Assembly: GCF_001984175.1 (NCBI RefSeq)
Contig: NZ_MTQP01000069.1
Coordinates: forward strand, 310,001 to 374,000
Origin: Saccharothrix sp. ALI-22-I
Lineage (GTDB): Bacteria; Actinomycetota; Actinomycetes; Mycobacteriales; Pseudonocardiaceae
DNA: 64,000 nucleotides
Reading direction: 5' to 3'
Numbering within the stretch: the stretch's first letter is position 1; each line of letters starts with the position of its first letter. A program made the translations under genes and the position numbers. Of the stretch, positions 1-64,000 are shown in pieces. The notes beneath the pieces were generated by a model, which was given only the letters and a program-made list of their open reading frames with translations, ran no database searches and was not told where the DNA came from.

Positions 1-104
1 CCGGGGGCGTCATCGCTGTCCAAACCTCTTTTGGGCGCGGCAGGGCGCCGCAGGAGCACGGGTGGGGTGGGGGATGGGTGCCGCGCCGGGCGGCGGTCCT
101 GCGG

Positions 105-1433
105 TCAGGCCACTTCTCGCGCGCGCTGCCGGCGGCTCGCGATCCGACCGCCGACCTGGATGCGATCGATCACGCCGCTGCGCGGGTCACGGAGGAAGCG
201 TCCGGGGTGACCGGTCTCGCCGCTGGCCGGGTCCGTCACGGAGAAGACGAGCCCGTCGTGGGAGGTGAGCCGCGCCGCCGTGTCCCCGTCGACGACGAGG
301 CGCAGCTCGCCGTCCTGGACGACCACCGAGTAGGCGGTGCCGCCGTTGACGTAGTCGCCGGCGCAGCCGGGCGGGATGGGCACCCGGCGGCCCAGGTCGA
401 CCGAGGTGGCGTGCTCGCCGACGTCGAGACCGGCCGTCCGCAGATCGGGGAGGAGCTGCCGCCACAGGGCAGCACCGGTGGCGGAGTTGGCCGTGAGCGC
501 CACCACGGTGCCCGATTCGGGGTCGAGGCGCAGGTGGCAGGAGGTGCCGTCGGCCGTACCGTCGTGGCCGAACCACTCGGTGTCGCCGCTGCGGAACAGC
601 GCCAAGCCCAACCCCCAGCCGTCGGCCAGCCCGAACGGCTCGGCTCCGGGAACGGGGCGGCGCATCTCGACGAGGTCGGCCGGGGCCACCAGGCCGTGGT
701 CGGTCCCGCCGTGCTCGGAGCGCAGGTGCATCCGGGACAGCTCGACCAGGTCGGCCGCGCTCGCGGCGAGCCCACCCGCCGGCGCCTCGATCGGCGACAA
801 CTCCTGCTCCACGGGGCGGACCCGGCGCAGGACGCGGTTCACGGTGTGGCCGTGCGCGATGGACGACGCCGCGGCACCGGCGCCCACGATGAAGGCCGGG
901 GCGATGCCCAGCGGCTTCAGCAGGATCGTCCGGACCGCCTCCGACCACGTCATCCCGGTCGCCACCTCGACCAGGCGGCCCGCCAGGGCGTAGCCGGCGT
1001 TGGAGTACGAGAAGCCCTCCCCCGGCGCGTGCAGAAGTTCCAGGAGGGACGCCGCCAGAGGCGGTCGGGCGTCGGCGGACGGCGCGACGACCTCCGAGCA
1101 CAGCCCCCCGGTGTGGCTGAGCAGGTGGCGGGTGGTCAGCACCTCGGCGAGCCCGCCACCGGTCTGTCGCACCTCCGGCAGGTACTCCGCGACGGGTTCG
1201 TCGAGGTCGACGTCGCCGTCGGACACCAGCACCATCAGCAGGGTCGCCGTGAAGGCCTTCGTGATGGAGCCGATCGGCACCTTGGTGTCGCGCCCCATTG
1301 CACGCCCGGAGGCGTGTCGTTCCTCACCGAACACGAACTCCCACACCCTGCCGTCGCGCAGCACGGCCAACTGCGCGCCTGGGACGTCGTGCACGCGCAC
1401 CGCTCTCTGAAAAGCTCGTCCTAAGTCTTCCAC
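105..1433 (-). CDS. Serine hydrolase, beta-lactamase/PBP-like (class C fold)
   Basis: A 442-residue serine hydrolase of the beta-lactamase/D-Ala-D-Ala-peptidase superfamily. The SxxK motif (SITK, residues 56-59), a YSN triad near residue 139 and an HDG box near residue 285 are all in the right order. No signal peptide is visible, so it may be cytoplasmic or an esterase. The start is GTG with a purine-rich stretch before it. Codon 4 is TTA (positions 1424-1422), rare in high-GC actinomycetes and often a mark of bldA dependence. Substrate cannot be assigned; peptidase, esterase or beta-lactamase are all possible. Confidence 0.85.
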   Translation of the reverse strand: MEDLGRAFQRAVRVHDVPGAQLAVLRDGRVWEFVFGEERHASGRAMGRDTKVPIGSITKAFTATLLMVLVSDGDVDLDEPVAEYLPEVRQTGGGLAEVLTTRHLLSHTGGLCSEVVAPSADARPPLAASLLELLHAPGEGFSYSNAGYALAGRLVEVATGMTWSEAVRTILLKPLGIAPAFIVGAGAAASSIAHGHTVNRVLRRVRPVEQELSPIEAPAGGLAASAADLVELSRMHLRSEHGGTDHGLVAPADLVEMRRPVPGAEPFGLADGWGLGLALFRSGDTEWFGHDGTADGTSCHLRLDPESGTVVALTANSATGAALWRQLLPDLRTAGLDVGEHATSVDLGRRVPIPPGCAGDYVNGGTAYSVVVQDGELRLVVDGDTAARLTSHDGLVFSVTDPASGETGHPGRFLRDPRSGVIDRIQVGGRIASRRQRAREVA

Positions 1434-2028
1434 AGCTCTCTTTCCTCACTGGCGAGCCCTACCGCTTGCCGGCTGAACATTCCGCCTGCAGCACGGTGCC
1501 CGATATCCGCGCAGGTCCGCACCCGGTGGAACTCAAGGGATGGTCACACCTGCGGACTGGGGGCCCGACCTCGGCGAATCAGGAGTACCGGGGGCCATAT
1601 ACCCACTTCGGCAGGTCTTATGCGCACATCCCGAAATCCCACCCCGAACCGATCGAGTCCACGCGACAGCGAAATTACCACCCTATGCTTGCGACCGCTC
1701 GCCCGACTTGGCGACCGCCAAACGGACTATTCACAATCGAGCGGGATTCACATTTGAACGATGAACAACGGAATTTCACCGTAGGTACACGAAGATGCAA
1801 CAGAATCACCCGAACGCCACGTTTGAGCGGAGATCCACGCAGCTATGCGCTAACGTGAAACGCATCGTACGACCGATGACGAATTCGAAAGACGATGCCT
1901 CCTCATAAACACATTCCACATAGCGGACACCGGCCGCTCCGCGGGGACCTTCCGGCCGCACCGACACCGCCCGCGGAACGATCTGCGTTCGACCTACCGC
2001 AGGAACGTGTCGCATCGAGGGACGGAGC
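1434..2028. other. Gene-free, relatively AT-rich intergenic region
   Basis: About 595 bases between divergently read genes. It is clearly lower in GC than its surroundings, especially 1600-1900. Overlapping open frames here have no recognisable domain or convincing RBS. It must hold the promoters of the hydrolase (leftward) and the stress protein (rightward), but I see no consensus I would name. Confidence 0.5.
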
Positions 2029-2817
2029 ATGACCACGACACCAGCCTGGACCACTGCCCGCGTCGTCCTGGCCTCGACAGAGATCGACGCCGCGCTGTGG
2101 GCGGCCGACTACGCGGACCGGTGCGGCCACGGTCTCACCGTGGCGCACACCCCCGACCGAGTCACACAGGCCCACGACGTGACAGTGCGCCTGCGTGCCG
2201 GCTCACCGCGCTTGGACGTGTCCACCCGGAGCATCCCCGAGCCGATCGCGTACGGCTTGGCGGCCGAATCCCACACCGCGGACCTCATCGTCCTGGATGC
2301 GGAGCAGACGGTGCTGGCCCGCACCGTGACCGCACGGGCCCGGTGCCCGCTCGTCGCCATCCCGCCCGCCACGAACCAGGACGACGACCTCCCCGTGGTG
2401 GTCGGCACCGACGGCGGTCACCTGGCCGAAGCGGTCGTGCTGGCCGGGCTCGCCCTGGCGACGGCACTGGGCACCGGAGTTCGCGTGGTGTGCTGCACCC
2501 TGGGCACACCGATCACCGGACCGAGGTCCACCTCGGTCGCGCAAGCCACCTTCACCGTGACCAACAGTTGCGCCGAGCAGTACCCGGATGTGCCCGTGGA
2601 GGTGCGAATTGCCCGATCCCACCCGGTCACCGGCCTGATCCGCCACGCCAGACTGGCGTCCGTGCTCGTCGTCGGCTCGGACCCGACCGGCGACGACTCC
2701 ACCAGCCACCACCTGCTCCACCGCAGTTCCACCCCGGTGGCCCTGGTAGGCCCACTCGTACCCGCCCACCGCAAGCCCGAACCCCTCAGCTGCAGCCCTG
2801 CGGCGGAGCCGAGCTGA
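2029..2817 (+). CDS. Universal stress protein family, tandem UspA domains
   Basis: A 262-residue protein with two UspA-like halves. The second half (from about residue 123) opens with VVVGTDGG and ends with a typical USP tail (LLHRSSTPVALVGP), where the G-x2-G-x9-G(S/T) nucleotide loop is only partly kept. Such proteins act in the cytoplasm in stress or dormancy responses. The start ATG follows a GGGACGG-type RBS. The next feature is transposon debris, so it is probably monocistronic. Divergence in the first domain makes nucleotide binding uncertain. Confidence 0.7.
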   Translation: MTTTPAWTTARVVLASTEIDAALWAADYADRCGHGLTVAHTPDRVTQAHDVTVRLRAGSPRLDVSTRSIPEPIAYGLAAESHTADLIVLDAEQTVLARTVTARARCPLVAIPPATNQDDDLPVVVGTDGGHLAEAVVLAGLALATALGTGVRVVCCTLGTPITGPRSTSVAQATFTVTNSCAEQYPDVPVEVRIARSHPVTGLIRHARLASVLVVGSDPTGDDSTSHHLLHRSSTPVALVGPLVPAHRKPEPLSCSPAAEPS

Positions 2818-2827
2818 GGACGGTCCC

Positions 2828-3492
2828 CTGCACGTCACGACGACCATCCGCCGCATGCTCAAGCGCCTGCGGACACCGCCCGCACCCATACGTGACACCG
2901 ATATCTCCTGGCGGCGGCTCCTGCGTGCTCAGGCCGCTGGCATGGTGGCCTGCGACTTCTTCCACTTCGACTGCGCATTCACCCTCAAGCGCGTCCACGT
3001 GTTCTTCGTGATGGAGGTCGCCACCCGCTACGTCCACATCCTTGGCACCACCACCAACCCCGACGGCCTCTGGACCGCCCAACAAGCCCGCAGCCTTCTC
3101 ATGGACCTCGACGACCGAGCTGACGACTTCCGTTTCCTGGTTCGTGACCGGGCTGGACAGTTCGCCACCTCGTTCGACGCGGCCTTCTCCGACGCGGACG
3201 TCAAGGTCGTGAAGATCCCACCACGCTGCCACGGGTCAACTGCCACGCCGAACGATTCGTCGGCACCATCAGACACAAAGCCACCGACCGACTACTCATC
3301 CTCAACGAACACCACCTGCGATCAGCGCTGGACCGCTATGTGTCCCACTACAACCACCGCCGACCCCACCGAGCCCACCAGCTCCTGCCACCACGATCGG
3401 CTCATCCGATCCCGCTGCCGAGCCACACGTCGGTACGCCGTCGACCGATCCTCGGCGGCCTGATCAACGAATACGAACCCGCCGCAGCCTAA
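2828..3492 (+). pseudogene. Integrase/transposase (rve core), frameshifted and 5'-truncated
   Basis: Encodes the DDE-type integrase core of an actinobacterial IS481/IS3-like element. The DFF segment near 2956, the ATRYVHILG strand and the RDRAGQF segment are visible. At about 3227 a single base appears to be lost in the PPR-S-PR segment. Downstream the reading continues in another frame with NCHAERFVGTIR, the YNHRRPHR motif and a C-terminal GGLINEYEPAA ending at the TAA at 3490-3492. The N-terminal helix-turn-helix portion is missing here; a similar piece sits at 4094-4207. It cannot be functional as read. Confidence 0.85.
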
Positions 3493-3510
3493 CGCGCAGG
3501 TCAGAGCATC

Positions 3511-4098
3511 AATGCTGACTTCTGGCACCTCACAGGCTATCGGCAGCTGCTGGACTGGGCCGCCGGCTTCGGCGCCAAGCAGCTCGTGTTCGGCATCGAG
3601 GGCACCGGCTCCTACGGCGCCGGGCTGACCTCCGCCGTGCGCCGCCGCGGCCTGGGCGCGGTCGAGGTGCTGCGCACCGACCGACGCGACCGCAGACTGC
3701 GCGGCAAGAGCGACACCATCGACGCCGAGAACGCCGCCCGCGCCGTGCTCAACAACACCGCCACCTCGGTGCCCAAGACCAACGACGGCACGGTGGGGAT
3801 GATCCGCCAGATCAAGGTCGCCAAGGACGTCGCGGTCAAGGCCCGTACCTCCGCCATGGTCACCCTCAAAGCCGTGATCGTCACCGCCGACCCCGAGCTG
3901 CGCGAGCAACTGCAACCACTGTCGAAGATGGCGCTGATCCACCGCTGCGCCGGCTTGCGCCCCGGCAAGGTCGACACCGTCACCGCCGCGACCAAACACA
4001 CCCTGCGCGCCATCGCCCGCCGGTGGCAGCATCTCGACGCCGAAATCAAGGCGCACGAGACACTCACTCTCGCCGTGGCTACCGCCCAGGCGACTTGA
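3511..4098 (+). pseudogene. IS110-family transposase fragment (N-terminal DEDD domain)
   Basis: The frame reads GYRQLLDWA, then GIEGTGSYGAGL, LRTDRRDRRLRGKSDTIDAE and the following helical linker of IS110 transposases. The first metal-binding segment upstream is absent. The C-terminal transposase_20 half is also missing, replaced after about 4090 by unrelated coding debris and a TGA. It is therefore a double-ended fragment. It lies directly between two integrase fragments, which suggests nested insertions followed by deletion. Confidence 0.85.
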
Positions 4099-4420
4099 CA
4101 ACGCCGCGCTGCTGCACCGGCTCCCGGTGGAGGCGCTTCGTCGGTTCAGAATGTCGGTGCGTCCCGAGACGGTGCTGCGTTGGCACCGGGGTTTCCTCAC
4201 GCGACGCCCGGGTGTCACCTACGATCACAAGCTGATCACCGTCGAGCACGTTCTGCCCCAGACGCCGGGGCAGGACTCCCAGTGGCTGGGCCTGTTCGAC
4301 GACGACCAGCGTGCCCGCTGGACCCACCGCATCGCCAACCTGGTGCTGCTGAACCACGAGAAGAACTCAGAGGCCCAGAACTACGACTTCGAGACCAAGA
4401 AGCAGAAGTACTTCACTTGA
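4094..4420 (+). pseudogene. Chimeric remnant: integrase N-terminus joined to GmrSD/DUF1524 HNH end
   Basis: One frame reads across two unrelated pieces. From 4094 to about 4207 it matches the N-terminal HTH region of integrases (ALLHRLP, VRPETVLRWHRGFLTRR). From about 4213 to the stop it matches the C-terminus of DUF262/DUF1524 (GmrSD-type) modification-dependent nucleases: VEHVLPQ, a W...F spacing, then R.ANLVLLNHEKN. The HNH-like His and Asn residues are present, but the DUF262 NTPase part is absent. This looks like the scar of a lost type IV restriction gene, not a working protein. Confidence 0.7.
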
Positions 4421-4477
4421 CGCCACAATCAGGTGCGGCGGACGGCCAACCACCCAGCATCCGACGAGACGTGCCGA

Positions 4478-4520
4478 CAGCGTGGCGCCGGGGCTCCGAA
4501 ATCACCCCGGCGCCACGCTG
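4478..4520 (-). terminator. Strong hairpin terminator after the SulP gene
   Basis: Perfect 16-bp inverted repeat (arms 4478-4493 and 4505-4520, 11-nt loop) lying 14 nt past the SulP stop codon. There is no T-run, as is common for actinobacterial terminators. It would also stop any transcript from the debris on the plus strand. Confidence 0.75.
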
Positions 4521-4534
4521 CGGCGGTGAACCGG

Positions 4535-6040
4535 TCAGCTCGCTTGGATGGGCAGCATCACGTGCACCCGGCCCGTTTCGCGTCGCCGCTCGCTCGCCCA
4601 TTGCTCGACCGCCTGGAGGCAGGCCTGGTCGAGGTGCCTCAGGCCTGTCAGATCGAGTTCGGTCCGCGGCGCGGAAGGCACCGACCGCAGCAGTTGCAGC
4701 AGCCGGGGCAGGCGGAGGAAGGTGGCGGTGCCGCGCAGCATGACGTGGACTCCCTCCGCGGTGGACGTGGTGCTCACCGACAAGTGCGACACGTCCCACG
4801 CGGTCTTCGTGATCGCCACGCCAAGCCCGACGAGCACGCCGACCAGCAGGTCCACGGCGGCAATGGTGCCCGCCGTGATCAGCACCACCGCGGCCTCCGG
4901 CCGGTTCGTCCTGGCCAGGGCGATCAGTCGCGGGATCTCCAACAGCTTCCAACCGGCGTGCATGAGCAGCGCCGCGAGCGCCGCCAGCGGCACCAGGGCG
5001 AGCAACCCGGGCAGGAGCACGGCGAACACCAGCAGCCACACCCCGTGCATCACGCGCGAGGCCCTGGTCCGTGCCCCGGCCTGAACGTTCGCCGCGCTGC
5101 GCACGATGACAGCCGTCATGGGCAGCGCGCCGAGAACGCCGGACACCGTGTTGCCGACGCCTTGAGCGACGAGCTCGGCGTTGTAGCGGGTGGGTGGGCC
5201 GTCGTGCATCCGGTCGACAGCCGCGGCACTGAACAGGCTTTCCGCAGACGCCACCAGGGCGAAGGTCAACACCGAACCGAGCACCGCGGGATCGGTGAGC
5301 AGGCCCCAGTCGTGACCGCCGAGTCCACCGAGGACGGAGGTGAGGCCACCGACCTCGACGGTCGCCACCGGCAGACCCACCAGTGCGGTCACCGCCGACG
5401 CCAGCACCACTGCGATCAGGGCGCCGGGAACCAGGCGAACCTTTGCCGGCATCCGCTGCCAGCCCAGGATGGTGGCGATCGTCAGCAGCCCGACAAGCAT
5501 TGCCGCCGGCTGGGTGAGGGCGTCTGTCACCAGGTTGGCCAGGCCCAGCACCTTGTCCGCGGTGGTCTCCGGTTGCGTCGCCCCGGTCATCGGGTAGATC
5601 TGGCTGAGCAACAGCACCAGGCCGATACCGGCCAGCATCCCCTGCACGACCGAAGGCGAGATGGCGCGGAACCACTCACCCAGCCGGAGCAGGCCCAGCA
5701 CGATCTGCAGGAGGCCCGCGCCGAGCACGATCACCCCGAGCGCCGGCAGGCCGTGCCGGGAGACGGCGTCGGCCACCAGCACCGTCAGCCCGGCCGCGGG
5801 GCCGCTCACCTGCAGGCTGCTGCCGGGCAACAGGCCGACGACGATGCCGCCGACGATGCCGGTGACGATGCCCAGCTCGGCCGGTACGCCGGAGGCCACT
5901 GCGATGCCGACGCACAGCGGCACCGCGACCAGGAACACGACCAGCGAAGCACCGAAGTCGGCGGCGATGTCCTGCTTGCGCCATCGCGGTTGGCGATTGC
6001 GGGCGGGCTGCTCTTCCGCCCGCTCGGTCATGGTCATCAC
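4535..6040 (-). CDS. SulP/SLC26-family anion (probable bicarbonate) transporter
   Basis: A 501-residue inner-membrane protein with 10-12 hydrophobic helices. The N-terminal SulP region includes SGPAAGLTVLV near residue 80. A short C-terminal STAS-like segment (ELDLTGLRHLDQACLQAV, about residues 455-475) follows. It starts 21 nt after the carbonic anhydrase stop, so the two form one operon. That pairing favours bicarbonate over sulfate as substrate, which is an inference from context. Start could be GTG at 6040 or the ATG at 6037; both follow a GGGGG-type RBS. Confidence 0.88.
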   Translation of the reverse strand: MMTMTERAEEQPARNRQPRWRKQDIAADFGASLVVFLVAVPLCVGIAVASGVPAELGIVTGIVGGIVVGLLPGSSLQVSGPAAGLTVLVADAVSRHGLPALGVIVLGAGLLQIVLGLLRLGEWFRAISPSVVQGMLAGIGLVLLLSQIYPMTGATQPETTADKVLGLANLVTDALTQPAAMLVGLLTIATILGWQRMPAKVRLVPGALIAVVLASAVTALVGLPVATVEVGGLTSVLGGLGGHDWGLLTDPAVLGSVLTFALVASAESLFSAAAVDRMHDGPPTRYNAELVAQGVGNTVSGVLGALPMTAVIVRSAANVQAGARTRASRVMHGVWLLVFAVLLPGLLALVPLAALAALLMHAGWKLLEIPRLIALARTNRPEAAVVLITAGTIAAVDLLVGVLVGLGVAITKTAWDVSHLSVSTTSTAEGVHVMLRGTATFLRLPRLLQLLRSVPSAPRTELDLTGLRHLDQACLQAVEQWASERRRETGRVHVMLPIQAS

Positions 6041-6061
6041 GTCGAACCCCCTGGAGATCCG

Positions 6062-6694
6062 TTACAGGCGCTGGAACGACAGGTCGGAACCGGTCGGATC
6101 GACATCGGGGCAGAAAAGGACCTCACCGGTGTCGATCTCGTACAGCCAGCCGTGGAGCCGCAGCTCACCGCGCTCCAGCCGCTTGCGGACGAACGGGTAG
6201 TCGGCCAGGGTGCGCAACTGGTTGAGCACGTGCTGCTGCGCCTCCGCCTTCCGCGCCGGATCGCCTTCGCGTGGCGCTGGAACGGGAGTGGCTTCGGCCA
6301 GCCAATTGCGCAGTGCCGGAAGCTCGTCCAGACCGTCTCGCGAGCACAGGGCGCCGACGGCCCCGCAGTGCGAGTGCCCGCAGACCACGATGTCGGGGAC
6401 ACCGAGCACCTCGACCGCGTACTCGATGGTCGCGGTCTCCGCCACCGGGCGGATCGAGGTGTACGGGGGAACGATGTAACCGGCGGTGCGCAGCTCGAAG
6501 AGCTGGCCGGGTTCTGCACCGGTGATCCGCGCGGGAACAATTCGCGAATCAGAGCAGGTGATGAACAGGGCAAGGGGCTGCTGACCCTCGGCGAGCGCTC
6601 GCCGCTGGGCCTCGGAAATTCGGTCCCGGTGGGCACGGGCGTGCGCCACGAGGTGCTGGAATGCCATATTCGCCTCGTTGGTGTCGTCCGTCAT
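6062..6694 (-). CDS. Beta-class carbonic anhydrase
   Basis: A 210-residue beta-carbonic anhydrase that interconverts CO2 and bicarbonate. The zinc ligands are C47 (CSDSR box, with D49 and R51), H107 and C110 (CGHSHCGAVGA). Length and motif spacing match the family. No signal peptide is seen, so it is cytoplasmic. It is the first gene of an operon with the SulP transporter, a common actinobacterial pairing for inorganic carbon handling. Confidence 0.95.
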   Translation of the reverse strand: MTDDTNEANMAFQHLVAHARAHRDRISEAQRRALAEGQQPLALFITCSDSRIVPARITGAEPGQLFELRTAGYIVPPYTSIRPVAETATIEYAVEVLGVPDIVVCGHSHCGAVGALCSRDGLDELPALRNWLAEATPVPAPREGDPARKAEAQQHVLNQLRTLADYPFVRKRLERGELRLHGWLYEIDTGEVLFCPDVDPTGSDLSFQRL

Positions 6695-6784
6695 TCATTA
6701 TTCAATTGTTCGTTGTTTGGTCGCGTTGCCGGAAAAGCGATCGGCCGGATACCGGGCGGAGCGGTATCCCGCGCGCGGAACGAT

Positions 6785-7228
6785 TCAGTGCAGCAATGTC
6801 TGCAATGCGACAGGCGAGCGGTGCGCCCGCAGCCACTCGGCCACCCGGCGCGCCGAGGCCAAGGTTCTCTTGGCCCTCCAGCAGGCGAGCGCGAGGCCGA
6901 ACGCCAGCACCACCACGACCGGAATCCGCACGGCGCCGCCGACGAGAGCCCCGACGCGCCGGGAGACGCGCGTCAGGTCGACCGGGATTCGGGAGAACCG
7001 ACCGGCGACGGACAGGTCAGCGGATTCCTGGTCATGGGCCTCGGCGGCCACCACCGCCGGAACGACCGCGAAGGCAGAGGGCACCGCCGGTTCTTCTCGG
7101 TGCAGCACGCCGAGCAGCGCGAACAGCAGCCCCACGGCCGGCAACAGCGCCAGCAGACGCGAGTTGCGCACCAGATCCCCCGACAGACGGTCATCGTGAT
7201 GATCGTTACAGTCACTTACTGTAGTCAT
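6785..7228 (-). CDS. Small membrane protein, unknown
   Basis: From ATG at 7228 this gives 147 residues with a hydrophobic segment near residues 20-45 and another near 105-125. A charged middle lies between them and an Arg-rich tail follows. I recognise no family. A longer frame begins at 7273 without better support. It lies upstream of the carbonic anhydrase operon on the same strand with a 90-nt gap and could be co-transcribed. A short inverted repeat (TACAGT/ACTGTA, 7207-7223) overlaps the first codons. Confidence 0.5.
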   Translation of the reverse strand: MTTVSDCNDHHDDRLSGDLVRNSRLLALLPAVGLLFALLGVLHREEPAVPSAFAVVPAVVAAEAHDQESADLSVAGRFSRIPVDLTRVSRRVGALVGGAVRIPVVVVLAFGLALACWRAKRTLASARRVAEWLRAHRSPVALQTLLH

Positions 7229-7492
7229 TCGTTGACAAAGTCGCCGCTTGCTGTGATGTAGATCACCTTGCAATGGATCGTCGCGCGGGTAATCCGCGCG
7301 CCTCCGGAGATCAGCGAACGGCGGGGCCGCTCACATGCACGACGTCATTGCCGGCGGTCCACGTGAAGACGTCGGGGTGGCGGTGCGGGAGAAGTTGTCG
7401 ATTCCCGACCTTCGCGGGCGTATCAGCACACTGCGGGACCACACTGCGGCGGACGTGCTTGATGTCAATCCCCTCGAATCGTGGAGACGGTG

Positions 7493-7834
7493 TTATGCCA
7501 CTTCGGTCCTGGCCTGGACCGTTGACGCCGTCCGTGCTCGTGCCATCTGGTGCTCGAACGGGATCGGAGCCGGCCAGCCGTTGGCGCTGTGTCGTCGGGT
7601 GGTGTTGTAGAAGTCGGCGATCCAGGTCGAGATCTTGATGCGGGCCTCGGCGCGGGTCCTGAAGTGGTGCCGGTGCACGAACTCGACCTTGAGCGTGCTG
7701 TTGAACGCCTCGGCGGCGGCGTTGTCCAGGGCGCATCCGACCCGGCCCATCGACTGGACCACGCCCGGCACCCGGCAGACCGCCGCGGTCGCGGCGGCGG
7801 TGTATTCGGCGGATTCAATCGGTGGACGCAACAC
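7493..7834 (-). pseudogene. IS3-family transposase OrfB, C-terminal fragment
   Basis: The frame contains QSMGRVGCALDNAAAEAFNS, KVEFVHRHHF and the YNTTRRHS motif of IS3 OrfB, covering the last Glu of the DDE triad. Everything upstream of the SAEYT segment (DDE residues 1 and 2) is missing, and no OrfA is nearby. The conserved P-x-EFEH ending is degraded to PIPFEHQ. It is a dead fragment. Confidence 0.85.
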
Positions 7835-8122
7835 CGGTGCCTTGGATTGATCGTAGGTGATCGTCGAGGGCTTCGGCGCAGGGTTGTCGCGGAGCCGGTG
7901 ATCGCCCGCTCGTGTCCGGTGATCTGCCGATACCGTGCCCGGTCATGACCTCTCCGGCAGCGTCACCGGCGCGGATCGCGTTGGAGTCGGTCGTCGAGAC
8001 GGCCGCACGGGTGCGCGCTACCGATCCCGGCGACACTGCCTCGGATGCCGTCACGCCAGGACGGCGAAGCCGGCCCTCGGTCGGAAACGGCGGTCGAGGG
8101 AAGAACAGGACCCGACCGCGCG

Positions 8123-8397
8123 ATGGTGCCTGACGAGCGGGTGGTGCTCATCGACCTGGAGAACATGGTCGGCACCAACCCCGGACCCCCGGTGCCGCGG
8201 TCCCGGGTGACCGCCCTGCCGGACGCGGCCGGGCCCGCCCCCACACCGTGGTCGCCTACGCCGCGCCCGACGCCGACAGCGACACGGCCGCTTCCGTCCT
8301 GGCCGCACTCGGCGTGGCGCCGCCGCGGGTGGAACCCGGCCCCGACGCCGCCGAGAACGCTCTGATCAAACTTCACCATGGCGACGCCAGCGGTTGA
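8123..8397 (+). pseudogene. NYN/PIN-like nuclease-domain gene, frameshifted and truncated
   Basis: Starts MVPDERVVLIDLENMVGTNP, the first strand and acidic site of NYN (PIN-like) domains. Near 8240 the frame breaks. Reading continues one frame over as HTVVAYAAPDADSD, ALGVAPPRVEPGPDAAENAL and stops at the TGA at 8395-8397. The rest of the domain, with later acidic residues, is missing. One lost base in a C-run explains the shift. Family assignment is from motif recall and is moderate. Confidence 0.6.
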
Positions 8398-8707
8398 CCC
8401 ACTTCGAAGCACAGGCTCGTGAGATTCTGAGCGGCTCTGCCACGCCAACGCCAGGCAGATCGCGCTGCGGGGAGCGACGATCCTGGTGAACTGCCGGTAC
8501 GAGGGCGCCACCCACGACTCCACGCCGATGTGGCTGCTGAGCTACCCCTACTGACGGCCGGGGCGGCTCACCTGCTGATGGGCCGCCCCTGTTTTCGCTG
8601 ATCAAGCTGTGGAAACGGAAGGATTCGAACCACGGTCGGTCGCCCGTCTCCCGTCATTCGAGGCCGCACCCACCCGTCCGACGCCGTTCGGTTCAAGCCG
8701 TGGGCCG
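8398..8707. other. Debris stretch with a terminator, no intact gene
   Basis: From about 8438 a plus-strand frame reads a gene tail (QIALRGATILVNCRYEG ... WLLSYPY) ending at TGA 8552-8554, with no start; probably the 3' remnant of a lost gene. A terminator follows. The segment 8605-8707 has a tRNA T-loop-like motif but no foldable tRNA. Confidence 0.4.
8560..8594 (+). terminator. Rho-independent-like terminator
   Basis: GGGGCGGC (8560-8567) pairs perfectly with GCCGCCCC (8582-8589) across a 14-nt loop, followed by TGTTTT. It sits just after the gene-tail remnant that ends at 8554. Confidence 0.7.
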
Positions 8708-9529
8708 CTAGTGGGTGGCTTGGAACTCCTCGAACAGCTCCGGGATGTAAGCGAACATCAGGTCCACGGTGCTGAACACGCCGTTGACCGGGTCGAGCTG
8801 CGCGTAGGCGAAGGCGATCTCACAGCCCTTGCGGGAGGGTGTCGATTCGCGCACGTCGGTGAACCAGTCCAGGAACGGCACCCGCCGCAGGACCAGCGCC
8901 GGGTTCAGCAGCGCGGCGTGGAGCAGCAGCAGGTCCAGCACTACGGGGCGGTTGCGCAGGGTCCACCGGTAGAACTCGGAGAACAGGAAGAACCGGCGCT
9001 CCACCGCCGTCGGCCGCACCCCGTGCTCCCGCTCGGCCACCGCGACACCGTGGTCGGTCGAGGCCTGCTCGGCTTCGCTCCACGCCCTGTCGTGGACGGC
9101 GCGGACGGTCAGTCCGCCGCCGTGCAGCCGGGTCAGGTAGTCGGCCCACCGCGCCGACCCCGGGTTGCCGAACCCGTCGGTCGAACGGCCCAGCGCGATC
9201 GCGATGCCGCGCTCGATCCCCTCCAGGATCGCCGCGTCGACGTGCGACACCCACGTGCCGGGCGCACCCAGGCCGTGATCGCGGAAGAACGAGATGACGC
9301 CCTCGATGTTGCGCCACCGGTCCGGCGCACCCAGCCCCGCGGCGGGACCGCTCTGCAGAAGACGCAGGAACTCCAACCGCTCCGCCATGCCCATACGATC
9401 GATCTCGGCCGCGGTGCAGTCCAACGACGCCGCGCACTCCCCCGGCGACCGCACCACCGCCCACGCCGGAACGGGCGCCACGAGCCCGGCCACCAGAGCA
9501 AGCACCACAACCCACCCGGATCGCTTCAC
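8708..9529 (-). CDS. Secreted protein of unknown function
   Basis: Read from GTG at 9529 it gives 273 residues with a clear signal peptide (KRS, hydrophobic core, cleavage after PAWA near residue 23). The mature part has two Cys residues close together (CAASLDC), many aromatic residues and no transmembrane segment. The frame stays open well upstream, but the signal peptide fixes the start. I recognise no family. Neighbours on both sides are debris or unknown, so context gives no clue. Confidence 0.7.
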   Translation of the reverse strand: MKRSGWVVVLALVAGLVAPVPAWAVVRSPGECAASLDCTAAEIDRMGMAERLEFLRLLQSGPAAGLGAPDRWRNIEGVISFFRDHGLGAPGTWVSHVDAAILEGIERGIAIALGRSTDGFGNPGSARWADYLTRLHGGGLTVRAVHDRAWSEAEQASTDHGVAVAEREHGVRPTAVERRFFLFSEFYRWTLRNRPVVLDLLLLHAALLNPALVLRRVPFLDWFTDVRESTPSRKGCEIAFAYAQLDPVNGVFSTVDLMFAYIPELFEEFQATH

Positions 9530-10002
9530 ACCAGGCAACGTAACGCCTCCACACACCCGCAGCGGTCGGAACAACCCACAACGGCCACAGCACCACCGCG
9601 CATCACCACATCGGCCGAATGTGCACGGCCGACGGCTGTGGGAGACCGAACCGGGCACGCCGCCGCGCGGATCTGCGACAACCTCCCGGCCCTCGCTGGT
9701 CGCGCAAGACGGACTCCGGCCGCGCGACGCCCCTTGGGACGACATCGGCGTCGTGTTCCTGGGCGGGTCGACGGAGTGAAAGCCCGGGCCCGATGCCACC
9801 CGCATCGCCCACGCCGCGAAGGCTCGCGGGAAGTGGCCGCATGTAGGGCGGGTCGACGTTCGCGCGGCTCCCATCGCCTTGCGAGGAGGGAGTTTGAACA
9901 TGTCTCGCGCGAGCGCGAACCCCTGGGTAACCCGCGCGGCACAGCGGATGTGACCTCCGCTGCGACCGTGCACCCTGGATCCCTGACGCACAGGCGAGTC
10001 CT
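9530..10002. other. No gene supported
   Basis: Several long frames overlap here on both strands, but their Arg/Pro/Ser-rich translations look like by-products of high GC. The part next to 9529 should hold the promoter of the secreted protein. I see no repeat or hairpin of note. Confidence 0.4.
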
Positions 10003-10266
10003 TCAGCAGCCGCCGAGGATCGCGACTTCCGCGAGGACGAGAACACCGAAGGCAACGGGCAACGGCCTGGGAGCCGCTGGGCCGTGGCCGGGAACGTAGG
10101 CGAGGAGCGCTATGAGCACGGCGAACGAGAGCGCGGCCGCCGCGCCGGTCAACCCGGCCGACAACGCGCGGCGACAGCCGTGCGCGAGACCACGGCGTCG
10201 TCGCAGCAGGGCGTGCAGGACCGCCAGCCACAGCACAGCACAGCACAGCACAGCACCCAAGATCAT
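10003..10266 (-). CDS. Small membrane protein with a pentanucleotide repeat near its start
   Basis: An 87-residue frame with three hydrophobic segments (about residues 3-20, 40-60 and 68-86) separated by an Arg-rich loop. No family is recognised. Codons 5-13 are built from five perfect copies of a 5-bp unit, so gain or loss of a unit would shift the frame. Coding status rests on hydrophobic pattern only. Confidence 0.4.
   Translation of the reverse strand: MILGAVLCCAVLWLAVLHALLRRRRGLAHGCRRALSAGLTGAAAALSFAVLIALLAYVPGHGPAAPRPLPVAFGVLVLAEVAILGGC
10231..10255. repeat. Pentanucleotide microsatellite (CAGCA)x5
   Basis: Five perfect tandem copies of CAGCA on the plus strand (TGCTG on the minus strand). 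It lies inside the first codons of the small membrane frame at 10003-10266. The unit length is not a multiple of three. Confidence 0.9.
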
Positions 10267-10843
10267 CAGACAAACACCGCCGTCTATTGCGTGCCCGCGC
10301 AGCGGCTAACCCAGCGGTTCACCGCGCGGCGGGTGGCCGCCGTTCGCCGATGTCCGCCCGGCCCGCGCTGGCGGCTGATCCGGCCAAGGTCTCCTGGGTC
10401 TGGTCCTGGCCGGCACGCCTCGACACCGCGGTGGAGGTCGCGTTGGGGTGCGGTTCCGTCCGATCGCCCGTCGCGGTAGCGACTCGCCATCCGTTGGATC
10501 GGATGCGTGGCCTCCTGTAGTACAGGCACCGCCACACGGGTCGCTGTCACTCGACAGGGTGAACTGTGCCCTGAGATGACGTGAGCCCCTGGCTGTCGAA
10601 GGGTGTACGCGCCATCGTGGCCACTGTGAGATGAGAGGGATTACCGAGTCACTGTCGGCCTTGAGAGCGGTCGATCACGGTCGCCGTAGTCCTGCTTGGC
10701 AGACATCACCAAGAGCGGGATCTGCGGTGGGACTGCCCCGCTTTCGGGTTCAGTCAGGAGCGGACGCCGGGCGGCCCGGGTTTGCGTGCATCGCGGGTCG
10801 CAACGTCGCGCAGACAGTGTCACACCGCTGCGGGGTGCCGTTC
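10267..10843. other. No gene supported
   Basis: No frame here has a recognisable domain, and composition is uneven. It probably represents decayed sequence between the small membrane frame and the LCAT-like fragment. Confidence 0.4.
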
Positions 10844-11071
10844 ATGGGTACATCACGGGAACAGCCGTGGGGTTCTGGACCGCGACTGCACAACGAGACC
10901 ACTGTGGACGCCGTGGTTTTCGTTCCGGGGTTGATGGGCAGCACCCTGTACGACAAGGTGCGCGAGCGCACGATCTGGGGGGCTGAAGCCACCCCTTTGC
11001 CGACGGCACGTCGCCGTCCGAGAGCAATGTGGCCCACGACAAGTGGCCGACGCGTCCGGAATGACCCCTGA
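10844..11071 (+). pseudogene. LCAT-like alpha/beta hydrolase, N-terminal fragment
   Basis: Reads TTVDAVVFVPGLMGSTLYD followed by RTIWGA. This is the N-terminal strand and oxyanion loop of lecithin:cholesterol-acyltransferase-like hydrolases, which normally run to 400 or more residues. Similarity stops near 10990, and the frame ends in Arg/Pro-rich nonsense at 11071. The catalytic GHS-G, Asp and His are all missing. It is a truncated relic. Confidence 0.6.
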
Positions 11072-11427
11072 ATCGTGTCGGGGTAATTCCCCGAGGTGGC
11101 GCGGAATATGAACGGCGCGGTGCACTGTGGATGATCACCAGAACCGACAGAGTTCCGGAACGACCCCGTTCCGGGCGAGCCGGAGCCGAACAAGGCACGA
11201 ACGGAGGGTGAAGTCGGCCGATCATCCGATGCCTGCGCCGGCGCCTTGCCGAGGTTCCGATACCGGCAGGAAGCGACCGGACACAGACCGTCGCCACGAC
11301 ACGCAAGTCGTCCCACATGGCGGGAAGTCCGAGACAGGGGCCCTGATCACTCGTAGGGTCTACCGGCGTCAGGGACCCTGACGCAACACGCGACCAAGAT
11401 CCACGCCGACCGCTTTGAGGAGCTGGT
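11072..11427. other. No gene supported
   Basis: No recognisable gene. The end nearest 11428 carries a GAGGAGCTG ribosome-binding site for the DUF742 gene and must hold its promoter. Confidence 0.4.
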
Positions 11428-11772
11428 GTGTCGACCCTCCGGGTGCGTCCCTACACCAGAACCGGCGGCCGTACGCATTCCGCGACGACGCTGGCGATCG
11501 AGACCATCGTGACGACGAACGAAAGGGCGGCGAGAGACGCCCTGACGTCCACCGCGGAACACCGCATCATCAGTGATCTGTGCCGGAACCCGCATTCCGT
11601 CGCGGAAGTGGCGGCGACACTGCGGTTGCCGCTCGGCGTGGTGCGCGTGCTGTTGGCGGATATGTCGGACATGAGCCTGATCAACGTGCACAAGGACCAA
11701 GCGATCGACGCGAAGGGCCGACCGTCAATGGAGTTGATGGAACGCGTCCTGATGGGGTTGCGCCGAATCTGA
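11428..11772 (+). CDS. DUF742 protein (CvnC-like), orphan
   Basis: A 114-residue DUF742 protein. It has the typical [11 protein letters not shown] start, an [20 protein letters not shown] helix-turn-helix-like core and an [10 protein letters not shown] ending. In actinomycetes DUF742 genes usually sit in four-gene 'conservon' operons with a sensor kinase, a roadblock/LC7 protein and a small GTPase. None of those is present here, so this copy is orphaned. The GTG start follows GAGGAGCTG closely. Its 3' end overlaps the convergent dehydrogenase gene by 48 nt. Confidence 0.9.
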
Positions 11773-12633
11773 GCGTTCCCTGATCGCGTGCACCACGGCG
11801 GCCATGTCGTTCTTGCCGTGCCCCAGTTCCACCGTGCGGGTGAACAGGGTCAGGCACACGTCGAGCAGCGGTGAGGCGATGCCGGCGGCGCGGGCGGCGT
11901 CGGCGATGAGCTGGTTGTTCCGGAGCACGTCGCGGGCCGCGGCCTGGGCGTCGAAGTCGGCGGCGAGGAGTTTGGCGGCCTTCGCCCGGGACACCTTGCT
12001 CGCCATGGGACCCGCGTCCAGGACTTCGACCAGGGTCCGCTGGTCGAGGTTGTGCCGTTCGGCGAAGTGGAACGCCTCGATGAGGCCGGTGCTCATCGTG
12101 ATCAGGAACAGGTTCACCGACAGCTTCATCAGCAGGGCGTTGGGGGTCGGGCCGCAGTCCACCACGTCCCCGCACATCGGCGCGATCACCTCGCGTGCCC
12201 GTGCCACGGCTTCGGGGGCGCCGGCGAGCATGGCGACCAGTTCCCCGGCCTCGGCCGGGCCGCGCGAGCCCGAGACCGGCGCTTCGACGTAGTCGCCGCC
12301 GGCCGCGTGGATATCGGCGCCGAGGTCGTGCGAGTAGTCCGGGGAGGTCGTGCCCATGTGCACGACGGTGCGGCCTTCGACGGTGCGCGCGAACTCGGCC
12401 GTTCGGCGGCCGAGGACCGAATCGATCGCGGCCTCGTCGGCGAGCATGAGGATCACCACGTCGGAGCCGGCGAACACCTCCGCCGGCGTTGCCGCGACCC
12501 GCGCGCCCGCCTCCCGCAGGGGTTCGGTCCGCTCCGGCGAGCGGTTCCACACCACCAGCGGTCGGCCGGACCGGGCCAGGTTGAGCGCCATCGGCTGACC
12601 CATGATGCCGAGACCGACGAATCCGACCTGCAC
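11725..12633 (-). CDS. NAD(P)-dependent beta-hydroxyacid dehydrogenase-like oxidoreductase
   Basis: A 302-residue protein of the 3-hydroxyisobutyrate/6-phosphogluconate dehydrogenase superfamily. The N-terminal Rossmann motif [13 protein letters not shown] (residues 3-15) and the substrate-binding segment [15 protein letters not shown] (near residue 120) are clear. The catalytic Lys lies in the [10 protein letters not shown] helix. The start GTG at 12633 follows GAGGAGG by 5 nt. The longer upstream frame is Pro/Arg-rich and unlikely. Substrate unknown; imine reductase activity is possible in this fold. Confidence 0.9.
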
Positions 12634-12652
12634 TACGACCTCCTCGCACGAC

Positions 12653-12691
12653 GGCACGGCGCCGTCTCCGCGTGGGAGTCGACGCCGTGCC
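12653..12691 (-). terminator. Hairpin downstream of the anti-sigma gene
   Basis: Perfect 9-bp inverted repeat GGCACGGCG (12653-12661) and CGCCGTGCC (12683-12691). It lies between the anti-sigma gene end and the dehydrogenase start, both read leftward. It probably ends the sigma/anti-sigma transcript. Confidence 0.5.
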
Positions 12692-12763
12692 GGTGGTACC
12701 CGTCCTGAACGGTGGTGCGGTCCCGCCGGTGGGGCAGCAACCGGTGGACCGGCCGCTGGTTCG

Positions 12764-13498
12764 TCAGCCGCTGGTGGGCAGCCGGACCAGGGTCGCGCCT
12801 TCTTTCGTGTCACGCACGATGAACTCGGAGATCTCGTGCCAGCGCATGCCGACCGAGGCCTGCATGCTCACCGGGTCCTTGCTCGGGCCCGAGGCCGTCA
12901 CCAGCCATGAGCCGACGACCATCGTCTCGCCCGTCCGCGCCTTCGCCACCAGTTCGCACCGCGTGGGCCCCTTGGCGCCCTTCACTTCGACCTGGATCGA
13001 CGTGCCCCACGGTTCGGGGCTCGCCGCGAGCCGGGCGTACACGCCGGTCGCGGGATCGGTGCGGGTGATGGTGCCGGAAGCGTCCGGGGCGCCCTTCGCC
13101 ACGTTGGACTGCTCCGGCACCGACGGCGTCGTCGAGGTGGCGACCGAGTCGGACGGTGAGGCGATGCTCATCGACACGACAGCGGTCCCCGCGATGAGCA
13201 ACGCGGCGGCGGCGGCAGCCAGCAGCGCCACGTTGCGGCGCTTGCGCGCCCTGGTTTCCGAGACCGAGTCGAGCATCGCGCGCACCGAGCGGCCGTCGGG
13301 CCGCTCCCCCGCGTTGGCGCGCAGCATGCCGTTGGCGTCGGCCTCGTCGAGCAGATCCGGCAGTTCGGCGAAATCGCGCAGGTCGAGCGCACATCGACGA
13401 CATTGGGCGAGGTGGTTCTCGAACGCGTCGACCTCGTCCTCATCGAGGATGCCGAGGACGTACGCCGCCACGTCGATGTGGTTCGGCAGCGATGTCAC
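12764..13498 (-). CDS. Membrane anti-sigma factor with zinc-finger ASD
   Basis: A 244-residue anti-sigma factor. The cytoplasmic N-terminus has a ZAS-type H29-x3-C33-x2-C36 motif. One transmembrane helix (about residues 89-108) follows, then an extracytoplasmic domain that begins Ser/Thr-rich and ends in a beta-rich RskA/DUF4349-like part ([19 protein letters not shown]). It begins 6 nt after the ECF sigma stop and is surely co-transcribed. It should hold the sigma factor inactive until an envelope or redox signal arrives. Confidence 0.9.
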
Positions 13499-13504
13499 CT
13501 TGTT

Positions 13505-14068
13505 TCAGCCCCGATCCTGCAACGCACGCCGCAGGGCGCGAAGCGCGTAGTACACCCTGGACTTCACCGTGCCGGGCGGTACCCCGAGCACCGCTGCGGC
13601 TTCCCCGACGGTCCGATCCCTCAAGTACGTTTCGAGAATAGCCTCCCGGTGTTCCTCCGTCAGTCCGTTCATCGCTTCGGCTACGACTATCGCCGCCAGC
13701 GTGCGGTCCGCTTCGTCCCGCGCCGGGGCTTCGTCGGACGGCGTCAACTCCGACTCCTGCGGTCGGACGCTCCGCTTGCGCCGGTCGTCGATGACCAGCC
13801 GCCGGGCGACGGTGAACAGCCAGGAGCGGAGCAGGACGGGGTCCCGTTCCAGCTTCTCGGCGTTGCGCCACGCCCGTACGAGCGTCTCCTGGACGATGTC
13901 CTCTGCCCACTGCCGGTCGCTGCCGGTCAGCCTCATGGCATGCCCGAGCAGCGCGCTGCCGAACTCCTGGTAGAGCCTGCGGATCAGCTCGTCTTCCAGA
14001 CTCAAGTCCGGCCAACTCTGATCTCTTTGGGGGGAAGTGCTGCGTCTGTGCCGCGCCACGCCGAGCAT
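13505..14068 (-). CDS. ECF sigma factor (SigL/SigK-like)
   Basis: From ATG at 14068 this gives 187 residues. Sigma region 2 (LYQEFGSALLGHAMRLTG, AEDIVQETLVRAWRN) and region 4 (LTEEHREAILETYL, VGEAAAVLGVPPGTVKSRV) are complete, and the region 3 linker is short, as in ECF sigmas. Length and layout resemble mycobacterial SigL. The start is uncertain, since no clear RBS is visible. It stands divergent from the lipoprotein/redox operon, whose upstream region carries a matching ECF-type promoter. Confidence 0.92.
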   Translation of the reverse strand: MLGVARHRRSTSPQRDQSWPDLSLEDELIRRLYQEFGSALLGHAMRLTGSDRQWAEDIVQETLVRAWRNAEKLERDPVLLRSWLFTVARRLVIDDRRKRSVRPQESELTPSDEAPARDEADRTLAAIVVAEAMNGLTEEHREAILETYLRDRTVGEAAAVLGVPPGTVKSRVYYALRALRRALQDRG

Positions 14069-14131
14069 CCAAGCGCGCCGACGGCTTCCGCGTCGAGGGT
14101 TTCGTGGCAAAAAAAGTCGTTGATTTGTTTG

Positions 14132-14159
14132 TGAACCGACATCCCATCGTGTCCGTACT
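14132..14159 (+). promoter_or_regulatory. Candidate ECF-sigma promoter of the redox operon
   Basis: TGAACC (14132-14137), a 16-nt spacer and CGTACT (14154-14159). This resembles the TGAACC-N16-CGT consensus described for SigL-type ECF sigmas. It faces the lipoprotein gene at 14248 and lies in the gap beside the sigma gene, so the sigma probably controls the operon. Confidence 0.55.
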
Positions 14160-14247
14160 CCTCGGTATCCGCTTCGAAGGCAAGGACCTGGGTCCCCGGT
14201 CCCACTAGTCCTTCCGGCGGACCCGCCAGCAGTAGAAAGGACCAACG

Positions 14248-14829
14248 ATGCGAAGTCGACGTACCCGAAAGGCGTTGCTGCTGGTTCCGGCAGCAGCGGC
14301 GTTGATGCTGGTCAGCGCCTGCAGCGCGACCGGGATCAACAACGCTGCGAGCCAGAACGGCGCGGTCGACGCCGGTTCCGGTTCGACGACTCTCCAACAG
14401 ACGCCGGAATTCAGCAAGGAGCCACGCCAGATGCTCCTGGCGACGGAGTCCAAGCAGGTCGGGTGGTTCGTGGCCGACGGTGGCGGCTTCGCGCTGTACC
14501 GCTTCGACAAGGACACCGCGAAACCGGCGAAGTCCAATTGCGACGTCGAGTGCGTCAAGACGTGGCCGCCGGTGCTGGTCAGCGAGAAGCAGACGATGAC
14601 CACCGGGGTCGACCCGACGCTGGTCGGCTCGGTGACCCGCGCGGACGGCAACAAGCAGGTCACGCTGGCCGGCTGGCCGCTGTACCGGTACGCAGGCGAC
14701 AAGAAGGCGGGCGACCTGACCGGTCAGGGCAAGGGCGGCACGTGGTTCGCGGTGACACCCGAAGGCAAGAAGGCGCAGGCCAACGCCGCAGCGGCGTCCG
14801 GCCAACCGTCCACCGGCACCGGCTACTAG
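14248..14829 (+). CDS. Secreted lipoprotein with PF03640 repeats
   Basis: A 193-residue lipoprotein with signal peptide and lipobox LVSAC (C25). The mature part has two copies of the PF03640 'secreted repeat of unknown function': GGFALYRFDKDT...CDVECVKTWPP and LAGWPLYRYAGDK...GQG. Two Cys residues in the first repeat could form a disulfide. It would sit on the outer face of the membrane. It is the first gene behind the ECF-type promoter, with an AAAGGA RBS, and begins a four-gene redox operon. Confidence 0.88.
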   Translation: MRSRRTRKALLLVPAAAALMLVSACSATGINNAASQNGAVDAGSGSTTLQQTPEFSKEPRQMLLATESKQVGWFVADGGGFALYRFDKDTAKPAKSNCDVECVKTWPPVLVSEKQTMTTGVDPTLVGSVTRADGNKQVTLAGWPLYRYAGDKKAGDLTGQGKGGTWFAVTPEGKKAQANAAAASGQPSTGTGY

Positions 14830-14841
14830 GACGAGAAGACC

Positions 14842-15591
14842 ATGTCAGCCAAACGTTTCGCGGCGGCCTTGTTGGCCCTGCACCTGTTGTTCCTCCCCGC
14901 GCTGCCCGGTGTGGCGCTCGCCCAGGACACCGGTCCGGTGGAGCAGACGCCGTTGGGCCCGATCACCGCGTCGGACAAGGAATTGCTGGTCAAGGTGCGT
15001 CTGGCGGGCCTGTGGGAGATGCCCATGGGCGAAGAGGCGCAGACCCGCGCGGCCAGCACCCGGGTCAAAGAAGTCGGCGCCCAGCTGATGAGCGACCACC
15101 AGTTCCTCGACGAACGGGTGGTGCGGCTGGCCGCGCAGATGGGCGTCCCGCTGCCGGACGAGGCCAACGCCGACCAGCAGTCGTGGATGGCGGAGATGCG
15201 CGCGCGCACCGGCACCGCGTTCGACGAGTCGTTCGCCAACCGGCTGCGGGCCGCACACGGCTCGATCTTCCCGGTCGTCGGCACGGTGCGGTCGAACACC
15301 CGCAACGAGGCGATCCGGCAGTTCGCCCAGATCTGCAACCAGATCGTGCTCAAGCACATGACCCTGTTGGAGAGCACCAACATGGTCGGCGAGATGGGCC
15401 TGGCCAAGCCGGTCGCCGCGGGTGCGGCGCTGCAGGGGGGCGCGGTCAGCGTCGACCCCTTGCGAACCGCCGCCCAGGTCCCCTCCGACGACGGACCCAG
15501 TCCCCTGGTCGTGCTCCTGATGTGCCTGGCAGGTGCGGTGGTGACGATCGGAATCCTGCGCGTGCTGCGGCCAAGCGGCGACGTCAAGTGA
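14842..15591 (+). CDS. Secreted DUF4142 protein with C-terminal membrane anchor
   Basis: A 249-residue protein with a signal peptide (cleavage after ALAQ near residue 28) and a DUF4142 helical domain (about 40-190). A C-terminal hydrophobic segment (LVVLLMCLAGAVVTIGI) with a basic end follows. DUF4142 resembles ferritin-like helical bundles, but no clear di-iron ligand set is evident. It starts 12 nt after the lipoprotein gene. Probably anchored outside the membrane; function unknown. Confidence 0.85.
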   Translation: MSAKRFAAALLALHLLFLPALPGVALAQDTGPVEQTPLGPITASDKELLVKVRLAGLWEMPMGEEAQTRAASTRVKEVGAQLMSDHQFLDERVVRLAAQMGVPLPDEANADQQSWMAEMRARTGTAFDESFANRLRAAHGSIFPVVGTVRSNTRNEAIRQFAQICNQIVLKHMTLLESTNMVGEMGLAKPVAAGAALQGGAVSVDPLRTAAQVPSDDGPSPLVVLLMCLAGAVVTIGILRVLRPSGDVK

Positions 15592-15758
15592 AAGGAGGTG
15601 GTGATCCCGACACCACAGTGCGACTCCCGACGCGGAGAACTTCCACACCCTCGAACCCGCCCGGCAGGCCGTGAACACTCCTGCGCGGCCACGCCGGGCG
15701 GGTCGGGCCCCTCCCACCACCTGCGAGTTCTCTCCCGCCATCTCGGAGGTAAAGTCCA

Positions 15759-16595
15759 GTGCTCTCCCAGGTTCCGCTGTTGATCGCCCAGGCCAGCGGC
15801 GACCATGACGCCGGCGTGAAACACATGGCGCAGATCTCGGCGCGCATGGCCTATGCGCTCATGTGCGCCACCCTGGCCTGGGGCGTGATGATCGCCACAG
15901 GCTGGGCCAACAAGTTCTCCAGTAGACAGGGGTTGCGCAACACCCACATGGTGTTGGCCACCATGGCTATCACGTTCGGCTCGTTGCACGCCTTCGCGTT
16001 CACCATCTTGCAGCTCAACACCTTCTCGTTCCTCCAGATCCTGGTGCCCTTCGCCAACGGCGGCCTGTTCCGGCACGCGCTGGGCATCCTCGGCCTGGAA
16101 CTCATGATCACCATCGCGGTCACCGCGGGTCTGCGCAAGAAGATCTACTACCGCAAGTGGTTGCGGCTGCACCAGGTCGCCTACGCCGCGGTCACCATCA
16201 CCGTGGTCCACTCCTGGTTCGGCGCCATCGCCAACGGCAACCTGTCCGTGCTGTGGCTGGCCGGCCTCACGATCCTCATCCCCACGGCGACCATCGCCCT
16301 GGCCCGCTTCCTCCCGCCGCACGTGCTGGTGAAGCTGGGCATGCTGGAGCCGGAGCCCGGTTTCGAGCCCGAGCCCGACGGCGCGGGCGGCAGCGCGCTG
16401 GACATCAGCGTCGACAACGAGCGCTGCCACCGCTACGGCATCTGCCAGGCCGAGGCGCCGGGGCTGTTCCAGCTGGTCGACGACGAACGCCTGCGTTACG
16501 AGCGCAGGCCACCACCTGAGCAGTTCGCAAAGGCGCGGGCCGCCGCGCGCGCTTGTCCGATGCGCGCGATCGAGCTGCGGGAGCGTGTGCGGTGA
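15759..16595 (+). CDS. Ferric-reductase-like heme membrane domain fused to a ferredoxin
   Basis: A 278-residue fusion. Residues about 25-195 form a ferric-reductase-like membrane domain of 5-6 helices with candidate heme His residues (SLHAFAF, RLHQVAY, VVHSWFG). A linker rich in Glu/Pro follows. Residues about 215-275 are a cytoplasmic single-cluster ferredoxin: C-HRYGI-C, then a distant CP in ACPMRAIEL, the C-x5-C...CP pattern typical of 3Fe-4S types. GTG start with GGAGG 9 nt upstream. It would pass electrons between ferredoxin and membrane heme. Confidence 0.85.
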   Translation: MLSQVPLLIAQASGDHDAGVKHMAQISARMAYALMCATLAWGVMIATGWANKFSSRQGLRNTHMVLATMAITFGSLHAFAFTILQLNTFSFLQILVPFANGGLFRHALGILGLELMITIAVTAGLRKKIYYRKWLRLHQVAYAAVTITVVHSWFGAIANGNLSVLWLAGLTILIPTATIALARFLPPHVLVKLGMLEPEPGFEPEPDGAGGSALDISVDNERCHRYGICQAEAPGLFQLVDDERLRYERRPPPEQFAKARAAARACPMRAIELRERVR

Positions 16596-18808
16596 AGAAC
16601 GAGGAACGCGTGGTCATAGCCGGCGGCGGGTTGGCCGGTCTGCGCGCGGGCGAACGACTGCGGGAGCTGGGCTTCCGCGGTGAGATCGTCATCGTGAGCG
16701 CGGAACGGCACCTGCCCTACCACCGGCCCGCGCTGTCCAAAGAGGCCATCAGCGGCGAGCTGGTCGCGAGCGATCTGCGGCTGAAGATCAGCCGCGAGCT
16801 GAACGCGGTGTGGCGGCTGAACGCCGCGGCCACCTACCTGGAGCAGGACCGGCGCGTGATCGGCCTGCCCGGTGGCGAGGAGCTGAGCTACGACGGCCTG
16901 ATCATCGCGACCGGCGTCGACGCGCGGCACCTCGTGGGCGCGCCGCGCCAGGACCCGCGCATCCACGTGCTGCGCACCGTGGACGACGCGATCGCGATCA
17001 AGGAGGCGATTCGTTCCACGCAGGGCCTGGTCGTCGTCATCGGCGGCGGCCTCATCGGTTGCGAGATGGCCGCGTCGGTGAAGATGATCGGCCGTGACGT
17101 GGCCATCGTGAGCCGGTCGTCCACGTTGCTGGGCAACGCGGTCGGCAAGAACATCGCCGAGACGATCACCGAGGCGCACCGGGTGCGCGGTGTCCGGATG
17201 GCGATGGGTGTGAAGATCCGGCACTGGGTGCGACAGGCGGGCGGGGTGGCCATCCACCTCTCCGACGGGCAGGTGTTCTTCGCCGCGGTCGTGGTGATCG
17301 CGGTGGGCGCCGCGCCGGCGACCGCCTGGTTGCGCGGGTCGGGTCTGTCGCTGGAGGACGGCGTGCTGTGCGACGCCGCGTGCCACGCGGTCGGTGGGAC
17401 CGACATCGTGGCCGCGGGTGACGTCGCCAAGTGGCCGAACCTCCGGTTCGGAGGACAACCGCGTCGGGTGGAGCACTACATCCACGCGGTGGAAATGGGG
17501 CGGGCGGCCGCGGAGAACCTGTTGGCGGGCAGGGAGAATTCGCGGCCGTTCACCCCAGTACCCCGGTTCTGGACCGAGCAGTACGGGATGCGCATCCAGG
17601 GTGCGGGCCACGCGTCGATGGGCAAGGACACCACGACGTTGGCGGGGTCGCAGAAGGACCACCGCACCATCACCGGGTTCATCAACGACGGCAAGCTGGT
17701 CGGCATGGTCGGGTTGGACGCGCCGACGGCGATGATCAAGCTGTCCACCGAGCTGTGGCGGCAGAACCGGGTGACCGGGGCCGCCGCGGAGCAGCAACAA
17801 CGGCGTGCGGCGCAGCGGCCCGTGCCGGCGGCCGAAGCGGTCGCGGCCCCGGCAGCGGCAGCGGAACCGGCGACCGGGCCGGCGGCTGTCCCCGCCGAGG
17901 AGCCGACGCGGTACGAGCCGATCCGCGCCGCGCTGTCCCAGACGGAAGTGTTGCGTTCGGACCCCGAGCGTTCCGACCGTTCCGAACGGGCACGGCCGGA
18001 GCCGGTGCAGGCGACGTCGGCCTACCCGCTGCCGAAGCCGACGGAGTCCGGGCGGTTCGAACCGCCCGAGTCGCTGCGGCGCGAAGCACCGCGTACGGAG
18101 TCGATGCGGTACGAGGCGGCACCGACCGAGTCCGTGCGATACGAAACACGACGTACCGAGCCGACGCACTATGAAGCTCCCCGTGCGGACTCGATGCGAT
18201 TCGAGGTGCCGCACACCGAGCCCACGCACTACGAAGCACCCCGTGCGGACTCGATGCGATTCGAGGTGCCGCGCACCGAGCCGGTGCGGTACGAGGCACC
18301 ACCGGTCGAGTCCGTGCGGTACGAACCACCGGTCGAGTCTGTGCGGTACGAACCACCACTGGTCGAGTCTGTGCGGTACGAACCACCGCCCACCGAGTCG
18401 GTGCGGTACGAGTCGCCGTCGCGGCGGCTGGGGCCGACCCGGTTCGAATCCGTCCGTTCCGAGGCGATCCGGCTGGAAACGGCACTGCTGGAAGAGGCGG
18501 CCCGGTTCGAAGCCAGACGGGCCGAGGCGACGCACGCCGAGGAGTTGGCCCGGCTCGAAGCGGCCAGGTTGGAGGCGGCCCGGTTCCAGGCCAGGCGCGC
18601 CGAAGCGATCCGGGCGGAACCGCCGGCCCGCGAGGTCGACTCGGGACCGTCCCACACCCAGTTCTCGGACCCGGTCGAGTTGGCCCGGGTGCCGCGCCAG
18701 CAGCAGGAGTCCCAACCGCTGCCCATCCCCCCGTCGCACGCGCCCGTCGTGCGGGCGCGGTCGCGCACCCTGACCCGCACCGGGCCGAGAAGGGCAAGAC
18801 CCAGGTGA
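16592..18808 (+). CDS. FAD-dependent ferredoxin reductase-like protein with long repetitive tail
   Basis: A 738-residue protein whose GTG start overlaps the previous TGA, so translation is coupled. Residues 1-395 are a pyridine-nucleotide-disulfide reductase fold: FAD site GGGLAGLRAG, NAD(P) site VVIGGGLIGCEMA, and the ATD-like AAGDVAKW box. These are as in rubredoxin/ferredoxin reductases, the likely partner of the upstream ferredoxin. The remaining 340 residues are Arg/Glu/Pro-rich, with about 13-residue repeats ((T/V)ESVRYEPP, (T/A)DSMRFEVP), a charged Ala/Glu/Arg helix and a basic C-terminus. That tail is not part of the family. Confidence 0.88.
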   Translation: MKNEERVVIAGGGLAGLRAGERLRELGFRGEIVIVSAERHLPYHRPALSKEAISGELVASDLRLKISRELNAVWRLNAAATYLEQDRRVIGLPGGEELSYDGLIIATGVDARHLVGAPRQDPRIHVLRTVDDAIAIKEAIRSTQGLVVVIGGGLIGCEMAASVKMIGRDVAIVSRSSTLLGNAVGKNIAETITEAHRVRGVRMAMGVKIRHWVRQAGGVAIHLSDGQVFFAAVVVIAVGAAPATAWLRGSGLSLEDGVLCDAACHAVGGTDIVAAGDVAKWPNLRFGGQPRRVEHYIHAVEMGRAAAENLLAGRENSRPFTPVPRFWTEQYGMRIQGAGHASMGKDTTTLAGSQKDHRTITGFINDGKLVGMVGLDAPTAMIKLSTELWRQNRVTGAAAEQQQRRAAQRPVPAAEAVAAPAAAAEPATGPAAVPAEEPTRYEPIRAALSQTEVLRSDPERSDRSERARPEPVQATSAYPLPKPTESGRFEPPESLRREAPRTESMRYEAAPTESVRYETRRTEPTHYEAPRADSMRFEVPHTEPTHYEAPRADSMRFEVPRTEPVRYEAPPVESVRYEPPVESVRYEPPLVESVRYEPPPTESVRYESPSRRLGPTRFESVRSEAIRLETALLEEAARFEARRAEATHAEELARLEAARLEAARFQARRAEAIRAEPPAREVDSGPSHTQFSDPVELARVPRQQQESQPLPIPPSHAPVVRARSRTLTRTGPRRARPR
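18100..18420 (+). repeat. In-frame tandem repeats in the reductase tail
   Basis: Coding repeats with consensus (T/V)E(S/P)(V/M/T)(R/H)(Y/F)E(A/P/V)P. Within it a 60-bp block from 18161 recurs almost unchanged at 18221. The shorter GTGCGGTACGAACCACC unit recurs three times between 18316 and 18390. Length variation by recombination is expected. Confidence 0.85.
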
Positions 18809-18861
18809 TCTGTTACCTCGCCGCCGTGTTCCCGTAACCCGGGCCACCAAGCATTCGGGCC

Positions 18862-20085
18862 ATGGCGAACCGGAGTCGAGTCACTGTCGTCGGGATACCG
18901 GCCCGCGACGAGGCGCGCACGGTCGGCGCGGTGGCCTCGGCCGCCGACGCCGGCCTGCACCTCGCGTTCCCCGAGGGGACCAACGTCGTGGTGCTGGCCG
19001 AGAACGGCAGCACCGACGGCACCGTGCGGGAGTTCGCCTCGACACCGCTGCGCGCACGGAAAGTAGTGGCCAGTTCCAGCGGTGAGGGCACCGGCAAGGG
19101 CACCAACGTGTTCGCGATCATGGACCGGGCGCTGGAGCTGGACGCGGACCGGGTGCTGCTGCTGGACGCCGACGTGCGGTCCACCGAGCCCCGGTGGATC
19201 TCGGCGTTGGCGGACGCGGTGGACTCCGACGAGCCCGCGCTGGCCGTGCCCGCGTACCGGCGCAACCGGTTCGAAGCGAACACCACGAACCACTTGGCCA
19301 GCCCACTGTTGGCGGCGGTGTTCGGCGTGCACGTGCAGCAGCCGATCGGCGGCGAGTTCGCGTTCAACCGCGCCTTTGTGGAGCGTGCCCGCTCGTGGCC
19401 GCGGCCGGACAGCGCGTACCTGTACGGGATCGACGTGTGGCTGACCGCGAACGCGTTGCGCGAGCACGTTCGGGTGGTCGAGGTGCCGTTGGGGCGCAAG
19501 CTGCACAACTCGCCGTTCCCGAAGATCCTGACGCTGCCGCAGCAGGTGCTGGACTCGTTGTTCCACGTCGTGCTGCGGACCGACGGGGTGCGGTCGCCGG
19601 GTTTCGCGGCGCCGAAGGCACGGGCCGCTGTGGACGGTGCGGCGGTGCGCCAGGACCCGGCGGTGGTGACGCGGGTGTCCGAGTCGGTCGCGCGGTACAT
19701 GGACGTGCACCGGGGTGACGTGCGGACGCTGTTCCCGTCGGCGTGTTCGGTGCCGTCGGCGCCGTGGGGGTTGCGGGTGACGACGGACGACTGGCCGCAG
19801 ATCCTGGCCGACGCGGTGGCGGCGGTGGCGGAGGGCCGGTTCGAGCCGGCGCGGGACCACCTGGTGGCGCTGTACGTGAACCGGGTGATGACGTTCTGGG
19901 ACGAGATCGAGGGGTTGGGCGACGGCGAGATCGACGAGCTGCTGGACCGGCAGGCCGCGCAGACCGTGCGGGCGGTGCAGGAGAAGCGGATCGCGTTGGG
20001 CGGGGCGACCGGGCCGGACGGGTTCGACGTGCGGCACTGGGCCGGGTTCAACGACGTCTCGCCCGCGTGGAGCGTCCAGGTCTGA
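18862..20085 (+). CDS. GT-A glycosyltransferase (family 2/81-like)
   Basis: A 407-residue cytoplasmic protein. The N-terminal nucleotide-sugar fold has VVGIPARDEARTVG, VLAENGSTDGT, a GKGTN segment and a DxD-type metal site in LLLDADV. The central part (GGEFAFNRAF, GIDVWLTANA) resembles glucosyl-3-phosphoglycerate or mannosylglycerate synthases. The C-terminal 150 residues are helical and unassigned. It stands alone on this strand, 53 nt after the reductase. Product unknown. Confidence 0.75.
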   Translation: MANRSRVTVVGIPARDEARTVGAVASAADAGLHLAFPEGTNVVVLAENGSTDGTVREFASTPLRARKVVASSSGEGTGKGTNVFAIMDRALELDADRVLLLDADVRSTEPRWISALADAVDSDEPALAVPAYRRNRFEANTTNHLASPLLAAVFGVHVQQPIGGEFAFNRAFVERARSWPRPDSAYLYGIDVWLTANALREHVRVVEVPLGRKLHNSPFPKILTLPQQVLDSLFHVVLRTDGVRSPGFAAPKARAAVDGAAVRQDPAVVTRVSESVARYMDVHRGDVRTLFPSACSVPSAPWGLRVTTDDWPQILADAVAAVAEGRFEPARDHLVALYVNRVMTFWDEIEGLGDGEIDELLDRQAAQTVRAVQEKRIALGGATGPDGFDVRHWAGFNDVSPAWSVQV

Positions 20086-20149
20086 CGTGTGGACGTTGCT
20101 TTCGTTGACCGACCGGTAACGGCGGACCGGTCGCAAACGCTGTTCATGT

Positions 20150-20323
20150 ATGGGACCGAGCGGCGCACGAACTCTGGTGGTGCTGGCTGTGGTCTTCCTC
20201 GCGGTCGCCGTGTGGAACGGCGTGTTGGCGTTGGACGACCAGGTGGCATGGCGCGATGCCACCGCTGCCATGTGCGCCGTGGCATCGGCCGGCTTGTTAC
20301 TCGTGGCAGTGCGCCGCTCGTGA
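20150..20323 (+). CDS. 57-residue membrane protein
   Basis: A short frame starting at ATG 20150 with two hydrophobic helices (about residues 7-26 and 38-54), a short acidic loop (LDDQ) between them and a basic RRS end. Composition and the terminal charges fit a small two-helix membrane protein. No close RBS is seen and no family is recognised, so support is moderate. Confidence 0.45.
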   Translation: MGPSGARTLVVLAVVFLAVAVWNGVLALDDQVAWRDATAAMCAVASAGLLLVAVRRS

Positions 20324-20405
20324 CCTTCCGTTCACAAACTGTTCGCGATGTGTGAAATGTTCGGCCATCGCAGATAGATTGACGGAACTTTTCATCTCCG
20401 CCAGG

Positions 20406-20436
20406 CTCCAGATCCGTTCACATCACGGTCTGGAGG
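20406..20436 (+). promoter_or_regulatory. 5'-UTR hairpin that would mask the RBS of the M15 peptidase gene
   Basis: CTCCAGATCCGT (20406-20417) pairs with ACGGTCTGGAG (20425-20435) with one bulge and a 7-nt loop. The right arm contains most of the GGAGG ribosome-binding site of the gene at 20442. A TAGATT hexamer near 20385 may be the -10 of its promoter. Confidence 0.5.
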
Positions 20437-20441
20437 TCCCT

Positions 20442-21164
20442 GTGCTCCGACTTGTCTCCTATCTCGCGTCGTTAGCGCTCGTCGCGGTGGTGCTCGTGAC
20501 TGGCGGCGGAACGGCGCAAGCCGATGGCTGCTACACGTGGAACCGAACTCTTTCCGAAGGTGCGTCCGGTGAGGACGTGCGGCAATTGCAGGTGAGGTTG
20601 TCCGGCTATCCCGGCTACGGCGGGGTGCTGGGCTTGGACGGCCAGTTCGGCCCGGCGACGAAGTCGGCGCTGGTGCGCTTCCAACAGGCTTACGGCCTGA
20701 CCGCCGACGGCGTGGCGGGCAGTGGGACGTACTCGCGCCTCTATTCGCTCCAGGACGACGATTGCACACCCATCAACTTCTCCTATGCCGAGTTGAACGA
20801 TTGCAATTCCGACTGGTCAGGCGGCAAAGTCTCGGCCGCGACCGCGAAGTTCAACGCCCTGGTGTCGATGTGGAAGCTCCAGGCCCTGCGGCACGCCCTG
20901 GGTGACGAGGCCGTCCGGGTGACCAGCGGCTTCCGCAGTATCGCCTGCAACAACGCCGTCGGCGGCGCCTCCGACTCCCGCCACCTCTACGGCGACGCGG
21001 TAGACCTCGGCTCCGGCCCCCACTCCCTGTGCCGCCTGGCCCAACAAGCCCGCAACCACGGCTTCAACGGCATCCTCGGCCCCGGCTACCCCGGCCACGG
21101 CGACCACACCCACGTGGACCACCGAGGCAGCCGCTTCTGGTCTGCCTCCTCCTGCGGCATCTGA
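20442..21164 (+). CDS. Secreted peptidoglycan peptidase: PG-binding domain plus M15 peptidase
   Basis: A 240-residue secreted protein with a signal peptide (cleavage after AQA near residue 27). The peptidoglycan_binding_1 domain (about 38-95) has GEDVRQLQVRL, LDGQFGPAT and ALVRFQQAYGL. An M15 zinc peptidase domain (about 105-235) follows, with ligand motifs SRHLYGDAVD and HTHVD. This matches the Streptomyces albus G D-Ala-D-Ala carboxypeptidase layout, here with the binding module first. GTG start with GGAGG 7 nt upstream. It trims cell-wall peptides outside the cell. Confidence 0.9.
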   Translation: MLRLVSYLASLALVAVVLVTGGGTAQADGCYTWNRTLSEGASGEDVRQLQVRLSGYPGYGGVLGLDGQFGPATKSALVRFQQAYGLTADGVAGSGTYSRLYSLQDDDCTPINFSYAELNDCNSDWSGGKVSAATAKFNALVSMWKLQALRHALGDEAVRVTSGFRSIACNNAVGGASDSRHLYGDAVDLGSGPHSLCRLAQQARNHGFNGILGPGYPGHGDHTHVDHRGSRFWSASSCGI

Positions 21165-21198
21165 CCCGGCCCGGGCATCCGAGGCCGAGAATCCGCGA

Positions 21199-21230
21199 GG
21201 CCGCGGGTGGGCACCCACCCACCCGCGGCC
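21199..21230 (+). terminator. Hairpin terminator after the M15 peptidase gene
   Basis: Perfect 13-bp stem (21199-21211 with 21218-21230) and 6-nt loop, 35 nt after the stop codon. No T-run. Confidence 0.75.
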
Positions 21231-21332
21231 CGCCCAGCTCCCATTCGCCCAACCCCCCGATCGCGGGGAACGCGCTGTGCAGAACAGAAAGACCGGCGCA
21301 GTAAGGTTGGGCGAGCGACACGAGGGGGCGCA

Positions 21333-24300
21333 ATGGGGGCGCGGTCCGACTTGGCGGATTTCGGGCGGTACCAGGTCCGGGAGTTGCTCGGGCAGGGTGG
21401 CATGGGTGTGGTCCACCGCGCCTACGACACCGCCAACGACCGGGTCATCGCGTTGAAGCGACTCTCCGCCTCCGTCACCGACCACGAGTTCCGCGCGCGC
21501 TTCCAACGCGAGTCGCGCATCGCCGCCGGTCTCCGCCACCCCAACGTCATCCCGGTCAACGACTTCGGCGAGATCGACGGCCACCTCTACCTCGACATGA
21601 TGCTGGTCGAGGGCACCGACCTGCGCCGCGCGCTCGGCGCCGACGAGGTCGACCAGGTCCGGGCCCTCAAAATCCTCGAACAAGTCGCCAAAGCCCTGGA
21701 CGCCGCCCACGAACACGGCCTGGTCCACCGGGACGTCAAACCGTCCAACATCCTCATCACCGCCGACGACCACGCCTACCTGGCCGACTTCGGCATCGCC
21801 CGCGAGACGTCCCCCGAAGCCACCGCCCTCACCCGCTCCGGCGAGCTCATCGGCTCCTGGGACTACATGGCCCCGGAACGCCTCTCCGGCGGCGAGGTCG
21901 ACGGCCGTTCGGACCAGTACTCCCTGGCCTGCGTCCTGTTCGAGTGCCTGACCGGCCGCTTACCGCACCCGGCCACCGACCCGGCCGCCAAGGTCGCCGC
22001 CCACCTCCTCCAACCACCACCCGCGCCCTCGGTGTTCAGCCCGACCGTCACCCCGGGACTGGACGCGGTCGTGCTGCGCGGTCTGGCGAAGGATCCGGCG
22101 CGGCGCTTCCAGTCGACGACGGCGCTGATCCACGCCGCGCAAGCCGCCGCGTACGACGGTGACACCGCACGCGCCGCGCGGCCGACCTCACCCGGCCCGG
22201 AGAACGACCAGGGCCGGCTGGTGCGCGCGATCCTCCGCTCCACCAACAAACCCCGCCCCAAACGCCCGAACGGACCGTCCTCCCCCTACCCCGGCCTGAG
22301 CGGCTTCGAGCGGGCCGACGCGGATCTGTTCCACGGGCGCGAGCACGTCGTCACCGATCTGCTGGTCCGGTTGGCCGAGCAGGTCGGCGGCGGTGAGCCG
22401 GTGGTGTTGGTCGGCGCGTCGGGTTCGGGTAAGTCGTCGGTGCTCAGGGCCGGTCTGCTGCCCGCGCTGGCGGACGGGAAGGCCCAGGACGCGTGGCCGC
22501 AGGTGCTGTTGACGCCGGGCACCGACCCGGTCGGCAACCTGGCCGGCGCGATCGCCCAGCACACCACCATCGCGGCGGCGGAGTGGGCGCGGCTGATCCG
22601 CGAGTCCCCGAGCCGGTTCGGCGACGTGTGCGCGCGTTCGGTGCGGACCACCCGCCCGGTGATCGTGGTCGACCAGTTCGAAGAGGTGTTCAACGCGCCG
22701 GAAGCGGACCGGTTGGCGTTCGCCACCGCGTTGACCGCCGCACGTCCGGTGCTGGTCGTCCTGGCCGTGCGCGCCGATCTGGTGGACCGGTGCATCGAAC
22801 TGGCCCCGCTGCGCCCCGCGCTCGCCGCCCCCGTCCTGCTGGGACCGTTGGACGCCACCGGTCTGCGGCAGGCGATCGTCAGCCCGGCGAAGGACTTCGG
22901 TGTCGACGTGGAGCCCGGCCTGCCGGAGCGGATGATCGCCGACCTGGGCGTCCGCGGCGAGATCGGCTACGACCCCGGCGCGCTGCCCCGGTTGGCGCAC
23001 GCCCTGCGCGAGTCGTGGAACCACCGGGACGGTCCGGTGCTGACGTTGGCCGCCTACCGCCGGGCGGGCGGGATCGACGGCGCGGTGTCGCGCACCGCCG
23101 AGGAGATCCACTCCGCGCTCGACCCGGCCGGCCGCCAGGCGCTGCGGACGATCCTGCTGCGGCTGGTGGCGGTGTTGGACGACGGCGCGGTGGTCCGGCG
23201 TCGGGTCGATCCGCAGGAGTTCGCGGCGCAGCGGCACGTCCTGGACCGGCTGATCGCGGCACGGCTGGTGACCGTGGACGGCACGGGCGCGCGGTTGAGC
23301 CACGAGGCGCTGTTCACCGCGTGGCCGCGCCTGCGGGACTGGATCGAGGAGGATCGAGCCGGTCTGGTGCAGCACCGCCGGTTCACCGACGCGGTGCGGG
23401 TGTGGGTGGAGTCCGGGCAGCACACCGACGACCTGTACCGGGGTGTCCGGCTGGCGGCGCTGACCACGTGGTTGGAATCGGCGCGGGACCGTGTCCGGTT
23501 GCAGCCGGTGGAGCAGGAGTTCCTGGACCGCTCGACGGCGGCCGAGCACGCCGGTCAGCTGGCGGCGCGGCGGCGCACGAACCGGCTGCGCGGTCTGGTG
23601 GTGGCGTTGAGCCTGCTGCTGGTGGTCGCGTCGGTGGCCGTCGTGGTGGCCACCCGGTTGCAACAGACGGCGTCGGCGGAACGGGACCGGGCGGACGTCG
23701 GGCGGCAGCAGAACCTGTCCCGGCAGCTCGCCGCGGAATCGGCGCTGGCCAGGGAAGTGGACCCGCGTCGGGCGGCGTTGGCGGCGCTCGGCGCGTGGCG
23801 CGCGAGCCCGACCGTCGAGGGGCGCAGTGCGCTGCTGGCCACCGCTCTGGACGCCTACCGGGGCCGGATGACCGGTCACACCGGAGCGATCGACTCGATC
23901 GCGGTCAGCGATGACGGCAAGACGGCGGCGACCGCCGGCAACGACGGGTCGCTACGGCTGTGGGACGTGCCCGCGCGGCGTGAACTGGCCGTGCTGGACG
24001 ACAAGGACGGCTGGTACCGCACGGTGTCGATGAGCGCGGACGGTCGGCTGTTGGCCACGGCGGACCCGGACACCAAGAAGGTCGAGCTGTGGGACGTCCG
24101 GGAGCGCAAGCGGGTGTTCACCGTGCCGGGCTCGGCGCTCGACACGGCCATCTCGGTGGACGGCGCCACGTTCGCCGCCTACACCGACCGCGGTGTCGTG
24201 GTGTACGAGACGGCGAATTTCACCGAGCGGGCGGTGTTCCAGGCGGGGCCGTCGATCCGGATGGTGTACCTCCCGGACCCCGGGCTGATCGCGTTGGCCA

Positions 24301-25757
24301 ACGGCAACGACGTCGTGGTGCACCGGGTGAGCGACGGCACGATGGTCGCGAACCTGGTGGCGCACACCGCGAGGGTGAGCGCGCTGGCGTTCAGCCGGAA
24401 CGGCGCGATGCTGGCCAGCGCGTCGATGGACTCGACGGTCCGGGTGTGGGACACCGCGACGTGGACCGCGCGCCAGGTGTTGGGCACATCCGAGCCGGGG
24501 TTGGCCTCGGTGCAGTTCAGCCCGACCGGCGCGGAGGTGGCGGCGGGGTCGGTGGGCACCGGCATCTACTCGTGGGACACCGGGACCGGCCAGATGCTGA
24601 CCCAGTACGCGGCCGGTTCGGCGACCACGTCCGCCCTCGCCTTCACCGGCGACTCGCACACGCTGCTCAGCGCCGACTCGAACGGCGTGGTCACGGAGTG
24701 GTCGTACCGGCGCTCGGCGTTCGGCCCGCGCGACGCCGTCGTGCTCAGCACCGCGTTCCACCCGGACGGCAAGCTGTTGGCGACGACCAGCGGCGACGGC
24801 ATGGTGCGGTTGTGGGACCACGAGAACGCCCGCCAGGTCCGGCAGTTCCGGGCGCACACCGACGACGCCTACGACCTGGCGTTCAGCCCGGACGGCACCG
24901 AACTGGCGACGGTGGGCGAGGACGGCGAGGTCGTGGTGTGGAAAACCGAGACCGGTGCGGAGGCACGCCGGTTCTCCCGACCCGGCACGGAGTTCACCGC
25001 GGTGAGGTTCAGCCCCGACGGCAAGGCGATCGCCGTCGCGGGCCGCACGCCGACCAGTACGCAAAACACCGAGCGCGACGAACTGCTCTTGCTAAACACG
25101 ACCGACCTGAGCGTGGCCGGTCGTCGGCCGACCGGCGAGGAACCGCGCAACGCCCAGCCGAACGGGCTGGAGGCGAACTACCCGACCGCGATCGCGTACA
25201 GCCCGGACAACCGCACGCTGGCGGTGACCTTGGCGGGGGGCAAGATCGGCCTGTGGAACCTGGTCGACCCGGGCTCGGAGTGGACCATCCTGCCCGGCCA
25301 CGAGAACCTCGCGCTCGACGCCGAGTTCAGCCCGGACGGCGAGGTGCTGGCCACGAGCGGCTCGGACAAGCTGGTGCGGCTGTGGCGGGTCAGGGACGGC
25401 GTCGAGATCGGCAAGCTCACCGGCAGCGACGCACCGGTGCGCCAGGTCGAGTGGAGCCCGGACGGGAAGACGCTGGCCACGGCGAGCCAGGACACCGTGT
25501 TGCGGATGTGGGAGGTCGACGGCGCCCGGCAGTTGGTCCGGATGGACCGGCACGACGGCGAGTTGAACGACGTGGCGTTCGACCCGACCGGGGAGCGGGT
25601 CGCCACCGCGAGCGCGGACGGCACGACCCGGGTGTGGAACCTCGTGCCGGAACGGGCGGTCGACGTGCTGTGCGGCGCGCTCGACCGGGACACGTTGGCC
25701 GAGGAGTGGGCTTCGCTGGGGTCCGAGCGGGGCGACCCGCCCGGTTGTCCGGGCTGA
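21333..25757 (+). CDS. Ser/Thr kinase - nSTAND NTPase - TM - WD40 signalling protein
   Basis: A 1474-residue multidomain protein. Residues 10-270 are a Hanks kinase with Gly loop GQGGMGVV, HRDVKPSN (about 131), DFG (about 151) and APE. Residues 310-690 are a STAND NTPase of the nSTAND1 type: Walker A GASGSGKSS (about 360) and Walker B VVDQFEEVF (about 445). A single transmembrane helix lies near 752-773. Residues 845-1460 hold about 12 WD40 repeats, two of which are degenerate. The kinase and NTPase would be cytoplasmic and the propeller outside. ATG is close after an imperfect RBS. It is followed 3 nt later by its FHA-like partner. Confidence 0.92.
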   Translation: MGARSDLADFGRYQVRELLGQGGMGVVHRAYDTANDRVIALKRLSASVTDHEFRARFQRESRIAAGLRHPNVIPVNDFGEIDGHLYLDMMLVEGTDLRRALGADEVDQVRALKILEQVAKALDAAHEHGLVHRDVKPSNILITADDHAYLADFGIARETSPEATALTRSGELIGSWDYMAPERLSGGEVDGRSDQYSLACVLFECLTGRLPHPATDPAAKVAAHLLQPPPAPSVFSPTVTPGLDAVVLRGLAKDPARRFQSTTALIHAAQAAAYDGDTARAARPTSPGPENDQGRLVRAILRSTNKPRPKRPNGPSSPYPGLSGFERADADLFHGREHVVTDLLVRLAEQVGGGEPVVLVGASGSGKSSVLRAGLLPALADGKAQDAWPQVLLTPGTDPVGNLAGAIAQHTTIAAAEWARLIRESPSRFGDVCARSVRTTRPVIVVDQFEEVFNAPEADRLAFATALTAARPVLVVLAVRADLVDRCIELAPLRPALAAPVLLGPLDATGLRQAIVSPAKDFGVDVEPGLPERMIADLGVRGEIGYDPGALPRLAHALRESWNHRDGPVLTLAAYRRAGGIDGAVSRTAEEIHSALDPAGRQALRTILLRLVAVLDDGAVVRRRVDPQEFAAQRHVLDRLIAARLVTVDGTGARLSHEALFTAWPRLRDWIEEDRAGLVQHRRFTDAVRVWVESGQHTDDLYRGVRLAALTTWLESARDRVRLQPVEQEFLDRSTAAEHAGQLAARRRTNRLRGLVVALSLLLVVASVAVVVATRLQQTASAERDRADVGRQQNLSRQLAAESALAREVDPRRAALAALGAWRASPTVEGRSALLATALDAYRGRMTGHTGAIDSIAVSDDGKTAATAGNDGSLRLWDVPARRELAVLDDKDGWYRTVSMSADGRLLATADPDTKKVELWDVRERKRVFTVPGSALDTAISVDGATFAAYTDRGVVVYETANFTERAVFQAGPSIRMVYLPDPGLIALANGNDVVVHRVSDGTMVANLVAHTARVSALAFSRNGAMLASASMDSTVRVWDTATWTARQVLGTSEPGLASVQFSPTGAEVAAGSVGTGIYSWDTGTGQMLTQYAAGSATTSALAFTGDSHTLLSADSNGVVTEWSYRRSAFGPRDAVVLSTAFHPDGKLLATTSGDGMVRLWDHENARQVRQFRAHTDDAYDLAFSPDGTELATVGEDGEVVVWKTETGAEARRFSRPGTEFTAVRFSPDGKAIAVAGRTPTSTQNTERDELLLLNTTDLSVAGRRPTGEEPRNAQPNGLEANYPTAIAYSPDNRTLAVTLAGGKIGLWNLVDPGSEWTILPGHENLALDAEFSPDGEVLATSGSDKLVRLWRVRDGVEIGKLTGSDAPVRQVEWSPDGKTLATASQDTVLRMWEVDGARQLVRMDRHDGELNDVAFDPTGERVATASADGTTRVWNLVPERAVDVLCGALDRDTLAEEWASLGSERGDPPGCPG

Positions 25758-25760
25758 GCC

Positions 25761-26603
25761 GTGCCGCGGGTGGTGGTGCGGGGAGCGGGCCTGGCCTCGG
25801 TGGTGTTGGGGCCGGGTGAGTCTCTGATGTTCGGGCGCGCGCCGCACGGCGTGCTGGGTCCGGCCCGTCCGGGGCGGGTGGCGTTGACCCTGCCGGACTG
25901 CGCGCCGCACGTGTCACGGCTGGTCGGCGAGCTGGCGGTCGGCGTGGACGTGGTGTCGTTGACGTGGCTGGGCGCGGGCGAGGCGCAGTTGTCGAGCCTG
26001 TTCGACGCGCCGGGTGGCGCGCGGCGGGTGATCCTGACCCGGTCGGCTTCGGCGTTGCTGGACGCCGGGGAGAACCAGTTGGTGCTGCTGTTGGGCAGGC
26101 GTGGTGACGGCGACGGGTTCACCGACCTGTTGATCACGATCGACGTGGAGCCGTCGGCGGTGACGCCGGAAGTGCCGTTCGGGTCGGCCGGCGACGACAC
26201 CCGGACCGGGCCGGGGTTGGTGCGCGGCGGGCGGGACTGGTTCGTCGCGCTGGCGTTGAGCGAGCCGTGGCTGGTGGGCGCGGACGACTACCCGCGGCCG
26301 CCGTCGAACCGGGAGATCTTCGAACGGGTCCGCGAGTGGCACGGCTACACGTGGAACCTGCACCGGCCGCAGCGGGTGGACGACGCGATCCGGGCCATCT
26401 CGGCGATCGCGTTCGGCCGGGCGGACGACCCGTTCCTGGCGCCGCACGCGGGTCGGCTGCAGAACACCAGGTTCGCGGTCGCACGGCGCGCGGCGGAGGT
26501 CCGGCTGGTCACCGCCGCCGACCTGGCCGAGGTGGAACGGGCGGCGCGGAACCGGAAACTTCCACCCGCGCCGTCCTCGCCCGGCGACGCCCCGGCTCCG
26601 TAA
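25761..26603 (+). CDS. FHA-like protein partnered with the kinase-STAND gene
   Basis: A 280-residue protein starting at GTG, 3 nt after the kinase stop, so co-translation is likely. The first 130 residues are beta-rich and FHA-like (GPGESLMFGR near residue 17, LPDCAPHVSRLVGEL near 50), which suggests binding to phospho-Thr made by the neighbouring kinase. Residues about 175-225 include PPSNREIFERVREWHGYTW and look like a winged-helix/effector-linking segment. The Pro-rich end is disordered. No enzymatic motif is seen. It is probably the kinase's readout protein. Confidence 0.7.
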   Translation: MPRVVVRGAGLASVVLGPGESLMFGRAPHGVLGPARPGRVALTLPDCAPHVSRLVGELAVGVDVVSLTWLGAGEAQLSSLFDAPGGARRVILTRSASALLDAGENQLVLLLGRRGDGDGFTDLLITIDVEPSAVTPEVPFGSAGDDTRTGPGLVRGGRDWFVALALSEPWLVGADDYPRPPSNREIFERVREWHGYTWNLHRPQRVDDAIRAISAIAFGRADDPFLAPHAGRLQNTRFAVARRAAEVRLVTAADLAEVERAARNRKLPPAPSSPGDAPAP

Positions 26604-26721
26604 CGTCTCGGGTGTCAGGGGCACCGCGACTCCTCGCCCCTCCACCCACCCCCACGGCGCACGACCGGTTCCGCTTCGCGGCTTTCCGGGGCCGCGCCGT
26701 GCTCCGGAAAGGACCGCAGCC

Positions 26722-27135
26722 ATGGTGCAGCACAACTCCTTCGACTCCCCGGCCACCGCCGGCTCCCAGCCCGAACCGCGCGCCAAGAAGGGCGGCGCCA
26801 TGATCGCGTTGCTGGTGCTGCTCACCGTGGCCAACACGTTCACGCTGGTCGTCGCCGTGGCCGGTTGGGTGGACGAGGTCGATCACGGCGGCGACTGGGG
26901 CGACGGCGTGTTACCGCTTCTCGTCTTCATGGCCCTGGTCAGCCTCGTCGCCCTCGTCGGCCTGGTCGGCGCGTGGCTCACCCGCAAGTGGGGTCCCCGG
27001 CTCTACGTGCTGACGGCGGGGTTCAGTCAGCTTGTCGGTCTGCTCGTCTCGGAGGGCGCCGGCTTCACCCCGCTCAACCTTGTCGGTATCGCCTTCGCGG
27101 TCGCGCTGTGGCTCAAGGCCGAGAGCAGCTGGTAG
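26722..27135 (+). CDS. Four-helix membrane protein, unknown
   Basis: A 137-residue protein with a polar, Pro/Ala-rich N-terminus (about 25 residues) and four hydrophobic helices. ATG follows GGAAAGGA by 9 nt. It lies 118 nt behind the FHA-like gene, possibly the same transcript. Its last 225 bp overlap, antisense, the 3' end of the protease frame on the other strand. The clear membrane pattern and RBS make this the more believable coding strand there. No family recognised. Confidence 0.7.
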   Translation: MVQHNSFDSPATAGSQPEPRAKKGGAMIALLVLLTVANTFTLVVAVAGWVDEVDHGGDWGDGVLPLLVFMALVSLVALVGLVGAWLTRKWGPRLYVLTAGFSQLVGLLVSEGAGFTPLNLVGIAFAVALWLKAESSW

Positions 27136-28554
27136 CAGCGGAATGCCGAACGGCGGCGTGTCCACATCGGACACAACGGGGAGCCCGGCAGGCGCGGGAC
27201 CGGCAGGCGCAGGACCGGAATTGTCGGACCCCTCTGGCAGGATAAAAGCAGGGGTCCCCCTGGCGGGGACTCCTGCGAAGCCTTCGTCGGGCACAGGCGT
27301 CGGCGCAGACAGCGGCACTGACGTCGGCACTGGCGTCGGCGAGTGCCCGCCCGGCGCCGGAGCGGCCGCCGCGACAGGGGATGCGGGCGTCAGGCGACGC
27401 CTGCGGGTCAGCGCGACCATCGTGCCCGCCGCCCCCGTGCCCACCGCGATACTGGCGCAGAGCACCGCGAACCCGATGAGCAGCACGGAATCACCGCCGG
27501 CCGTGCCGCCCCGCTCGACCGCGAGCCGCCGGTACTCGGTGGCCTGGAGGTGACCGGGCGAGGCGGCCAGCACATCGTCGAAACCCTCCACCGCGCCGTC
27601 GAAATCGTCGGCGAAGTAGCGCTCCAGCCCCTCCCGGTAGGCGCGGTCGTGCGTGCCGAGTTCGGCCTTGACGTCCTTGCCCGCCAACACGTCCAGCAAC
27701 GTCGTGGACGCGGCGGCGAAGTTGAACGACTGCGTCTCCCCCGGCGCCCCCTGGCTGACCAGGCCGACGATCCGGCCCTCCATGTCGACCACCGGGCCGC
27801 CGCTCATGCCGTGCGTCGCGGCGGCGCTGATCTCGTAGAACGGCCGGTCGTTCTGGGTGCGGCGGGCGGAGACCTGGCCGTTCTTGTTGCTGGGCTCCAG
27901 GCTCGGATCGACCGCCGCCCCCGCCGAACCGGGGTAGCCGATGGCGAGGACCGGCGTGCCGACGGGCGTCTGGTCCGCCCTGATCTCCAACGACGGCAGG
28001 TTGTCGCGCGGCACCTTCAGCACCGCCACGTCACCGTCGGTCGGTGCGACGAGGTCCACCACGGTGGCCGGTGCGATATCGCGGATCGGCCCGTCGCCGG
28101 TGGCTTCCATCCGCTCGACCTGGATGGCGCGGTCGACCGGGCGGTCGGGGGTCGCGCCCTCGGCCACCGCGTGCTCGATCAGCTGCGCCTTCGCCACGGC
28201 CCGGTCACCGATCCGGCCGGCCGCCGCGAGTTCCTCGATGGCCGCGTCGAACAGCGCGCCCGCGCCGCCCTGCGGTCCGGTGTGGACGCAGTGGCTGGCG
28301 GTGGCCACGTGCCCGTCCGGCTTGATCACCGCGCCACTGCACGTCGATTTGATCTGGTAACCGTCGGCGCCGCCGAACTGCTCGCCGGTGCGCTTGTCGC
28401 GCACCCAGCCGCGCCACTCCACGGTGACCAACACGATCCCGGGCCGGGCCACGGCGGCGGCCGACTCCTCCGGGCTGGACGGCTGCGAAGCGGCACCGGC
28501 AGCGGGCGCGGCCGTGAGCGCGAGCAGCGCCGCCGCGACGAACACCGCGCGCAT
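26911..28554 (-). CDS. Secreted trypsin-like serine protease with TM and Pro-rich tail
   Basis: Read from ATG at 28554 it gives 547 residues. A signal peptide (about 1-22) precedes a trypsin-like domain with catalytic His (ATASHCV), Asp (DGDVAVLKV) and Ser (HGMSGGPVVD). A TPR-like stretch (ERYFADDFDGAVEGF), one transmembrane helix (SVLLIGFAVLCASIAVG) and a Pro-rich tail follow. The tail contains a dispersed repeat. The last 75 residues are encoded antisense to the membrane gene at 26722-27135 and may be read-through after loss of a stop. TGATG overlap with the upstream gene indicates coupling. Confidence 0.85.
   Translation of the reverse strand: MRAVFVAAALLALTAAPAAGAASQPSSPEESAAAVARPGIVLVTVEWRGWVRDKRTGEQFGGADGYQIKSTCSGAVIKPDGHVATASHCVHTGPQGGAGALFDAAIEELAAAGRIGDRAVAKAQLIEHAVAEGATPDRPVDRAIQVERMEATGDGPIRDIAPATVVDLVAPTDGDVAVLKVPRDNLPSLEIRADQTPVGTPVLAIGYPGSAGAAVDPSLEPSNKNGQVSARRTQNDRPFYEISAAATHGMSGGPVVDMEGRIVGLVSQGAPGETQSFNFAAASTTLLDVLAGKDVKAELGTHDRAYREGLERYFADDFDGAVEGFDDVLAASPGHLQATEYRRLAVERGGTAGGDSVLLIGFAVLCASIAVGTGAAGTMVALTRRRRLTPASPVAAAAPAPGGHSPTPVPTSVPLSAPTPVPDEGFAGVPARGTPAFILPEGSDNSGPAPAGPAPAGLPVVSDVDTPPFGIPLLPAALGLEPQRDREGDTDKVERGEAGALRDEQTDKLTEPRRQHVEPGTPLAGEPRADQADEGDEADQGHEDEKR
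27221..27281. repeat. 61-nt dispersed palindromic repeat, copy A (inside protease tail)
   Basis: Matches copy B at 45113-45173 without gaps, 52 of 61 positions identical. Contains an inverted repeat (AGGGGTCCCC with GGGGACTCCT, one mismatch). In the protease frame it is translated as the GVPARGTPAFILPEGSDN segment. Confidence 0.8.
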
Positions 28555-29195
28555 CAGCCGTACACCCCGGACGCTGTGGTGCGCGCCCACACCGACCGGT
28601 AGCCGGACCCGTTGCTCTCGACGAGTTGGGTGCCCTGGCAGCTGTAGTCGTCGACCTCGTTCACGCCCTGCTTCGCCGTCACTGGTTGGGTGTCCACGAG
28701 ACCGCGCTGGTCGTAGAAGGCCCAGGTCACATCCGTCCTGGTGCGGTCGATGTAGGTGATGACCTTGTCCGTCGCCGACCAGGTGAAGTCGGTGGACCCG
28801 TTGCCGACCATGCGCAGCGCGTTGCCCTCGAAGCTGCCGCTGAGCGTCACGTTGTCCAGCCGCTCGGTCCCGGTGCCGTCCGGGCGGAACTCGAACACCC
28901 GGCCGCTGGTGGTGAGCGGCATCGGGTCCTCGTCGTTGTAGAACTTCACCATCAGCGTCTCGTCCACCGTGCGCCACGAGCCGATCAGGCACATCGGGTG
29001 CGCGACGGCGCGGGTGGCGGCGGTACGTGCGGTCGGTGAGGGCCGCTCACCCGCCACGACGGGAGTGACCGGACCGGGGCGGGAGTCGGCGAGGACGACG
29101 GCGGTCAACCCGCCCGCCGCGAGCACCGCGCACGCGGCGACGGCGAACAGCACCACGACGACGGATCGTGCCGGTAACCGGGCGGAATCGCTCAC
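28554..29195 (-). CDS. Membrane-anchored extracytoplasmic protein, unknown
   Basis: From GTG at 29195 this gives 213 residues with one N-terminal signal-anchor helix (SVVVVLFAVAACAVLAAGGL) and an outer domain. That domain reads IGSWRTVDETLMVKFYN, FRPDGTGTE, FEGNALRMVG and ends near ASGVYG, a lipocalin-like beta pattern. Two Cys residues could pair. It overlaps the protease start by 1 nt (TGATG), so both are made together and the protein may be the protease's partner or substrate. No named family recognised. Confidence 0.75.
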   Translation of the reverse strand: MSDSARLPARSVVVVLFAVAACAVLAAGGLTAVVLADSRPGPVTPVVAGERPSPTARTAATRAVAHPMCLIGSWRTVDETLMVKFYNDEDPMPLTTSGRVFEFRPDGTGTERLDNVTLSGSFEGNALRMVGNGSTDFTWSATDKVITYIDRTRTDVTWAFYDQRGLVDTQPVTAKQGVNEVDDYSCQGTQLVESNGSGYRSVWARTTASGVYG

Positions 29196-29318
29196 CGGAC
29201 AATCGTATTGATCGACCGGCCCGCGACGTGAGCCGGTTGATCCGGAAGTTTCCGCCACGTGACCCAACCGCAGTCCGCTCCGCCCGCGTGAGCGCCCGAC
29301 CGCCACTACCATGAAGGC

Positions 29319-29786
29319 GTGATCTTCTTCAGCGTGGTCCTCACCCTGCTCGGGCTGGGCACGCTGCTGTGGCGTGACGACGAGCTGATCGGTCTGCCCC
29401 CGGCGGTCGTGGGTGCCGGCCTGCTGGTGCTGGGTGTGGCGGCCGGTGTGCTGTGGGTGGTGCGCCGGCGTCGCCGGTGGGAGCGGACCGGCGAGCCGCG
29501 GCCGGTCGGCAACGTGATCGAGCGGGCCAAGGCGCTGCCCCGGCTGCTGCGCGAGCGCAAGGCCTACGGCCTGCCCACCAGCACGTTGGCCACCTGGGGT
29601 TTCGCGATCGTCTACCTGGTCTCCCCCATCGACGTGCTGCCCGAACTGCTGCCGATCATCGGCGTGACCGACGACGCGGGCGTGGCGGTGTGGCTGCTCA
29701 CCAGTGTGTCCACGGTCGCCGGCCAGTACCTGCGGTGGGAACGTGAGCGGCGCGGCCCGAAACCCTCGGACGTCCCCGAACGCTGA
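29319..29786 (+). CDS. DUF1232 (YkvA-like) membrane protein
   Basis: A 155-residue protein with an N-terminal pair of hydrophobic helices and an Arg-rich RRRRRW linker. The DUF1232 signature VYLVSPIDVLPELLPIIG (about residues 98-115) follows, then a charged tail. The start is GTG at 29319, without a strong RBS. It is divergent from the anchored-protein gene and ends 18 nt from the convergent acyltransferase. DUF1232 has no fixed biochemical role. Confidence 0.85.
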   Translation: MIFFSVVLTLLGLGTLLWRDDELIGLPPAVVGAGLLVLGVAAGVLWVVRRRRRWERTGEPRPVGNVIERAKALPRLLRERKAYGLPTSTLATWGFAIVYLVSPIDVLPELLPIIGVTDDAGVAVWLLTSVSTVAGQYLRWERERRGPKPSDVPER

Positions 29787-29804
29787 TCAGGCCAACGCAT
29801 CCCG

Positions 29805-30539
29805 TCACCGGTTCCCGGGATGTGGGAGCTCCCGTACGCCCGTCAGCAAAGTCGTCACGGCGGCCATGATCCGTGCGGTGGCCTCGTCCAGCACGGCCTT
29901 GTTCGGCTCCAGCCCGTACAGGTCGGACAGGTCCACCTCGGCGCCCGCCACCACGCTCACCTTCCGCCACGGCCGGGGCAGGAACTTCCCCGGCGGCAGC
30001 AGTTCCCGGGTACCCCACTGCGCCACCGGCACCACGGGCGTCCGAGTCGTCAACGCCAGCCGCGCGACGCCGTTCTTGCCGCGCATCGGCCAGCCGTCGG
30101 GGTCACTGGTGAACGTCCCCTCCGGGTAGACGATCACGCACTCCCCCGATTCCAACGACTCGCGGGCGCTGTCCAACGCCTGGCCCCCGCGCACGCTGCT
30201 CCGGTCGACCGGGATGTGCCGCCCCGACGACATGACCCAGCCGAGGACCGGCACCTTCCACAGGCTGCCCTTCGCCAGGTACCGGGGCACCCGGCCGGAG
30301 GCGAGCGCGAACGCGGTCAACGTCACCGGGTCGGCGAAGGACAGGTGGTTGGACGCCAGCAGCACCGCGCCCCGGTCCGGGATGTTGGTCCGGCCCGCCA
30401 TCCGCATCCGCACGAAAAGCACCACCAGCGGCCACAGCAGGTCGATGGCCACGGAGTACCAGAAACCGCGGCCCCGTCGGGGCAGGCGGGCCGTCAGCGC
30501 CACCATCTGGGAGAACGTCACGCCAGGATCTTCGGTCAT
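29805..30539 (-). CDS. 1-acylglycerol-3-phosphate acyltransferase (PlsC-like)
   Basis: A 244-residue acyltransferase that likely adds the second acyl chain in phosphatidic acid synthesis. The catalytic NHLSFAD (NHx4D) and the substrate-binding YPEGTFTSD boxes are present with normal spacing. A membrane-associating helix near residue 30 precedes them. ATG at 30539 was chosen because the longer frame upstream crosses into the divergent promoter region. It faces away from the signalling operon at 30617. Confidence 0.9.
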   Translation of the reverse strand: MTEDPGVTFSQMVALTARLPRRGRGFWYSVAIDLLWPLVVLFVRMRMAGRTNIPDRGAVLLASNHLSFADPVTLTAFALASGRVPRYLAKGSLWKVPVLGWVMSSGRHIPVDRSSVRGGQALDSARESLESGECVIVYPEGTFTSDPDGWPMRGKNGVARLALTTRTPVVPVAQWGTRELLPPGKFLPRPWRKVSVVAGAEVDLSDLYGLEPNKAVLDEATARIMAAVTTLLTGVRELPHPGNR

Positions 30540-30616
30540 GGCCTCCGGTCCGGTTACCGCGCCCCACCGCACCGCCGTCGCCGCGGTCTGATCGAGTTCG
30601 ACTAATCTCCTCCCCC

Positions 30617-31807
30617 GTGGCTGGGCTCCCCGCACCGCGGACCGCGGTGGACCGGATCAACGTGCTCCTCGTCGAGGACGACGAGGGCGATGCCGTGCTG
30701 GTCGAAGCCCTGCTGGAGGAGGTGGAGGCGGACGTCTCCCTGCACCGGGCGCGGACCCTGCGCGAAGCCGAAGGGCTGCTGTCGAAGGCCGACTGCGTGC
30801 TGCTCGACCTCGGCCTGCCGGACACGACCGGCCTCGACGGCCTGACCAGGCTGCTCACCCACCCGGCGCCGGTGGCGATCATCGTGCTCACCGGCCTGAA
30901 CGACGAGCACCAGGGCACCAGGGCGGTGGCCGCGGGTGCGGAGGACTACCTGGTCAAAGGCCAGGTGGACGGGGTGGGACTGGCCCGCAGCATCCGGTAC
31001 GCGGTCGGCCGCAAGCGGGCCGAGGAGACCCAGCGCCAGCTGCGCGACGAGCAGCTGCTGGCGTCGGAGAAGACCCGCCTGGAACGGGGTCTGCTGCCGT
31101 CGCCGATCATGCGCGGCGACGACATCGGCTGGCACGTGCGTTACCGCCCGGGCGGTAGCCGGATGCTGCTGGGCGGCGACTTCTACGACGCGGTGCGCAC
31201 TGCGGACGGCACGCTCCAGCTGCTGATCGGCGACGTGTGCGGGCACGGCCCGGACGAGGCGGCGATCGGCGTGTTCCTGCGCATCGCGTGGCGGGCGCTG
31301 GTGCTGGCCGACCAGGAGCCGTCACGGGTGCTGCGCACGTTGCACGAGATCCTGGAGCACGAGCGGCACCAGCCGGGCCTGTTCACCACGGCGTGCATGG
31401 TGACGATCTCGCCGGACCGCCGCTGGGCGCGGCTCTACCTGGCCGGCCACCCCGAGCCGATGCTCCTGGTCGGCGACCGGGTGGTGGAACTGCCCCGCGA
31501 CCGGGCCGGACTGCCGCTGGGCGTGCTGCCGGACAGCACCTGGAGCGGCTTGGACGTGCCCCTGCCGCCGGGGTGGTCGATGCTGCTCTACACCGACGGC
31601 CTGGTCGAGGGCCGGGTCGACGGTGACAGCGAGCGGCTGGGCTCGGAGCGGCTGATCGAGCTGATCGGCGACATCACCGCGGACCGGCCGGACTGGGCGC
31701 GCGAACCGGCGGCGCTGCTGGACAACCTGATCAACAAGGTCAAGGAGCTCAACGGCGGCGAACTGGACGACGACATGGCCGTGCTGCTGATCTCGGACCG
31801 CCACTGA
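30617..31807 (+). CDS. Receiver - SpoIIE/PP2C phosphatase fusion
   Basis: A 396-residue response regulator. The receiver domain (residues 14-125) has VLLVEDDEGDA, phospho-acceptor Asp in LLDLGLP and the conserved Lys in YLVKG. A helical linker with RLERGLLPSP leads to a SpoIIE-type PP2C phosphatase (about 170-395): GGDFYDAV, IGDVCGHGPDEA, YTDGLVE and DDDMAVLL carry the metal-binding Asp residues. Such proteins dephosphorylate anti-anti-sigma factors, but no such target is adjacent. First of three overlapping genes, with TGATG coupling to the kinase. Confidence 0.93.
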   Translation: MAGLPAPRTAVDRINVLLVEDDEGDAVLVEALLEEVEADVSLHRARTLREAEGLLSKADCVLLDLGLPDTTGLDGLTRLLTHPAPVAIIVLTGLNDEHQGTRAVAAGAEDYLVKGQVDGVGLARSIRYAVGRKRAEETQRQLRDEQLLASEKTRLERGLLPSPIMRGDDIGWHVRYRPGGSRMLLGGDFYDAVRTADGTLQLLIGDVCGHGPDEAAIGVFLRIAWRALVLADQEPSRVLRTLHEILEHERHQPGLFTTACMVTISPDRRWARLYLAGHPEPMLLVGDRVVELPRDRAGLPLGVLPDSTWSGLDVPLPPGWSMLLYTDGLVEGRVDGDSERLGSERLIELIGDITADRPDWAREPAALLDNLINKVKELNGGELDDDMAVLLISDRH

Positions 31808-33357
31808 TGGACCGCCGCCTGCTGATGGGCTACCGCCGACGGGCTACCGCCGATGGATCGCCGCTGACGGACTACCGGACCCGCTGGCCCGCGAGCCGGC
31901 TGCTGATGGCCGCGGTGGCGGCGCTGATCCTCGTGTGCGCGGGCGGCATCGGCAGCCTGGGCGTGGCCGTGGCGAACCTGTCGGACGCGCGGGTGCTGAT
32001 GCTGGACCAGATCGCGCCCGCGCACAGCATGGTGAGCCGGCTGGACACCGCGCTGATCAACCAGGAGAACGGTGTGCGCGGGTACGTGCTCACCGCCAGA
32101 CAGGACTTCCTCACCCCCTACACCGACGGGCAGCGGGCCGAGCGCGAGGCCGTCGACGCCGCCAGGTCGCGGCTCGGGCCGGTGCGGCCGGACCTGGTCC
32201 GCGACCTGGACGAGGTCGACCGGCTGGCGGCCGACTGGCGGCGGAGCTACGCCGAGCCCTTGGTCGAGCTGGTGACCGTGTCGGGCAACCCGCAGACCAC
32301 CCTGGTCGACGCCGAGCGTGGCAAGGAGCTGTTCGACCGGCTCCTCGCCGCCGTCGACGAGCTGGGCGACAAGCTGGAGCAGGCGGCGGACGAGGCGCGG
32401 CGCTCGCTGGACGACGTCGCCGACGAGATGTTGTGGCTGGTCGTGACCCTCGGCGTGCTGCTGGTGCTGATCATCGCCGGGGTCGCGGTGATGCTGTACC
32501 GGATCGTGATCGCGCCGTTGAGCGGGCTGGCGGCGGACGTGCGGCAGGTGTCGTCGGGCGACTTCTCGCACGCGGTCGAGGCGGGCGGGCCGCGGGAGAC
32601 GGTGATGCTCGGCCAGGACGTCGAGGCGATGCGGGTGCGCATCCTCGCCGACCTGGAGGAGCTGCGGCGGTCGAACTCGGAGCTGGAGCAGTTCGCCTAC
32701 GTCGCCTCGCACGACTTGCAGGAGCCGTTGCGCAAGGTGGCGAGCTTCTGCCAGCTGCTGGAGCGCCGCTACTCGGGTCAGCTGGACGAGCGCGGCGAGC
32801 AGTACCTGCGGTTCGCGGTGGACGGGGCGAAGCGGATGCAGGTGCTGATCAACGACCTGCTGGCGTTCTCCCGGGTCGGCCGGATGAGCCGCGAGCAGAC
32901 CCTGGTGGACTGCGACGAGCTGGTCGCCGAGGTGCTGGACAACTACTCCGAGGTGATCGAGCGGACCGGGGCCACGATCGAGGTGGCGGACCTGCCGACG
33001 GTGCGCGGCGAGGCGTCGCTGCTGGGCGGTGTGTTCGGCAACCTGGTCAACAACGCGCTGAAGTTCCACGGCGAGAACCCGCCCCGGGTGCGCGTGGACG
33101 TGGAGCGGAATGGTGAATTCTGGACGTTCAGCGTGAGCGACGAGGGCATCGGCATCAACGCCGAGTACGCTGAGCGGATCTTTGTGATCTTCCAGCGCCT
33201 GCACCACAAGGATGACTACCCCGGCACCGGTATCGGGCTGGCCATGTGCCGGAAGATCATCGAGTACCACGGTGGCACAATCTGGCTCGACACCAGCCGG
33301 GACACCGGGACGACCTTCAAGTTCACCCTGCCGGCCGTAGAGGACGACGAGCAATGA
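31807..33357 (+). CDS. Membrane sensor histidine kinase (CHASE3-HAMP-HisKA)
   Basis: A 516-residue kinase. A transmembrane helix (about 36-58), a CHASE3-like outer domain ([17 protein letters not shown]), a second helix (about 210-232), HAMP, HisKA with H302 in [12 protein letters not shown], and a HATPase with the N box, DEGIGI and GTGIGLAM follow in order. The dimerisation box is of the phytochrome-like type that usually pairs with small Rcp1-type receivers, as seen here downstream. It overlaps both neighbours by 1-4 nt. The likely cue is extracellular. Confidence 0.93.
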
Positions 33358-33791
33358 GCAACCCGCTGAACGTGATCGACGTCCTGCTGGTGGAAGACGA
33401 CCCCGGTGACGCGCTCATGACGCAGGAGGCGTTCGAGCACCACAAGATCCGCAACCAGCTGCACGTGGTGCGCGACGGCATCGAGGCGCTGCAGTTCCTG
33501 CGCCGCGAGGAGCCCTACGAGGACGCGCCGCGGCCGGGCCTGATCCTGCTGGACCTGAACCTGCCGAAGATGGACGGCCGGGAGGTCCTGGCCGAGATCA
33601 AGGCGGACGAGACCCTGCGCCCGATCCCGGTGGTGGTGCTGACCACGTCGGAGGCGGAGGAGGACATCCTGCGCAGCTACAACCTGCACGCCAACGCCTA
33701 CGTCACCAAACCGGTGGACTTCGACCGGTTCATCGAGGTCGTGCGGCAGATCGACGACTTCTTCGTGACCGTGGTGAAGCTGCCCCGTTGA
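33354..33791 (+). CDS. Stand-alone response regulator (Rcp1-like receiver)
   Basis: A 145-residue single receiver domain: [13 protein letters not shown], phospho-Asp in [11 protein letters not shown], the conserved Thr in VLTTS and Lys in YVTKPVDF. There is no output domain. ATGA overlap with the kinase stop indicates tight coupling. It probably carries phosphate from the kinase to the SpoIIE fusion or to another protein. Confidence 0.93.
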
Positions 33792-33803
33792 CTCGTTCGT
33801 GCG

Positions 33804-34805
33804 TCACCTGATCGAGTAGATCGTCACGCCTTCGCGTTCGTCGGTGGTCAACAGCCCCCGGTGGGCCAGCACGTCGAGGTGCGCGGCGGTCTCACCGGTG
33901 GCCAGTACCTGGTTGAACAGGTCCAACTCGGCGAACTTCCGGTTCCGACGGGTCCAGCCGAGGTTGCGGGCGGTCTCGAACGCGGTGCCGGTGCCGGCGC
34001 GGACGGCCTCCAGCGTCGCGGTCAGCCGGTCCTCGTGGTGGGCCAGCAACTCGTCCACCCGCGCGTGGCTGGACTCGGTGACGGGGCCGTGCGCGGGCAG
34101 CAGGCGCAGGTCCGGGTAGTCGCGGACCAGGCGCAGCGAGTCGAGGTAGTCGCCCAGTGGCAGGGCGGGCCGGGCCGGTTCGAAGCCGATCGACGGGGTG
34201 ATGTGCGGCAGCACGTGGTCGCCGGCGAACAGCAGCGACGAGTCGGCGTCCACGAACACCACGTGCCCACGGGTGTGGCCGGGTGTGGGCAGGACGCGCA
34301 GCACCCGTTTCTCCAGGGCCAGGTCGGTCTCGTCGAGCCATTCGTCCGGCTCTTCGAAGTCGCGCAACTCGTCCTCGCCGGTGGACGCCACCACCGCGCG
34401 CCACTTGTCGGCCAGGTGCGGGGCGCCCCACGTGGTCAGGTTGCGGATCTGGCCGACCCGGGCGCGCGCGATGACCTTGGCCAGCGACGGCTGCTCCCCC
34501 GCGCCCAGCGCGATCTTCGTGCCGAAACGGCGGCGCAGCGCCACGGCCATCGTGTAGTGGTCGCGGTGGACGTGGGTGACCAGGAAGCGGCGGATGTCCT
34601 CGAAGCCGTGCCCGAGGGTGCCCAGCGCCGACTCCAGGGCTGTCTCAGCCGCGTCGAGGGCCCAGCCGGAGTCGATCAGGACGAGACCGTCGCCGTCGTC
34701 GATCGCGTACACGTTGACGGTGTGCAGTCCGTCGTTGGGCAGCGGCAACGGGATCCGGTACACACCGGGCGCGACCTCGAAGGCTCCGGGTTCGGTCCAC
34801 TCCAT
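33804..34805 (-). CDS. Metallo-beta-lactamase-fold hydrolase
   Basis: A 333-residue MBL-fold protein. The metal site motif THVHRDH, then GHTRGHVVF and FAGDHVLPH, match the glyoxalase-II-like/lactonase group. A C-terminal helical domain (DELLAHHEDRL, and a winged-helix-like end with LDVLAHRGLLTT) follows, as in the MBL-plus-DUF4556/BLACT-like subgroup. No signal peptide. Convergent with the receiver gene (12-nt gap). Substrate unknown; thioester or lactone hydrolysis is typical. Confidence 0.88.
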   Translation of the reverse strand: MEWTEPGAFEVAPGVYRIPLPLPNDGLHTVNVYAIDDGDGLVLIDSGWALDAAETALESALGTLGHGFEDIRRFLVTHVHRDHYTMAVALRRRFGTKIALGAGEQPSLAKVIARARVGQIRNLTTWGAPHLADKWRAVVASTGEDELRDFEEPDEWLDETDLALEKRVLRVLPTPGHTRGHVVFVDADSSLLFAGDHVLPHITPSIGFEPARPALPLGDYLDSLRLVRDYPDLRLLPAHGPVTESSHARVDELLAHHEDRLTATLEAVRAGTGTAFETARNLGWTRRNRKFAELDLFNQVLATGETAAHLDVLAHRGLLTTDEREGVTIYSIR

Positions 34806-34909
34806 CCCCGGATACTACTTTCCGGTAACCTCGGTGTGGGTGAACGTGACCACCGCCATTCGCCGACACGTACTCGGCGAAGCCGCCCGAGTCGCCGTCC
34901 AATTGTGCG

Positions 34910-35896
34910 ATGGACGTGTACCTGCTGATCCTGGGCGACCACCTGCCCGACCCGTGCACCGGGAACGCCGTCACCGAGTCCGACCGGGTGCGTGCGATCG
35001 TGGAGCAGGCCGTGGTGGCCGAGGAGGCGGGCTTCACCGGGGTGGCGATCGGTGAGCACCACTTCACCCGGTACATCATCTCCGCGCCCGAGTTGCTGTT
35101 GGCCACCATTGCCGCGCGCACCTCGACGTTGCGGCTGTCCACCGGGGTGACGTTGCTGGCGCACCACGATCCGGTGCTGGTGGCGGAGGAGTTGGCCACG
35201 CTCGACGTGCTGTCGTTGGGACGGGCGGAGCTGATCGTCGCGCGCGGGGTGTCGCAGCGGACGGACCGGGCGTTCGGGGTGCAGGACGACCTGCGGGCGC
35301 GTTTCGACGAGAACCTGCGGCTCCTGCTCCGGCTGCTGGAGGAGCCGTGCGTGACGTGGGAGGGCAGGTACCGGAGCCCTCTGGTGGACGTCACGACCAC
35401 GCCGCGCCCGCTCCAGCAGCCCCGGCCGTTGGTGTGGATCGGGAGCGGGTCGGCCGTGTCGGCGGACCTGGCGGTCGAACTGGACCTGCCGTTGATGCTG
35501 CCCAGTACCTTGCGTGACCCCGGCACGCACCGTTCGGTGGTGGAGCGCTACCGGGCCGCGATGGACGGACGGGGACGGGTGGCGTTGCCGAGCCACGTGT
35601 TCGTCGCGCCCACCGCTGCCGAGGCTCGCGACACCTGGCGTCCGCACCTCGCCGCGTACGCCGAGTTCGCCGACCCCTGGCGCGGCGATGGCGACGTGGA
35701 CGTCAACGCGTTGATGGAGGGCGCGGCCGTCTGCGGCGACCCGACCGAGGTAACCGAGCGACTAAACGCCCTCACCGAACTACTGGGCCTGGACACACAG
35801 CTGGTCATGGTCGACATCGGCGGCCTACCCCACCAGGCCGTACTCGACACAATCCGCCTCTTCGGCCAAGAAGTCCTACCAAACCTAAAACCCTGA
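34910..35896 (+). CDS. LLM-class flavin-dependent monooxygenase
   Basis: A 328-residue luciferase-like TIM-barrel protein. VAIGEHHFTRYI, STGVTLLAHHDPVLVAEELATLD and GRAELIVARGV are the usual FMN/substrate segments of bacterial luciferase-like oxidoreductases. ATG is used without a strong RBS. It is divergent from the MBL hydrolase (104-nt gap). No partner flavin reductase is nearby, so cofactor type (FMN or F420) is not settled. Confidence 0.88.
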   Translation: MDVYLLILGDHLPDPCTGNAVTESDRVRAIVEQAVVAEEAGFTGVAIGEHHFTRYIISAPELLLATIAARTSTLRLSTGVTLLAHHDPVLVAEELATLDVLSLGRAELIVARGVSQRTDRAFGVQDDLRARFDENLRLLLRLLEEPCVTWEGRYRSPLVDVTTTPRPLQQPRPLVWIGSGSAVSADLAVELDLPLMLPSTLRDPGTHRSVVERYRAAMDGRGRVALPSHVFVAPTAAEARDTWRPHLAAYAEFADPWRGDGDVDVNALMEGAAVCGDPTEVTERLNALTELLGLDTQLVMVDIGGLPHQAVLDTIRLFGQEVLPNLKP

Positions 35897-35925
35897 CCCA
35901 CCCTCCCCTGAACGCACAACTCGCC

Positions 35926-36160
35926 CATTCCCAACGTTGGACACGCCCGTTCTGAACGTTGGACACGCGCGTTCCCAACGTTGGACACGCGCGTTCTGAA
36001 CGTTGGACACGCGCGAGAGTCGAACGTTCAGGTACCCCGAATTCAACGCTCAGGACAGGCTGGCGGTGCGGAGGCGGGGGGCTCGCGTGTTCTGAGCGTT
36101 GAGCTCAGGGGTCCTGAGCGTTCGACTCTCGCGACTTGGGGGTTCGACTCTCGGGGTCTT
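35926..36160. repeat. 22-nt modular intergenic repeat array, locus 1
   Basis: Four direct units with exact 22-nt period start at 35926, 35948, 35970 and 35992; the common part is (TG/CC)AACGTTGGACACGC. They are followed by inverted and diverged modules (GAGAGTCGAACGTTCAGG, TGAGCGTTGAGCTC, TGAGCGTTCGACTCTC) to about 36160. The block around 36012-36057 recurs at locus 3. No spacer-like unique sequence is present. Confidence 0.85.
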
Positions 36161-36216
36161 GGGGGGGTGAGGTGGGGGTGGGGGTGGGGTAGTCCGTGGG
36201 GGGAAGGGAGGTCGTC

Positions 36217-36348
36217 ATGGTTCAGCCTCAACCGCCTCAGCCGCGGCCTGTGCCGGTTCCGGATCCGGTGCCCAAGCCGCCGCCTGAGCCTTCGCCTGGT
36301 ACTGAGCCGCCGATTCCGCCTACGCCGGAGCCGCCTACGCCTACGTGA
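36217..36348 (+). CDS. 43-residue proline-rich peptide
   Basis: A short frame from ATG 36217 to TGA 36348 with GGGAGG 6 nt upstream, a strong RBS. About 45 percent of residues are Pro, in PxP-type runs with Glu, Val and Thr (PQPPQPRPVPVPDPVP, PPTPEPPTPT). There is no signal peptide or membrane segment. It lies between the repeat array and the Rieske gene. Function unknown. The good RBS and regular composition support translation, but simple-sequence origin is possible. Confidence 0.5.
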   Translation: MVQPQPPQPRPVPVPDPVPKPPPEPSPGTEPPIPPTPEPPTPT

Positions 36349-36421
36349 GGTGCGGTTCGGTGGCGGGGTGCGGCTGGTGGTGTCACGCTGAGTGAGGTTC
36401 TGGGTACGTTGGAGGTTGTGA

Positions 36422-37387
36422 ATGCGCATCCCGTTGCGTCGGTTCAGCGCCAGGCCGTGGCCTGAGCAGGAGCCCACGTGGCGGGATGCCCAGCCCGCGC
36501 TCATCGAGTCGGCGGTCAAGCGTGCCTCGGTGAAGCCTTCGGGCAACTGGTTCGTGCTCGCGGCCAGTCGTGAGGTCACGGCATCCGCGCCCGTCGGGCG
36601 GGTGATCGGCGGGCGCGAGGTCGTGGTGTGGCGTGGACGTGCGGGGCAGGTGTTGGGCGGGCCGGGGGCGTGCCCGCACATGGGGGCGCCGCTGTGTGAC
36701 GCGGGCGTGCACCGAGGTGAGTTGGTGTGCCGGTGGCACGGGTTGGCGCTCGGCTCCCGTCGGTTAGGCACATGGAGCCCTTACCCGGCGCACGACGACG
36801 GCGTGCTGGTCTGGGTCCGGTTGGACGACGTCGGCGGTGAAGACCCGCTACCGCAGCCGGTGTTGCCGACCAGGCCTGAGGGCGGAGTCGATGCGGTGGC
36901 AACGATGGTGGGCCGGTGCGAACCGGAAGACGTGGTGGCCAACCGACTCGACCCGTGGCACGGTGCCTGGTTCCACCCGTACTCGTTCGCCAACCTGACC
37001 GTGTTGCAAACACCCACCGAACAGGATGACCGGTTCCTGGTCGAGGTGACGTTCAAGGTCGCCGGACGGATCGGGGTGCCGGTGATCGCCGCCTTCACCT
37101 GCCCCGAACCGCGCACGGTCGTGATGCACATCGTGGAAGGCGAAGGCGTCGGCAGCGTGGTGGAGACGCACGCGACCCCACTGTCGGTCGATCGGGACGG
37201 CACGCCCCGGACAGCGGTGATCGAGGCGACCATCGCCCACTCGCACCGGCGCGGCTTCGCCCTGGCCAAGCCCGCCGCCCCGGTGATCCGGCCGCTGATG
37301 AAGTGGGCCGCCGCCCGGCTGTGGCGGGACGACCTGGCCTACGCCGAACGCCGTTACACGCTGCGCACCACCGGCCGGTCGAGCTGA
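36422..37387 (+). CDS. Rieske [2Fe-2S] protein with DUF5914, carotenoid cluster
   Basis: A 321-residue protein. Residues 40-140 form a Rieske domain with ligands C84, H86, C103 and H106 (CPHMGAP ... CRWHGL). The remaining 180 residues match the DUF5914 region found with aromatic-carotenoid genes in actinomycetes, in place of the usual oxygenase catalytic iron domain. Its 3' end overlaps the convergent CrtU gene by 34 nt. It probably modifies or supports carotenoid oxidation. Confidence 0.85.
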   Translation: MRIPLRRFSARPWPEQEPTWRDAQPALIESAVKRASVKPSGNWFVLAASREVTASAPVGRVIGGREVVVWRGRAGQVLGGPGACPHMGAPLCDAGVHRGELVCRWHGLALGSRRLGTWSPYPAHDDGVLVWVRLDDVGGEDPLPQPVLPTRPEGGVDAVATMVGRCEPEDVVANRLDPWHGAWFHPYSFANLTVLQTPTEQDDRFLVEVTFKVAGRIGVPVIAAFTCPEPRTVVMHIVEGEGVGSVVETHATPLSVDRDGTPRTAVIEATIAHSHRRGFALAKPAAPVIRPLMKWAAARLWRDDLAYAERRYTLRTTGRSS

Positions 37388-38892
37388 GGATTACGCCCGA
37401 AGCGGCGGGCCAGAGTGCGCAGGAGGGGGCCTCGGCCGCTCGTCGGGACGGTCCACAGGTCGGTTCCCGCCACACCCCAGGACGACAGGAGGTGGTTGGC
37501 GGCGGCGAAGCCGGTGGTGGCCGCACGTTCCATCAGGGCGACAGGCAGGTCGACGCGGACGAGGTCGCCGGCCAGGACCAGGTTCGGGTCGGGGGTGCGG
37601 ACGGTGGGGCGTCGGGCGAATCCGCTCGGCGGGAACAGTGGGCAGTCGGCGCGTAGTTCGTGTCGTGAGTCCACGATCTGCGCGGACCGGGTTTCGGGGT
37701 AGATGGTGTGGAGTTGGTTCAGGAGGCGGGCGCGGGCGTCGAGAGAGTCCACATCAGACGATAGGGCGTAGCCGTGTAGTTCGATCACGACACCGCCGGT
37801 GCGGGTGGCCCACGCGCGGGCCTCGTGCTCGTAGTGGTTCAGCACGGAGATGTTGTCCAGCAGGTCGTAGCCGCTGGTGCCGAGGAAACCGGGGCGATCG
37901 GGGCGCACGGGCCGGTCCAGCCAGTAGCGGGACACCAGGAACGGTGGCGCGGTCTCAAGCCGGGCGATGTCGGCGCGCCACTGCGAGGTGCCGATGTCCG
38001 ATGTGGCCACGATCTGGCGCAGTCCTGGGACATCGACGGCCAGGACCACGGCGTCTGCTTCCAGTGCCGAGTCCGGGAGGTGAACGGTGAAGCGTTCGCC
38101 ACGCTCGACGCGGAGTACGGGCGTGCCGGTGCGGATGGTCGCGTTCCGCGTGGTCAGGTAGCGGGCCAAGGGGTTCCACAGAGTGGGGAACGGGTTGATG
38201 GGCACGTCGAACAGCAGTCCCTCGCTCGACCCGAGGAAGTAGATGTGGAACATGGTCGCCAGTTCGGCGGCGGACATCCGGCTGGGGTGGGCGAAGAAGC
38301 TGCGGGAGAACACCTCGAACGCCAACGCGTGCACGGCCGGCGGGAAGCGGATGCGTTGGAGGTAGGTGGCGGCGTCCAGGGAGTCCAGTTCGTAGTACGT
38401 ACGCGGCACGGAGACGTCCAGCAGGGGCAGGGCGGCGCGGGCGTCGACGGCGGGCAGGTCGCTCCACGCGAACGCGGGGCTGCGCAGCAGGAAACCGGCG
38501 GCGTTCCACGGCACGGCGCGCGGCAGGCCGGCGAAGCGCTCACGGTGCCCGCCCGCGTGCCACAGCGGGTAGTCCGGCAGGCCGACCAGCGCCGAGCCGT
38601 CCGGGTCGATCCGCGCCAGCAGGGACCGCAGGTTGTAGTACTGGCGGAAGAACGCGTGGAAGCCGCGGGTCATGGTGGCACGGCTGCCGTCGGCCAACCG
38701 CGTCTCCCAGCCGCCGACCCGCCCACCCAGGTGGTCCTCCCGTTCGCACAGCACGACCCGCGCGCCGCGTTCGGCCAGGATGGTCGCGGCAGCCAGCCCC
38801 GCGATGCCACCACCGACCACGACCACGTCCCTGTCGCACGTCGGGTGCCCGGTTGGCCCCGGGATGCGCACGGCCTTGCGGTCCCGCCTCAC
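37354..38892 (-). CDS. crtU: CrtU-like carotenoid desaturase/methyl-shifting enzyme
   Basis: A 512-residue FAD enzyme of the CrtI/CrtU group. It has an N-terminal dinucleotide site VVVVGGGIAGLAAA and a GWETRLADGS ... TRGFHAFFRQYYNLR segment typical of CrtU. The C-terminal FAD motif LVLAGDLVRVDLPVALMERA closes the fold. CrtU turns beta-carotene rings aromatic (isorenieratene pathway). Start GTG at 38892 overlaps the methyltransferase TGA by 4 nt. Last gene of a four-gene operon with crtT and the two cyclase genes. Confidence 0.88.
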   Translation of the reverse strand: MRRDRKAVRIPGPTGHPTCDRDVVVVGGGIAGLAAATILAERGARVVLCEREDHLGGRVGGWETRLADGSRATMTRGFHAFFRQYYNLRSLLARIDPDGSALVGLPDYPLWHAGGHRERFAGLPRAVPWNAAGFLLRSPAFAWSDLPAVDARAALPLLDVSVPRTYYELDSLDAATYLQRIRFPPAVHALAFEVFSRSFFAHPSRMSAAELATMFHIYFLGSSEGLLFDVPINPFPTLWNPLARYLTTRNATIRTGTPVLRVERGERFTVHLPDSALEADAVVLAVDVPGLRQIVATSDIGTSQWRADIARLETAPPFLVSRYWLDRPVRPDRPGFLGTSGYDLLDNISVLNHYEHEARAWATRTGGVVIELHGYALSSDVDSLDARARLLNQLHTIYPETRSAQIVDSRHELRADCPLFPPSGFARRPTVRTPDPNLVLAGDLVRVDLPVALMERAATTGFAAANHLLSSWGVAGTDLWTVPTSGRGPLLRTLARRFGRNPQLDRPVVRSV

Positions 38893-39587
38893 GCCTGCCC
38901 CACGAACGTGTGCAAAATCCCCCGCTGCCACCCACAAGCAGGCAGGGCGCGGACGTCGGTGAAACCGTTGCGGCGCAGTCGGTCCCGAAGCGCCCGAACA
39001 CCGTCGAAGGAGACGACGCTCCGCCACAGGTACGTGTAGAGCTTCGGGGAACGGGTCACCACCACACCGGCCGGGATGATCACCGTCCAGCACACGGCGG
39101 TCCAGATGGCACCGGCGACCGGCGAATCACGCACCGAGTACTCGTGGGCCACGAACCGGGCGCGAGGCTTGAGCAGGCCGTGGATCGTGGCCAGCACCGG
39201 GTCCGGGTCGGCGAGGTTGCGGATCAGGTAAGCGGCGAAGATTCCGTCGAACGGCCCGAGAGTCGTAAGTCCTTCGGCTCTGGCGTGCACGAACGACACG
39301 TTGTCCGGCCACGGTTTCCGCGCCGCACGCAAGAGCATGCCCGCCGACGCGTCCACGCCGATGATCTCCGCACGGGGGGCCACCGACAGCAGCGCCGCCG
39401 TGGACGCCCCGGTGCCGCACCCGAGGTCCAGCAGTCGCCGGCCGGCACCGGAGTCCGCGATGCCGAGGGCGGTGGCCGCTCTCCGCAGTTCCCGGTGGTA
39501 GCCGGGGTTCGCGCCGACCAGCAGGTCGTAGCCGGGAGCCGCGAGATCGAACGCGCCCGGCACCGCGTCCGCCGCCAACCCCGCCAT
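38889..39587 (-). CDS. crtT: SAM-dependent methyltransferase (CrtT-like)
   Basis: A 232-residue class I methyltransferase with SAM motif LLDLGCGTGASTAAL and the acidic VDASAGML strand. It resembles the UbiE/CrtT group (AYLIRNLADPDPVL). ATG at 39587 overlaps the upstream CrtYd stop by 1 nt (TGATG). In Streptomyces isorenieratene clusters a crtT gene sits beside crtU and the cyclase; its exact reaction is not settled. The symbol is assigned from this context. Confidence 0.8.
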   Translation of the reverse strand: MAGLAADAVPGAFDLAAPGYDLLVGANPGYHRELRRAATALGIADSGAGRRLLDLGCGTGASTAALLSVAPRAEIIGVDASAGMLLRAARKPWPDNVSFVHARAEGLTTLGPFDGIFAAYLIRNLADPDPVLATIHGLLKPRARFVAHEYSVRDSPVAGAIWTAVCWTVIIPAGVVVTRSPKLYTYLWRSVVSFDGVRALRDRLRRNGFTDVRALPACGWQRGILHTFVGQA

Positions 39588-39904
39588 CAGGTCGCCTTCC
39601 GACGGGCCAGCGCCCGTTCCCACAGCAGCAGGGTCAGGGTGATCAGGGAGAAGCCGAACAGGAAGTCCTCGACGGGGATGTCCCACGGCACCCTCAACCC
39701 GCTGATGGCCGTAGGCGCGTAGAGGACGACGGGCGCGCTCAGCTTGGTCAGCCACCCGTCCACCGGGATCTGGAACAAGAAAACGATCACCATCGTCAGC
39801 CAGTAGGCCGGACGGCGGAACAGGCCGGTGCGCAACACCAGCAGTTCCGCGGCGATCGTCAACGAGACGGACACCGCGGCGGCGATCAGGTATTCCGGAC
39901 CCAC
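39587..39904 (-). CDS. crtYd: Lycopene cyclase subunit CrtYd
   Basis: A 105-residue membrane protein with three helices and the cyclase signature RVPWDIPVEDFLFGF. It is the second half of heterodimeric C50/C40-type lycopene cyclases of actinobacteria. It overlaps crtYc by 19 nt and crtT by 1 nt. The partner pair would close the rings that CrtU acts on. Confidence 0.9.
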   Translation of the reverse strand: MGPEYLIAAAVSVSLTIAAELLVLRTGLFRRPAYWLTMVIVFLFQIPVDGWLTKLSAPVVLYAPTAISGLRVPWDIPVEDFLFGFSLITLTLLLWERALARRKAT

Positions 39905-40230
39905 CGCATATCCTCCGATCGGGGGGCTATCACCTTCTGCACCGCCTCATACGTGAGCAGCGCGCACAGCGGCACCACCAGGAAGAACAAGGCCTCCTCC
40001 ACCGGCATGCCACCCGGCAGGGCGAACCCGATCGTGAACCTCTCGCTGAACGTCCAGTGCCCACGCGCGATGGCCACGACATCCCACGCGCCGAACAGCA
40101 CCACGACCGGCAACAACGTGCGGACCACCGCGTCGAGCCGCCGGTAGACGCCCGCGCCCAGGTACTCCAGCGGCGCGGTCAGCAGAAGGCAGACGAAGAG
40201 CACCGACAGGTACTCCCACCGATCGTCCAT
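39886..40230 (-). CDS. crtYc: Lycopene cyclase subunit CrtYc
   Basis: A 114-residue membrane protein with three helices (YLSVLFVCLLLTAPLEYLG, TLLPVVVLFGAWDVVAI) and the PGGMPVEEALFFLVVPLCALLTYEA signature region of CrtYc. First gene of the operon. Early pathway genes (crtE, crtB, crtI) are not in this window and must lie elsewhere. Confidence 0.9.
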   Translation of the reverse strand: MDDRWEYLSVLFVCLLLTAPLEYLGAGVYRRLDAVVRTLLPVVVLFGAWDVVAIARGHWTFSERFTIGFALPGGMPVEEALFFLVVPLCALLTYEAVQKVIAPRSEDMRWVRNT

Positions 40231-40312
40231 GGACAACCTCCCGCGATTCACCGTAGGACGGGCCCCTGCCGTTCGCACGACAAGCGGACAAGCGACAAGC
40301 GCGAGGGGCCGG

Positions 40313-43300
40313 TCACGGCACGATGAAGTCCACTTCGGACTCGCCGTGCGCACGTCCGCGCTCGAACTCCACCGCGAACGCGTCCGCGCCCAACGCCGCA
40401 CGCGACGTCGCGGTGATCCGTTCGACGTCCCCGCGTTCACCCGAAGGGAGCGGCGCGCCCACCTGTTCCCGCAGCACGGTGGCCGCACCGAGCAGCCGCG
40501 CCGCCCGGTCGTGGTGCCCGAGGACGGCTTTCACCCCGGCCAGACCTTCCAACGCCAGGGCCACCGCCCGCGGATCGGCCGCCTTCCGTGCCGCTTGCAG
40601 CCCCTCGACGTGCAGGGCACGGGCCGTGTCCACGTCACCGCGCTGCTCGGCGATGAAGCCCAGTTCGGCGAAGATCAGGGCGAGCGCGATATCGGACTCC
40701 AGCCGACGGTCCTGCTCCAGCCACTTGCGCAACCACGCCTCGGCGTCGTCGAACCGCCCCTGCCGCCGCGCACTCAACGCCAAGCCCAGCTCGGCGTACT
40801 CCTCGCCGAGCGTGTAGCCCTGCGAGACGGCCTGCACCCGTGCGCATTCGTGCAGCTCATCGGCCTGTTCCAGGTCACCGGTCAGCAGCGCGATCCGACC
40901 CAGGGCGGACAGCTTGTCCGACAGTTCGGTGCCCAGGCCCAGTTCCTCGGCCATCCGCAGGCCCTCGCGGTGCAGGCGGGCCGCGCGGTCGTAGTCGCCG
41001 ACGACCTCGGCGTGCGTGCCGAGTCCGAACGTCGCGTGCAACTGTCCCCACCGGTCACCCAACTCGGTGAACAGGGCCATGCTGCGCTCGCCGTGTCGGG
41101 CCATCGCGTCCAGGTCGCTGCGCGCCAACGCGTACCGGGCGAGCGTGCCGAGCGCGGCGGCCGTGCCCCACCGGTCACCTTGGGCCTGGAACACTGCCAA
41201 CGCGTCGCCGACCAGGTCCTGGCCGATGCTCAGCTCACCGATGCCGATCCCGGCGAACCCGAGGAACCACTCGGCCCGCGCACGCCGTGCCGCGGCCTCC
41301 ACGCCGGTCGGCCGGGACGCGGGCGGCTTCACCAGCCCGGATGCCACGCCCATGAGCAGGCTGAACGCGGTGTGCCAAACCTGGGCGGTGCCCGCCTCGT
41401 CCTCCGGGCCGCCGCCGGCCAACGCCGTGGTCAACGCCCGACGTCCCTCACCGAGGCGCCCGCGCAGCACCCAGTACCAGGCCAGCGACTCCACCAACGG
41501 CAGCGCTTCACCGTCACGGGCCGCGTGGTCGACCGCGACGCGCAGGTTGGCGGCCTCGGCGTCCAGCCGGTGCAGCCACTGCCGCTGCTCCGGACCGCGC
41601 AGGAACGGGTCGGCGGTCGCGGCGAGCCGCGCGTAGTAGTCCCGGTGCCGCCGCTCGATCTCCGCCAGTTCACCGGCCTCGCGCAGCTTCGCCGAGCAGT
41701 ACGCGGCGACGGACTCCAGCAGTCGGTACCGAGGGCCGTCGCGGTCGTCCCTGGTGGAGGCGGCGACCAGGGACCGGTCCACCAAGCGTGCCAACAGGTC
41801 CAGCACGTCCAGGCCCGCACCGCCGCACACGGCTTCCGCCGCGCTCAACGTCCAGCCGTCCACGTGCACGGACAGCCGGCGCAGCACCGTCCGCTCCGCC
41901 TCGGTCAGCAGCTCCCAGCTCCAGTCGAGCATCGCCCGCAGGGTCCGCTGCCGGGCGGGCGCGCCGCTGTGCCCGGCGGTCAGCACCCGGAACCGGTCGT
42001 CCAGCCGCGCCACGATCTCGTGCACGCCCAGCGCCCGGACCCTGGTGGCGGCGAGTTCCAGGGCCAGCGGGATACCGTCCAGCCGGCGGCAGATGGCCGC
42101 GACGGCGTCGGCGTTGTCCGCGTTCAGGGTGAAGCCGGGCACGCCCGCCGCCGCACGTGCCACGAACAGTTCCACCGCGCTGGACTCGGCCAACGTCGGC
42201 ACGTTCCACAGCAGCTCACCGGCCACGTCCAGCGGACTCTGGCTGGTCGCCAACACCCGCAGCCCCGGCGCGGCCCGCAACAGCCCCGCGGCCAGCCCCG
42301 CGGCGGCCGGTGCGACGTGCTCGCAGTTGTCCAACAGCAGCAGCATCCGCTTGGCGCGCAGGGTCTCGGCCAGCTTGCCCGCCAGATCCGTCGCCGCGCA
42401 GTCGCGGAGGCCGACGGTCACCGCCACCAGCGCCGCGACCTCGTCCGGCCGCGCGCCCGCCGGCAACGCGGCCAGCTCCACCAGCCACGTCCCGTCCGGG
42501 AACCCGGCCGCCGACTCCCGGGCCACGGCCAGCGCCAGCCGGGTCTTGCCCACACCGCCCGGCCCGGTGAGGGTGACCAGCCGGTCCGCCGCGAGCAGCG
42601 ACCGCACCTCGCCGATCTCGGCGTCCCGGCCGACCAGGTCGCCGAGCAGGTGCGGCAGGTTGGTCGGCGGCTCCACGGCGGTGCTCAGCGACGGGTCCTG
42701 TTCCAGGATCGCCCGGTGCAGCGCGGCCAGGCGCGGGCCCGGCTCGACGCCCAGTTCGGCGATCAGCCGGGCGCGCAGATCGCGGTAGCCGGCTAGCGCC
42801 TCGCTCTGCCGTCCGGCCTGGTAGAGGGCACGCAAGTGGGCGGCGCGCAAGCGTTCGCGCAGGGGGTGGCGGGCCACCAGGTCGCCGAGTTCGTCGGCCA
42901 GCAGGCCCGGTTCGCCGAACTCCAGCCGTGCCTCGGCGCGCTGCTCCCACGCGGTGAGCCGCAGCTCCTCCAGCCGGGCCGTCACGTCGCGGGCGAACTC
43001 CTCGTCGGCGAAATCGGCCAGCACCGGTCCGCGCCACAACGCCAGGGCGTCGTCCAGCAGCGCGACGCGTGCCTGCGGGGTGCCCGCGGTGGCTCCGGTG
43101 GCTTCGGTGGCTTCGCCGATGAGCGCTTCGAAACGGCCGGCATCCACCGCGTCCGGGGTGACGTCCAGCAGGTAGCCGGGCGGGCGTGACACCACCAGCC
43201 GCCGCGCGCCCGGCTCTGCCTCGTCCAGCGCGGCCCTGAGCTGGGAAACCCTGGTCTGGAGCGCGCCGGCGGGGTTGGCCGGCAGCCGGTCGCCCCACAG

Positions 43301-43447
43301 CCGGTCGATCAACCGGTCGGCGGGCACCACGCGGCCCGCGTCGATCACCAGCTGGGCCAGCAGCGCCCGGACCTTCAGCTCCGGAACGCGGACGAGCCGG
43401 GCGTCCGACGTCCACACCGCGAGCGGGCCCAGCACCCCGAAACGCAC
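40313..43447 (-). CDS. AfsR-like transcriptional regulator (BTAD - NB-ARC - TPR)
   Basis: A 1044-residue regulator. An OmpR-like winged helix (RFGVLGPLAVW, LKVRALLAQLVIDAGR, LIDRLWGD) and a BTAD domain make up the first 250 residues. An NB-ARC NTPase with Walker A TGPGGVGKTRLAL and Walker B LLLLDNCEHV follows (about 275-520). A long TPR region fills the C-terminal half. Start GTG at 43447. It is divergent from a DHA2 exporter and reads out beyond the cyclase operon, so either could be a target. Family members activate secondary metabolism. Confidence 0.92.
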   Translation of the reverse strand: MRFGVLGPLAVWTSDARLVRVPELKVRALLAQLVIDAGRVVPADRLIDRLWGDRLPANPAGALQTRVSQLRAALDEAEPGARRLVVSRPPGYLLDVTPDAVDAGRFEALIGEATEATGATAGTPQARVALLDDALALWRGPVLADFADEEFARDVTARLEELRLTAWEQRAEARLEFGEPGLLADELGDLVARHPLRERLRAAHLRALYQAGRQSEALAGYRDLRARLIAELGVEPGPRLAALHRAILEQDPSLSTAVEPPTNLPHLLGDLVGRDAEIGEVRSLLAADRLVTLTGPGGVGKTRLALAVARESAAGFPDGTWLVELAALPAGARPDEVAALVAVTVGLRDCAATDLAGKLAETLRAKRMLLLLDNCEHVAPAAAGLAAGLLRAAPGLRVLATSQSPLDVAGELLWNVPTLAESSAVELFVARAAAGVPGFTLNADNADAVAAICRRLDGIPLALELAATRVRALGVHEIVARLDDRFRVLTAGHSGAPARQRTLRAMLDWSWELLTEAERTVLRRLSVHVDGWTLSAAEAVCGGAGLDVLDLLARLVDRSLVAASTRDDRDGPRYRLLESVAAYCSAKLREAGELAEIERRHRDYYARLAATADPFLRGPEQRQWLHRLDAEAANLRVAVDHAARDGEALPLVESLAWYWVLRGRLGEGRRALTTALAGGGPEDEAGTAQVWHTAFSLLMGVASGLVKPPASRPTGVEAAARRARAEWFLGFAGIGIGELSIGQDLVGDALAVFQAQGDRWGTAAALGTLARYALARSDLDAMARHGERSMALFTELGDRWGQLHATFGLGTHAEVVGDYDRAARLHREGLRMAEELGLGTELSDKLSALGRIALLTGDLEQADELHECARVQAVSQGYTLGEEYAELGLALSARRQGRFDDAEAWLRKWLEQDRRLESDIALALIFAELGFIAEQRGDVDTARALHVEGLQAARKAADPRAVALALEGLAGVKAVLGHHDRAARLLGAATVLREQVGAPLPSGERGDVERITATSRAALGADAFAVEFERGRAHGESEVDFIVP

Positions 43448-43571
43448 GGTCCGACCGTACCCGAAGTCGATCTGGACGGTTCCTGGAGCCGCGCCGGCCA
43501 CTGTGGGTCCCACGAGCGGAAACCGACCGTTCGAGCGGGTTCGAGCGGTTCGAGCAAGGGGAAGAATCACC

Positions 43572-45110
43572 ATGTCTGTCGATGTCGGCGATCGGGCCGG
43601 AACCAGGGAGTGGCTCGGCCTCGCGGTGCTGCTGCTGCCGACGGCGTTGCTGTTCCTGGCCATGACCGTGCTGTTCCTGGCCACCCCGCACATCGCCGCC
43701 GACCTGCGGCCGACCAGCGACCAACTGCTGTGGGTCAACGACGTGTACGGGTTCGTGATGGCCGGGCTGCTGGTGGCCATGGGCACCGTCGGCGACCGGG
43801 TCGGGCGGCGCCGGGTGCTGCTGTTCGGTGCGGCGACGTTCGGGGTGGCCTCGGTGCTGGCCGCGTTCGCGCCGAACGCCGAGCTGCTGATCGGGGCGCG
43901 GGCGTTGATGGGCGTCGGCGCGGCGGCCGTGATGCCGTCCACGTTGTCGCTGGTCAGCACCATGTTCCGGGACGCACGGCAGCGTGCGACGGCGATCGGG
44001 CTGTGGGCGGCGTCGGTCTCGGTGGGTGTCGCGGTCGGGCCGTTGGTCGGCGGGCTGCTGCTGGAATCGTTCTGGTGGGGCGCGGCGCTGCTGATCGGGG
44101 TGCCGGTGATGGCGCTGGTCGTCGTTGTGGCGCCGCTGTCGGTGCCCGAGTACCGCGCGCCGGGCACCGGGCTGCCGGACCTGGCCAGCGTGCTGCTGTC
44201 GATGGCCGCGCTGCTGCCGTTCGTCTACGGGATCAAGGACTTCTCCAAGTCGGGGCTGAGCGTGACGTCGGTGGTGACGGTGGTCGTCGGTGTCGTGTTC
44301 GCGGTGCTGTTCGCCCGCCGGCAGCTCCGCCTGGACAACCCGCTGCTGGACGTGCGGCTGTTCGCGAACCGGACGTTCAGCGGCGCGTTGGGGGTGTTCC
44401 TGCTGTCCGCGATCGCGCTCGGCGGCATCTACCTGCTGTTCACGCAGTACCTCCAGTTGGTGGCCGGGCTGTCGCCGTTGGCGGCGGGGCTGTGGATCCT
44501 GCCCGCGGCGCTGGCGCTGGTGGCCGTGTCGACGTTGTCGCCGATCCTGGCGCGGCGGGTGCGGCCGGCGTACGTGGTGGCGGGCGGCGCGGTGCTGTCG
44601 ATCGCCGGGTACGTCGTGCTGACCCAGGTGGACAGCGTGGGCGGGCTGCCGCTGCTGATCACCGGCTTCTACCTGCTCTACCCGGGTATCGCGCCGACGA
44701 TGGCGTTGACCACCACGTTGGTGATCACGGCCGCGCCGCCGGAGAAGGCGGGTGCCGCGTCGGCGGTCAACACCACGGCGAGCGATCTGGGGGTGTCGCT
44801 GGGGATCGCGTTGATGGGCAGCATCGGCACGGCGGTCTACCACGCGGCGATGCCGGGTGATGTGCCTGCCGAGGCGGCTGATTCGCTGTCGGGAGCGCTG
44901 GCTGCGGCCGAGGGCTTGTCGTCGGACGCGGCGCGGGCGTTGGTGGAACCGGCTCGGGCGGCGTTCACCAGCGGCCTCAACATCGCGGCGGTGGTTGCGG
45001 CCGCTCTGGTCGCGGGTGCGGCCCTGCTCGCTCTGAGCGTGCTGCGCCGCGTGCCGCCCACGGCGGCTCCGGTCGTGGAGCGGGAGGACGTCGCGATCGT
45101 GAACGCCTGA
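43572..45110 (+). CDS. MFS exporter, DHA2 (14-TMS) family
   Basis: A 512-residue drug:H+ antiporter with 14 predicted helices. The motif A loop (GTVGDRVGRRRVLL) lies between helices 2 and 3, and motif C-like glycines (GPLVGGLLLE) in helix 5. ATG at 43572, with a GGGGAAG RBS. It shares a 124-nt divergent promoter region with the AfsR-like regulator, a common regulator/exporter layout. Likely an efflux pump for an antibiotic or metabolite. Confidence 0.92.
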   Translation: MSVDVGDRAGTREWLGLAVLLLPTALLFLAMTVLFLATPHIAADLRPTSDQLLWVNDVYGFVMAGLLVAMGTVGDRVGRRRVLLFGAATFGVASVLAAFAPNAELLIGARALMGVGAAAVMPSTLSLVSTMFRDARQRATAIGLWAASVSVGVAVGPLVGGLLLESFWWGAALLIGVPVMALVVVVAPLSVPEYRAPGTGLPDLASVLLSMAALLPFVYGIKDFSKSGLSVTSVVTVVVGVVFAVLFARRQLRLDNPLLDVRLFANRTFSGALGVFLLSAIALGGIYLLFTQYLQLVAGLSPLAAGLWILPAALALVAVSTLSPILARRVRPAYVVAGGAVLSIAGYVVLTQVDSVGGLPLLITGFYLLYPGIAPTMALTTTLVITAAPPEKAGAASAVNTTASDLGVSLGIALMGSIGTAVYHAAMPGDVPAEAADSLSGALAAAEGLSSDAARALVEPARAAFTSGLNIAAVVAAALVAGAALLALSVLRRVPPTAAPVVEREDVAIVNA

Positions 45111-45112
45111 GA

Positions 45113-45173
45113 TTGTCGGACCCCGCCGGTAAGATCAAAGCAGGGGTCTCCCTGGCGAGTACCCCTGCGAAGC
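45113..45173. repeat. 61-nt dispersed palindromic repeat, copy B (intergenic)
   Basis: Ungapped match to 27221-27281 (52/61 identical). The AGGGGT (45142-45147) and ACCCCT (45161-45166) arms form a hairpin. It lies 3 nt after the MFS stop, between convergent genes, where it could act as a terminator. Confidence 0.8.
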
Positions 45174-45239
45174 GTTGAAGCAGTTGGAGCCGGTAGGACG
45201 GCGTGCGTGCCGGGATGCGGAAACCCGCATCCCGGCACT

Positions 45240-47225
45240 TCAGTTGCGCACGACGACCAGGCGCTGGGTGGCGCGGGTCAGTGCTACGTACCGCTCGGCC
45301 GGTGTCATCCGTTCGGGATCGACCACCACGACCGTGTCGAACTCCAGGCCCTTGGACGCACGGGGTGTGAGCGGGCCGGTGGGGGTGATCACGGCGAACG
45401 TGCCGGTCGGCGGGCGGAAGGTCTCCGGGTCGGTGTCCGTGACTTCGAGGGGTGGTTCGCCGTGGCGCACGGACGTCGGCGGGACGGCGGTGGGGTCCAC
45501 TTCGGCCAGGACTTCGGCGGCGTAGGCCATGATCTCGGCGGGCGTGCGGTAGTTGACGGTCAGCCGCCGGTACTCCCAGCGGGCCAGGGGGTCCAGCACC
45601 CCGCGCCAGCTGCGGGCACCGGCTTCCGCCTGCCGTTGGGCCAGGTCGCCGACGATGGTCATGGAGCGGTTCGGGCTGCGCCGGGCCAGCAGCCGCCAGT
45701 CCATTGCGGACAGTTCCTGGGCTTCATCCACCACGACGTGGCCGTAGGTCCACTCGCGGTCGGCGGCGGCGCGTTCGGCCAACACGCGGTGGTCGACGGC
45801 GGTGTGCCGGTCGGCCAGCCAGTCGGCGTTCACCAGGTCCACGGCACGGAGTTCGTCCTCGTGCATGGCCTGGTCGGTGTCGATGACGTGCAGCACGCCC
45901 TGCGCGTACTCGACGGCCCGCCGACGTTCCTCGGCCTCCTGCCGTCCGGCCCGGCCGTCCGAGCCGAGCAGTTCGGCCGCCTCGTCCAGCAGCGGCACGT
46001 CGGAAACGGTCCACGCGTGCGGGTCGTCGCGGTGCAGTTCCGGGTAGCCGAGGGCGAAGCAGCGGCCGGCGTAGAGGTCGGCCAGGAGGGTGCACGGGGT
46101 CAGGACCGGCCACAGTTCGGCCACCGCCCTCCGCACGTCGGGGTGGCCGGTCAGCTCGCGGCGCACGTCCGCCGCCAGTTCCGGCCAGTCCTCCCCGATC
46201 AGCTTCAACGCAGGCGCGACCAGGGCGTTCACCAGGGCTTTGTGGAACACCGACTGGGCCTCGTTGTGCTTCAGCCCGGCCTTCCTGGTCTTGTCCCGCG
46301 CTTGGGCGGCGATCCGGGCGGTCAGGGGGACGGTGACGTCCTCCAGTTCGATCGGGATGGGTTCGGCGGGCAGTTCCTGGCGGTCGGCGATCGCCTCCAC
46401 GAGCAGGTCGACGGCGGCGAGACCGCCCTTCAGCGCCTGGAGTTCCGGCGTGTCCTCCCGCTCCGTCCGCACGCCGGGGAACAGCTCGCCGGGCGTGGCG
46501 AACACGACGTCGGTCTCACCCAGCGACGGCAGCACTTCGCCGATGTACCGCAGGAAACCCGGGTTCGGGCCGACCACCAGCACGCCTTGGCGGGAAAGCC
46601 GTTCCCGTTGCGTGTAGAGCAGGTAGGCGACGCGGTGCAGGGCCACCGCTGTCTTCCCGGTGCCCGGACCGCCCTCGATCACCAGGACGCCCCGGTGCGG
46701 CAGCCGGATCACCTCGTCCTGCTCGGCCTGGATCGTGGCCACGATGTCGCGCATGGTGTCGGACCTGGGCGCGTTCAACGCGTCGAGCAGCGCTTTCGAG
46801 GTGAGCTGGAGTTCGTCGTCGTGGAAGCTCACCAGGTGTCTGCCCTTGGTGTGGAAATGGCGTCTGAGCATCACTCCCTCGGGGTTCGCCGCGGTCGCGG
46901 TGTAGAACGGGCGTGCGGCCGGCGCACGCCAGTCGGTCAACAACGGCTCGTAGTCGTTCTCGGTGTCCAACAGGCCGATGCGGCCTATGTAGATGCGTTC
47001 GTCGGCGGTGTCGATGCGGCCGAAGCACAGGCCGTCGTCCGCCACCTTCAGGCGGCTGACCTGGTCGGACAGCGTCCGGACGGCCACTTCGCGGTGCCAA
47101 CGCTGTTCGTGGGCGTCACGGAGCGCGGCGTCGAGTTCGGCTTGGGCGGCGGTTCGTTCCCGGTCGAGCCGGTCGTGCAGGAACGCGATCCGATCCCGTT
47201 CGGCGGACAATTCCCCGGTTGTCAC
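45240..47225 (-). CDS. HelD-like SF1 helicase (RNA polymerase-binding motor)
   Basis: A 661-residue UvrD/HelD-type ATPase. An N-terminal coiled coil (residues 1-60) precedes the Walker A loop IEGGPGTGKTAVAL (near 180). VVVDEAQELSAMDW is the Walker B/DExx box. Motif III is GDLAQRQ, motif IV NYRTPAEIM, and motif VI VALTRATQRLVVV. HelD proteins free stalled RNA polymerase, and some give rifampicin tolerance. GTG start with GGGGG. I found no rifamycin-associated element upstream. Confidence 0.9.
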   Translation of the reverse strand: MTTGELSAERDRIAFLHDRLDRERTAAQAELDAALRDAHEQRWHREVAVRTLSDQVSRLKVADDGLCFGRIDTADERIYIGRIGLLDTENDYEPLLTDWRAPAARPFYTATAANPEGVMLRRHFHTKGRHLVSFHDDELQLTSKALLDALNAPRSDTMRDIVATIQAEQDEVIRLPHRGVLVIEGGPGTGKTAVALHRVAYLLYTQRERLSRQGVLVVGPNPGFLRYIGEVLPSLGETDVVFATPGELFPGVRTEREDTPELQALKGGLAAVDLLVEAIADRQELPAEPIPIELEDVTVPLTARIAAQARDKTRKAGLKHNEAQSVFHKALVNALVAPALKLIGEDWPELAADVRRELTGHPDVRRAVAELWPVLTPCTLLADLYAGRCFALGYPELHRDDPHAWTVSDVPLLDEAAELLGSDGRAGRQEAEERRRAVEYAQGVLHVIDTDQAMHEDELRAVDLVNADWLADRHTAVDHRVLAERAAADREWTYGHVVVDEAQELSAMDWRLLARRSPNRSMTIVGDLAQRQAEAGARSWRGVLDPLARWEYRRLTVNYRTPAEIMAYAAEVLAEVDPTAVPPTSVRHGEPPLEVTDTDPETFRPPTGTFAVITPTGPLTPRASKGLEFDTVVVVDPERMTPAERYVALTRATQRLVVVRN

Positions 47226-47350
47226 GCTTGCCCCCTGTGATATACTGGGACTGTCTTCATTCCGCCATTCCTGGCGAAGTCAACCCTGATGTTTACCACA
47301 TTTCTCCGCGCGTTTCTCCGCAACGGCCTCGCGCGGGGATTCCGCGTGGA

Positions 47351-48148
47351 ATGATCGATCGCGTGGAATCCGACAAGTTGGTGGTCGCCGTCGCGCAGCA
47401 CGCGCCCATACCCGGTGACATCGCGGAGAACGCGCGCCGCGCGGCCACGACGGTCGCCGTCGCGGCGGACTCGGGCGCGCGGCTGCTGCTGTTCCCCCTG
47501 CTGTCGTTGACCGGCTACGACCTGGACCGCCTGGCCGATCCGACCTGCTGGGTCACCGCCGAGGACCCCCGACTGGACGTCGTCCGGGAGGCGAGCCGGA
47601 CCCACGGGGTGACGACGGTGGTCGGTGCGGCGTGGCTCGGACCGGACGGCGATCGTTTGCTGGCCTCGGTCGTGCTGTCACCGGACGGCGGGGTCGAGAT
47701 CGTCGGCAAGCAGTACCTGCACCGGGACGAGCGGGACCTGTTCGAACCGGGTGTGTCGTCCCCGATGGCGGAGATCGACGGTTGGCGGATCGCGCTGGCC
47801 GTCTGCTACGACGCCGCCGCTCCCGAGCACGCTCTGGAGGCGGCCGGGCGGGGCGCGGACGTCTACGCCGTGTCGGCGCTCTACACGGAGGGGCAGGAAC
47901 GGCGCCTGGACGTCCACCCCGCGGCCCGCGCGATGGACCACCGGATGTACGCGCTGGTGGCGAACCTGGCCGGCGCGGGTCCCGGTTGGCGTTCGTGCGG
48001 CGGCAGTGGGGTGTGGCACCCGGACGGTCGTCGGGTGGCCGAGGCGGGAATCGGCCCGCAGATCGTGGTCGCCGTCCTGGAGCGTGGCGAACTCGACCGG
48101 TTGCGCGCCGACGACGCGAAGGCCGGCTACCGGGGGCAGCTCGGCTGA
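47351..48148 (+). CDS. Nitrilase-fold (carbon-nitrogen hydrolase) protein lacking the catalytic Glu
   Basis: A 265-residue nitrilase-superfamily protein. The Lys (K120 in VGKQYLHRDE) and Cys (C152 in LAVCYD) of the Glu-Lys-Cys triad are in place. The Glu normally found in FPE-x-SLTGY is Leu here (FPLLSLTGY, L50). It may be inactive, or use another acid. The SDR gene begins 29 nt downstream and is likely co-transcribed. Divergent from helD. A second start, GTG at 47363, is possible. Confidence 0.85.
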   Translation: MIDRVESDKLVVAVAQHAPIPGDIAENARRAATTVAVAADSGARLLLFPLLSLTGYDLDRLADPTCWVTAEDPRLDVVREASRTHGVTTVVGAAWLGPDGDRLLASVVLSPDGGVEIVGKQYLHRDERDLFEPGVSSPMAEIDGWRIALAVCYDAAAPEHALEAAGRGADVYAVSALYTEGQERRLDVHPAARAMDHRMYALVANLAGAGPGWRSCGGSGVWHPDGRRVAEAGIGPQIVVAVLERGELDRLRADDAKAGYRGQLG

Positions 48149-48176
48149 CGTGGCCGAGTCGAGCGGAAGGGGCCCG

Positions 48177-49004
48177 ATGGGGATTCTGGACGGCAAGGCC
48201 GTGATCGTGACGGGCGCCGGTCGCGGGTTGGGTGAGGCGTACGCGCGGCACGCGGCGTCCGAGGGCGCCGCGGTCGTGGTGAACGACATCGAGGGCGCCC
48301 CTTCGCTCGCGGCGTCGATCGTGGCAGCGGGCGGCCGGGCCGTGGCGCACACCGGTTCAGTGGCGGATCCTGCGGCCGCGTCGGCTGTCGTGGAGCTGTG
48401 CGTGGCGTCGTTCGGGCAGGTGGACGGCCTGGTGAACAACGCGGGCATCACGCACTTCGCCGAACCGTGGGAGGACGAGCCCGACATCATGCGCTCGGTG
48501 ATCGAGGTCAACGTGCTCGGCACGATGTACTGCGGCACAGCGGCAGCGAAGGTCATGCGAGGCGGGTCGATCGTGAACGTCGTCTCCGGCGCGATGCTGG
48601 GCCGTGCCGGCGCCGCCGCCTATTCGGCGTCCAAGGGCGCGATCGCATCGGTAACGACGTCCTGGGCCGCGTCCCTGGCGGCGCGAGACATCCGAGTCAA
48701 CGCAATCGCGCCACTAGCGTGGACCCCGATGATGGACACCGACCCACGTGCCCACCAGATCAGCTCACCCGACCAGACACCCGACAAGATGGCACCCCTG
48801 GTGACCTACCTGCTCAGCGACCTCGCCAAGGACGTCTCCGGCCAACTGGTCCGGTTCCTGCCCGACAAGCTGCACGTCATCTCGCAGTACGCCGTGAAGC
48901 ACCCCGTCCTGGTGCGGGACTCATGGCAGGTCGAAGACATCGCCACCGCATTCACCACCGAACTGACCCCCGAGCCACCGGGCCGGGTCAGGTGGCAAGT
49001 CTGA
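48177..49004 (+). CDS. Short-chain dehydrogenase/reductase
   Basis: A 275-residue SDR with cofactor site TGAGRGLGEA (residues 13-22), NNAGI, catalytic Ser (VVSGAML), and YSASK (YxxxK). The Asp at the end of strand 2 (VVNDIEG) favours NAD(H). The C-terminal 60 residues are longer than in classical SDRs and resemble the extensions of (3R)-hydroxyacyl-CoA dehydrogenases. Third-codon and RBS context (GGAAGGGG) supports ATG at 48177. Confidence 0.88.
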   Translation: MGILDGKAVIVTGAGRGLGEAYARHAASEGAAVVVNDIEGAPSLAASIVAAGGRAVAHTGSVADPAAASAVVELCVASFGQVDGLVNNAGITHFAEPWEDEPDIMRSVIEVNVLGTMYCGTAAAKVMRGGSIVNVVSGAMLGRAGAAAYSASKGAIASVTTSWAASLAARDIRVNAIAPLAWTPMMDTDPRAHQISSPDQTPDKMAPLVTYLLSDLAKDVSGQLVRFLPDKLHVISQYAVKHPVLVRDSWQVEDIATAFTTELTPEPPGRVRWQV

Positions 49005-49206
49005 CTTCGTCCGGTTCTCCAGGTCACGCCCGAACGGTAGGCCCGTCAGCAGCGTCGAGGGTTCCATTCTGGAGCGTAAGCAAGATTGGCCGCACCAGTC
49101 TGGCCACCTGTTCTGGTCACTTCAAGCGAATGGTCGCCTGTCGCGGCGGGTCCACCTGGTGTGGCTGGACGAGACGACCACCGGGGCGCAGCGGGACTGA
49201 TGCTGG

Positions 49207-50043
49207 TCACGTTCCGACGGTCTGGGTGGCCCGCTGGCGGCGGAGCGGCACGATCAGGGGGGTTTCGGTTTCGGGGTCGGCGATTACTCGGCACGGTAGG
49301 CCGAACACGTGCTCCACCAGTTCGGCGGTCACGATGTCGGCGGGGTTGCCTTGTGCCACTACGCCCTCGCCGGGCTTCATCGCGATCAGGTGGGTGGCGT
49401 AGCGGCACGCCTGGTTGAGGTCGTGGAGGACGGCGACGAGGGTGTGGTTGCCGTCCTCGTGCAGGTTGGCGCACAGGTCCAGCACCTCGATCTGGTGCGC
49501 GATGTCCAGGAACGTGGTCGGCTCGTCCAGCAGCAGGATCGACGTCTGCTGGGCGAGAACCATGGCCAGCCACACGCGTTGCCGTTGGCCGCCGGACAGT
49601 TCGTCGACCAACCGATCCGCCAGGTCGTGCACGCCGGTCAGGCTCATCGCCTCCGACGTCACCGCCTCGTCCTCTGTGGACCACTGCCGCAGCAGCCGCT
49701 GGTGCGGGTAACGGCCGCGGGCGACCAGTTCGCCGACGGTGATTCCACCGGGTGCGATGGACGTCTGGGGCAGCAGGCCGAGGCGGCGGGCGACCTCTTT
49801 GGAGCGGTACGTCGAGATCGCCTCGCCGTCCAGGTACACGGCGCCGGTGCGTGGCTTGAGCATGCGCGCCAGTGCTTTGAGGACGGTGGACTTGCCGCAG
49901 GCGTTGGGGCCCACGATGACGGTGAACGAGCCGTCGGGGATCTCGACGTCCAGGCCGGACACGACGACGCGCTCGTCGTAGGACAGCGTCAGATCCGCAC
50001 CGCGCAGTCGTCCGATTGTCGGCTCCGCCTTTGGCATGTTCAT
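49207..50043 (-). CDS. Iron-siderophore ABC transporter ATP-binding protein (FepC-like)
   Basis: A 278-residue ABC ATPase: Walker A VGPNACGKST (Ala replaces the usual Gly), signature LSGGQRQRVW, Walker B ILLLDEPTTFLD, and H-loop LHDLNQA. It matches the ferric-siderophore (FecE/FepC) subfamily. ATGA overlap with the upstream permease shows it is the last gene of a three-gene operon behind an iron box. Confidence 0.93.
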   Translation of the reverse strand: MNMPKAEPTIGRLRGADLTLSYDERVVVSGLDVEIPDGSFTVIVGPNACGKSTVLKALARMLKPRTGAVYLDGEAISTYRSKEVARRLGLLPQTSIAPGGITVGELVARGRYPHQRLLRQWSTEDEAVTSEAMSLTGVHDLADRLVDELSGGQRQRVWLAMVLAQQTSILLLDEPTTFLDIAHQIEVLDLCANLHEDGNHTLVAVLHDLNQACRYATHLIAMKPGEGVVAQGNPADIVTAELVEHVFGLPCRVIADPETETPLIVPLRRQRATQTVGT

Positions 50044-51068
50044 GTCGTGCTCCCCTTCCGCCATTCGTGGGCCAGCAGCCACACCAGGTAGAGCCCGCCG
50101 ATCGCGCCGGTCGCGATGCCGACCGGGAGCTGGGTCGTCGGGAACAGCCGTTGCACCGCGAAATCGCTGACGACCAGCAGCAGACCGCCCATGAGCGCGG
50201 AGGCGGCCAGGCCGGGGCCCGACGCGCCGGTGAGCCGTCGGGCGAGCTGTGGCGCGGCCAACGCCACGAAGCTGATCGGTCCGGCGGCGGCGGTGGCGAC
50301 GGCGGCCAGGCCGACGCTGACCACGAGCAGCGCCAAGCGGGTGCGCTCGGCGTTCACGCCCAGGCCGGTCGCGGCGCTGTCGCCCATCTCCAGCAGCGCC
50401 AGACGACGACCGAGGACGAGCGCGCACGGCAGCAGCACCGCCAGCACCACCGCAACCACCTGGGCCTGGTCCCAGCCCCGGTTGTTCAGGCCGCCGACCA
50501 GCCAGGTCTGCGCGGCCAACGCGCTTTCCAGGGTGGCGCGGGTGAGCAGGTAGGAGTTGACCGCGAGCATCATCGCGCTCACGCCGATGCCGATGAGCAC
50601 CAGCCGGAAACCCTGCACGCCCTGCTTGAACGCCAGCAGGTAGACGGCGCCGGACGTGAGCAGGCCGACGGCGGTGGCGCCGAGCGCGGTGGCCGCCATG
50701 CTGCCCTGCGCGAGCACGATCACCGCGATCGCGCCGGTGGCCGCGCCCTGGGTGAAGCCGATGATGTCGGGGCTGGCCAGCGGGTTGCGGGACAGGCTTT
50801 GCAGGATCGCGCCGCTGAGCGCGAGCGCCGCGCCGACCAGCAGGCCGGTGAGCAGGCGCGGCAGCCGCAGCGTGAAGATGACGAAGTCGGCGTAGCCGTC
50901 GCCGTTGCCGGAGAACGTGGCCAGCACCTCGCCGATGGTCAGCGGGAAATCGCCGGTGACCATGGTGGCGACGGCGGCGACCACGGTCAGCGCGGCGATG
51001 ACCGCGCTCACGAGCAGGGCGCGTTCGCTGAACCGGAGCGAGACGGCGGGGGTGCGGATGGTCCTCAC
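50040..51068 (-). CDS. FecCD-family siderophore permease (FepG-like)
   Basis: A 342-residue permease with about 9-10 helices. It has the FecCD hallmark RNPLASPDIIGFTQGA and the cytoplasmic GPISFVALAAPQLARRL coupling segment. It lies between the other permease (10-nt gap) and the ATPase (4-nt overlap). Confidence 0.93.
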   Translation of the reverse strand: MRTIRTPAVSLRFSERALLVSAVIAALTVVAAVATMVTGDFPLTIGEVLATFSGNGDGYADFVIFTLRLPRLLTGLLVGAALALSGAILQSLSRNPLASPDIIGFTQGAATGAIAVIVLAQGSMAATALGATAVGLLTSGAVYLLAFKQGVQGFRLVLIGIGVSAMMLAVNSYLLTRATLESALAAQTWLVGGLNNRGWDQAQVVAVVLAVLLPCALVLGRRLALLEMGDSAATGLGVNAERTRLALLVVSVGLAAVATAAAGPISFVALAAPQLARRLTGASGPGLAASALMGGLLLVVSDFAVQRLFPTTQLPVGIATGAIGGLYLVWLLAHEWRKGSTT

Positions 51069-51078
51069 GGCATCGTCC

Positions 51079-52086
51079 TCACAGCGTCGCCAGCTTCCGC
51101 CGCCGGCACAGCGCGATGAACACCGGCGCGCCGATGAACGCGGTGATGATGCCGACCTCCATCTCCTGCGGCGCGATGATCACCCGCCCGACGATGTCCG
51201 AGCCGAGCAGCAGGATCGGCGACAGGACCGCGGAGAACGCCAGCACCCAGCGCTGGTCACTGCCGCCGATCATCCGGGCCACGTGCGGCACGGTCAGGCC
51301 GACGAACGAGATCGGCCCGGCGGCGGCGGTCGCGGCGCCGGCCATGAGCGTGACGGACAGGACGCCGAACGCACGGGTGCGGTTGACGTTCGCACCCAGC
51401 GCCTTGCCCGTGTGGTCGCCGAGGGCCAGCACGTTGAGGTTCCGCGCGAGCAGGAACGCGATCAGGATGCCCGGCAGCACGAACGGCGAGATCTGGCCGA
51501 TGAGCTGGAAGTCGCGGCCGGCGAGCGAGCCGACGTTCCAGAACCGGAACGAGTCGAACGTGTGCGTGAACAGCAGCAGGATCGCCGAGACGTAGGCGAA
51601 CAGGACGGCGGTCAGCGCCGCGCCGCTGAGCACCAGCCGGTCCGGTGTGGGTGTGCCCCGGCCGGCCGCGCCGAGGACGTAGACGACCGTCGCCGTGCCC
51701 GCCGCGCCGGCCAGCGCGAACCAGACGTAACCGGTGGGGCTGGTGATGCCGAAGAACGCGATGGCGGACACGATCGCCGCCGCCGCTCCCATGTTCACGC
51801 CGAGCAGGCCGGGGTCGGCCAGCGGGTTGCGGGTCAACGCCTGCATCACCGCGCCGGACAGCCCGAGGGCCGTGCCGACGAGCAGGCCGAGGGCCGCCCG
51901 GGGGACGCGGACGTCACGGACGATCGCCGCGTCACCGGTGCCGTCGTCGGCGAGGAGCAGGGAGAAGGTGTCGGTGAACGGGATGCTCTTGGTGCCGATC
52001 CAGAGGCTGAGCAGCACGACCAGGCCCAGCACACCGACCGACACCACCAAGCCGACCCCTCGCACCGTTCCGCGCGACACCCACAC
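51079..52086 (-). CDS. FecCD-family siderophore permease (FepD-like)
   Basis: A 335-residue permease of the same family, with RNPLADPGLLGVNMGAA and GPISFVGLTVPHVAR. First gene of the operon. The GTG start at 52086 is 11 nt from the iron box. A periplasmic-type binding lipoprotein, needed for uptake, is not encoded in the window. Confidence 0.93.
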   Translation of the reverse strand: MWVSRGTVRGVGLVVSVGVLGLVVLLSLWIGTKSIPFTDTFSLLLADDGTGDAAIVRDVRVPRAALGLLVGTALGLSGAVMQALTRNPLADPGLLGVNMGAAAAIVSAIAFFGITSPTGYVWFALAGAAGTATVVYVLGAAGRGTPTPDRLVLSGAALTAVLFAYVSAILLLFTHTFDSFRFWNVGSLAGRDFQLIGQISPFVLPGILIAFLLARNLNVLALGDHTGKALGANVNRTRAFGVLSVTLMAGAATAAAGPISFVGLTVPHVARMIGGSDQRWVLAFSAVLSPILLLGSDIVGRVIIAPQEMEVGIITAFIGAPVFIALCRRRKLATL

Positions 52087-52097
52087 CTCCCGGAAGT

Positions 52098-52116
52098 TTA
52101 GGTAAGGCTAACCGAT
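52098..52116 (-). promoter_or_regulatory. Iron box (IdeR/DmdR operator)
   Basis: TTAGGTAAGGCTAACC at 52098-52113 matches the 19-bp actinobacterial iron box TTAGGTTAGGCTAACCTAA at all but three positions. It sits just upstream of the siderophore permease start, so the operon should be repressed by Fe(II)-loaded IdeR/DmdR. Confidence 0.9.
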
Positions 52117-52216
52117 GCACCGGGTGAGGTGATCGTCCGGCCGGCCTCGGGCGCGTGGACTCCGCTTGGGCCGCCCGTCACCGCCCTGACCACCTGCGGA
52201 CGGTGACGGGCGGCGG

Positions 52217-52663
52217 TCACAGGTAGCGGCGGTAGCCCTTGGCGGTGGCGGCGAAGCCGTGCCGCTCGTAGAAGTGGTGGGCATCGGCTCGCCGGCTGTT
52301 GGACAGCAGTTGGATCTTGTAGCAACCCCGCTCGTGCGCCCACGCCGACGCGGCCTCGAACAACGCCGAGCCCACTCCCCCGCGACGGTCCGCTTGGCGC
52401 ACGACGACGTTCTCCACCAACATGAACGGCCGCGCGCCGCGCGTCAGGTTGGGCACCACGACGGTGTCCACCGCGCCCACGAGATCGGCGCCCCGCTCTG
52501 CCAGGAAGACGCGCCTGCCCGCCTGCGCGACGATCTCGCGCCACGCGCTCATCAGCCGGTCGGGTTCCGGCCGGTCGTCGTCCGGGGCCAACGTCCACAG
52601 CAGGTCGAACAACCTGTCCGGGTCGTCGGCGCCGGTCGCCACCCGGATGCTCAGCTCAGCCAC
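52217..52663 (-). CDS. GNAT-family N-acetyltransferase
   Basis: A 148-residue GNAT protein. Motif A is VRQADRRGGVGSALFEAA (acetyl-CoA loop R-x2-G-x-G-x-A), and the C-terminal ADAHHFYERHGF segment is typical of the family. Start is uncertain: GTG at 52663 gives a compact domain, while ATG at 52726 adds 21 Pro-rich residues. Substrate unknown. It is upstream of the siderophore operon on the same strand but separated from it by the iron box. Confidence 0.85.
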   Translation of the reverse strand: MAELSIRVATGADDPDRLFDLLWTLAPDDDRPEPDRLMSAWREIVAQAGRRVFLAERGADLVGAVDTVVVPNLTRGARPFMLVENVVVRQADRRGGVGSALFEAASAWAHERGCYKIQLLSNSRRADAHHFYERHGFAATAKGYRRYL

Positions 52664-52877
52664 GACGTCGATGCTGCCGGCGGTCGGCGGCGGTGTCGGC
52701 AGCTTCCGGCCGGCACAGGTGAACATCGCGCGAACACGGCCCGGTACACGGAGATCCGTTGCGATGATCCGATCGGCGTATGCCGGAATGCGGAGGCAGA
52801 GGTGACCGTGGCGGAGCTCATCGGGATTGTCGTCGGGTCAACGCCAACATCAAGGACGGCGACCTGCGCGACGGCGT

Positions 52878-53330
52878 TCACGACGGCCACTCCCCCAGCG
52901 TGACCCCGTGCCGTGCGGCCAGGTCCGGGAGCCGCTCGGCCGCCTCCTCCAGTGGTGTGCCGGCGGGCACGGCCTGGTCGACGTCGTGGAAGAACCGGCC
53001 CAGCGCGTCGGTCAGGCTGATCGCCAGGAATTGGACGGACGGCGTGTGCACGGTGAACGTGTTCAACGCTCCCGCCGGGATGGCGAGGGACGAACCGGGG
53101 CCCAGGTCGTAGACCTCGCCGTCCACCAGCACGGCCATCCGGCCGTGCAGCACGTAGTACGTCTTGGCCCACGGCTCGCGGTGCGGCGGCATGGTCGGGC
53201 CGCGTTGCGCGTCGACCTCGAAGAGTTCATAGGCGCCGTCGGTGTGCGCGGCGTCGACTTTGACGGTGATCTTGGCGTCCGGCGAGTTGAGCTCGAAGCC
53301 GTCGCCGGTGGTGCTCAGGTGTGTCTTCAT
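52878..53330 (-). CDS. Cupin-domain protein
   Basis: A 150-residue single-cupin protein. MPPHREPWAKTYYVLHGRM and LGPGSSLAIPAGALNTF are the two cupin motifs, the first with fewer metal-binding His residues than usual. Divergent from the LuxR gene with an 87-nt gap, so it is a likely target of that regulator. Role unknown. Confidence 0.85.
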   Translation of the reverse strand: MKTHLSTTGDGFELNSPDAKITVKVDAAHTDGAYELFEVDAQRGPTMPPHREPWAKTYYVLHGRMAVLVDGEVYDLGPGSSLAIPAGALNTFTVHTPSVQFLAISLTDALGRFFHDVDQAVPAGTPLEEAAERLPDLAARHGVTLGEWPS

Positions 53331-53417
53331 GACTCGACGGTAGGAACCGCCGGCCGGGGCTTTCCATCCCGGAAATGTGGGATGTCGGTGTCGCGGAATC
53401 GGACGCATACTCGGTCC

Positions 53418-54452
53418 ATGTGGGAAGGTCGCGCGATCGGCGCGCGGCGTGAGATCGCCGCGCTCGCCTCGGCAGGCCTCGGTGTCGCCGAGCTGCACCG
53501 GGCCGCCATCGACGTGGTCGAACGGGTCGTGCCCACCGAGCTGACCTGCTGGGCGTCGCTCGATCCGGACACCGCCGTGATCAGCTCGATGACCAGCGGC
53601 CCCACCCGCATCCCGGCCGAGTACGAGCCGCTGCTGGCCACCTACGAGTACAGCGGCGGCGAGCCGCACACGTTCGCCGAACTGGCACGCCGACCGGAAC
53701 CGGTGGCGCTGCTGTCGGACGTGCCGCAGCGGGAGGTCGCGCGCAGTGGCCGGCTCAACGAGGTGTGGCGACCGCTGGGTCTGTGCCACGAGATGCGGGC
53801 GGTGTTCCGGGTGGACGGCACGTGCTGGGGCGCGGCGGGCATGGTGCGGCGCGGCGACTTCACCGACCGCGAGGCCGAGTTCGTCGCCTCCGTGACGCCG
53901 GCGCTGGCCGCCGCGACGCGGGTGGCGGCACGGTGCGGCAACCACCGGGCCGGCGGTGACCCGGCGATCGTCGTGGTCGGCCCGGACTGCGTGCAGCGCG
54001 CGGCCACGGCCGCCGCCCGGTCGTGGCGGGAGGAGCTGGACGAGATCGCGCCCGGCCGGTTCTCGGTACTGCTGCGGGCCGTGGTGGTCGGCGCGCGGGC
54101 TGCCGCTTCCGGCACGTTCCGGGCCCGCGTGCGCGACGCGTCCGGTGGCTGGGTCCTGTTGCAGGCGAGCAGGCTGATCGCCGAGGACGACGACGAGACG
54201 GTGGTGACGGTCGAACGCGCGTCCGGTGGTGAACTGCTCGGCCTGCTGTTCGCCGCCTACGGCCTCACGGCCCGGGAACGCGAGGTGTGCCACGAGGTCA
54301 TCGCCGGGCGGTCCACCTCGGACATCGCGGCCCGGCTGGTCATCTCCGCGCACACCGTGCAGGACCACCTGAAGTCGGTGTTCGGCAAGGTGGACGTGCG
54401 CAGCCGGGGTGAGCTGGTCGCGCGGCTGCGGCCGGAGGAGCGCGTCACCTGA
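53418..54452 (+). CDS. LuxR-type transcriptional regulator
   Basis: A 344-residue regulator with a GAF-like N-terminal half (VVERVVPTELTCWASLD, and a GAAGMVRRGDFTDREAEF segment). The C-terminal LuxR HTH is LTAREREVCHEVIAG, SDIAARLVISAHTVQDHLKS. No receiver domain is present, so it probably senses a small molecule. The stop codon lies inside a 17-bp tandem duplication (54448-54481). Confidence 0.9.
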   Translation: MWEGRAIGARREIAALASAGLGVAELHRAAIDVVERVVPTELTCWASLDPDTAVISSMTSGPTRIPAEYEPLLATYEYSGGEPHTFAELARRPEPVALLSDVPQREVARSGRLNEVWRPLGLCHEMRAVFRVDGTCWGAAGMVRRGDFTDREAEFVASVTPALAAATRVAARCGNHRAGGDPAIVVVGPDCVQRAATAAARSWREELDEIAPGRFSVLLRAVVVGARAAASGTFRARVRDASGGWVLLQASRLIAEDDDETVVTVERASGGELLGLLFAAYGLTAREREVCHEVIAGRSTSDIAARLVISAHTVQDHLKSVFGKVDVRSRGELVARLRPEERVT

Positions 54453-54461
54453 CGACGGGGA

Positions 54462-54699
54462 TCACCTGACGGCGGGGATCACCACGGCCAGCACGCTCGT
54501 CGCCAGCGGGGCGAGGATACCGGAGGCGGCCGGCGACCAGCCCGACCCAGAAGGTGAAGTCCGGGGTGTGCGCGCGTGCGCCGTTGCCACCGGACGCCGG
54601 CACGGCACGGGTGAGGACCGAGAGACCGGTAAACGCCCCGAACCCGACCACCGCGACCGACAGCGGCCACAGCCAGTGCCTCCTCGCCCGTTCCAGCAC
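54462..54699 (-). pseudogene. Small membrane protein, probable frameshift
   Basis: Starts MLERARRHWLWPLSVAVVGF with a first hydrophobic helix, then FTFWVGLVAG. After about 54525 the same frame turns into Arg/Pro-rich sequence, while the next frame gives a clean second helix GILAPLATSVLAVVIPAVR and stops at 54462. One indel would restore a two-helix protein of about 78 residues. It is either a pseudogene or a sequencing error. Confidence 0.5.
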
Positions 54700-54811
54700 C
54701 GCGCCCCTCCCCTGCGGCCAGGGCCGTCATGGGGGCGGTCCCCGACCTCCGCCACCGGACGCCAGGGTTTGCGACACGCCCCCGCAGCCTGGCCGCGGGG
54801 GCGTGTCCGGG

Positions 54812-55534
54812 TCATGACGTGCGCGTCGTGCGTTCCTCGGCGAGGGTGATCTGGCCGGTGACGTAATGGCTGTAGACGCCGAAGTCCATCGGCCTGCCCA
54901 CCGGCGTGTCGGTCTCGGCGAAGCTGCGCCCGTCGCGCGTCGCGCCGAACGTCACCGAGAACGCCTGCGTGACCGCCCGGTCCTGCGGCGGCACCGTGCT
55001 CGGCGGGATGATCTCGTCCGAGCCCCACCTGTACCGGTCGCGGTACGGGTGGGCGACGCGCTCGAAGGTGTTCTCCAGGATCGTGCCCGTCGCCGGGATG
55101 GTGATCAGCACGCCGCGCATGCCGTTGGCGTAGGCGGTGTTGAACACGGCGACCTCGGCCGATCCGGTCGGGTAGAACTCGGCCGTGCCGCCGCCGACCC
55201 GTGAGCCGGCCGGACACGCGCCGATGCCGTCCCGCTCGACCGTGGTGCGGTCGCAGGTCGGGAACGCGGTGGTGTTGAAGCGGATCGAGTCGTCGAACAG
55301 GAACACGAACCGGCGCGGCGCGGCAGGTTTCTCCCCCGTCCCGGTCCAGCGGCGGGTGTGGAACGCGAGCAGCACGCCCTCGCCGCCGTCCGTGGTGACG
55401 TCGACCGTGCCGTTCTCGATGTTGGTCGGGCCGACGGCGTCCGGCTCGTAGGGCAGTCGCGGACCGGCGGGCGCCGGGTCCGCGATCGGACAGGCGAGCG
55501 TGGCGATCAACAGTGTGCTCAGGACGAACCCCAT
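54812..55534 (-). CDS. Secreted protein of unknown function
   Basis: A 240-residue protein with a short signal peptide (GFVLSTLLIATLA, cleavage near residue 18). The mature part is beta-rich with two Cys residues (PTCDR, GACPAGSRVGGGTAEF). This layout resembles actinobacterial surface proteins with cysteine-containing GACPxxSRVGxG segments. No enzymatic motif. It is divergent from the ArsR regulator (101-nt gap), which may control it. Confidence 0.7.
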   Translation of the reverse strand: MGFVLSTLLIATLACPIADPAPAGPRLPYEPDAVGPTNIENGTVDVTTDGGEGVLLAFHTRRWTGTGEKPAAPRRFVFLFDDSIRFNTTAFPTCDRTTVERDGIGACPAGSRVGGGTAEFYPTGSAEVAVFNTAYANGMRGVLITIPATGTILENTFERVAHPYRDRYRWGSDEIIPPSTVPPQDRAVTQAFSVTFGATRDGRSFAETDTPVGRPMDFGVYSHYVTGQITLAEERTTRTS

Positions 55535-55635
55535 GGATGCCTCCCTGGTGGCGTCTATTCGAGACCTCTCTAATAGACCAGCCCGGAGGTAGTCTTTTCG
55601 TGAAGTGTCGAATAGAGCTGAGAGGACTGCCGGGA

Positions 55636-55950
55636 ATGGGGCTGGGTCGCTGGATGCCGTTGAGCCACCCGGACATCGACGAGATCAGGGTGGACGACGT
55701 GCTGCGCGCGCTCGCCGACCCGCACCGGCGGGCGATCATCCGGCTGCTGCTCGCCGAGGGCGACCGGCCGTGCGGCACGTTCGGCCTGCCGGTCGCGGCC
55801 TCGACGCTCAGCCACCACTTCCGGGCGCTGCGGCAGGCCGGGATCATCCGGCAGTGGGACGAGGGGCGGCAGCGGATGAACACGCTGCGGCTGGACGAGC
55901 TGGAAACCCGGTTTCCGGGGCTGGTCGCCAAGGTGCTCGACGCCGACTGA
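55636..55950 (+). CDS. ArsR-family HTH regulator
   Basis: A 104-residue winged-helix protein: VLRALADPHRRAIIRLLL, then STLSHHFRALRQAGII (recognition helix) and a wing with EGRQRMNTLRL. No metal-binding ELCVCDL motif, so not a metal sensor; the lone Cys lies in PCGTFG. It probably controls the following oxidoreductase (100 nt downstream) and perhaps the divergent secreted-protein gene. Confidence 0.88.
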   Translation: MGLGRWMPLSHPDIDEIRVDDVLRALADPHRRAIIRLLLAEGDRPCGTFGLPVAASTLSHHFRALRQAGIIRQWDEGRQRMNTLRLDELETRFPGLVAKVLDAD

Positions 55951-56050
55951 GCCGGCTGCGGGTCCTGAGCGCCGACGAGATCGACACCGTCAGAACCGAC
56001 ACCGTCCGAGCCGACGCTGCGGAAGCCGACACCACCGAGGAGACATCGTC

Positions 56051-56956
56051 ATGAAAGCCGTTGTGCTGAGCCGGTTCGGCGGGCCGGAAGAGTTGCGCCT
56101 GACCGACGTGGAGCGCCCCGAGCCCGGTCCCGGCCAGGTGCGGATCGAGGTGCGGGCGTCCGGCGTGAACGGGTTCGACGTGAAAGTCCGCTCAGGCATC
56201 ATGGAGGCCGTCTTCACCACCCCGCTGCCGACGATCCTGGGCATCGAGGTCGCGGGCGTGGTCGACGCGGTCGGCCCGGACGTCACCGGCGTGTCGGTCG
56301 GGGATGAGGTGCTCGGCTGGCCGGACACCGGTTCGTACGCCGAGTACGCGTTGGCCACCACGTTCGCGCTCAAGCCCGAGGGCCTGTCGTGGGAGAACGC
56401 CGCGGCACTGCCCGTGGCCGTCGAAACCGCCGACCGCGTGCTGGGTTTGCTGGACGTCAAGCCGGGCGAGACCCTGCTGATCCACGGCGCAGCGGGCGGC
56501 GTGGGCACGATGGCCGTGCAGCTGGCAGTGTTGGCGGGCCTGCACGTGATCGGCACAGCCGGCCCCGCCAACCAGGAGCACATCGCCGCCCTCGGCGCCA
56601 CGCCGACGACGTACGGCGAGGGCTTGGTGGAACGGGTGCGCGCGTTGGCACCCGAGGGCGTCGACGCGGTGTTCGACGTGACGGGCAAGGGCGCGCTCCC
56701 GGCGTCGATCGAACTGCGCGGCGGCACCGACCGCATCATCACCATCTCCGACAACGCCGCCCAAGAGCTAGGCGTCACCTTCTCGGCCGGCCCACAGCAA
56801 CGCTCCGCCGAGCGCCTGGCGGAACTGGCCGACCTCGCCGCCCAGGGCAAACTCGTCACCGCCGTCGAGGGCACTTTCCCGCTGGCCGACGCCTCCGAAG
56901 CCCACCGCGTCAGCGCCACAGGCCACGTGCGCGGAAAGCTCGTACTGACAGCCTGA
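56051..56956 (+). CDS. NADP-dependent quinone oxidoreductase-like MDR protein
   Basis: A 301-residue zinc-free medium-chain reductase. It has an N-terminal GroES-like fold (SGVNGFDVKVR), the NADPH motif IHGAAGGVGTMAVQLA, and the C-terminal GKLVLT end. It resembles QOR/zeta-crystallin-like enzymes. Located directly behind the ArsR gene on the same strand, so likely a detoxifying reductase under its control. Confidence 0.9.
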   Translation: MKAVVLSRFGGPEELRLTDVERPEPGPGQVRIEVRASGVNGFDVKVRSGIMEAVFTTPLPTILGIEVAGVVDAVGPDVTGVSVGDEVLGWPDTGSYAEYALATTFALKPEGLSWENAAALPVAVETADRVLGLLDVKPGETLLIHGAAGGVGTMAVQLAVLAGLHVIGTAGPANQEHIAALGATPTTYGEGLVERVRALAPEGVDAVFDVTGKGALPASIELRGGTDRIITISDNAAQELGVTFSAGPQQRSAERLAELADLAAQGKLVTAVEGTFPLADASEAHRVSATGHVRGKLVLTA

Positions 56957-56986
56957 GCGCCCGGTCAGCCACGCAGTCGCACCCTC

Positions 56987-57060
56987 GCGCGTGTCCAACA
57001 CTCAGAACACGCGTGTCCAACGTCCAGAACACCCGAATTGAACGCTCAGAACGCGAACGA
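56987..57060. repeat. 22-nt modular intergenic repeat, locus 2
   Basis: Two 22-nt units, GTGTCCAACACTCAGAACAC and GTGTCCAACGTCCAGAACAC (each plus two bases), start at 56991 and 57013. A diverged third module, GAATTGAACGCTCAGAACGC, follows. This is the reverse orientation of the locus 1 units. Located between convergent genes. Confidence 0.8.
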
Positions 57061-57127
57061 ACCGCCGTGAGCGCGCTCAGGGACCCGAACACGAGCATGG
57101 CCGCAGCGGTGCGGGCGGCGATCGCGC

Positions 57128-57501
57128 TCACGCGGCCAGTCCGAGCGCGAGGGTGGCGGCGTTGAGGGTGAGGAATCCGATTGCCAGGCCGAACTGCGAC
57201 GAGTAGTCGCGGGCGAGCAGGTGGGTCTGGATCGCGCAGGCGAAGAACAGGACGAGCCCGGACGCCGCCGCCGTGCCCACCCACGGCACCGCGAGGAGAC
57301 CGATCAGCAGGCCGACGGCGCCCGCCGTTTGAGCGTGCCGATGGGGAACCTCAGCCACGACACCGGCACGCCGGCCTTCTCCATGCCGGGGATGATCGGC
57401 TTGAAGTGCAGCAGGGCCGCGACGCCCGAGAACCCGTTGAACGCGATCGCCAGCAGGGAAACGACGGTGTGTGCAGTGGTCACGACGACTCCATGGGTCA
57501 T
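57128..57501 (-). pseudogene. DoxX-like membrane protein, frameshifted
   Basis: Starts MTHGVVVTTAHTVV, with a first helix and PVSWLRFPIGTLK. Loss of one base in the LK-T codons near 57329 moves the frame. The downstream part TAGAVGLLIGLLAVPWVG, FACAIQTHLLARDYS and a last helix ending at 57128 complete a normal four-helix DoxX-like protein of about 124 residues. All else is intact, so this is a very recent lesion or a sequencing error. Confidence 0.8.
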
Positions 57502-57506
57502 AAACT

Positions 57507-57539
57507 AATACGAGTATCATATCGTATGAGATACGTATT
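57507..57539. promoter_or_regulatory. AT-rich imperfect palindrome between divergent genes
   Basis: AATACGAGTATCATA faces TATGAGATACGTATT across a short centre (57507-57539). It lies between the DoxX-like start (57501) and the methyltransferase start (57583). It looks like an operator for a dimeric repressor overlapping one or both promoters. Confidence 0.5.
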
Positions 57540-57582
57540 ACCTTGGCGGTCGTCGGTCGTCGGAGTTTGGTTAGCTCGTACG

Positions 57583-58461
57583 GTGACGATCTACATCGAC
57601 GAAGCCCTGAAGGCGTTGGCCGACGGAGACCTCGACCGGGCCAGGGAGGCGGTCCGCGGTGGCGGGACGCCGCTGACGGCGGCACTGGCCGAGCACCTGG
57701 AAGACGTGCGGAGCGGGTCCGTGTACGACCAGCCGGCCGCGTTCGAGGCGTTCATCAACGGCGGTGGCAACGTCGGCCTCTACCGGGCGGTCACCGAGGC
57801 GTTGGGGCAGGTCTACGACCGGGCCCGGCCGTCGAGCCTGCTGGACATCGGCTGCGGTGACGGCCGGGCATTGCTGCCGGCGCTGGCTTCCGGGAACGCG
57901 CCCGCCGCCGTCACGCTGGTCGAGCCGTCGGCGGCACTGCTCGACACGGCGGTGCGGGCGTTGGACGGGTTCGAGATCGACGCCCGCCACACCGGGGTCG
58001 AGCCGTTCGCGGCGGCACTGCCCGAGGACGCGGTGTTCGACGTGACCCAGTCGACGTTCGCCCTGCACACCCTGCCGCACGAGGTGCGTGACGGCGTGCT
58101 GGCCGACCTGGTCGGACACGTCGGGGTGCTGGCGGTGGTCGAGTTCGACGTGCCGGACCTGCCGCACGCGAGTCCCGAGCACCGCAGGTTCCTGGCGGAG
58201 GCCTACGAGCGCGGGTTGACCGAGTACGACACCGACCGGGCCCTGGTGGCACAGGGATTCCTGATGCCGGTGCTGACCGGCCAGCTGGTGCCGGGCGCGA
58301 CCCGGGCGACGTGGGAGCAGCCCGCGTCGCGGTGGGCGGAGCAGGTCACGCGGGCCGGGTTCACCGACGTCGAGGTCACCCGGCTGCACGACTACTGGTG
58401 GTCGCCCGCGTTCCTGCTCACCGCTTCCGGGTCTCCCACAGCAGCGACGCGGCGGCGATGA
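57583..58461 (+). CDS. SAM-dependent methyltransferase
   Basis: From GTG at 57583 this gives 292 residues. An N-terminal helical segment precedes the SAM fold: LLDIGCGDGRALLPAL (motif I), VTLVEPSAALL (motif II), and VFDVTQSTFALHTLP. Substrate unknown. The longer upstream frame crosses the palindrome and is rejected. Its 3' end overlaps the convergent DUF4267-like gene by 44 nt. Confidence 0.82.
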   Translation: MTIYIDEALKALADGDLDRAREAVRGGGTPLTAALAEHLEDVRSGSVYDQPAAFEAFINGGGNVGLYRAVTEALGQVYDRARPSSLLDIGCGDGRALLPALASGNAPAAVTLVEPSAALLDTAVRALDGFEIDARHTGVEPFAAALPEDAVFDVTQSTFALHTLPHEVRDGVLADLVGHVGVLAVVEFDVPDLPHASPEHRRFLAEAYERGLTEYDTDRALVAQGFLMPVLTGQLVPGATRATWEQPASRWAEQVTRAGFTDVEVTRLHDYWWSPAFLLTASGSPTAATRRR

Positions 58462-58807
58462 GCACCAGCACGGCGGCCGAGCCGTGGACGCCGAGGGCGT
58501 AGGCCACCGTGCCGCCGTTGGCGACCACGGCGATGCAGTCACCGATCGGGATGATCGCGTCGGCCAGCACGACCCAACCGAGGGCGTGGCGGTGCTTGAG
58601 CAGCAACAGGACGAGCGCGGTCAGGCCGTAGGCGATGTCGCGCACGCCCTTGACCACGAAATAGCCCCCGGCCTCCGCCTGGGGCCACGGATCGATGCCG
58701 AAGCCGGCCGCCGCCGTCTGCGGGTTGACCAGGAAGTTGAGGCCGAAACCGAGGCCGGCGAGGACGACGAGCACGGCGAGCCCTGTGTTGAACCGCTTGA
58801 GGGACAT
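58418..58807 (-). CDS. DUF4267-like four-helix membrane protein
   Basis: A 129-residue protein with four hydrophobic helices and the segment FVVKGVRDIAYGL typical of DUF4267. ATG at 58807 was chosen over 58882 because the longer form runs through the operator pair. Its promoter region carries two matched TetR-like operators. Function unknown; such genes are usually paired with a TetR gene. Confidence 0.8.
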   Translation of the reverse strand: MSLKRFNTGLAVLVVLAGLGFGLNFLVNPQTAAAGFGIDPWPQAEAGGYFVVKGVRDIAYGLTALVLLLLKHRHALGWVVLADAIIPIGDCIAVVANGGTVAYALGVHGSAAVLVLIAAASLLWETRKR

Positions 58808-58819
58808 GACTTCGACTCC

Positions 58820-58893
58820 GGTCTCTAGCAGTGCTAGGTGTGAGAGCGCCACTAGACTTAGTTGCGCTCGAATGTCTAGCACTGCTAGAGACC
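58820..58893. promoter_or_regulatory. Paired TetR-type operators
   Basis: GGTCTCTAGCAGTGCTAG (58820-58837) and its exact reverse complement (58876-58893). Each arm contains a 13-bp palindrome CTAGCA-N-TGCTAG. They flank the promoter region of the DUF4267 gene and of the truncated TetR start at 58898. Confidence 0.85.
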
Positions 58894-58897
58894 GACC

Positions 58898-58933
58898 GTG
58901 TCCATCCAGCGCCGTGAGCGCGAACGCGCCGCC
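58898..58933 (+). pseudogene. TetR-family regulator reduced to its first 12 codons
   Basis: GTG at 58898 reads MSIQRRERERAA, the usual N-terminus of TetR regulators (just before the HTH), then turns into unrelated sequence at about 58934. It stops soon after at a TGA. The rest of the gene is missing; the next gene is a convergent kinase. The two operators remain intact. Confidence 0.6.
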
Positions 58934-58998
58934 TCGACCTGCCGAGCCGGTTCTCCTGACCCGACACGTCGTTCACCGGTGGCCCCCCGCCTCCCGTG

Positions 58999-59676
58999 TC
59001 ACTCCGTGAAGGCCTCCGTGGCGCGGATGCGGTCCTCCCACATCGCCACCGCCGCCGGCGCGTCCCACCGCACGCAGAAGTCACGGCACCGCCGACACGC
59101 CGCCAACATCGCCTCGTGCCGCAGAGACCACTCGGGCCGCTCGCCGTATCCGGCGAACAGCTCACCGAGGTGTCCCACCGCCTCCGGGTGGTGCGTCCGC
59201 ACGATCCACTCGGTCCACGCCAGGTCATCCACCGCCGCACCCAGGCGGCACAGCTCCCAGTCGATCACCGCGAGCACCACGTCGCCGGTCTCGGTCAGCA
59301 GCATGTTCTGCGGCCCGAAATCACCGTGCACGATCACGTCGCCGTCACCCGGCAGGCCCGGCACAGTGCTCGGGTCGATCTCCGACAGGAGCCGCCGGGT
59401 CTCGCCGCACAACCGCAGCACCTCCCCTGCCCGCCCGTCGGCGATCACCTCCTGCGCGTGCCTGCCGTCCACCTCCGCCAACCACAGCGAGCCCTCCGGG
59501 GCGTCCGGCACGAGAGCGGGCACCGGGAACCGGCCGTGCAGCCCCGTCAGGGCGGCACGCTCGACAGCGGCCCGTCCCAGCGGATCGGGGCCGAGGTAGG
59601 ACTTGCGCACCACTCCCCCGCTCTTGCCGGTGGCGTTGGTGTACCCGTGCGGGAGCCGGGTGTCCGCTCCGGTCAC
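58999..59676 (-). CDS. Aminoglycoside phosphotransferase-like kinase (APH fold)
   Basis: A 225-residue APH-fold kinase with Brenner motif VIVHGDFGPQNMLL and metal site VIDWELCRLG. The N-terminal lobe is shorter than usual but includes RKSYLGPD (candidate ATP-binding Lys). Could phosphorylate an antibiotic, choline or another small alcohol. It precedes the DUF4267 locus on the same strand. Confidence 0.82.
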   Translation of the reverse strand: MTGADTRLPHGYTNATGKSGGVVRKSYLGPDPLGRAAVERAALTGLHGRFPVPALVPDAPEGSLWLAEVDGRHAQEVIADGRAGEVLRLCGETRRLLSEIDPSTVPGLPGDGDVIVHGDFGPQNMLLTETGDVVLAVIDWELCRLGAAVDDLAWTEWIVRTHHPEAVGHLGELFAGYGERPEWSLRHEAMLAACRRCRDFCVRWDAPAAVAMWEDRIRATEAFTE

Positions 59677-59718
59677 ATCTACCTCCGATTACGCGTGGCT
59701 GACCGACCTCAAGGGCGG

Positions 59719-60456
59719 CTATCGGGTGTGGGCGATGACGAGGAGTTCGCCGTCCGGCGCGCCGATCGGCTCACGGTGCCAGCCGCCGTGGATGTGGTCG
59801 ACCGTGAAGCCCGCCTGCGCCAACGTGGAGCGCACCTCCTCCTCACCGCGGAACCGCAACGTGGCCTGACTGCGCCGCTCGTCACCGTCGGAGAACGCGT
59901 AGTGGTGGACGAACGTGACGGCGCCGCCCTCGACCGCCGTCACTTCGGTCCAGACCACCACGTCGACACCATCGGCCAACGTCACCCGGTCCCGTGACTC
60001 CACCGGGTTCCACCGCTCCCACCTGCGCGCACGGGGATCACGCGTGTCGAACACCAACCGGCCGCCCGGCACCAACGCCCGCCTGAGATCGGCCAGCGCA
60101 CGCGCCCACTCCTCGTCGGTGACGAAGAACTGCGCCACATGGCTCGTCATCACCGCCACGTCGAACGCCGCGTCGGGCAGGCAGTCCGTCGAGCCCTCCA
60201 CCCACATCACCCGCTCGGCACCGGCCTTGGCCCGTGCCGCCGCCAACGACGCCGCAGCGGGATCAACCCCCGTCACGGCGTGCCCGGCGGCGGCCAGGCC
60301 GAGCGCCAGCCGACCCGTGCCGCAGCCCAGGTCGAGCACGCGGGCGGCCGGGGTCTCGTCGACCACGGACAGGAAGAAGTCGTCGTCCACCGACCACGGG
60401 CACTGGGCGTCGTAGACCTGCACGAGACGGGGATCGCGGAACTCACCGTGATGCAC
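59719..60456 (-). CDS. SAM-dependent methyltransferase
   Basis: From GTG at 60456, 245 residues. Motif I is VLDLGCGTGRLALGLA, motif II VTGVDPAAASL, and the post-I segment FDVAVMTSHVAQFF. Typical methyltransf_25 fold. It ends 42 nt before the APH gene start on the same strand. Substrate unknown. Confidence 0.85.
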   Translation of the reverse strand: MHHGEFRDPRLVQVYDAQCPWSVDDDFFLSVVDETPAARVLDLGCGTGRLALGLAAAGHAVTGVDPAAASLAAARAKAGAERVMWVEGSTDCLPDAAFDVAVMTSHVAQFFVTDEEWARALADLRRALVPGGRLVFDTRDPRARRWERWNPVESRDRVTLADGVDVVVWTEVTAVEGGAVTFVHHYAFSDGDERRSQATLRFRGEEEVRSTLAQAGFTVDHIHGGWHREPIGAPDGELLVIAHTR

Positions 60457-60527
60457 GACCGGACCGTAATCGGGCGGCTTACAGCCGATCCACCGCATTT
60501 CCCGGCCGGCCCGGCGCAGGGACTCGA

Positions 60528-61703
60528 CTACGCGTGGCTGAGGGTGTCGTCCCACTCGATCCGGTGGTCGAACTGCCAGGTGAACTTGGCCGGATCGACG
60601 AACTTGAACGCCAACGGCATCATGACGTCCCGCAGGACCCGGCCGATCGGACCGGCGGCCTTGTTGCGGTTGGTCCGCGCGGCCTGGGCGATGATCCGTT
60701 CCACCCGCACCCGGCGCATCGACTCATAGGTCCTGAACGCCTCGCCGTACGGCAGGTCGCGCAGGCAACGGGCCAGTTGCACCGCGCTCTCGAACGCCAG
60801 CGAAGCCCCCTGCCCGGAACTGGGTGACGTGGCGTGCGCGGCGTCCCCGACCAGCACCATCCGGCCACGGCTCCACGTCGGCACGCTCGGCACGTCCTCC
60901 AACCCGCCGGTCACGATGAGGGCAGCCGGGTCGGTGGCGGCGATCATCCGGGCGGCGGGCGTCCGGTCGGGGGCGAACGCCGTGGCCAGCACGTCCAGCC
61001 ACTGCTCGGGGCCGGTGGCACGGGCTTCGGCGGTCGTCATCGGTGTCTTGTGGGGCAGGTTGGCGAACCAGCCGCCGGAGCCGTCGTCGTGGATCTGGTA
61101 GCCGAAGAACGCGCGCTTGCCCGAGACCAGCCGCATGGCGCCGTCGGTCGACGGTTCACCGGTCCGCGCCATCCGGGCGCCGAAGCCGAGCAGACCGGCG
61201 TAACGCGGTGCCGGCGCGTCCGGGTCGATGATCCGGCGCACGGTCGACCGGATGCCGTCGGCGCCGATCAGCAGATCGGAGTCCACTTCGGACCCGTCGG
61301 CGAAGTGCGCGGTGACGTGCGAGCCGTGATCGACGGCGTCCACGAGCTCCTTGCCGTGCTCGATGGTGACACCGCGCCGGACCGCTTCCTCGCGCAGCAC
61401 GCGGTAGAGGTCGTAGCGCCACACCAGCAGTTGCGGCGGTTCGCTGCCGAATTGGCCGAGCGTCTTGCCCGTCCAGCTCTGCAACGCCATGGCGGTCATC
61501 GGCGTGCCGACGTCCCGCACCGCGTCGGCGAGACCCACGACGTCCAGCGCTTGCAGGCCGTTGGGCGCGATGCTCAACGCACCGCCCGAGCCGTCGGCCG
61601 TGTAGTCGTAGCGCTCGTGGACGGTCGCCTCGATCCCGGCCTTCCGCAACGCCATCGCGGCTACGGGTCCGCCGATGCCGCCCCCGATCACAGTCGCTCT
61701 CAT
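60528..61703 (-). CDS. FAD-dependent aromatic monooxygenase
   Basis: A 391-residue group A flavin monooxygenase: GGGIGGPVAAMAL (FAD), DLLIGADGIRSTVRR (DG motif) and LVGDAAHATSPSSGQG (GD motif). It resembles salicylate/PHBH-like and tetracycline-modifying hydroxylases. ATG at 61703 overlaps the PadR gene stop by 4 nt, so the pair is translationally coupled and probably self-regulated. Confidence 0.9.
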   Translation of the reverse strand: MRATVIGGGIGGPVAAMALRKAGIEATVHERYDYTADGSGGALSIAPNGLQALDVVGLADAVRDVGTPMTAMALQSWTGKTLGQFGSEPPQLLVWRYDLYRVLREEAVRRGVTIEHGKELVDAVDHGSHVTAHFADGSEVDSDLLIGADGIRSTVRRIIDPDAPAPRYAGLLGFGARMARTGEPSTDGAMRLVSGKRAFFGYQIHDDGSGGWFANLPHKTPMTTAEARATGPEQWLDVLATAFAPDRTPAARMIAATDPAALIVTGGLEDVPSVPTWSRGRMVLVGDAAHATSPSSGQGASLAFESAVQLARCLRDLPYGEAFRTYESMRRVRVERIIAQAARTNRNKAAGPIGRVLRDVMMPLAFKFVDPAKFTWQFDHRIEWDDTLSHA

Positions 61704-62287
61704 GGTTCCTCCCCGTGGAAGCCCGCCCACAGCGGGCGCCAGTCCTCGATACGTGCCAGGAAGTGGCGGACGAACGCGATCTCGGCGTTCAGCATCGAGA
61801 TGCGGTACTCCTCCTCGATGAGGAACAGCGGGTGCGCGTCGGCGCCGGCGATGACCGCCTTGGCCTCCTCCAGTTGCCGCCCGAGCCCGTCCAGCCGGTC
61901 GTGCAGGAGGGTGGTGACCTCGTCGGGGTGCAGCGCCCCGATCATGGACAGGGCCGCCACGAAGTGCGGGTACTCGTGCCGCGGTTCGGCGACGAGTTCG
62001 CGCATCCAGTCCTTGAGCTCCGCCCGCCCGGCGTCGGTCAACGCGTACACCGTCCGCTCGGGCCGTTGCCCTTCGCGTGACGTCTCCTGCTCGACGATGA
62101 ACCCGGCCTTGGCGAGCTGCCCGAAGACCATGTAGAGCGAGCCGTGGGTGAACTTGATGCTGCGATCGTCCCCGTGGTCGCGCATGAGCCGGCTCAGCTC
62201 GTAGGGGTGCATGGGCTCCCGGACGAGATAGCCGAGCACCGCCAACCCGAGCAGGTTGCCGACCTTCCGCTTGGACTTCACCGCCAC
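61700..62287 (-). CDS. PadR-family transcriptional regulator
   Basis: A 195-residue PadR protein. The winged helix has LAVLGYLVREPMHPYELSRLM, then HGSLYMVFGQLAKAGFI and the wing ERTVYALTDAGRAEL. A C-terminal helical dimerisation domain (Vir_act_alpha_C-like) follows. GTG start. It leads the monooxygenase operon and has palindromic sites just upstream. Confidence 0.9.
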   Translation of the reverse strand: MAVKSKRKVGNLLGLAVLGYLVREPMHPYELSRLMRDHGDDRSIKFTHGSLYMVFGQLAKAGFIVEQETSREGQRPERTVYALTDAGRAELKDWMRELVAEPRHEYPHFVAALSMIGALHPDEVTTLLHDRLDGLGRQLEEAKAVIAGADAHPLFLIEEEYRISMLNAEIAFVRHFLARIEDWRPLWAGFHGEEP

Positions 62288-62291
62288 CTCC

Positions 62292-62335
62292 TAGTCAACT
62301 CTGACTATCCAATACTAACTAGTCAACGTCAACTA
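62292..62335 (-). promoter_or_regulatory. PadR-type operator and promoter region
   Basis: TAGTCA-ACTC-TGACTA (62292-62307) is a perfect 6-bp inverted repeat. A second, imperfect copy starts with TAGTCA at 62320. The stretch is AT-rich against its surroundings and lies just upstream of the PadR start, suiting autorepression. Confidence 0.65.
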
Positions 62336-62457
62336 TTACCCCTCATTACAACCCTACGTATGGGCCTGGTGACGCCGGGCTACTACTGGTTCGTTGGTAC
62401 GCGGGAGCCTCCCCCTGTCACGCACGGCTCCCTTCCCTGCACACGAGGAGACCAACG

Positions 62458-63033
62458 ATGTTCGTACGAAAGGCCGCACGTGTCGTCGTGACGGTGCTGG
62501 GTCTGCTGTTGCCGCTGGTCGCGGTGGCCGCACCCAGTGCGTCGGCGGACCCGCAGGCGCTGGTGCGCACGCTGTACTACGACGTCAGCCAGGCTCAGGA
62601 GTTCGCCGCGGACTGGGATCGGGCCGCGACGAACTGGAACAACTCGGTGGCCAACGTCAAGCTGGCCCCCCGGGCCACGGGCACGCCGACCAACATCCGC
62701 ATCCTCGCGGACAACGGCTGGCCGCGGGCGTACGTCAGCTCGCTCGGCAACGGGACCGTCTACATGGGACGCCAGGCCGTGGACCAGGGCTACTACCGGC
62801 CCCGGATCGCGACGCACGAGATCGGGCACATCCTCGGCCTGCCGGACCGGCGGACCGGGCTGTGCGCCGACCTGATGTCCGGTTCCAGCGCGCCGACGTC
62901 GTGCCGCAACGACCTGCCCAACGCCGCGGAACGCGCCGAGGTCGAGCGCCGGTTCGCCGGTCAATTGGCCGCGGCGGACGCGGCGGACGTCCGTGCGGCG
63001 GGCTACCAGGGCACGGAGTGCTTCGTGTTCTGA
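62458..63033 (+). CDS. Snapalysin-like secreted zinc metalloprotease (M7)
   Basis: A 191-residue secreted protease. The signal peptide (about 1-30, ending SASA) precedes a small M7 domain. The zinc site is H120-E-x2-H124-x5-D130 (THEIGHILGLPD), with Asp as third ligand, the snapalysin hallmark. Then CADLMSG forms the Met-turn region. Three Cys residues are present: two likely pair and one lies near the C-terminus. ATG with GGAG upstream. Confidence 0.92.
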   Translation: MFVRKAARVVVTVLGLLLPLVAVAAPSASADPQALVRTLYYDVSQAQEFAADWDRAATNWNNSVANVKLAPRATGTPTNIRILADNGWPRAYVSSLGNGTVYMGRQAVDQGYYRPRIATHEIGHILGLPDRRTGLCADLMSGSSAPTSCRNDLPNAAERAEVERRFAGQLAAADAADVRAAGYQGTECFVF

Positions 63034-63079
63034 CGCTCGACCGGCCTCGTGGGGTGGCCCAGTGCCGTCTCACGGGGAC

Positions 63080-63290
63080 CTGAAGGTTCGACTCTCGTGG
63101 TCTGAACGTTCAACTCGCCTGTTCTGAACGTTGGACACGCGCGTTCTGAACGTAGGACACGCGCGAGAGTCGAACGCTCAGGTAGGCCGAGTTCAACGCT
63201 CAGGTCAGGTCACGCGCGTCCTGAGTGTTGAACTCACGGGGACCTGAGTGTTCGACTCTCGCGGCCTGGGGGGTTCGACTCTCGGGTTAG
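63080..63290. repeat. 22-nt modular intergenic repeat array, locus 3
   Basis: Modules in both orientations fill the gap between the convergent snapalysin and MbtH genes. TTCTGAACGTTGGACACGCG at 63122 repeats at 63144 with one change. GAGAGTCGAACGCTCAGG at 63165 is the inverted module, and TGAGTGTTGAACTC and TGAGTGTTCGACTCTC follow. The block about 63164-63209 matches locus 1 (36012-36057) at all but a few positions. Confidence 0.85.
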
Positions 63291-63481
63291 CGGAGGGTGA
63301 GGGGGCGGAGGTCGGTCCAGTGGTCTTCGACGTAGGCGAGGCAGGCGTCGCGGGTGTCGGGACCGAAGCGGGGGGTCCAGCCGGCGGGGATGTCGGCGAA
63401 CGAGGGCCACAGGGAGTGCTGGTCCTCGGCGTTGACGAGGACGTGGAAGCGGCCTTCGGGGTCTTCGAACGGGTTGGTCAC
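63287..63481 (-). CDS. MbtH-like NRPS accessory protein
   Basis: A 64-residue MbtH protein with the invariant NPFED, LVN-E-QHSLWP and P-GW segments. These small proteins bind and activate NRPS adenylation domains. ATGA overlap with the NRPS gene upstream, so it is made with it. A complete single-domain copy. Confidence 0.97.
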
Positions 63482-64000
63482 GGCTCGATCCTCCGGTCAG
63501 GGTCGGTGGTCGCGCGGTGCAGGTGGTCCAGCACGGCGTCGGCCAGGTGTTGGGCAGTGGTCGGGGTGAACAGGTCGGTGGCGTAGACCAGGAAGCACGG
63601 CACGGGGCCGTCGTCCTGCGGTTCGTAGAAGCTGACGGTCAGTTCGGCCGGCGTGGTGCCGGTGGGCACGGCTTCGAGTGCGCCGGTGTCGCCTTCCAGC
63701 GTCGACAGGACCGCCTTCTCGTGGTGGACGATCATGATCTGCGGGTCGGCGGGCACCTGCACGTCGGCGTGGTCGAGTGCGGCCAGGTTGGTGGCGCGGA
63801 TGCGGGCCAGCAGTTCGGTGTAGCCGGGGCTGCCGGCGGTGTCGGTGCGCAGCACGATCCGGTTGAAGAACGAGCCGACCAGATCGGCCAGCGCCTCCTC
63901 GGTCCGGCCGGCCACCATGGTCCCGATGGGGATGTCGGTGCCGTACGGCGTGAGCGCGGCGGCCACGGCCGCCTGCACGATCATGAACATGCTGGTGCCG
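63478..64000 (-). CDS. NRPS, C-terminal end of a condensation-type domain (partial)
   Basis: Only the last 173 codons are in the window; the frame is open at the edge. The visible part is the C-terminal lobe of a condensation/epimerisation domain: [24 protein letters not shown], the floor-loop and N-x-(I/L)-LR-D segment, then a short end. The protein ends with this domain, so no thioesterase follows on this chain. Product unknown. Confidence 0.9.

What the first reader, a model, noticed from the sequence alone, without database searches (positions are those of the whole stretch)
35926..36160. 22-nt modular repeat family in three intergenic loci (first locus)
Four direct units at an exact 22-nt period are followed by inverted modules. 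The same modules recur, in both orientations, at 56987-57060 and 63080-63290. All three sit at gene 3' ends. The core reads TGA(A/G)(C/T)GTT followed by GGACAC, GAACTC or CGACTC. There are no spacers, coding frames or transposase nearby. This looks like a lineage-specific intergenic element that may work as a terminator, mRNA stabiliser or protein-binding array.
Basis: seen in the sequence. Interest (0 to 1): 0.75.

Follow-up and report, generated by a model that had tools for sequence, protein, structure and literature searches.

The report
Repeat-built hairpins at gene ends
A family of 22-letter DNA repeats in an actinobacterial genome sits almost only just behind genes, in about half of cases as mirror-image arrays standing where other gene pairs have an ordinary transcription stop signal, so it probably serves as a modular stop signal; relatives carry their own versions.

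Summary
The 18-mer matches 517 places (<=3 mismatches) in the 10.3 Mb genome against 5 for the reversed control. A looser pattern is abundant in 14 of 25 genomes of the genus and 14 of 365 others of the family; the period is 22 or 21 nt.

Arrays have a cap module (SAAYTC) and body modules (GGACAC or CGACTC). About half face each other as inverted repeats (117 of 219 elements). They are enriched between convergent genes (41 of 71 intergenic elements; 76 of 355 gaps) and rare in divergent gaps (2 of 71).

In convergent gaps of the genus, 88 of 95 without an element have a strong ordinary hairpin; with two-armed elements 8 of 44 have one besides. At one orthologous gene end 14 of 14 carriers have a two-armed element; three non-carriers have a plain hairpin.

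Best reading: bidirectional terminator-like hairpins built from a spreading repeat, replacing ordinary terminators. Against a pure RNA reading: no G-U excess, about 10.5-bp spacing of facing caps in part of the data, many one-armed arrays. A DNA-binding factor is the main rival. Termination was not measured.

The parts
35908..35922 (+). cap-like module (CTGAACGCACAACTC), 11 nt behind the stop of the luciferase-like gene
35930..36010 (+). four body modules of type GGACAC at exact 22-nt steps (one-sided array)
36017..36053 (-). left arm: body module CGACTC and cap GAATTC, inverted
36092..36128 (+). right arm: cap GAGCTC and body CGACTC; 36018-36129 folds with the left arm into one long hairpin, -78.0 kcal/mol
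36133..36155 (+). decayed outer module (GGGGGTTCGACTCTCGG)
   Evidence: by eye
56991..57049 (-). one-sided array: two GGACAC modules and cap CAATTC, 34 nt behind the stop of an alcohol-dehydrogenase-like gene
63080..63160 (+). four direct modules (CGACTC, CAACTC, GGACAC, GGACAC), 46 nt behind the stop of an M7-peptidase-like gene
63167..63203 (-). left arm: body CGACTC and cap GAACTC, inverted
63221..63258 (+). right arm: cap GAACTC and body CGACTC; 63168-63260 folds as one hairpin, -58.9 kcal/mol
63266..63287 (+). decayed outer module next to a predicted convergent gene end
   Evidence: by eye

Best explanation
The two-armed elements are bidirectional, terminator-like 3'-end structures built from one interspersed repeat family. 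A 22-bp unit (21 bp in some genera) is repeated in tandem, starting with a cap module. Two arrays in opposite orientation make an inverted repeat whose transcript folds, on either strand, into a hairpin as strong as an ordinary terminator. In the carrier species such elements occupy gene ends, above all between convergent genes, where related species have a plain hairpin. One-armed arrays would be half-elements, often next to an ordinary hairpin. Shown here: placement, architecture, lack of ordinary hairpins beside two-armed elements, retention at orthologous gene ends, predicted pairing. Inferred: that transcription ends there, that one-armed arrays are half-elements, and that the family spreads by copying. 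In G005 the FadJ site holds a single inverted pair of units with a 3-nt loop, an ordinary-looking hairpin, which suggests a continuum from simple hairpin to multi-unit array.
For: Placement: 41 convergent, 28 tandem, 2 divergent of 71 intergenic elements in G000, against 76, 174 and 105 of 355 gaps >=80 nt, element-bearing gaps included. In tandem gaps of the genus the element lies nearer the upstream stop in 61 of 69. Replacement: convergent gaps of the genus without element have a hairpin <=-15 kcal/mol in 88 of 95; with two-armed elements, outside the modules, 8 of 44; in G030+G045 9 of 9 against 1 of 8. A first version gave 93 of 101 against 8 of 44 (3 of 28 in, 3 of 10 out, 2 of 6 mosaic). 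Inner one-unit hairpins average -30.4 kcal/mol (G000, n=35), close to the ordinary hairpins (median -29.2, n=101). Orthologues: FadJ-like gene end, 14 of 14 carriers two-armed and without another hairpin; non-carriers G018, G007, G012 a plain hairpin of -37 to -44 in a 51-82 nt gap. RNase D-like gene end: modules in 14 of 14 carriers, a hairpin of -25 to -38 in 11 of 11 non-carriers. Pairing: cap-in arms with two units fold better than arms swapped between loci (G000 -63.4 against -57.8, 0 of 60 swaps as low; G030+G045 -81.2 against -56.8, 0 of 60). FadJ orthologue arms form more standard pairs than arms swapped between species (0.796 against 0.716, none of 5000; 13 of 14 rows). Module types match between facing arms.
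Against: One-armed arrays are 102 of 219 elements (29 of 74 in G000), and only 15 of 29 convergent ones in the genus have another hairpin. In tandem elements, transitions between arms give G-U and A-C equally (101 to 98); a finely selected single-stranded RNA would favour G-U. Letters of facing caps are no more alike within a locus than between loci in G000 (12.66 against 12.55 of 15) and less alike in G005 and G009. Body-to-body 'out' junctions fold worse than swapped when pooled: mosaics worse (40 of 40 swaps as low), pure ones only as well as swapped (13 of 40). In G110+G087 two-armed convergent gaps usually keep another hairpin (7 of 8), though decayed units may have escaped masking. Masking leaves little sequence in which another hairpin could be found. 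Arm matching could also come from copying between arms. No run of T follows the window's arms (by eye). No RNA data.
Confidence: 0.48

Rival explanations
1. The arrays are DNA-binding sites: an unidentified protein binds each 21/22-bp unit on nearly one face of the helix and oligomerises. The bound array blocks polymerase or sets a chromosome or supercoiling boundary at convergent gene ends; pairing is a by-product.
For: Period of about two helical turns in all sampled genomes (22 in the genus, 21 in G030/G045/G110/G087). Distances between facing caps cluster near multiples of 10.5 bp: R 0.70 over 51 distinct centres of the genus and G030/G045; with the 30-34 class removed R 0.51, n=26, p about 0.001. 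Core letters are conserved across loci, and variant spectra shift by species. No G-U bias. One-armed arrays (102 of 219) are natural here.
Against: No candidate protein was found, and none was searched for beyond the REP transposase. Two-armed elements lack ordinary hairpins and cap-in arms pair better than swapped, which binding does not need. No 10.5-bp clustering in G110+G087 (n=15, p 0.17) nor for body-to-body junctions (12 distinct centres, p 0.81). Distances were deduplicated but may share descent.
Confidence: 0.25
2. Selfish or neutral interspersed repeats (REP/BIME-like) tolerated only at gene 3' ends, without a host function.
For: Patchy occurrence over the family, mosaics, one-armed arrays, decayed outer modules, stop codons lying inside modules (10 counted in the 74 G000 elements), species-shifted variants.
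Against: Ordinary hairpins are missing where two-armed elements sit. FadJ and RNase D gene ends carry modules in 14 of 14 carriers, more stable than expected of free insertion. REP-type transposase (PF01797) in 5 of 25 genus genomes, 3 of them among the 14 carriers.
Confidence: 0.2
3. A recognition sequence for DNA transfer (like DUS/USS) whose inverted pairs are also used as terminators.
For: The same combination of species dialects and inverted pairs in terminators is described for DUS (PMC3630211, passages) and USS (PMC1852404, passages).
Against: Fewer copies than the usual 1,000 or more, nearly none inside genes (2 of 74); no evidence of uptake.
Confidence: 0.03

Closest known systems
REP / BIME elements (GTAG and CGTC REPs)
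   Same: Interspersed, extragenic, mostly between convergent and unidirectional genes, units in opposite orientation, proposed RNA and supercoiling roles (PMC3733652 and PMC1525189, passages seen).
   Different: The unit is not itself a tagged palindrome but an asymmetric 21/22-nt tandem module with a cap; no RAYT link; stands where ordinary terminators are missing.
DUS/USS-containing terminators of Neisseriaceae and Pasteurellaceae
   Same: Short conserved repeat used in inverted pairs as terminator hairpins, with species dialects (PMC1852404, PMC3630211, passages seen).
   Different: Tandem multi-unit arms, lower copy number, almost only at 3' ends, no known uptake role, actinobacterial.
Ordinary intrinsic terminators of high-GC actinobacteria
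   Same: Hairpin of about -30 kcal/mol between convergent gene ends; G005 has a single inverted pair of units at the FadJ site.
   Different: Sequence shared over an estimated 110-123 loci and built of modules.
Iteron-like direct-repeat protein-binding arrays (recalled)
   Same: About two-helical-turn direct repeats of an asymmetric site.
   Different: Dispersed at gene ends in both orientations, no known binder.

Membership tests
REP/BIME | extragenic, at gene 3' ends and between convergent genes | tested here: met
REP/BIME | each unit a 20-40 bp palindrome with GTAG or CGTC tag | tested here: not met
   units are asymmetric direct modules, consensus CTGAACGTTGGACAC; tags and size as in PMC3733652 (abstract and passages)
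REP/BIME | association with a RAYT (Y1_Tnp) transposase | tested here: not met
   PF01797 in 5 of 25 genus genomes: 3 of 14 carriers, 2 of 11 non-carriers
DUS/USS | inverted pairs forming terminator-like hairpins | tested here: met
   for the two-armed half of the elements:
DUS/USS | around 1,000 or more copies, also inside genes | tested here: not met
   517 matches; 2 of 74 elements inside predicted genes
DUS/USS | promotes uptake of DNA | not testable with these tools
   needs transformation assays
intrinsic terminator | strong hairpin just behind the stop codon | tested here: met
   two-armed elements only:
intrinsic terminator | T-rich tail after the hairpin | not tested
   by eye none follows the window arms; not computed
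intrinsic terminator | transcription ends there | not testable with these tools
   no RNA data
CRISPR-like array | unique spacers between repeats | tested here: not met
   units are contiguous at 22 or 21 nt
known RNA family | match to an Rfam model | tested here: not met
   0 matches over the window at gathering score
protein-binding repeat array | helical phasing of sites | tested here: inconclusive
   10.5-bp clustering of facing caps in genus+G030/G045, not in G110+G087 nor at body-to-body junctions

The most novel reading that the evidence does not exclude
The units are read in two ways at once: as DNA by a sequence-specific factor (phased 21/22-bp sites, species dialects, one-armed arrays included) and as a hairpin in RNA. 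They would form a factor-dependent, modular bidirectional terminator that has taken over a fraction of gene ends in scattered lineages of one bacterial family.
Probability: 0.2. Interest if true: 0.82.

Novelty: new variant of a known kind. Interest (0 to 1): 0.6.

Why it matters
If true, a spreading repeat has become a regular part of gene ends, taking the place of ordinary terminators at part of an estimated 110-123 loci. Array length, orientation and letters vary naturally over 28 genomes with many copies, which makes it testable how terminators are born, copied and replaced, and whether high-GC actinobacteria use sequence-specific terminators without a T tail.

Tried and rejected
Mobility by a REP-type transposase: PF01797 does not follow copy number. 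Occurrence on plasmids or phages (the 211-nt locus 3) or viral contigs (one exact 21-mer): no match; the tools warn that near records may be left out. Known RNA family: none in the window at gathering score. The single exact hit in a collection of other genomes (an Opitutaceae MAG) is no more than chance would give for an 18-mer in 257 billion bases (my estimate) and was dropped. Pure RNA hairpin under fine selection: predicted G-U excess not found. Letter-by-letter homogenisation of arms: not seen in G000 caps. Strong concerted evolution: variant spectra shift between species, but mean core identity within a genome (11.5 in G000) is barely above that between G000 and seven others (10.2-11.2), so only a shift of dialect is claimed. 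Integron attC resemblance of GTTGGAC was considered from memory and dropped, because the GTTCGAC and GTAGGAC variants do not fit. RNase III dicing at 22 nt was considered (one literature search, listing only) and not pursued. Prior description: searches and 64 of an open-licence library showed no paper on this family in the listings (a 14-letter stretch of the unit, found 0 papers); subscription journals and preprints are not in that library. No tool named the organism, so no genus name is given.

Known weaknesses: genes were called by my own codon-model script, not a published caller. G000 stretches were mostly chosen around pattern matches, as were the stretches of other genomes, so element counts are not a random sample; four stretches of 20 kb taken without regard to hits (L066-L069) held no element. 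In some searches some orthologous loci were read on the wrong strand; redid them. In one search three one-armed RNase D carriers (G004, G005, G015) were left out beforehand, and of the 11 rows given four dropped out (three without a junction, one truncated), as did one of 14 FadJ rows (G005, truncated); the automatic junction is probably off register in G017 and G019. In one search the sign '-' in the module column can mean no module or one stray match, and gaps over 700 nt were not scored.

Full report
What is there. The unit in this genome is about TTCTGAACGTTGGACACGCGCG, 22 nt, repeated without spacers. Over 61 stretches of the own genome (the window and 60 fetched stretches, 866 kb, mostly chosen around pattern matches) 74 elements were found, with 394 same-strand steps of exactly 22 nt against 5 of 21 or 23. 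There is a syntax, read from the printed loci: an array typically starts with a cap module (CAACTC, GAACTC or GAATTC in place of GGACAC) and continues with body modules of type GGACAC or CGACTC. Of the 74 elements 29 are one-armed, 23 have arrays facing cap to cap ('in'), 10 body to body ('out'), and 12 are mosaics with both; over all sampled genomes 102 of 219 are one-armed.

How common. Calibrated on the fetched stretches this is about 110-123 elements genome-wide. With a looser 15-nt pattern, 14 of 25 genomes of the genus have 58 to 449 matches and the other 11 have 9 or fewer. Among 365 other genomes of the family, 14 in seven genera have 18 or more (the pattern read backwards gives 3 or fewer per genome). 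The period is 22 nt in the genus and 21 nt in G030, G045, G110 and G087.

Where it sits. In the own genome 41 of 71 intergenic elements lie between convergent genes, 28 in tandem gaps and 2 in divergent gaps (2 more are inside predicted genes, 1 at a stretch end); gaps of 80 nt or more, element-bearing ones included, divide 76, 174 and 105 (binomial p 3e-11 for convergent and 1e-8 for divergent). Over all sampled genomes it is 116 convergent, 93 tandem and 4 divergent of 213, against 193, 469 and 311 of 973 gaps. In tandem gaps of the genus 61 of 69 elements lie nearer the upstream stop. In some loci the stop codon itself lies inside a module (10 counted in G000).

What it replaces. After masking modules, 88 of 95 convergent gaps of the genus without an element hold a strong hairpin (<=-15 kcal/mol), 15 of 29 with a one-armed element, and 8 of 44 with a two-armed element; the median distances from element to the two stops are only 5 and 17 nt in the last group. 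A first version with slightly other limits gave 93 of 101, 15 of 27 and 8 of 44. In G030+G045 it is 9 of 9 without element, 0 of 3 one-armed, 1 of 8 two-armed. In G110+G087 there is no such replacement (26 of 27, 5 of 7, 7 of 8), although decayed units may have escaped the mask. In tandem gaps of the genus it is 322 of 414 without element, 16 of 33 one-armed and 11 of 36 two-armed (Fisher p values for the genus and G030+G045). The inner one-unit hairpin of 'in' elements averages -30.4 kcal/mol in G000, like the ordinary hairpins (median -29.2). The window's own two-armed parts fold at -78.0 (36018-36129) and -58.9 (63168-63260).

Orthologous gene ends. Behind a FadJ-like gene, 14 of 14 carriers of the genus have modules in both orientations and no other hairpin. 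Among the 11 non-carriers, three with a close convergent neighbour (G018, G007, G012) have a plain hairpin of -37 to -44 kcal/mol in a gap of 51-82 nt; the others have other neighbours, long gaps or no usable gap. Behind an RNase D-like gene 14 of 14 carriers have at least two modules; of the 13 whose gap could be scored, 11 have no other hairpin, G006 has one of -14.6 and G020 one of -19.7. All 11 non-carriers have a hairpin of -25 to -38 there, in gaps of 36 to 615 nt. In G004, G005 and G015 the RNase D array is one-armed, with an ordinary hairpin next to it (by eye; it lies beyond the gap as called). Behind a thiolase gene only G000 and G005 have arrays, and both have a convergent neighbour there; the 12 other carriers have a tandem neighbour and no array. 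In G005 the FadJ element is a single inverted pair with a 3-nt loop, an ordinary-looking hairpin made of the unit.

Is it a hairpin? Arms of 'in' elements with two units fold better than arms swapped between loci (G000 -63.4 against -57.8; pooled genus -62.6 against -55.7; G030+G045 -81.2 against -56.8, n=7; no swap of 60 as low in each). With one unit the gain is small (G000 11 of 60 swaps as low, pooled genus 2 of 60). At the FadJ site, arms within a species form more standard pairs than arms swapped between species (0.796 against 0.716; none of 5000; 13 of 14 rows), with double changes at many pairs; at the RNase D site the gain is weak (0.873 against 0.840, p 0.022, 7 of 11 rows given). 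Module types match between facing arms in G000 (cap 0.53 against 0.30, second unit 0.79 against 0.44, third 1.00 against 0.69). 'Out' junctions as a whole fold worse than swapped. Split up, neighbouring arms in mosaics are of unlike type (12 of 15 A against B) and pair worse than swapped, while pure 'out' elements pair as swapped (13 of 40 as low).

Results against a pure RNA reading. Nearly half of the elements are one-armed. In tandem elements, where one strand should matter, G-U and A-C differences between arms are equal (101 to 98). Cap letters are not matched within a locus in G000 and are less alike than swapped in G005 and G009. Facing caps lie at distances that cluster near multiples of 10.5 bp in the genus and G030/G045 (51 distinct centres, R 0.70; without the 30-34 class R 0.51, n=26, p about 0.001), which speaks for DNA geometry, but not in G110+G087 (n=15, p 0.17) and not at body-to-body junctions (12 distinct centres, p 0.81). 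Shared descent of centres weakens these p values.

What it is like. REP/BIME repeats share the placement and mosaics, but their tagged palindromic unit and RAYT link are not met here (PMC3733652 and PMC1525189, passages). DUS and USS repeats are the nearest functional precedent: inverted pairs used as terminators, with species dialects (PMC1852404, PMC3630211, passages). Here too the variant spectrum shifts by species: GTTGGACAC is 263 of 532 modules in G000, GTAGGACAC 64 of 181 in G005, GTACGACTC 22 of 59 in G009, though overall identity within a genome is only slightly above that between genomes. No Rfam family matches in the window, and open-literature searches listed no description.

Verdict. 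The finding is real and structured. The two-armed half is most likely a terminator-like family of a new modular build; what the one-armed arrays do is open. That transcription ends there has not been shown by any data I had.

Noticed in passing
36217-36348 (+): A 43-codon proline-rich open frame (MVQPQPPQPRPVPVPDPV...) behind a purine-rich stretch, between locus 1 and the Rieske/DUF5914 gene; read by eye.
   Followed up: no
own genome G000, C52:16101-16466 and C51:107701-108051: Two open Y1_Tnp (IS200/REP-type) transposase frames in the own genome; over the genus such frames do not follow the copy number of the repeat. Their neighbourhood was not examined.
   Followed up: partly
about 63037-63085: A further predicted hairpin (stem about 14 bp) lies between the M7-peptidase-like gene and the start of locus 3.
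   Followed up: no
L025, L011, L026, L023, L054 and others: The TGA stop codon of a gene is the CTGA of the first module, as if the element supplied the stop.
   Followed up: partly
G110 loci L259-L278: A distinct 21-nt dialect with GTGGGGTTC modules (96 of 413), mixed with many divergent copies.
   Followed up: no
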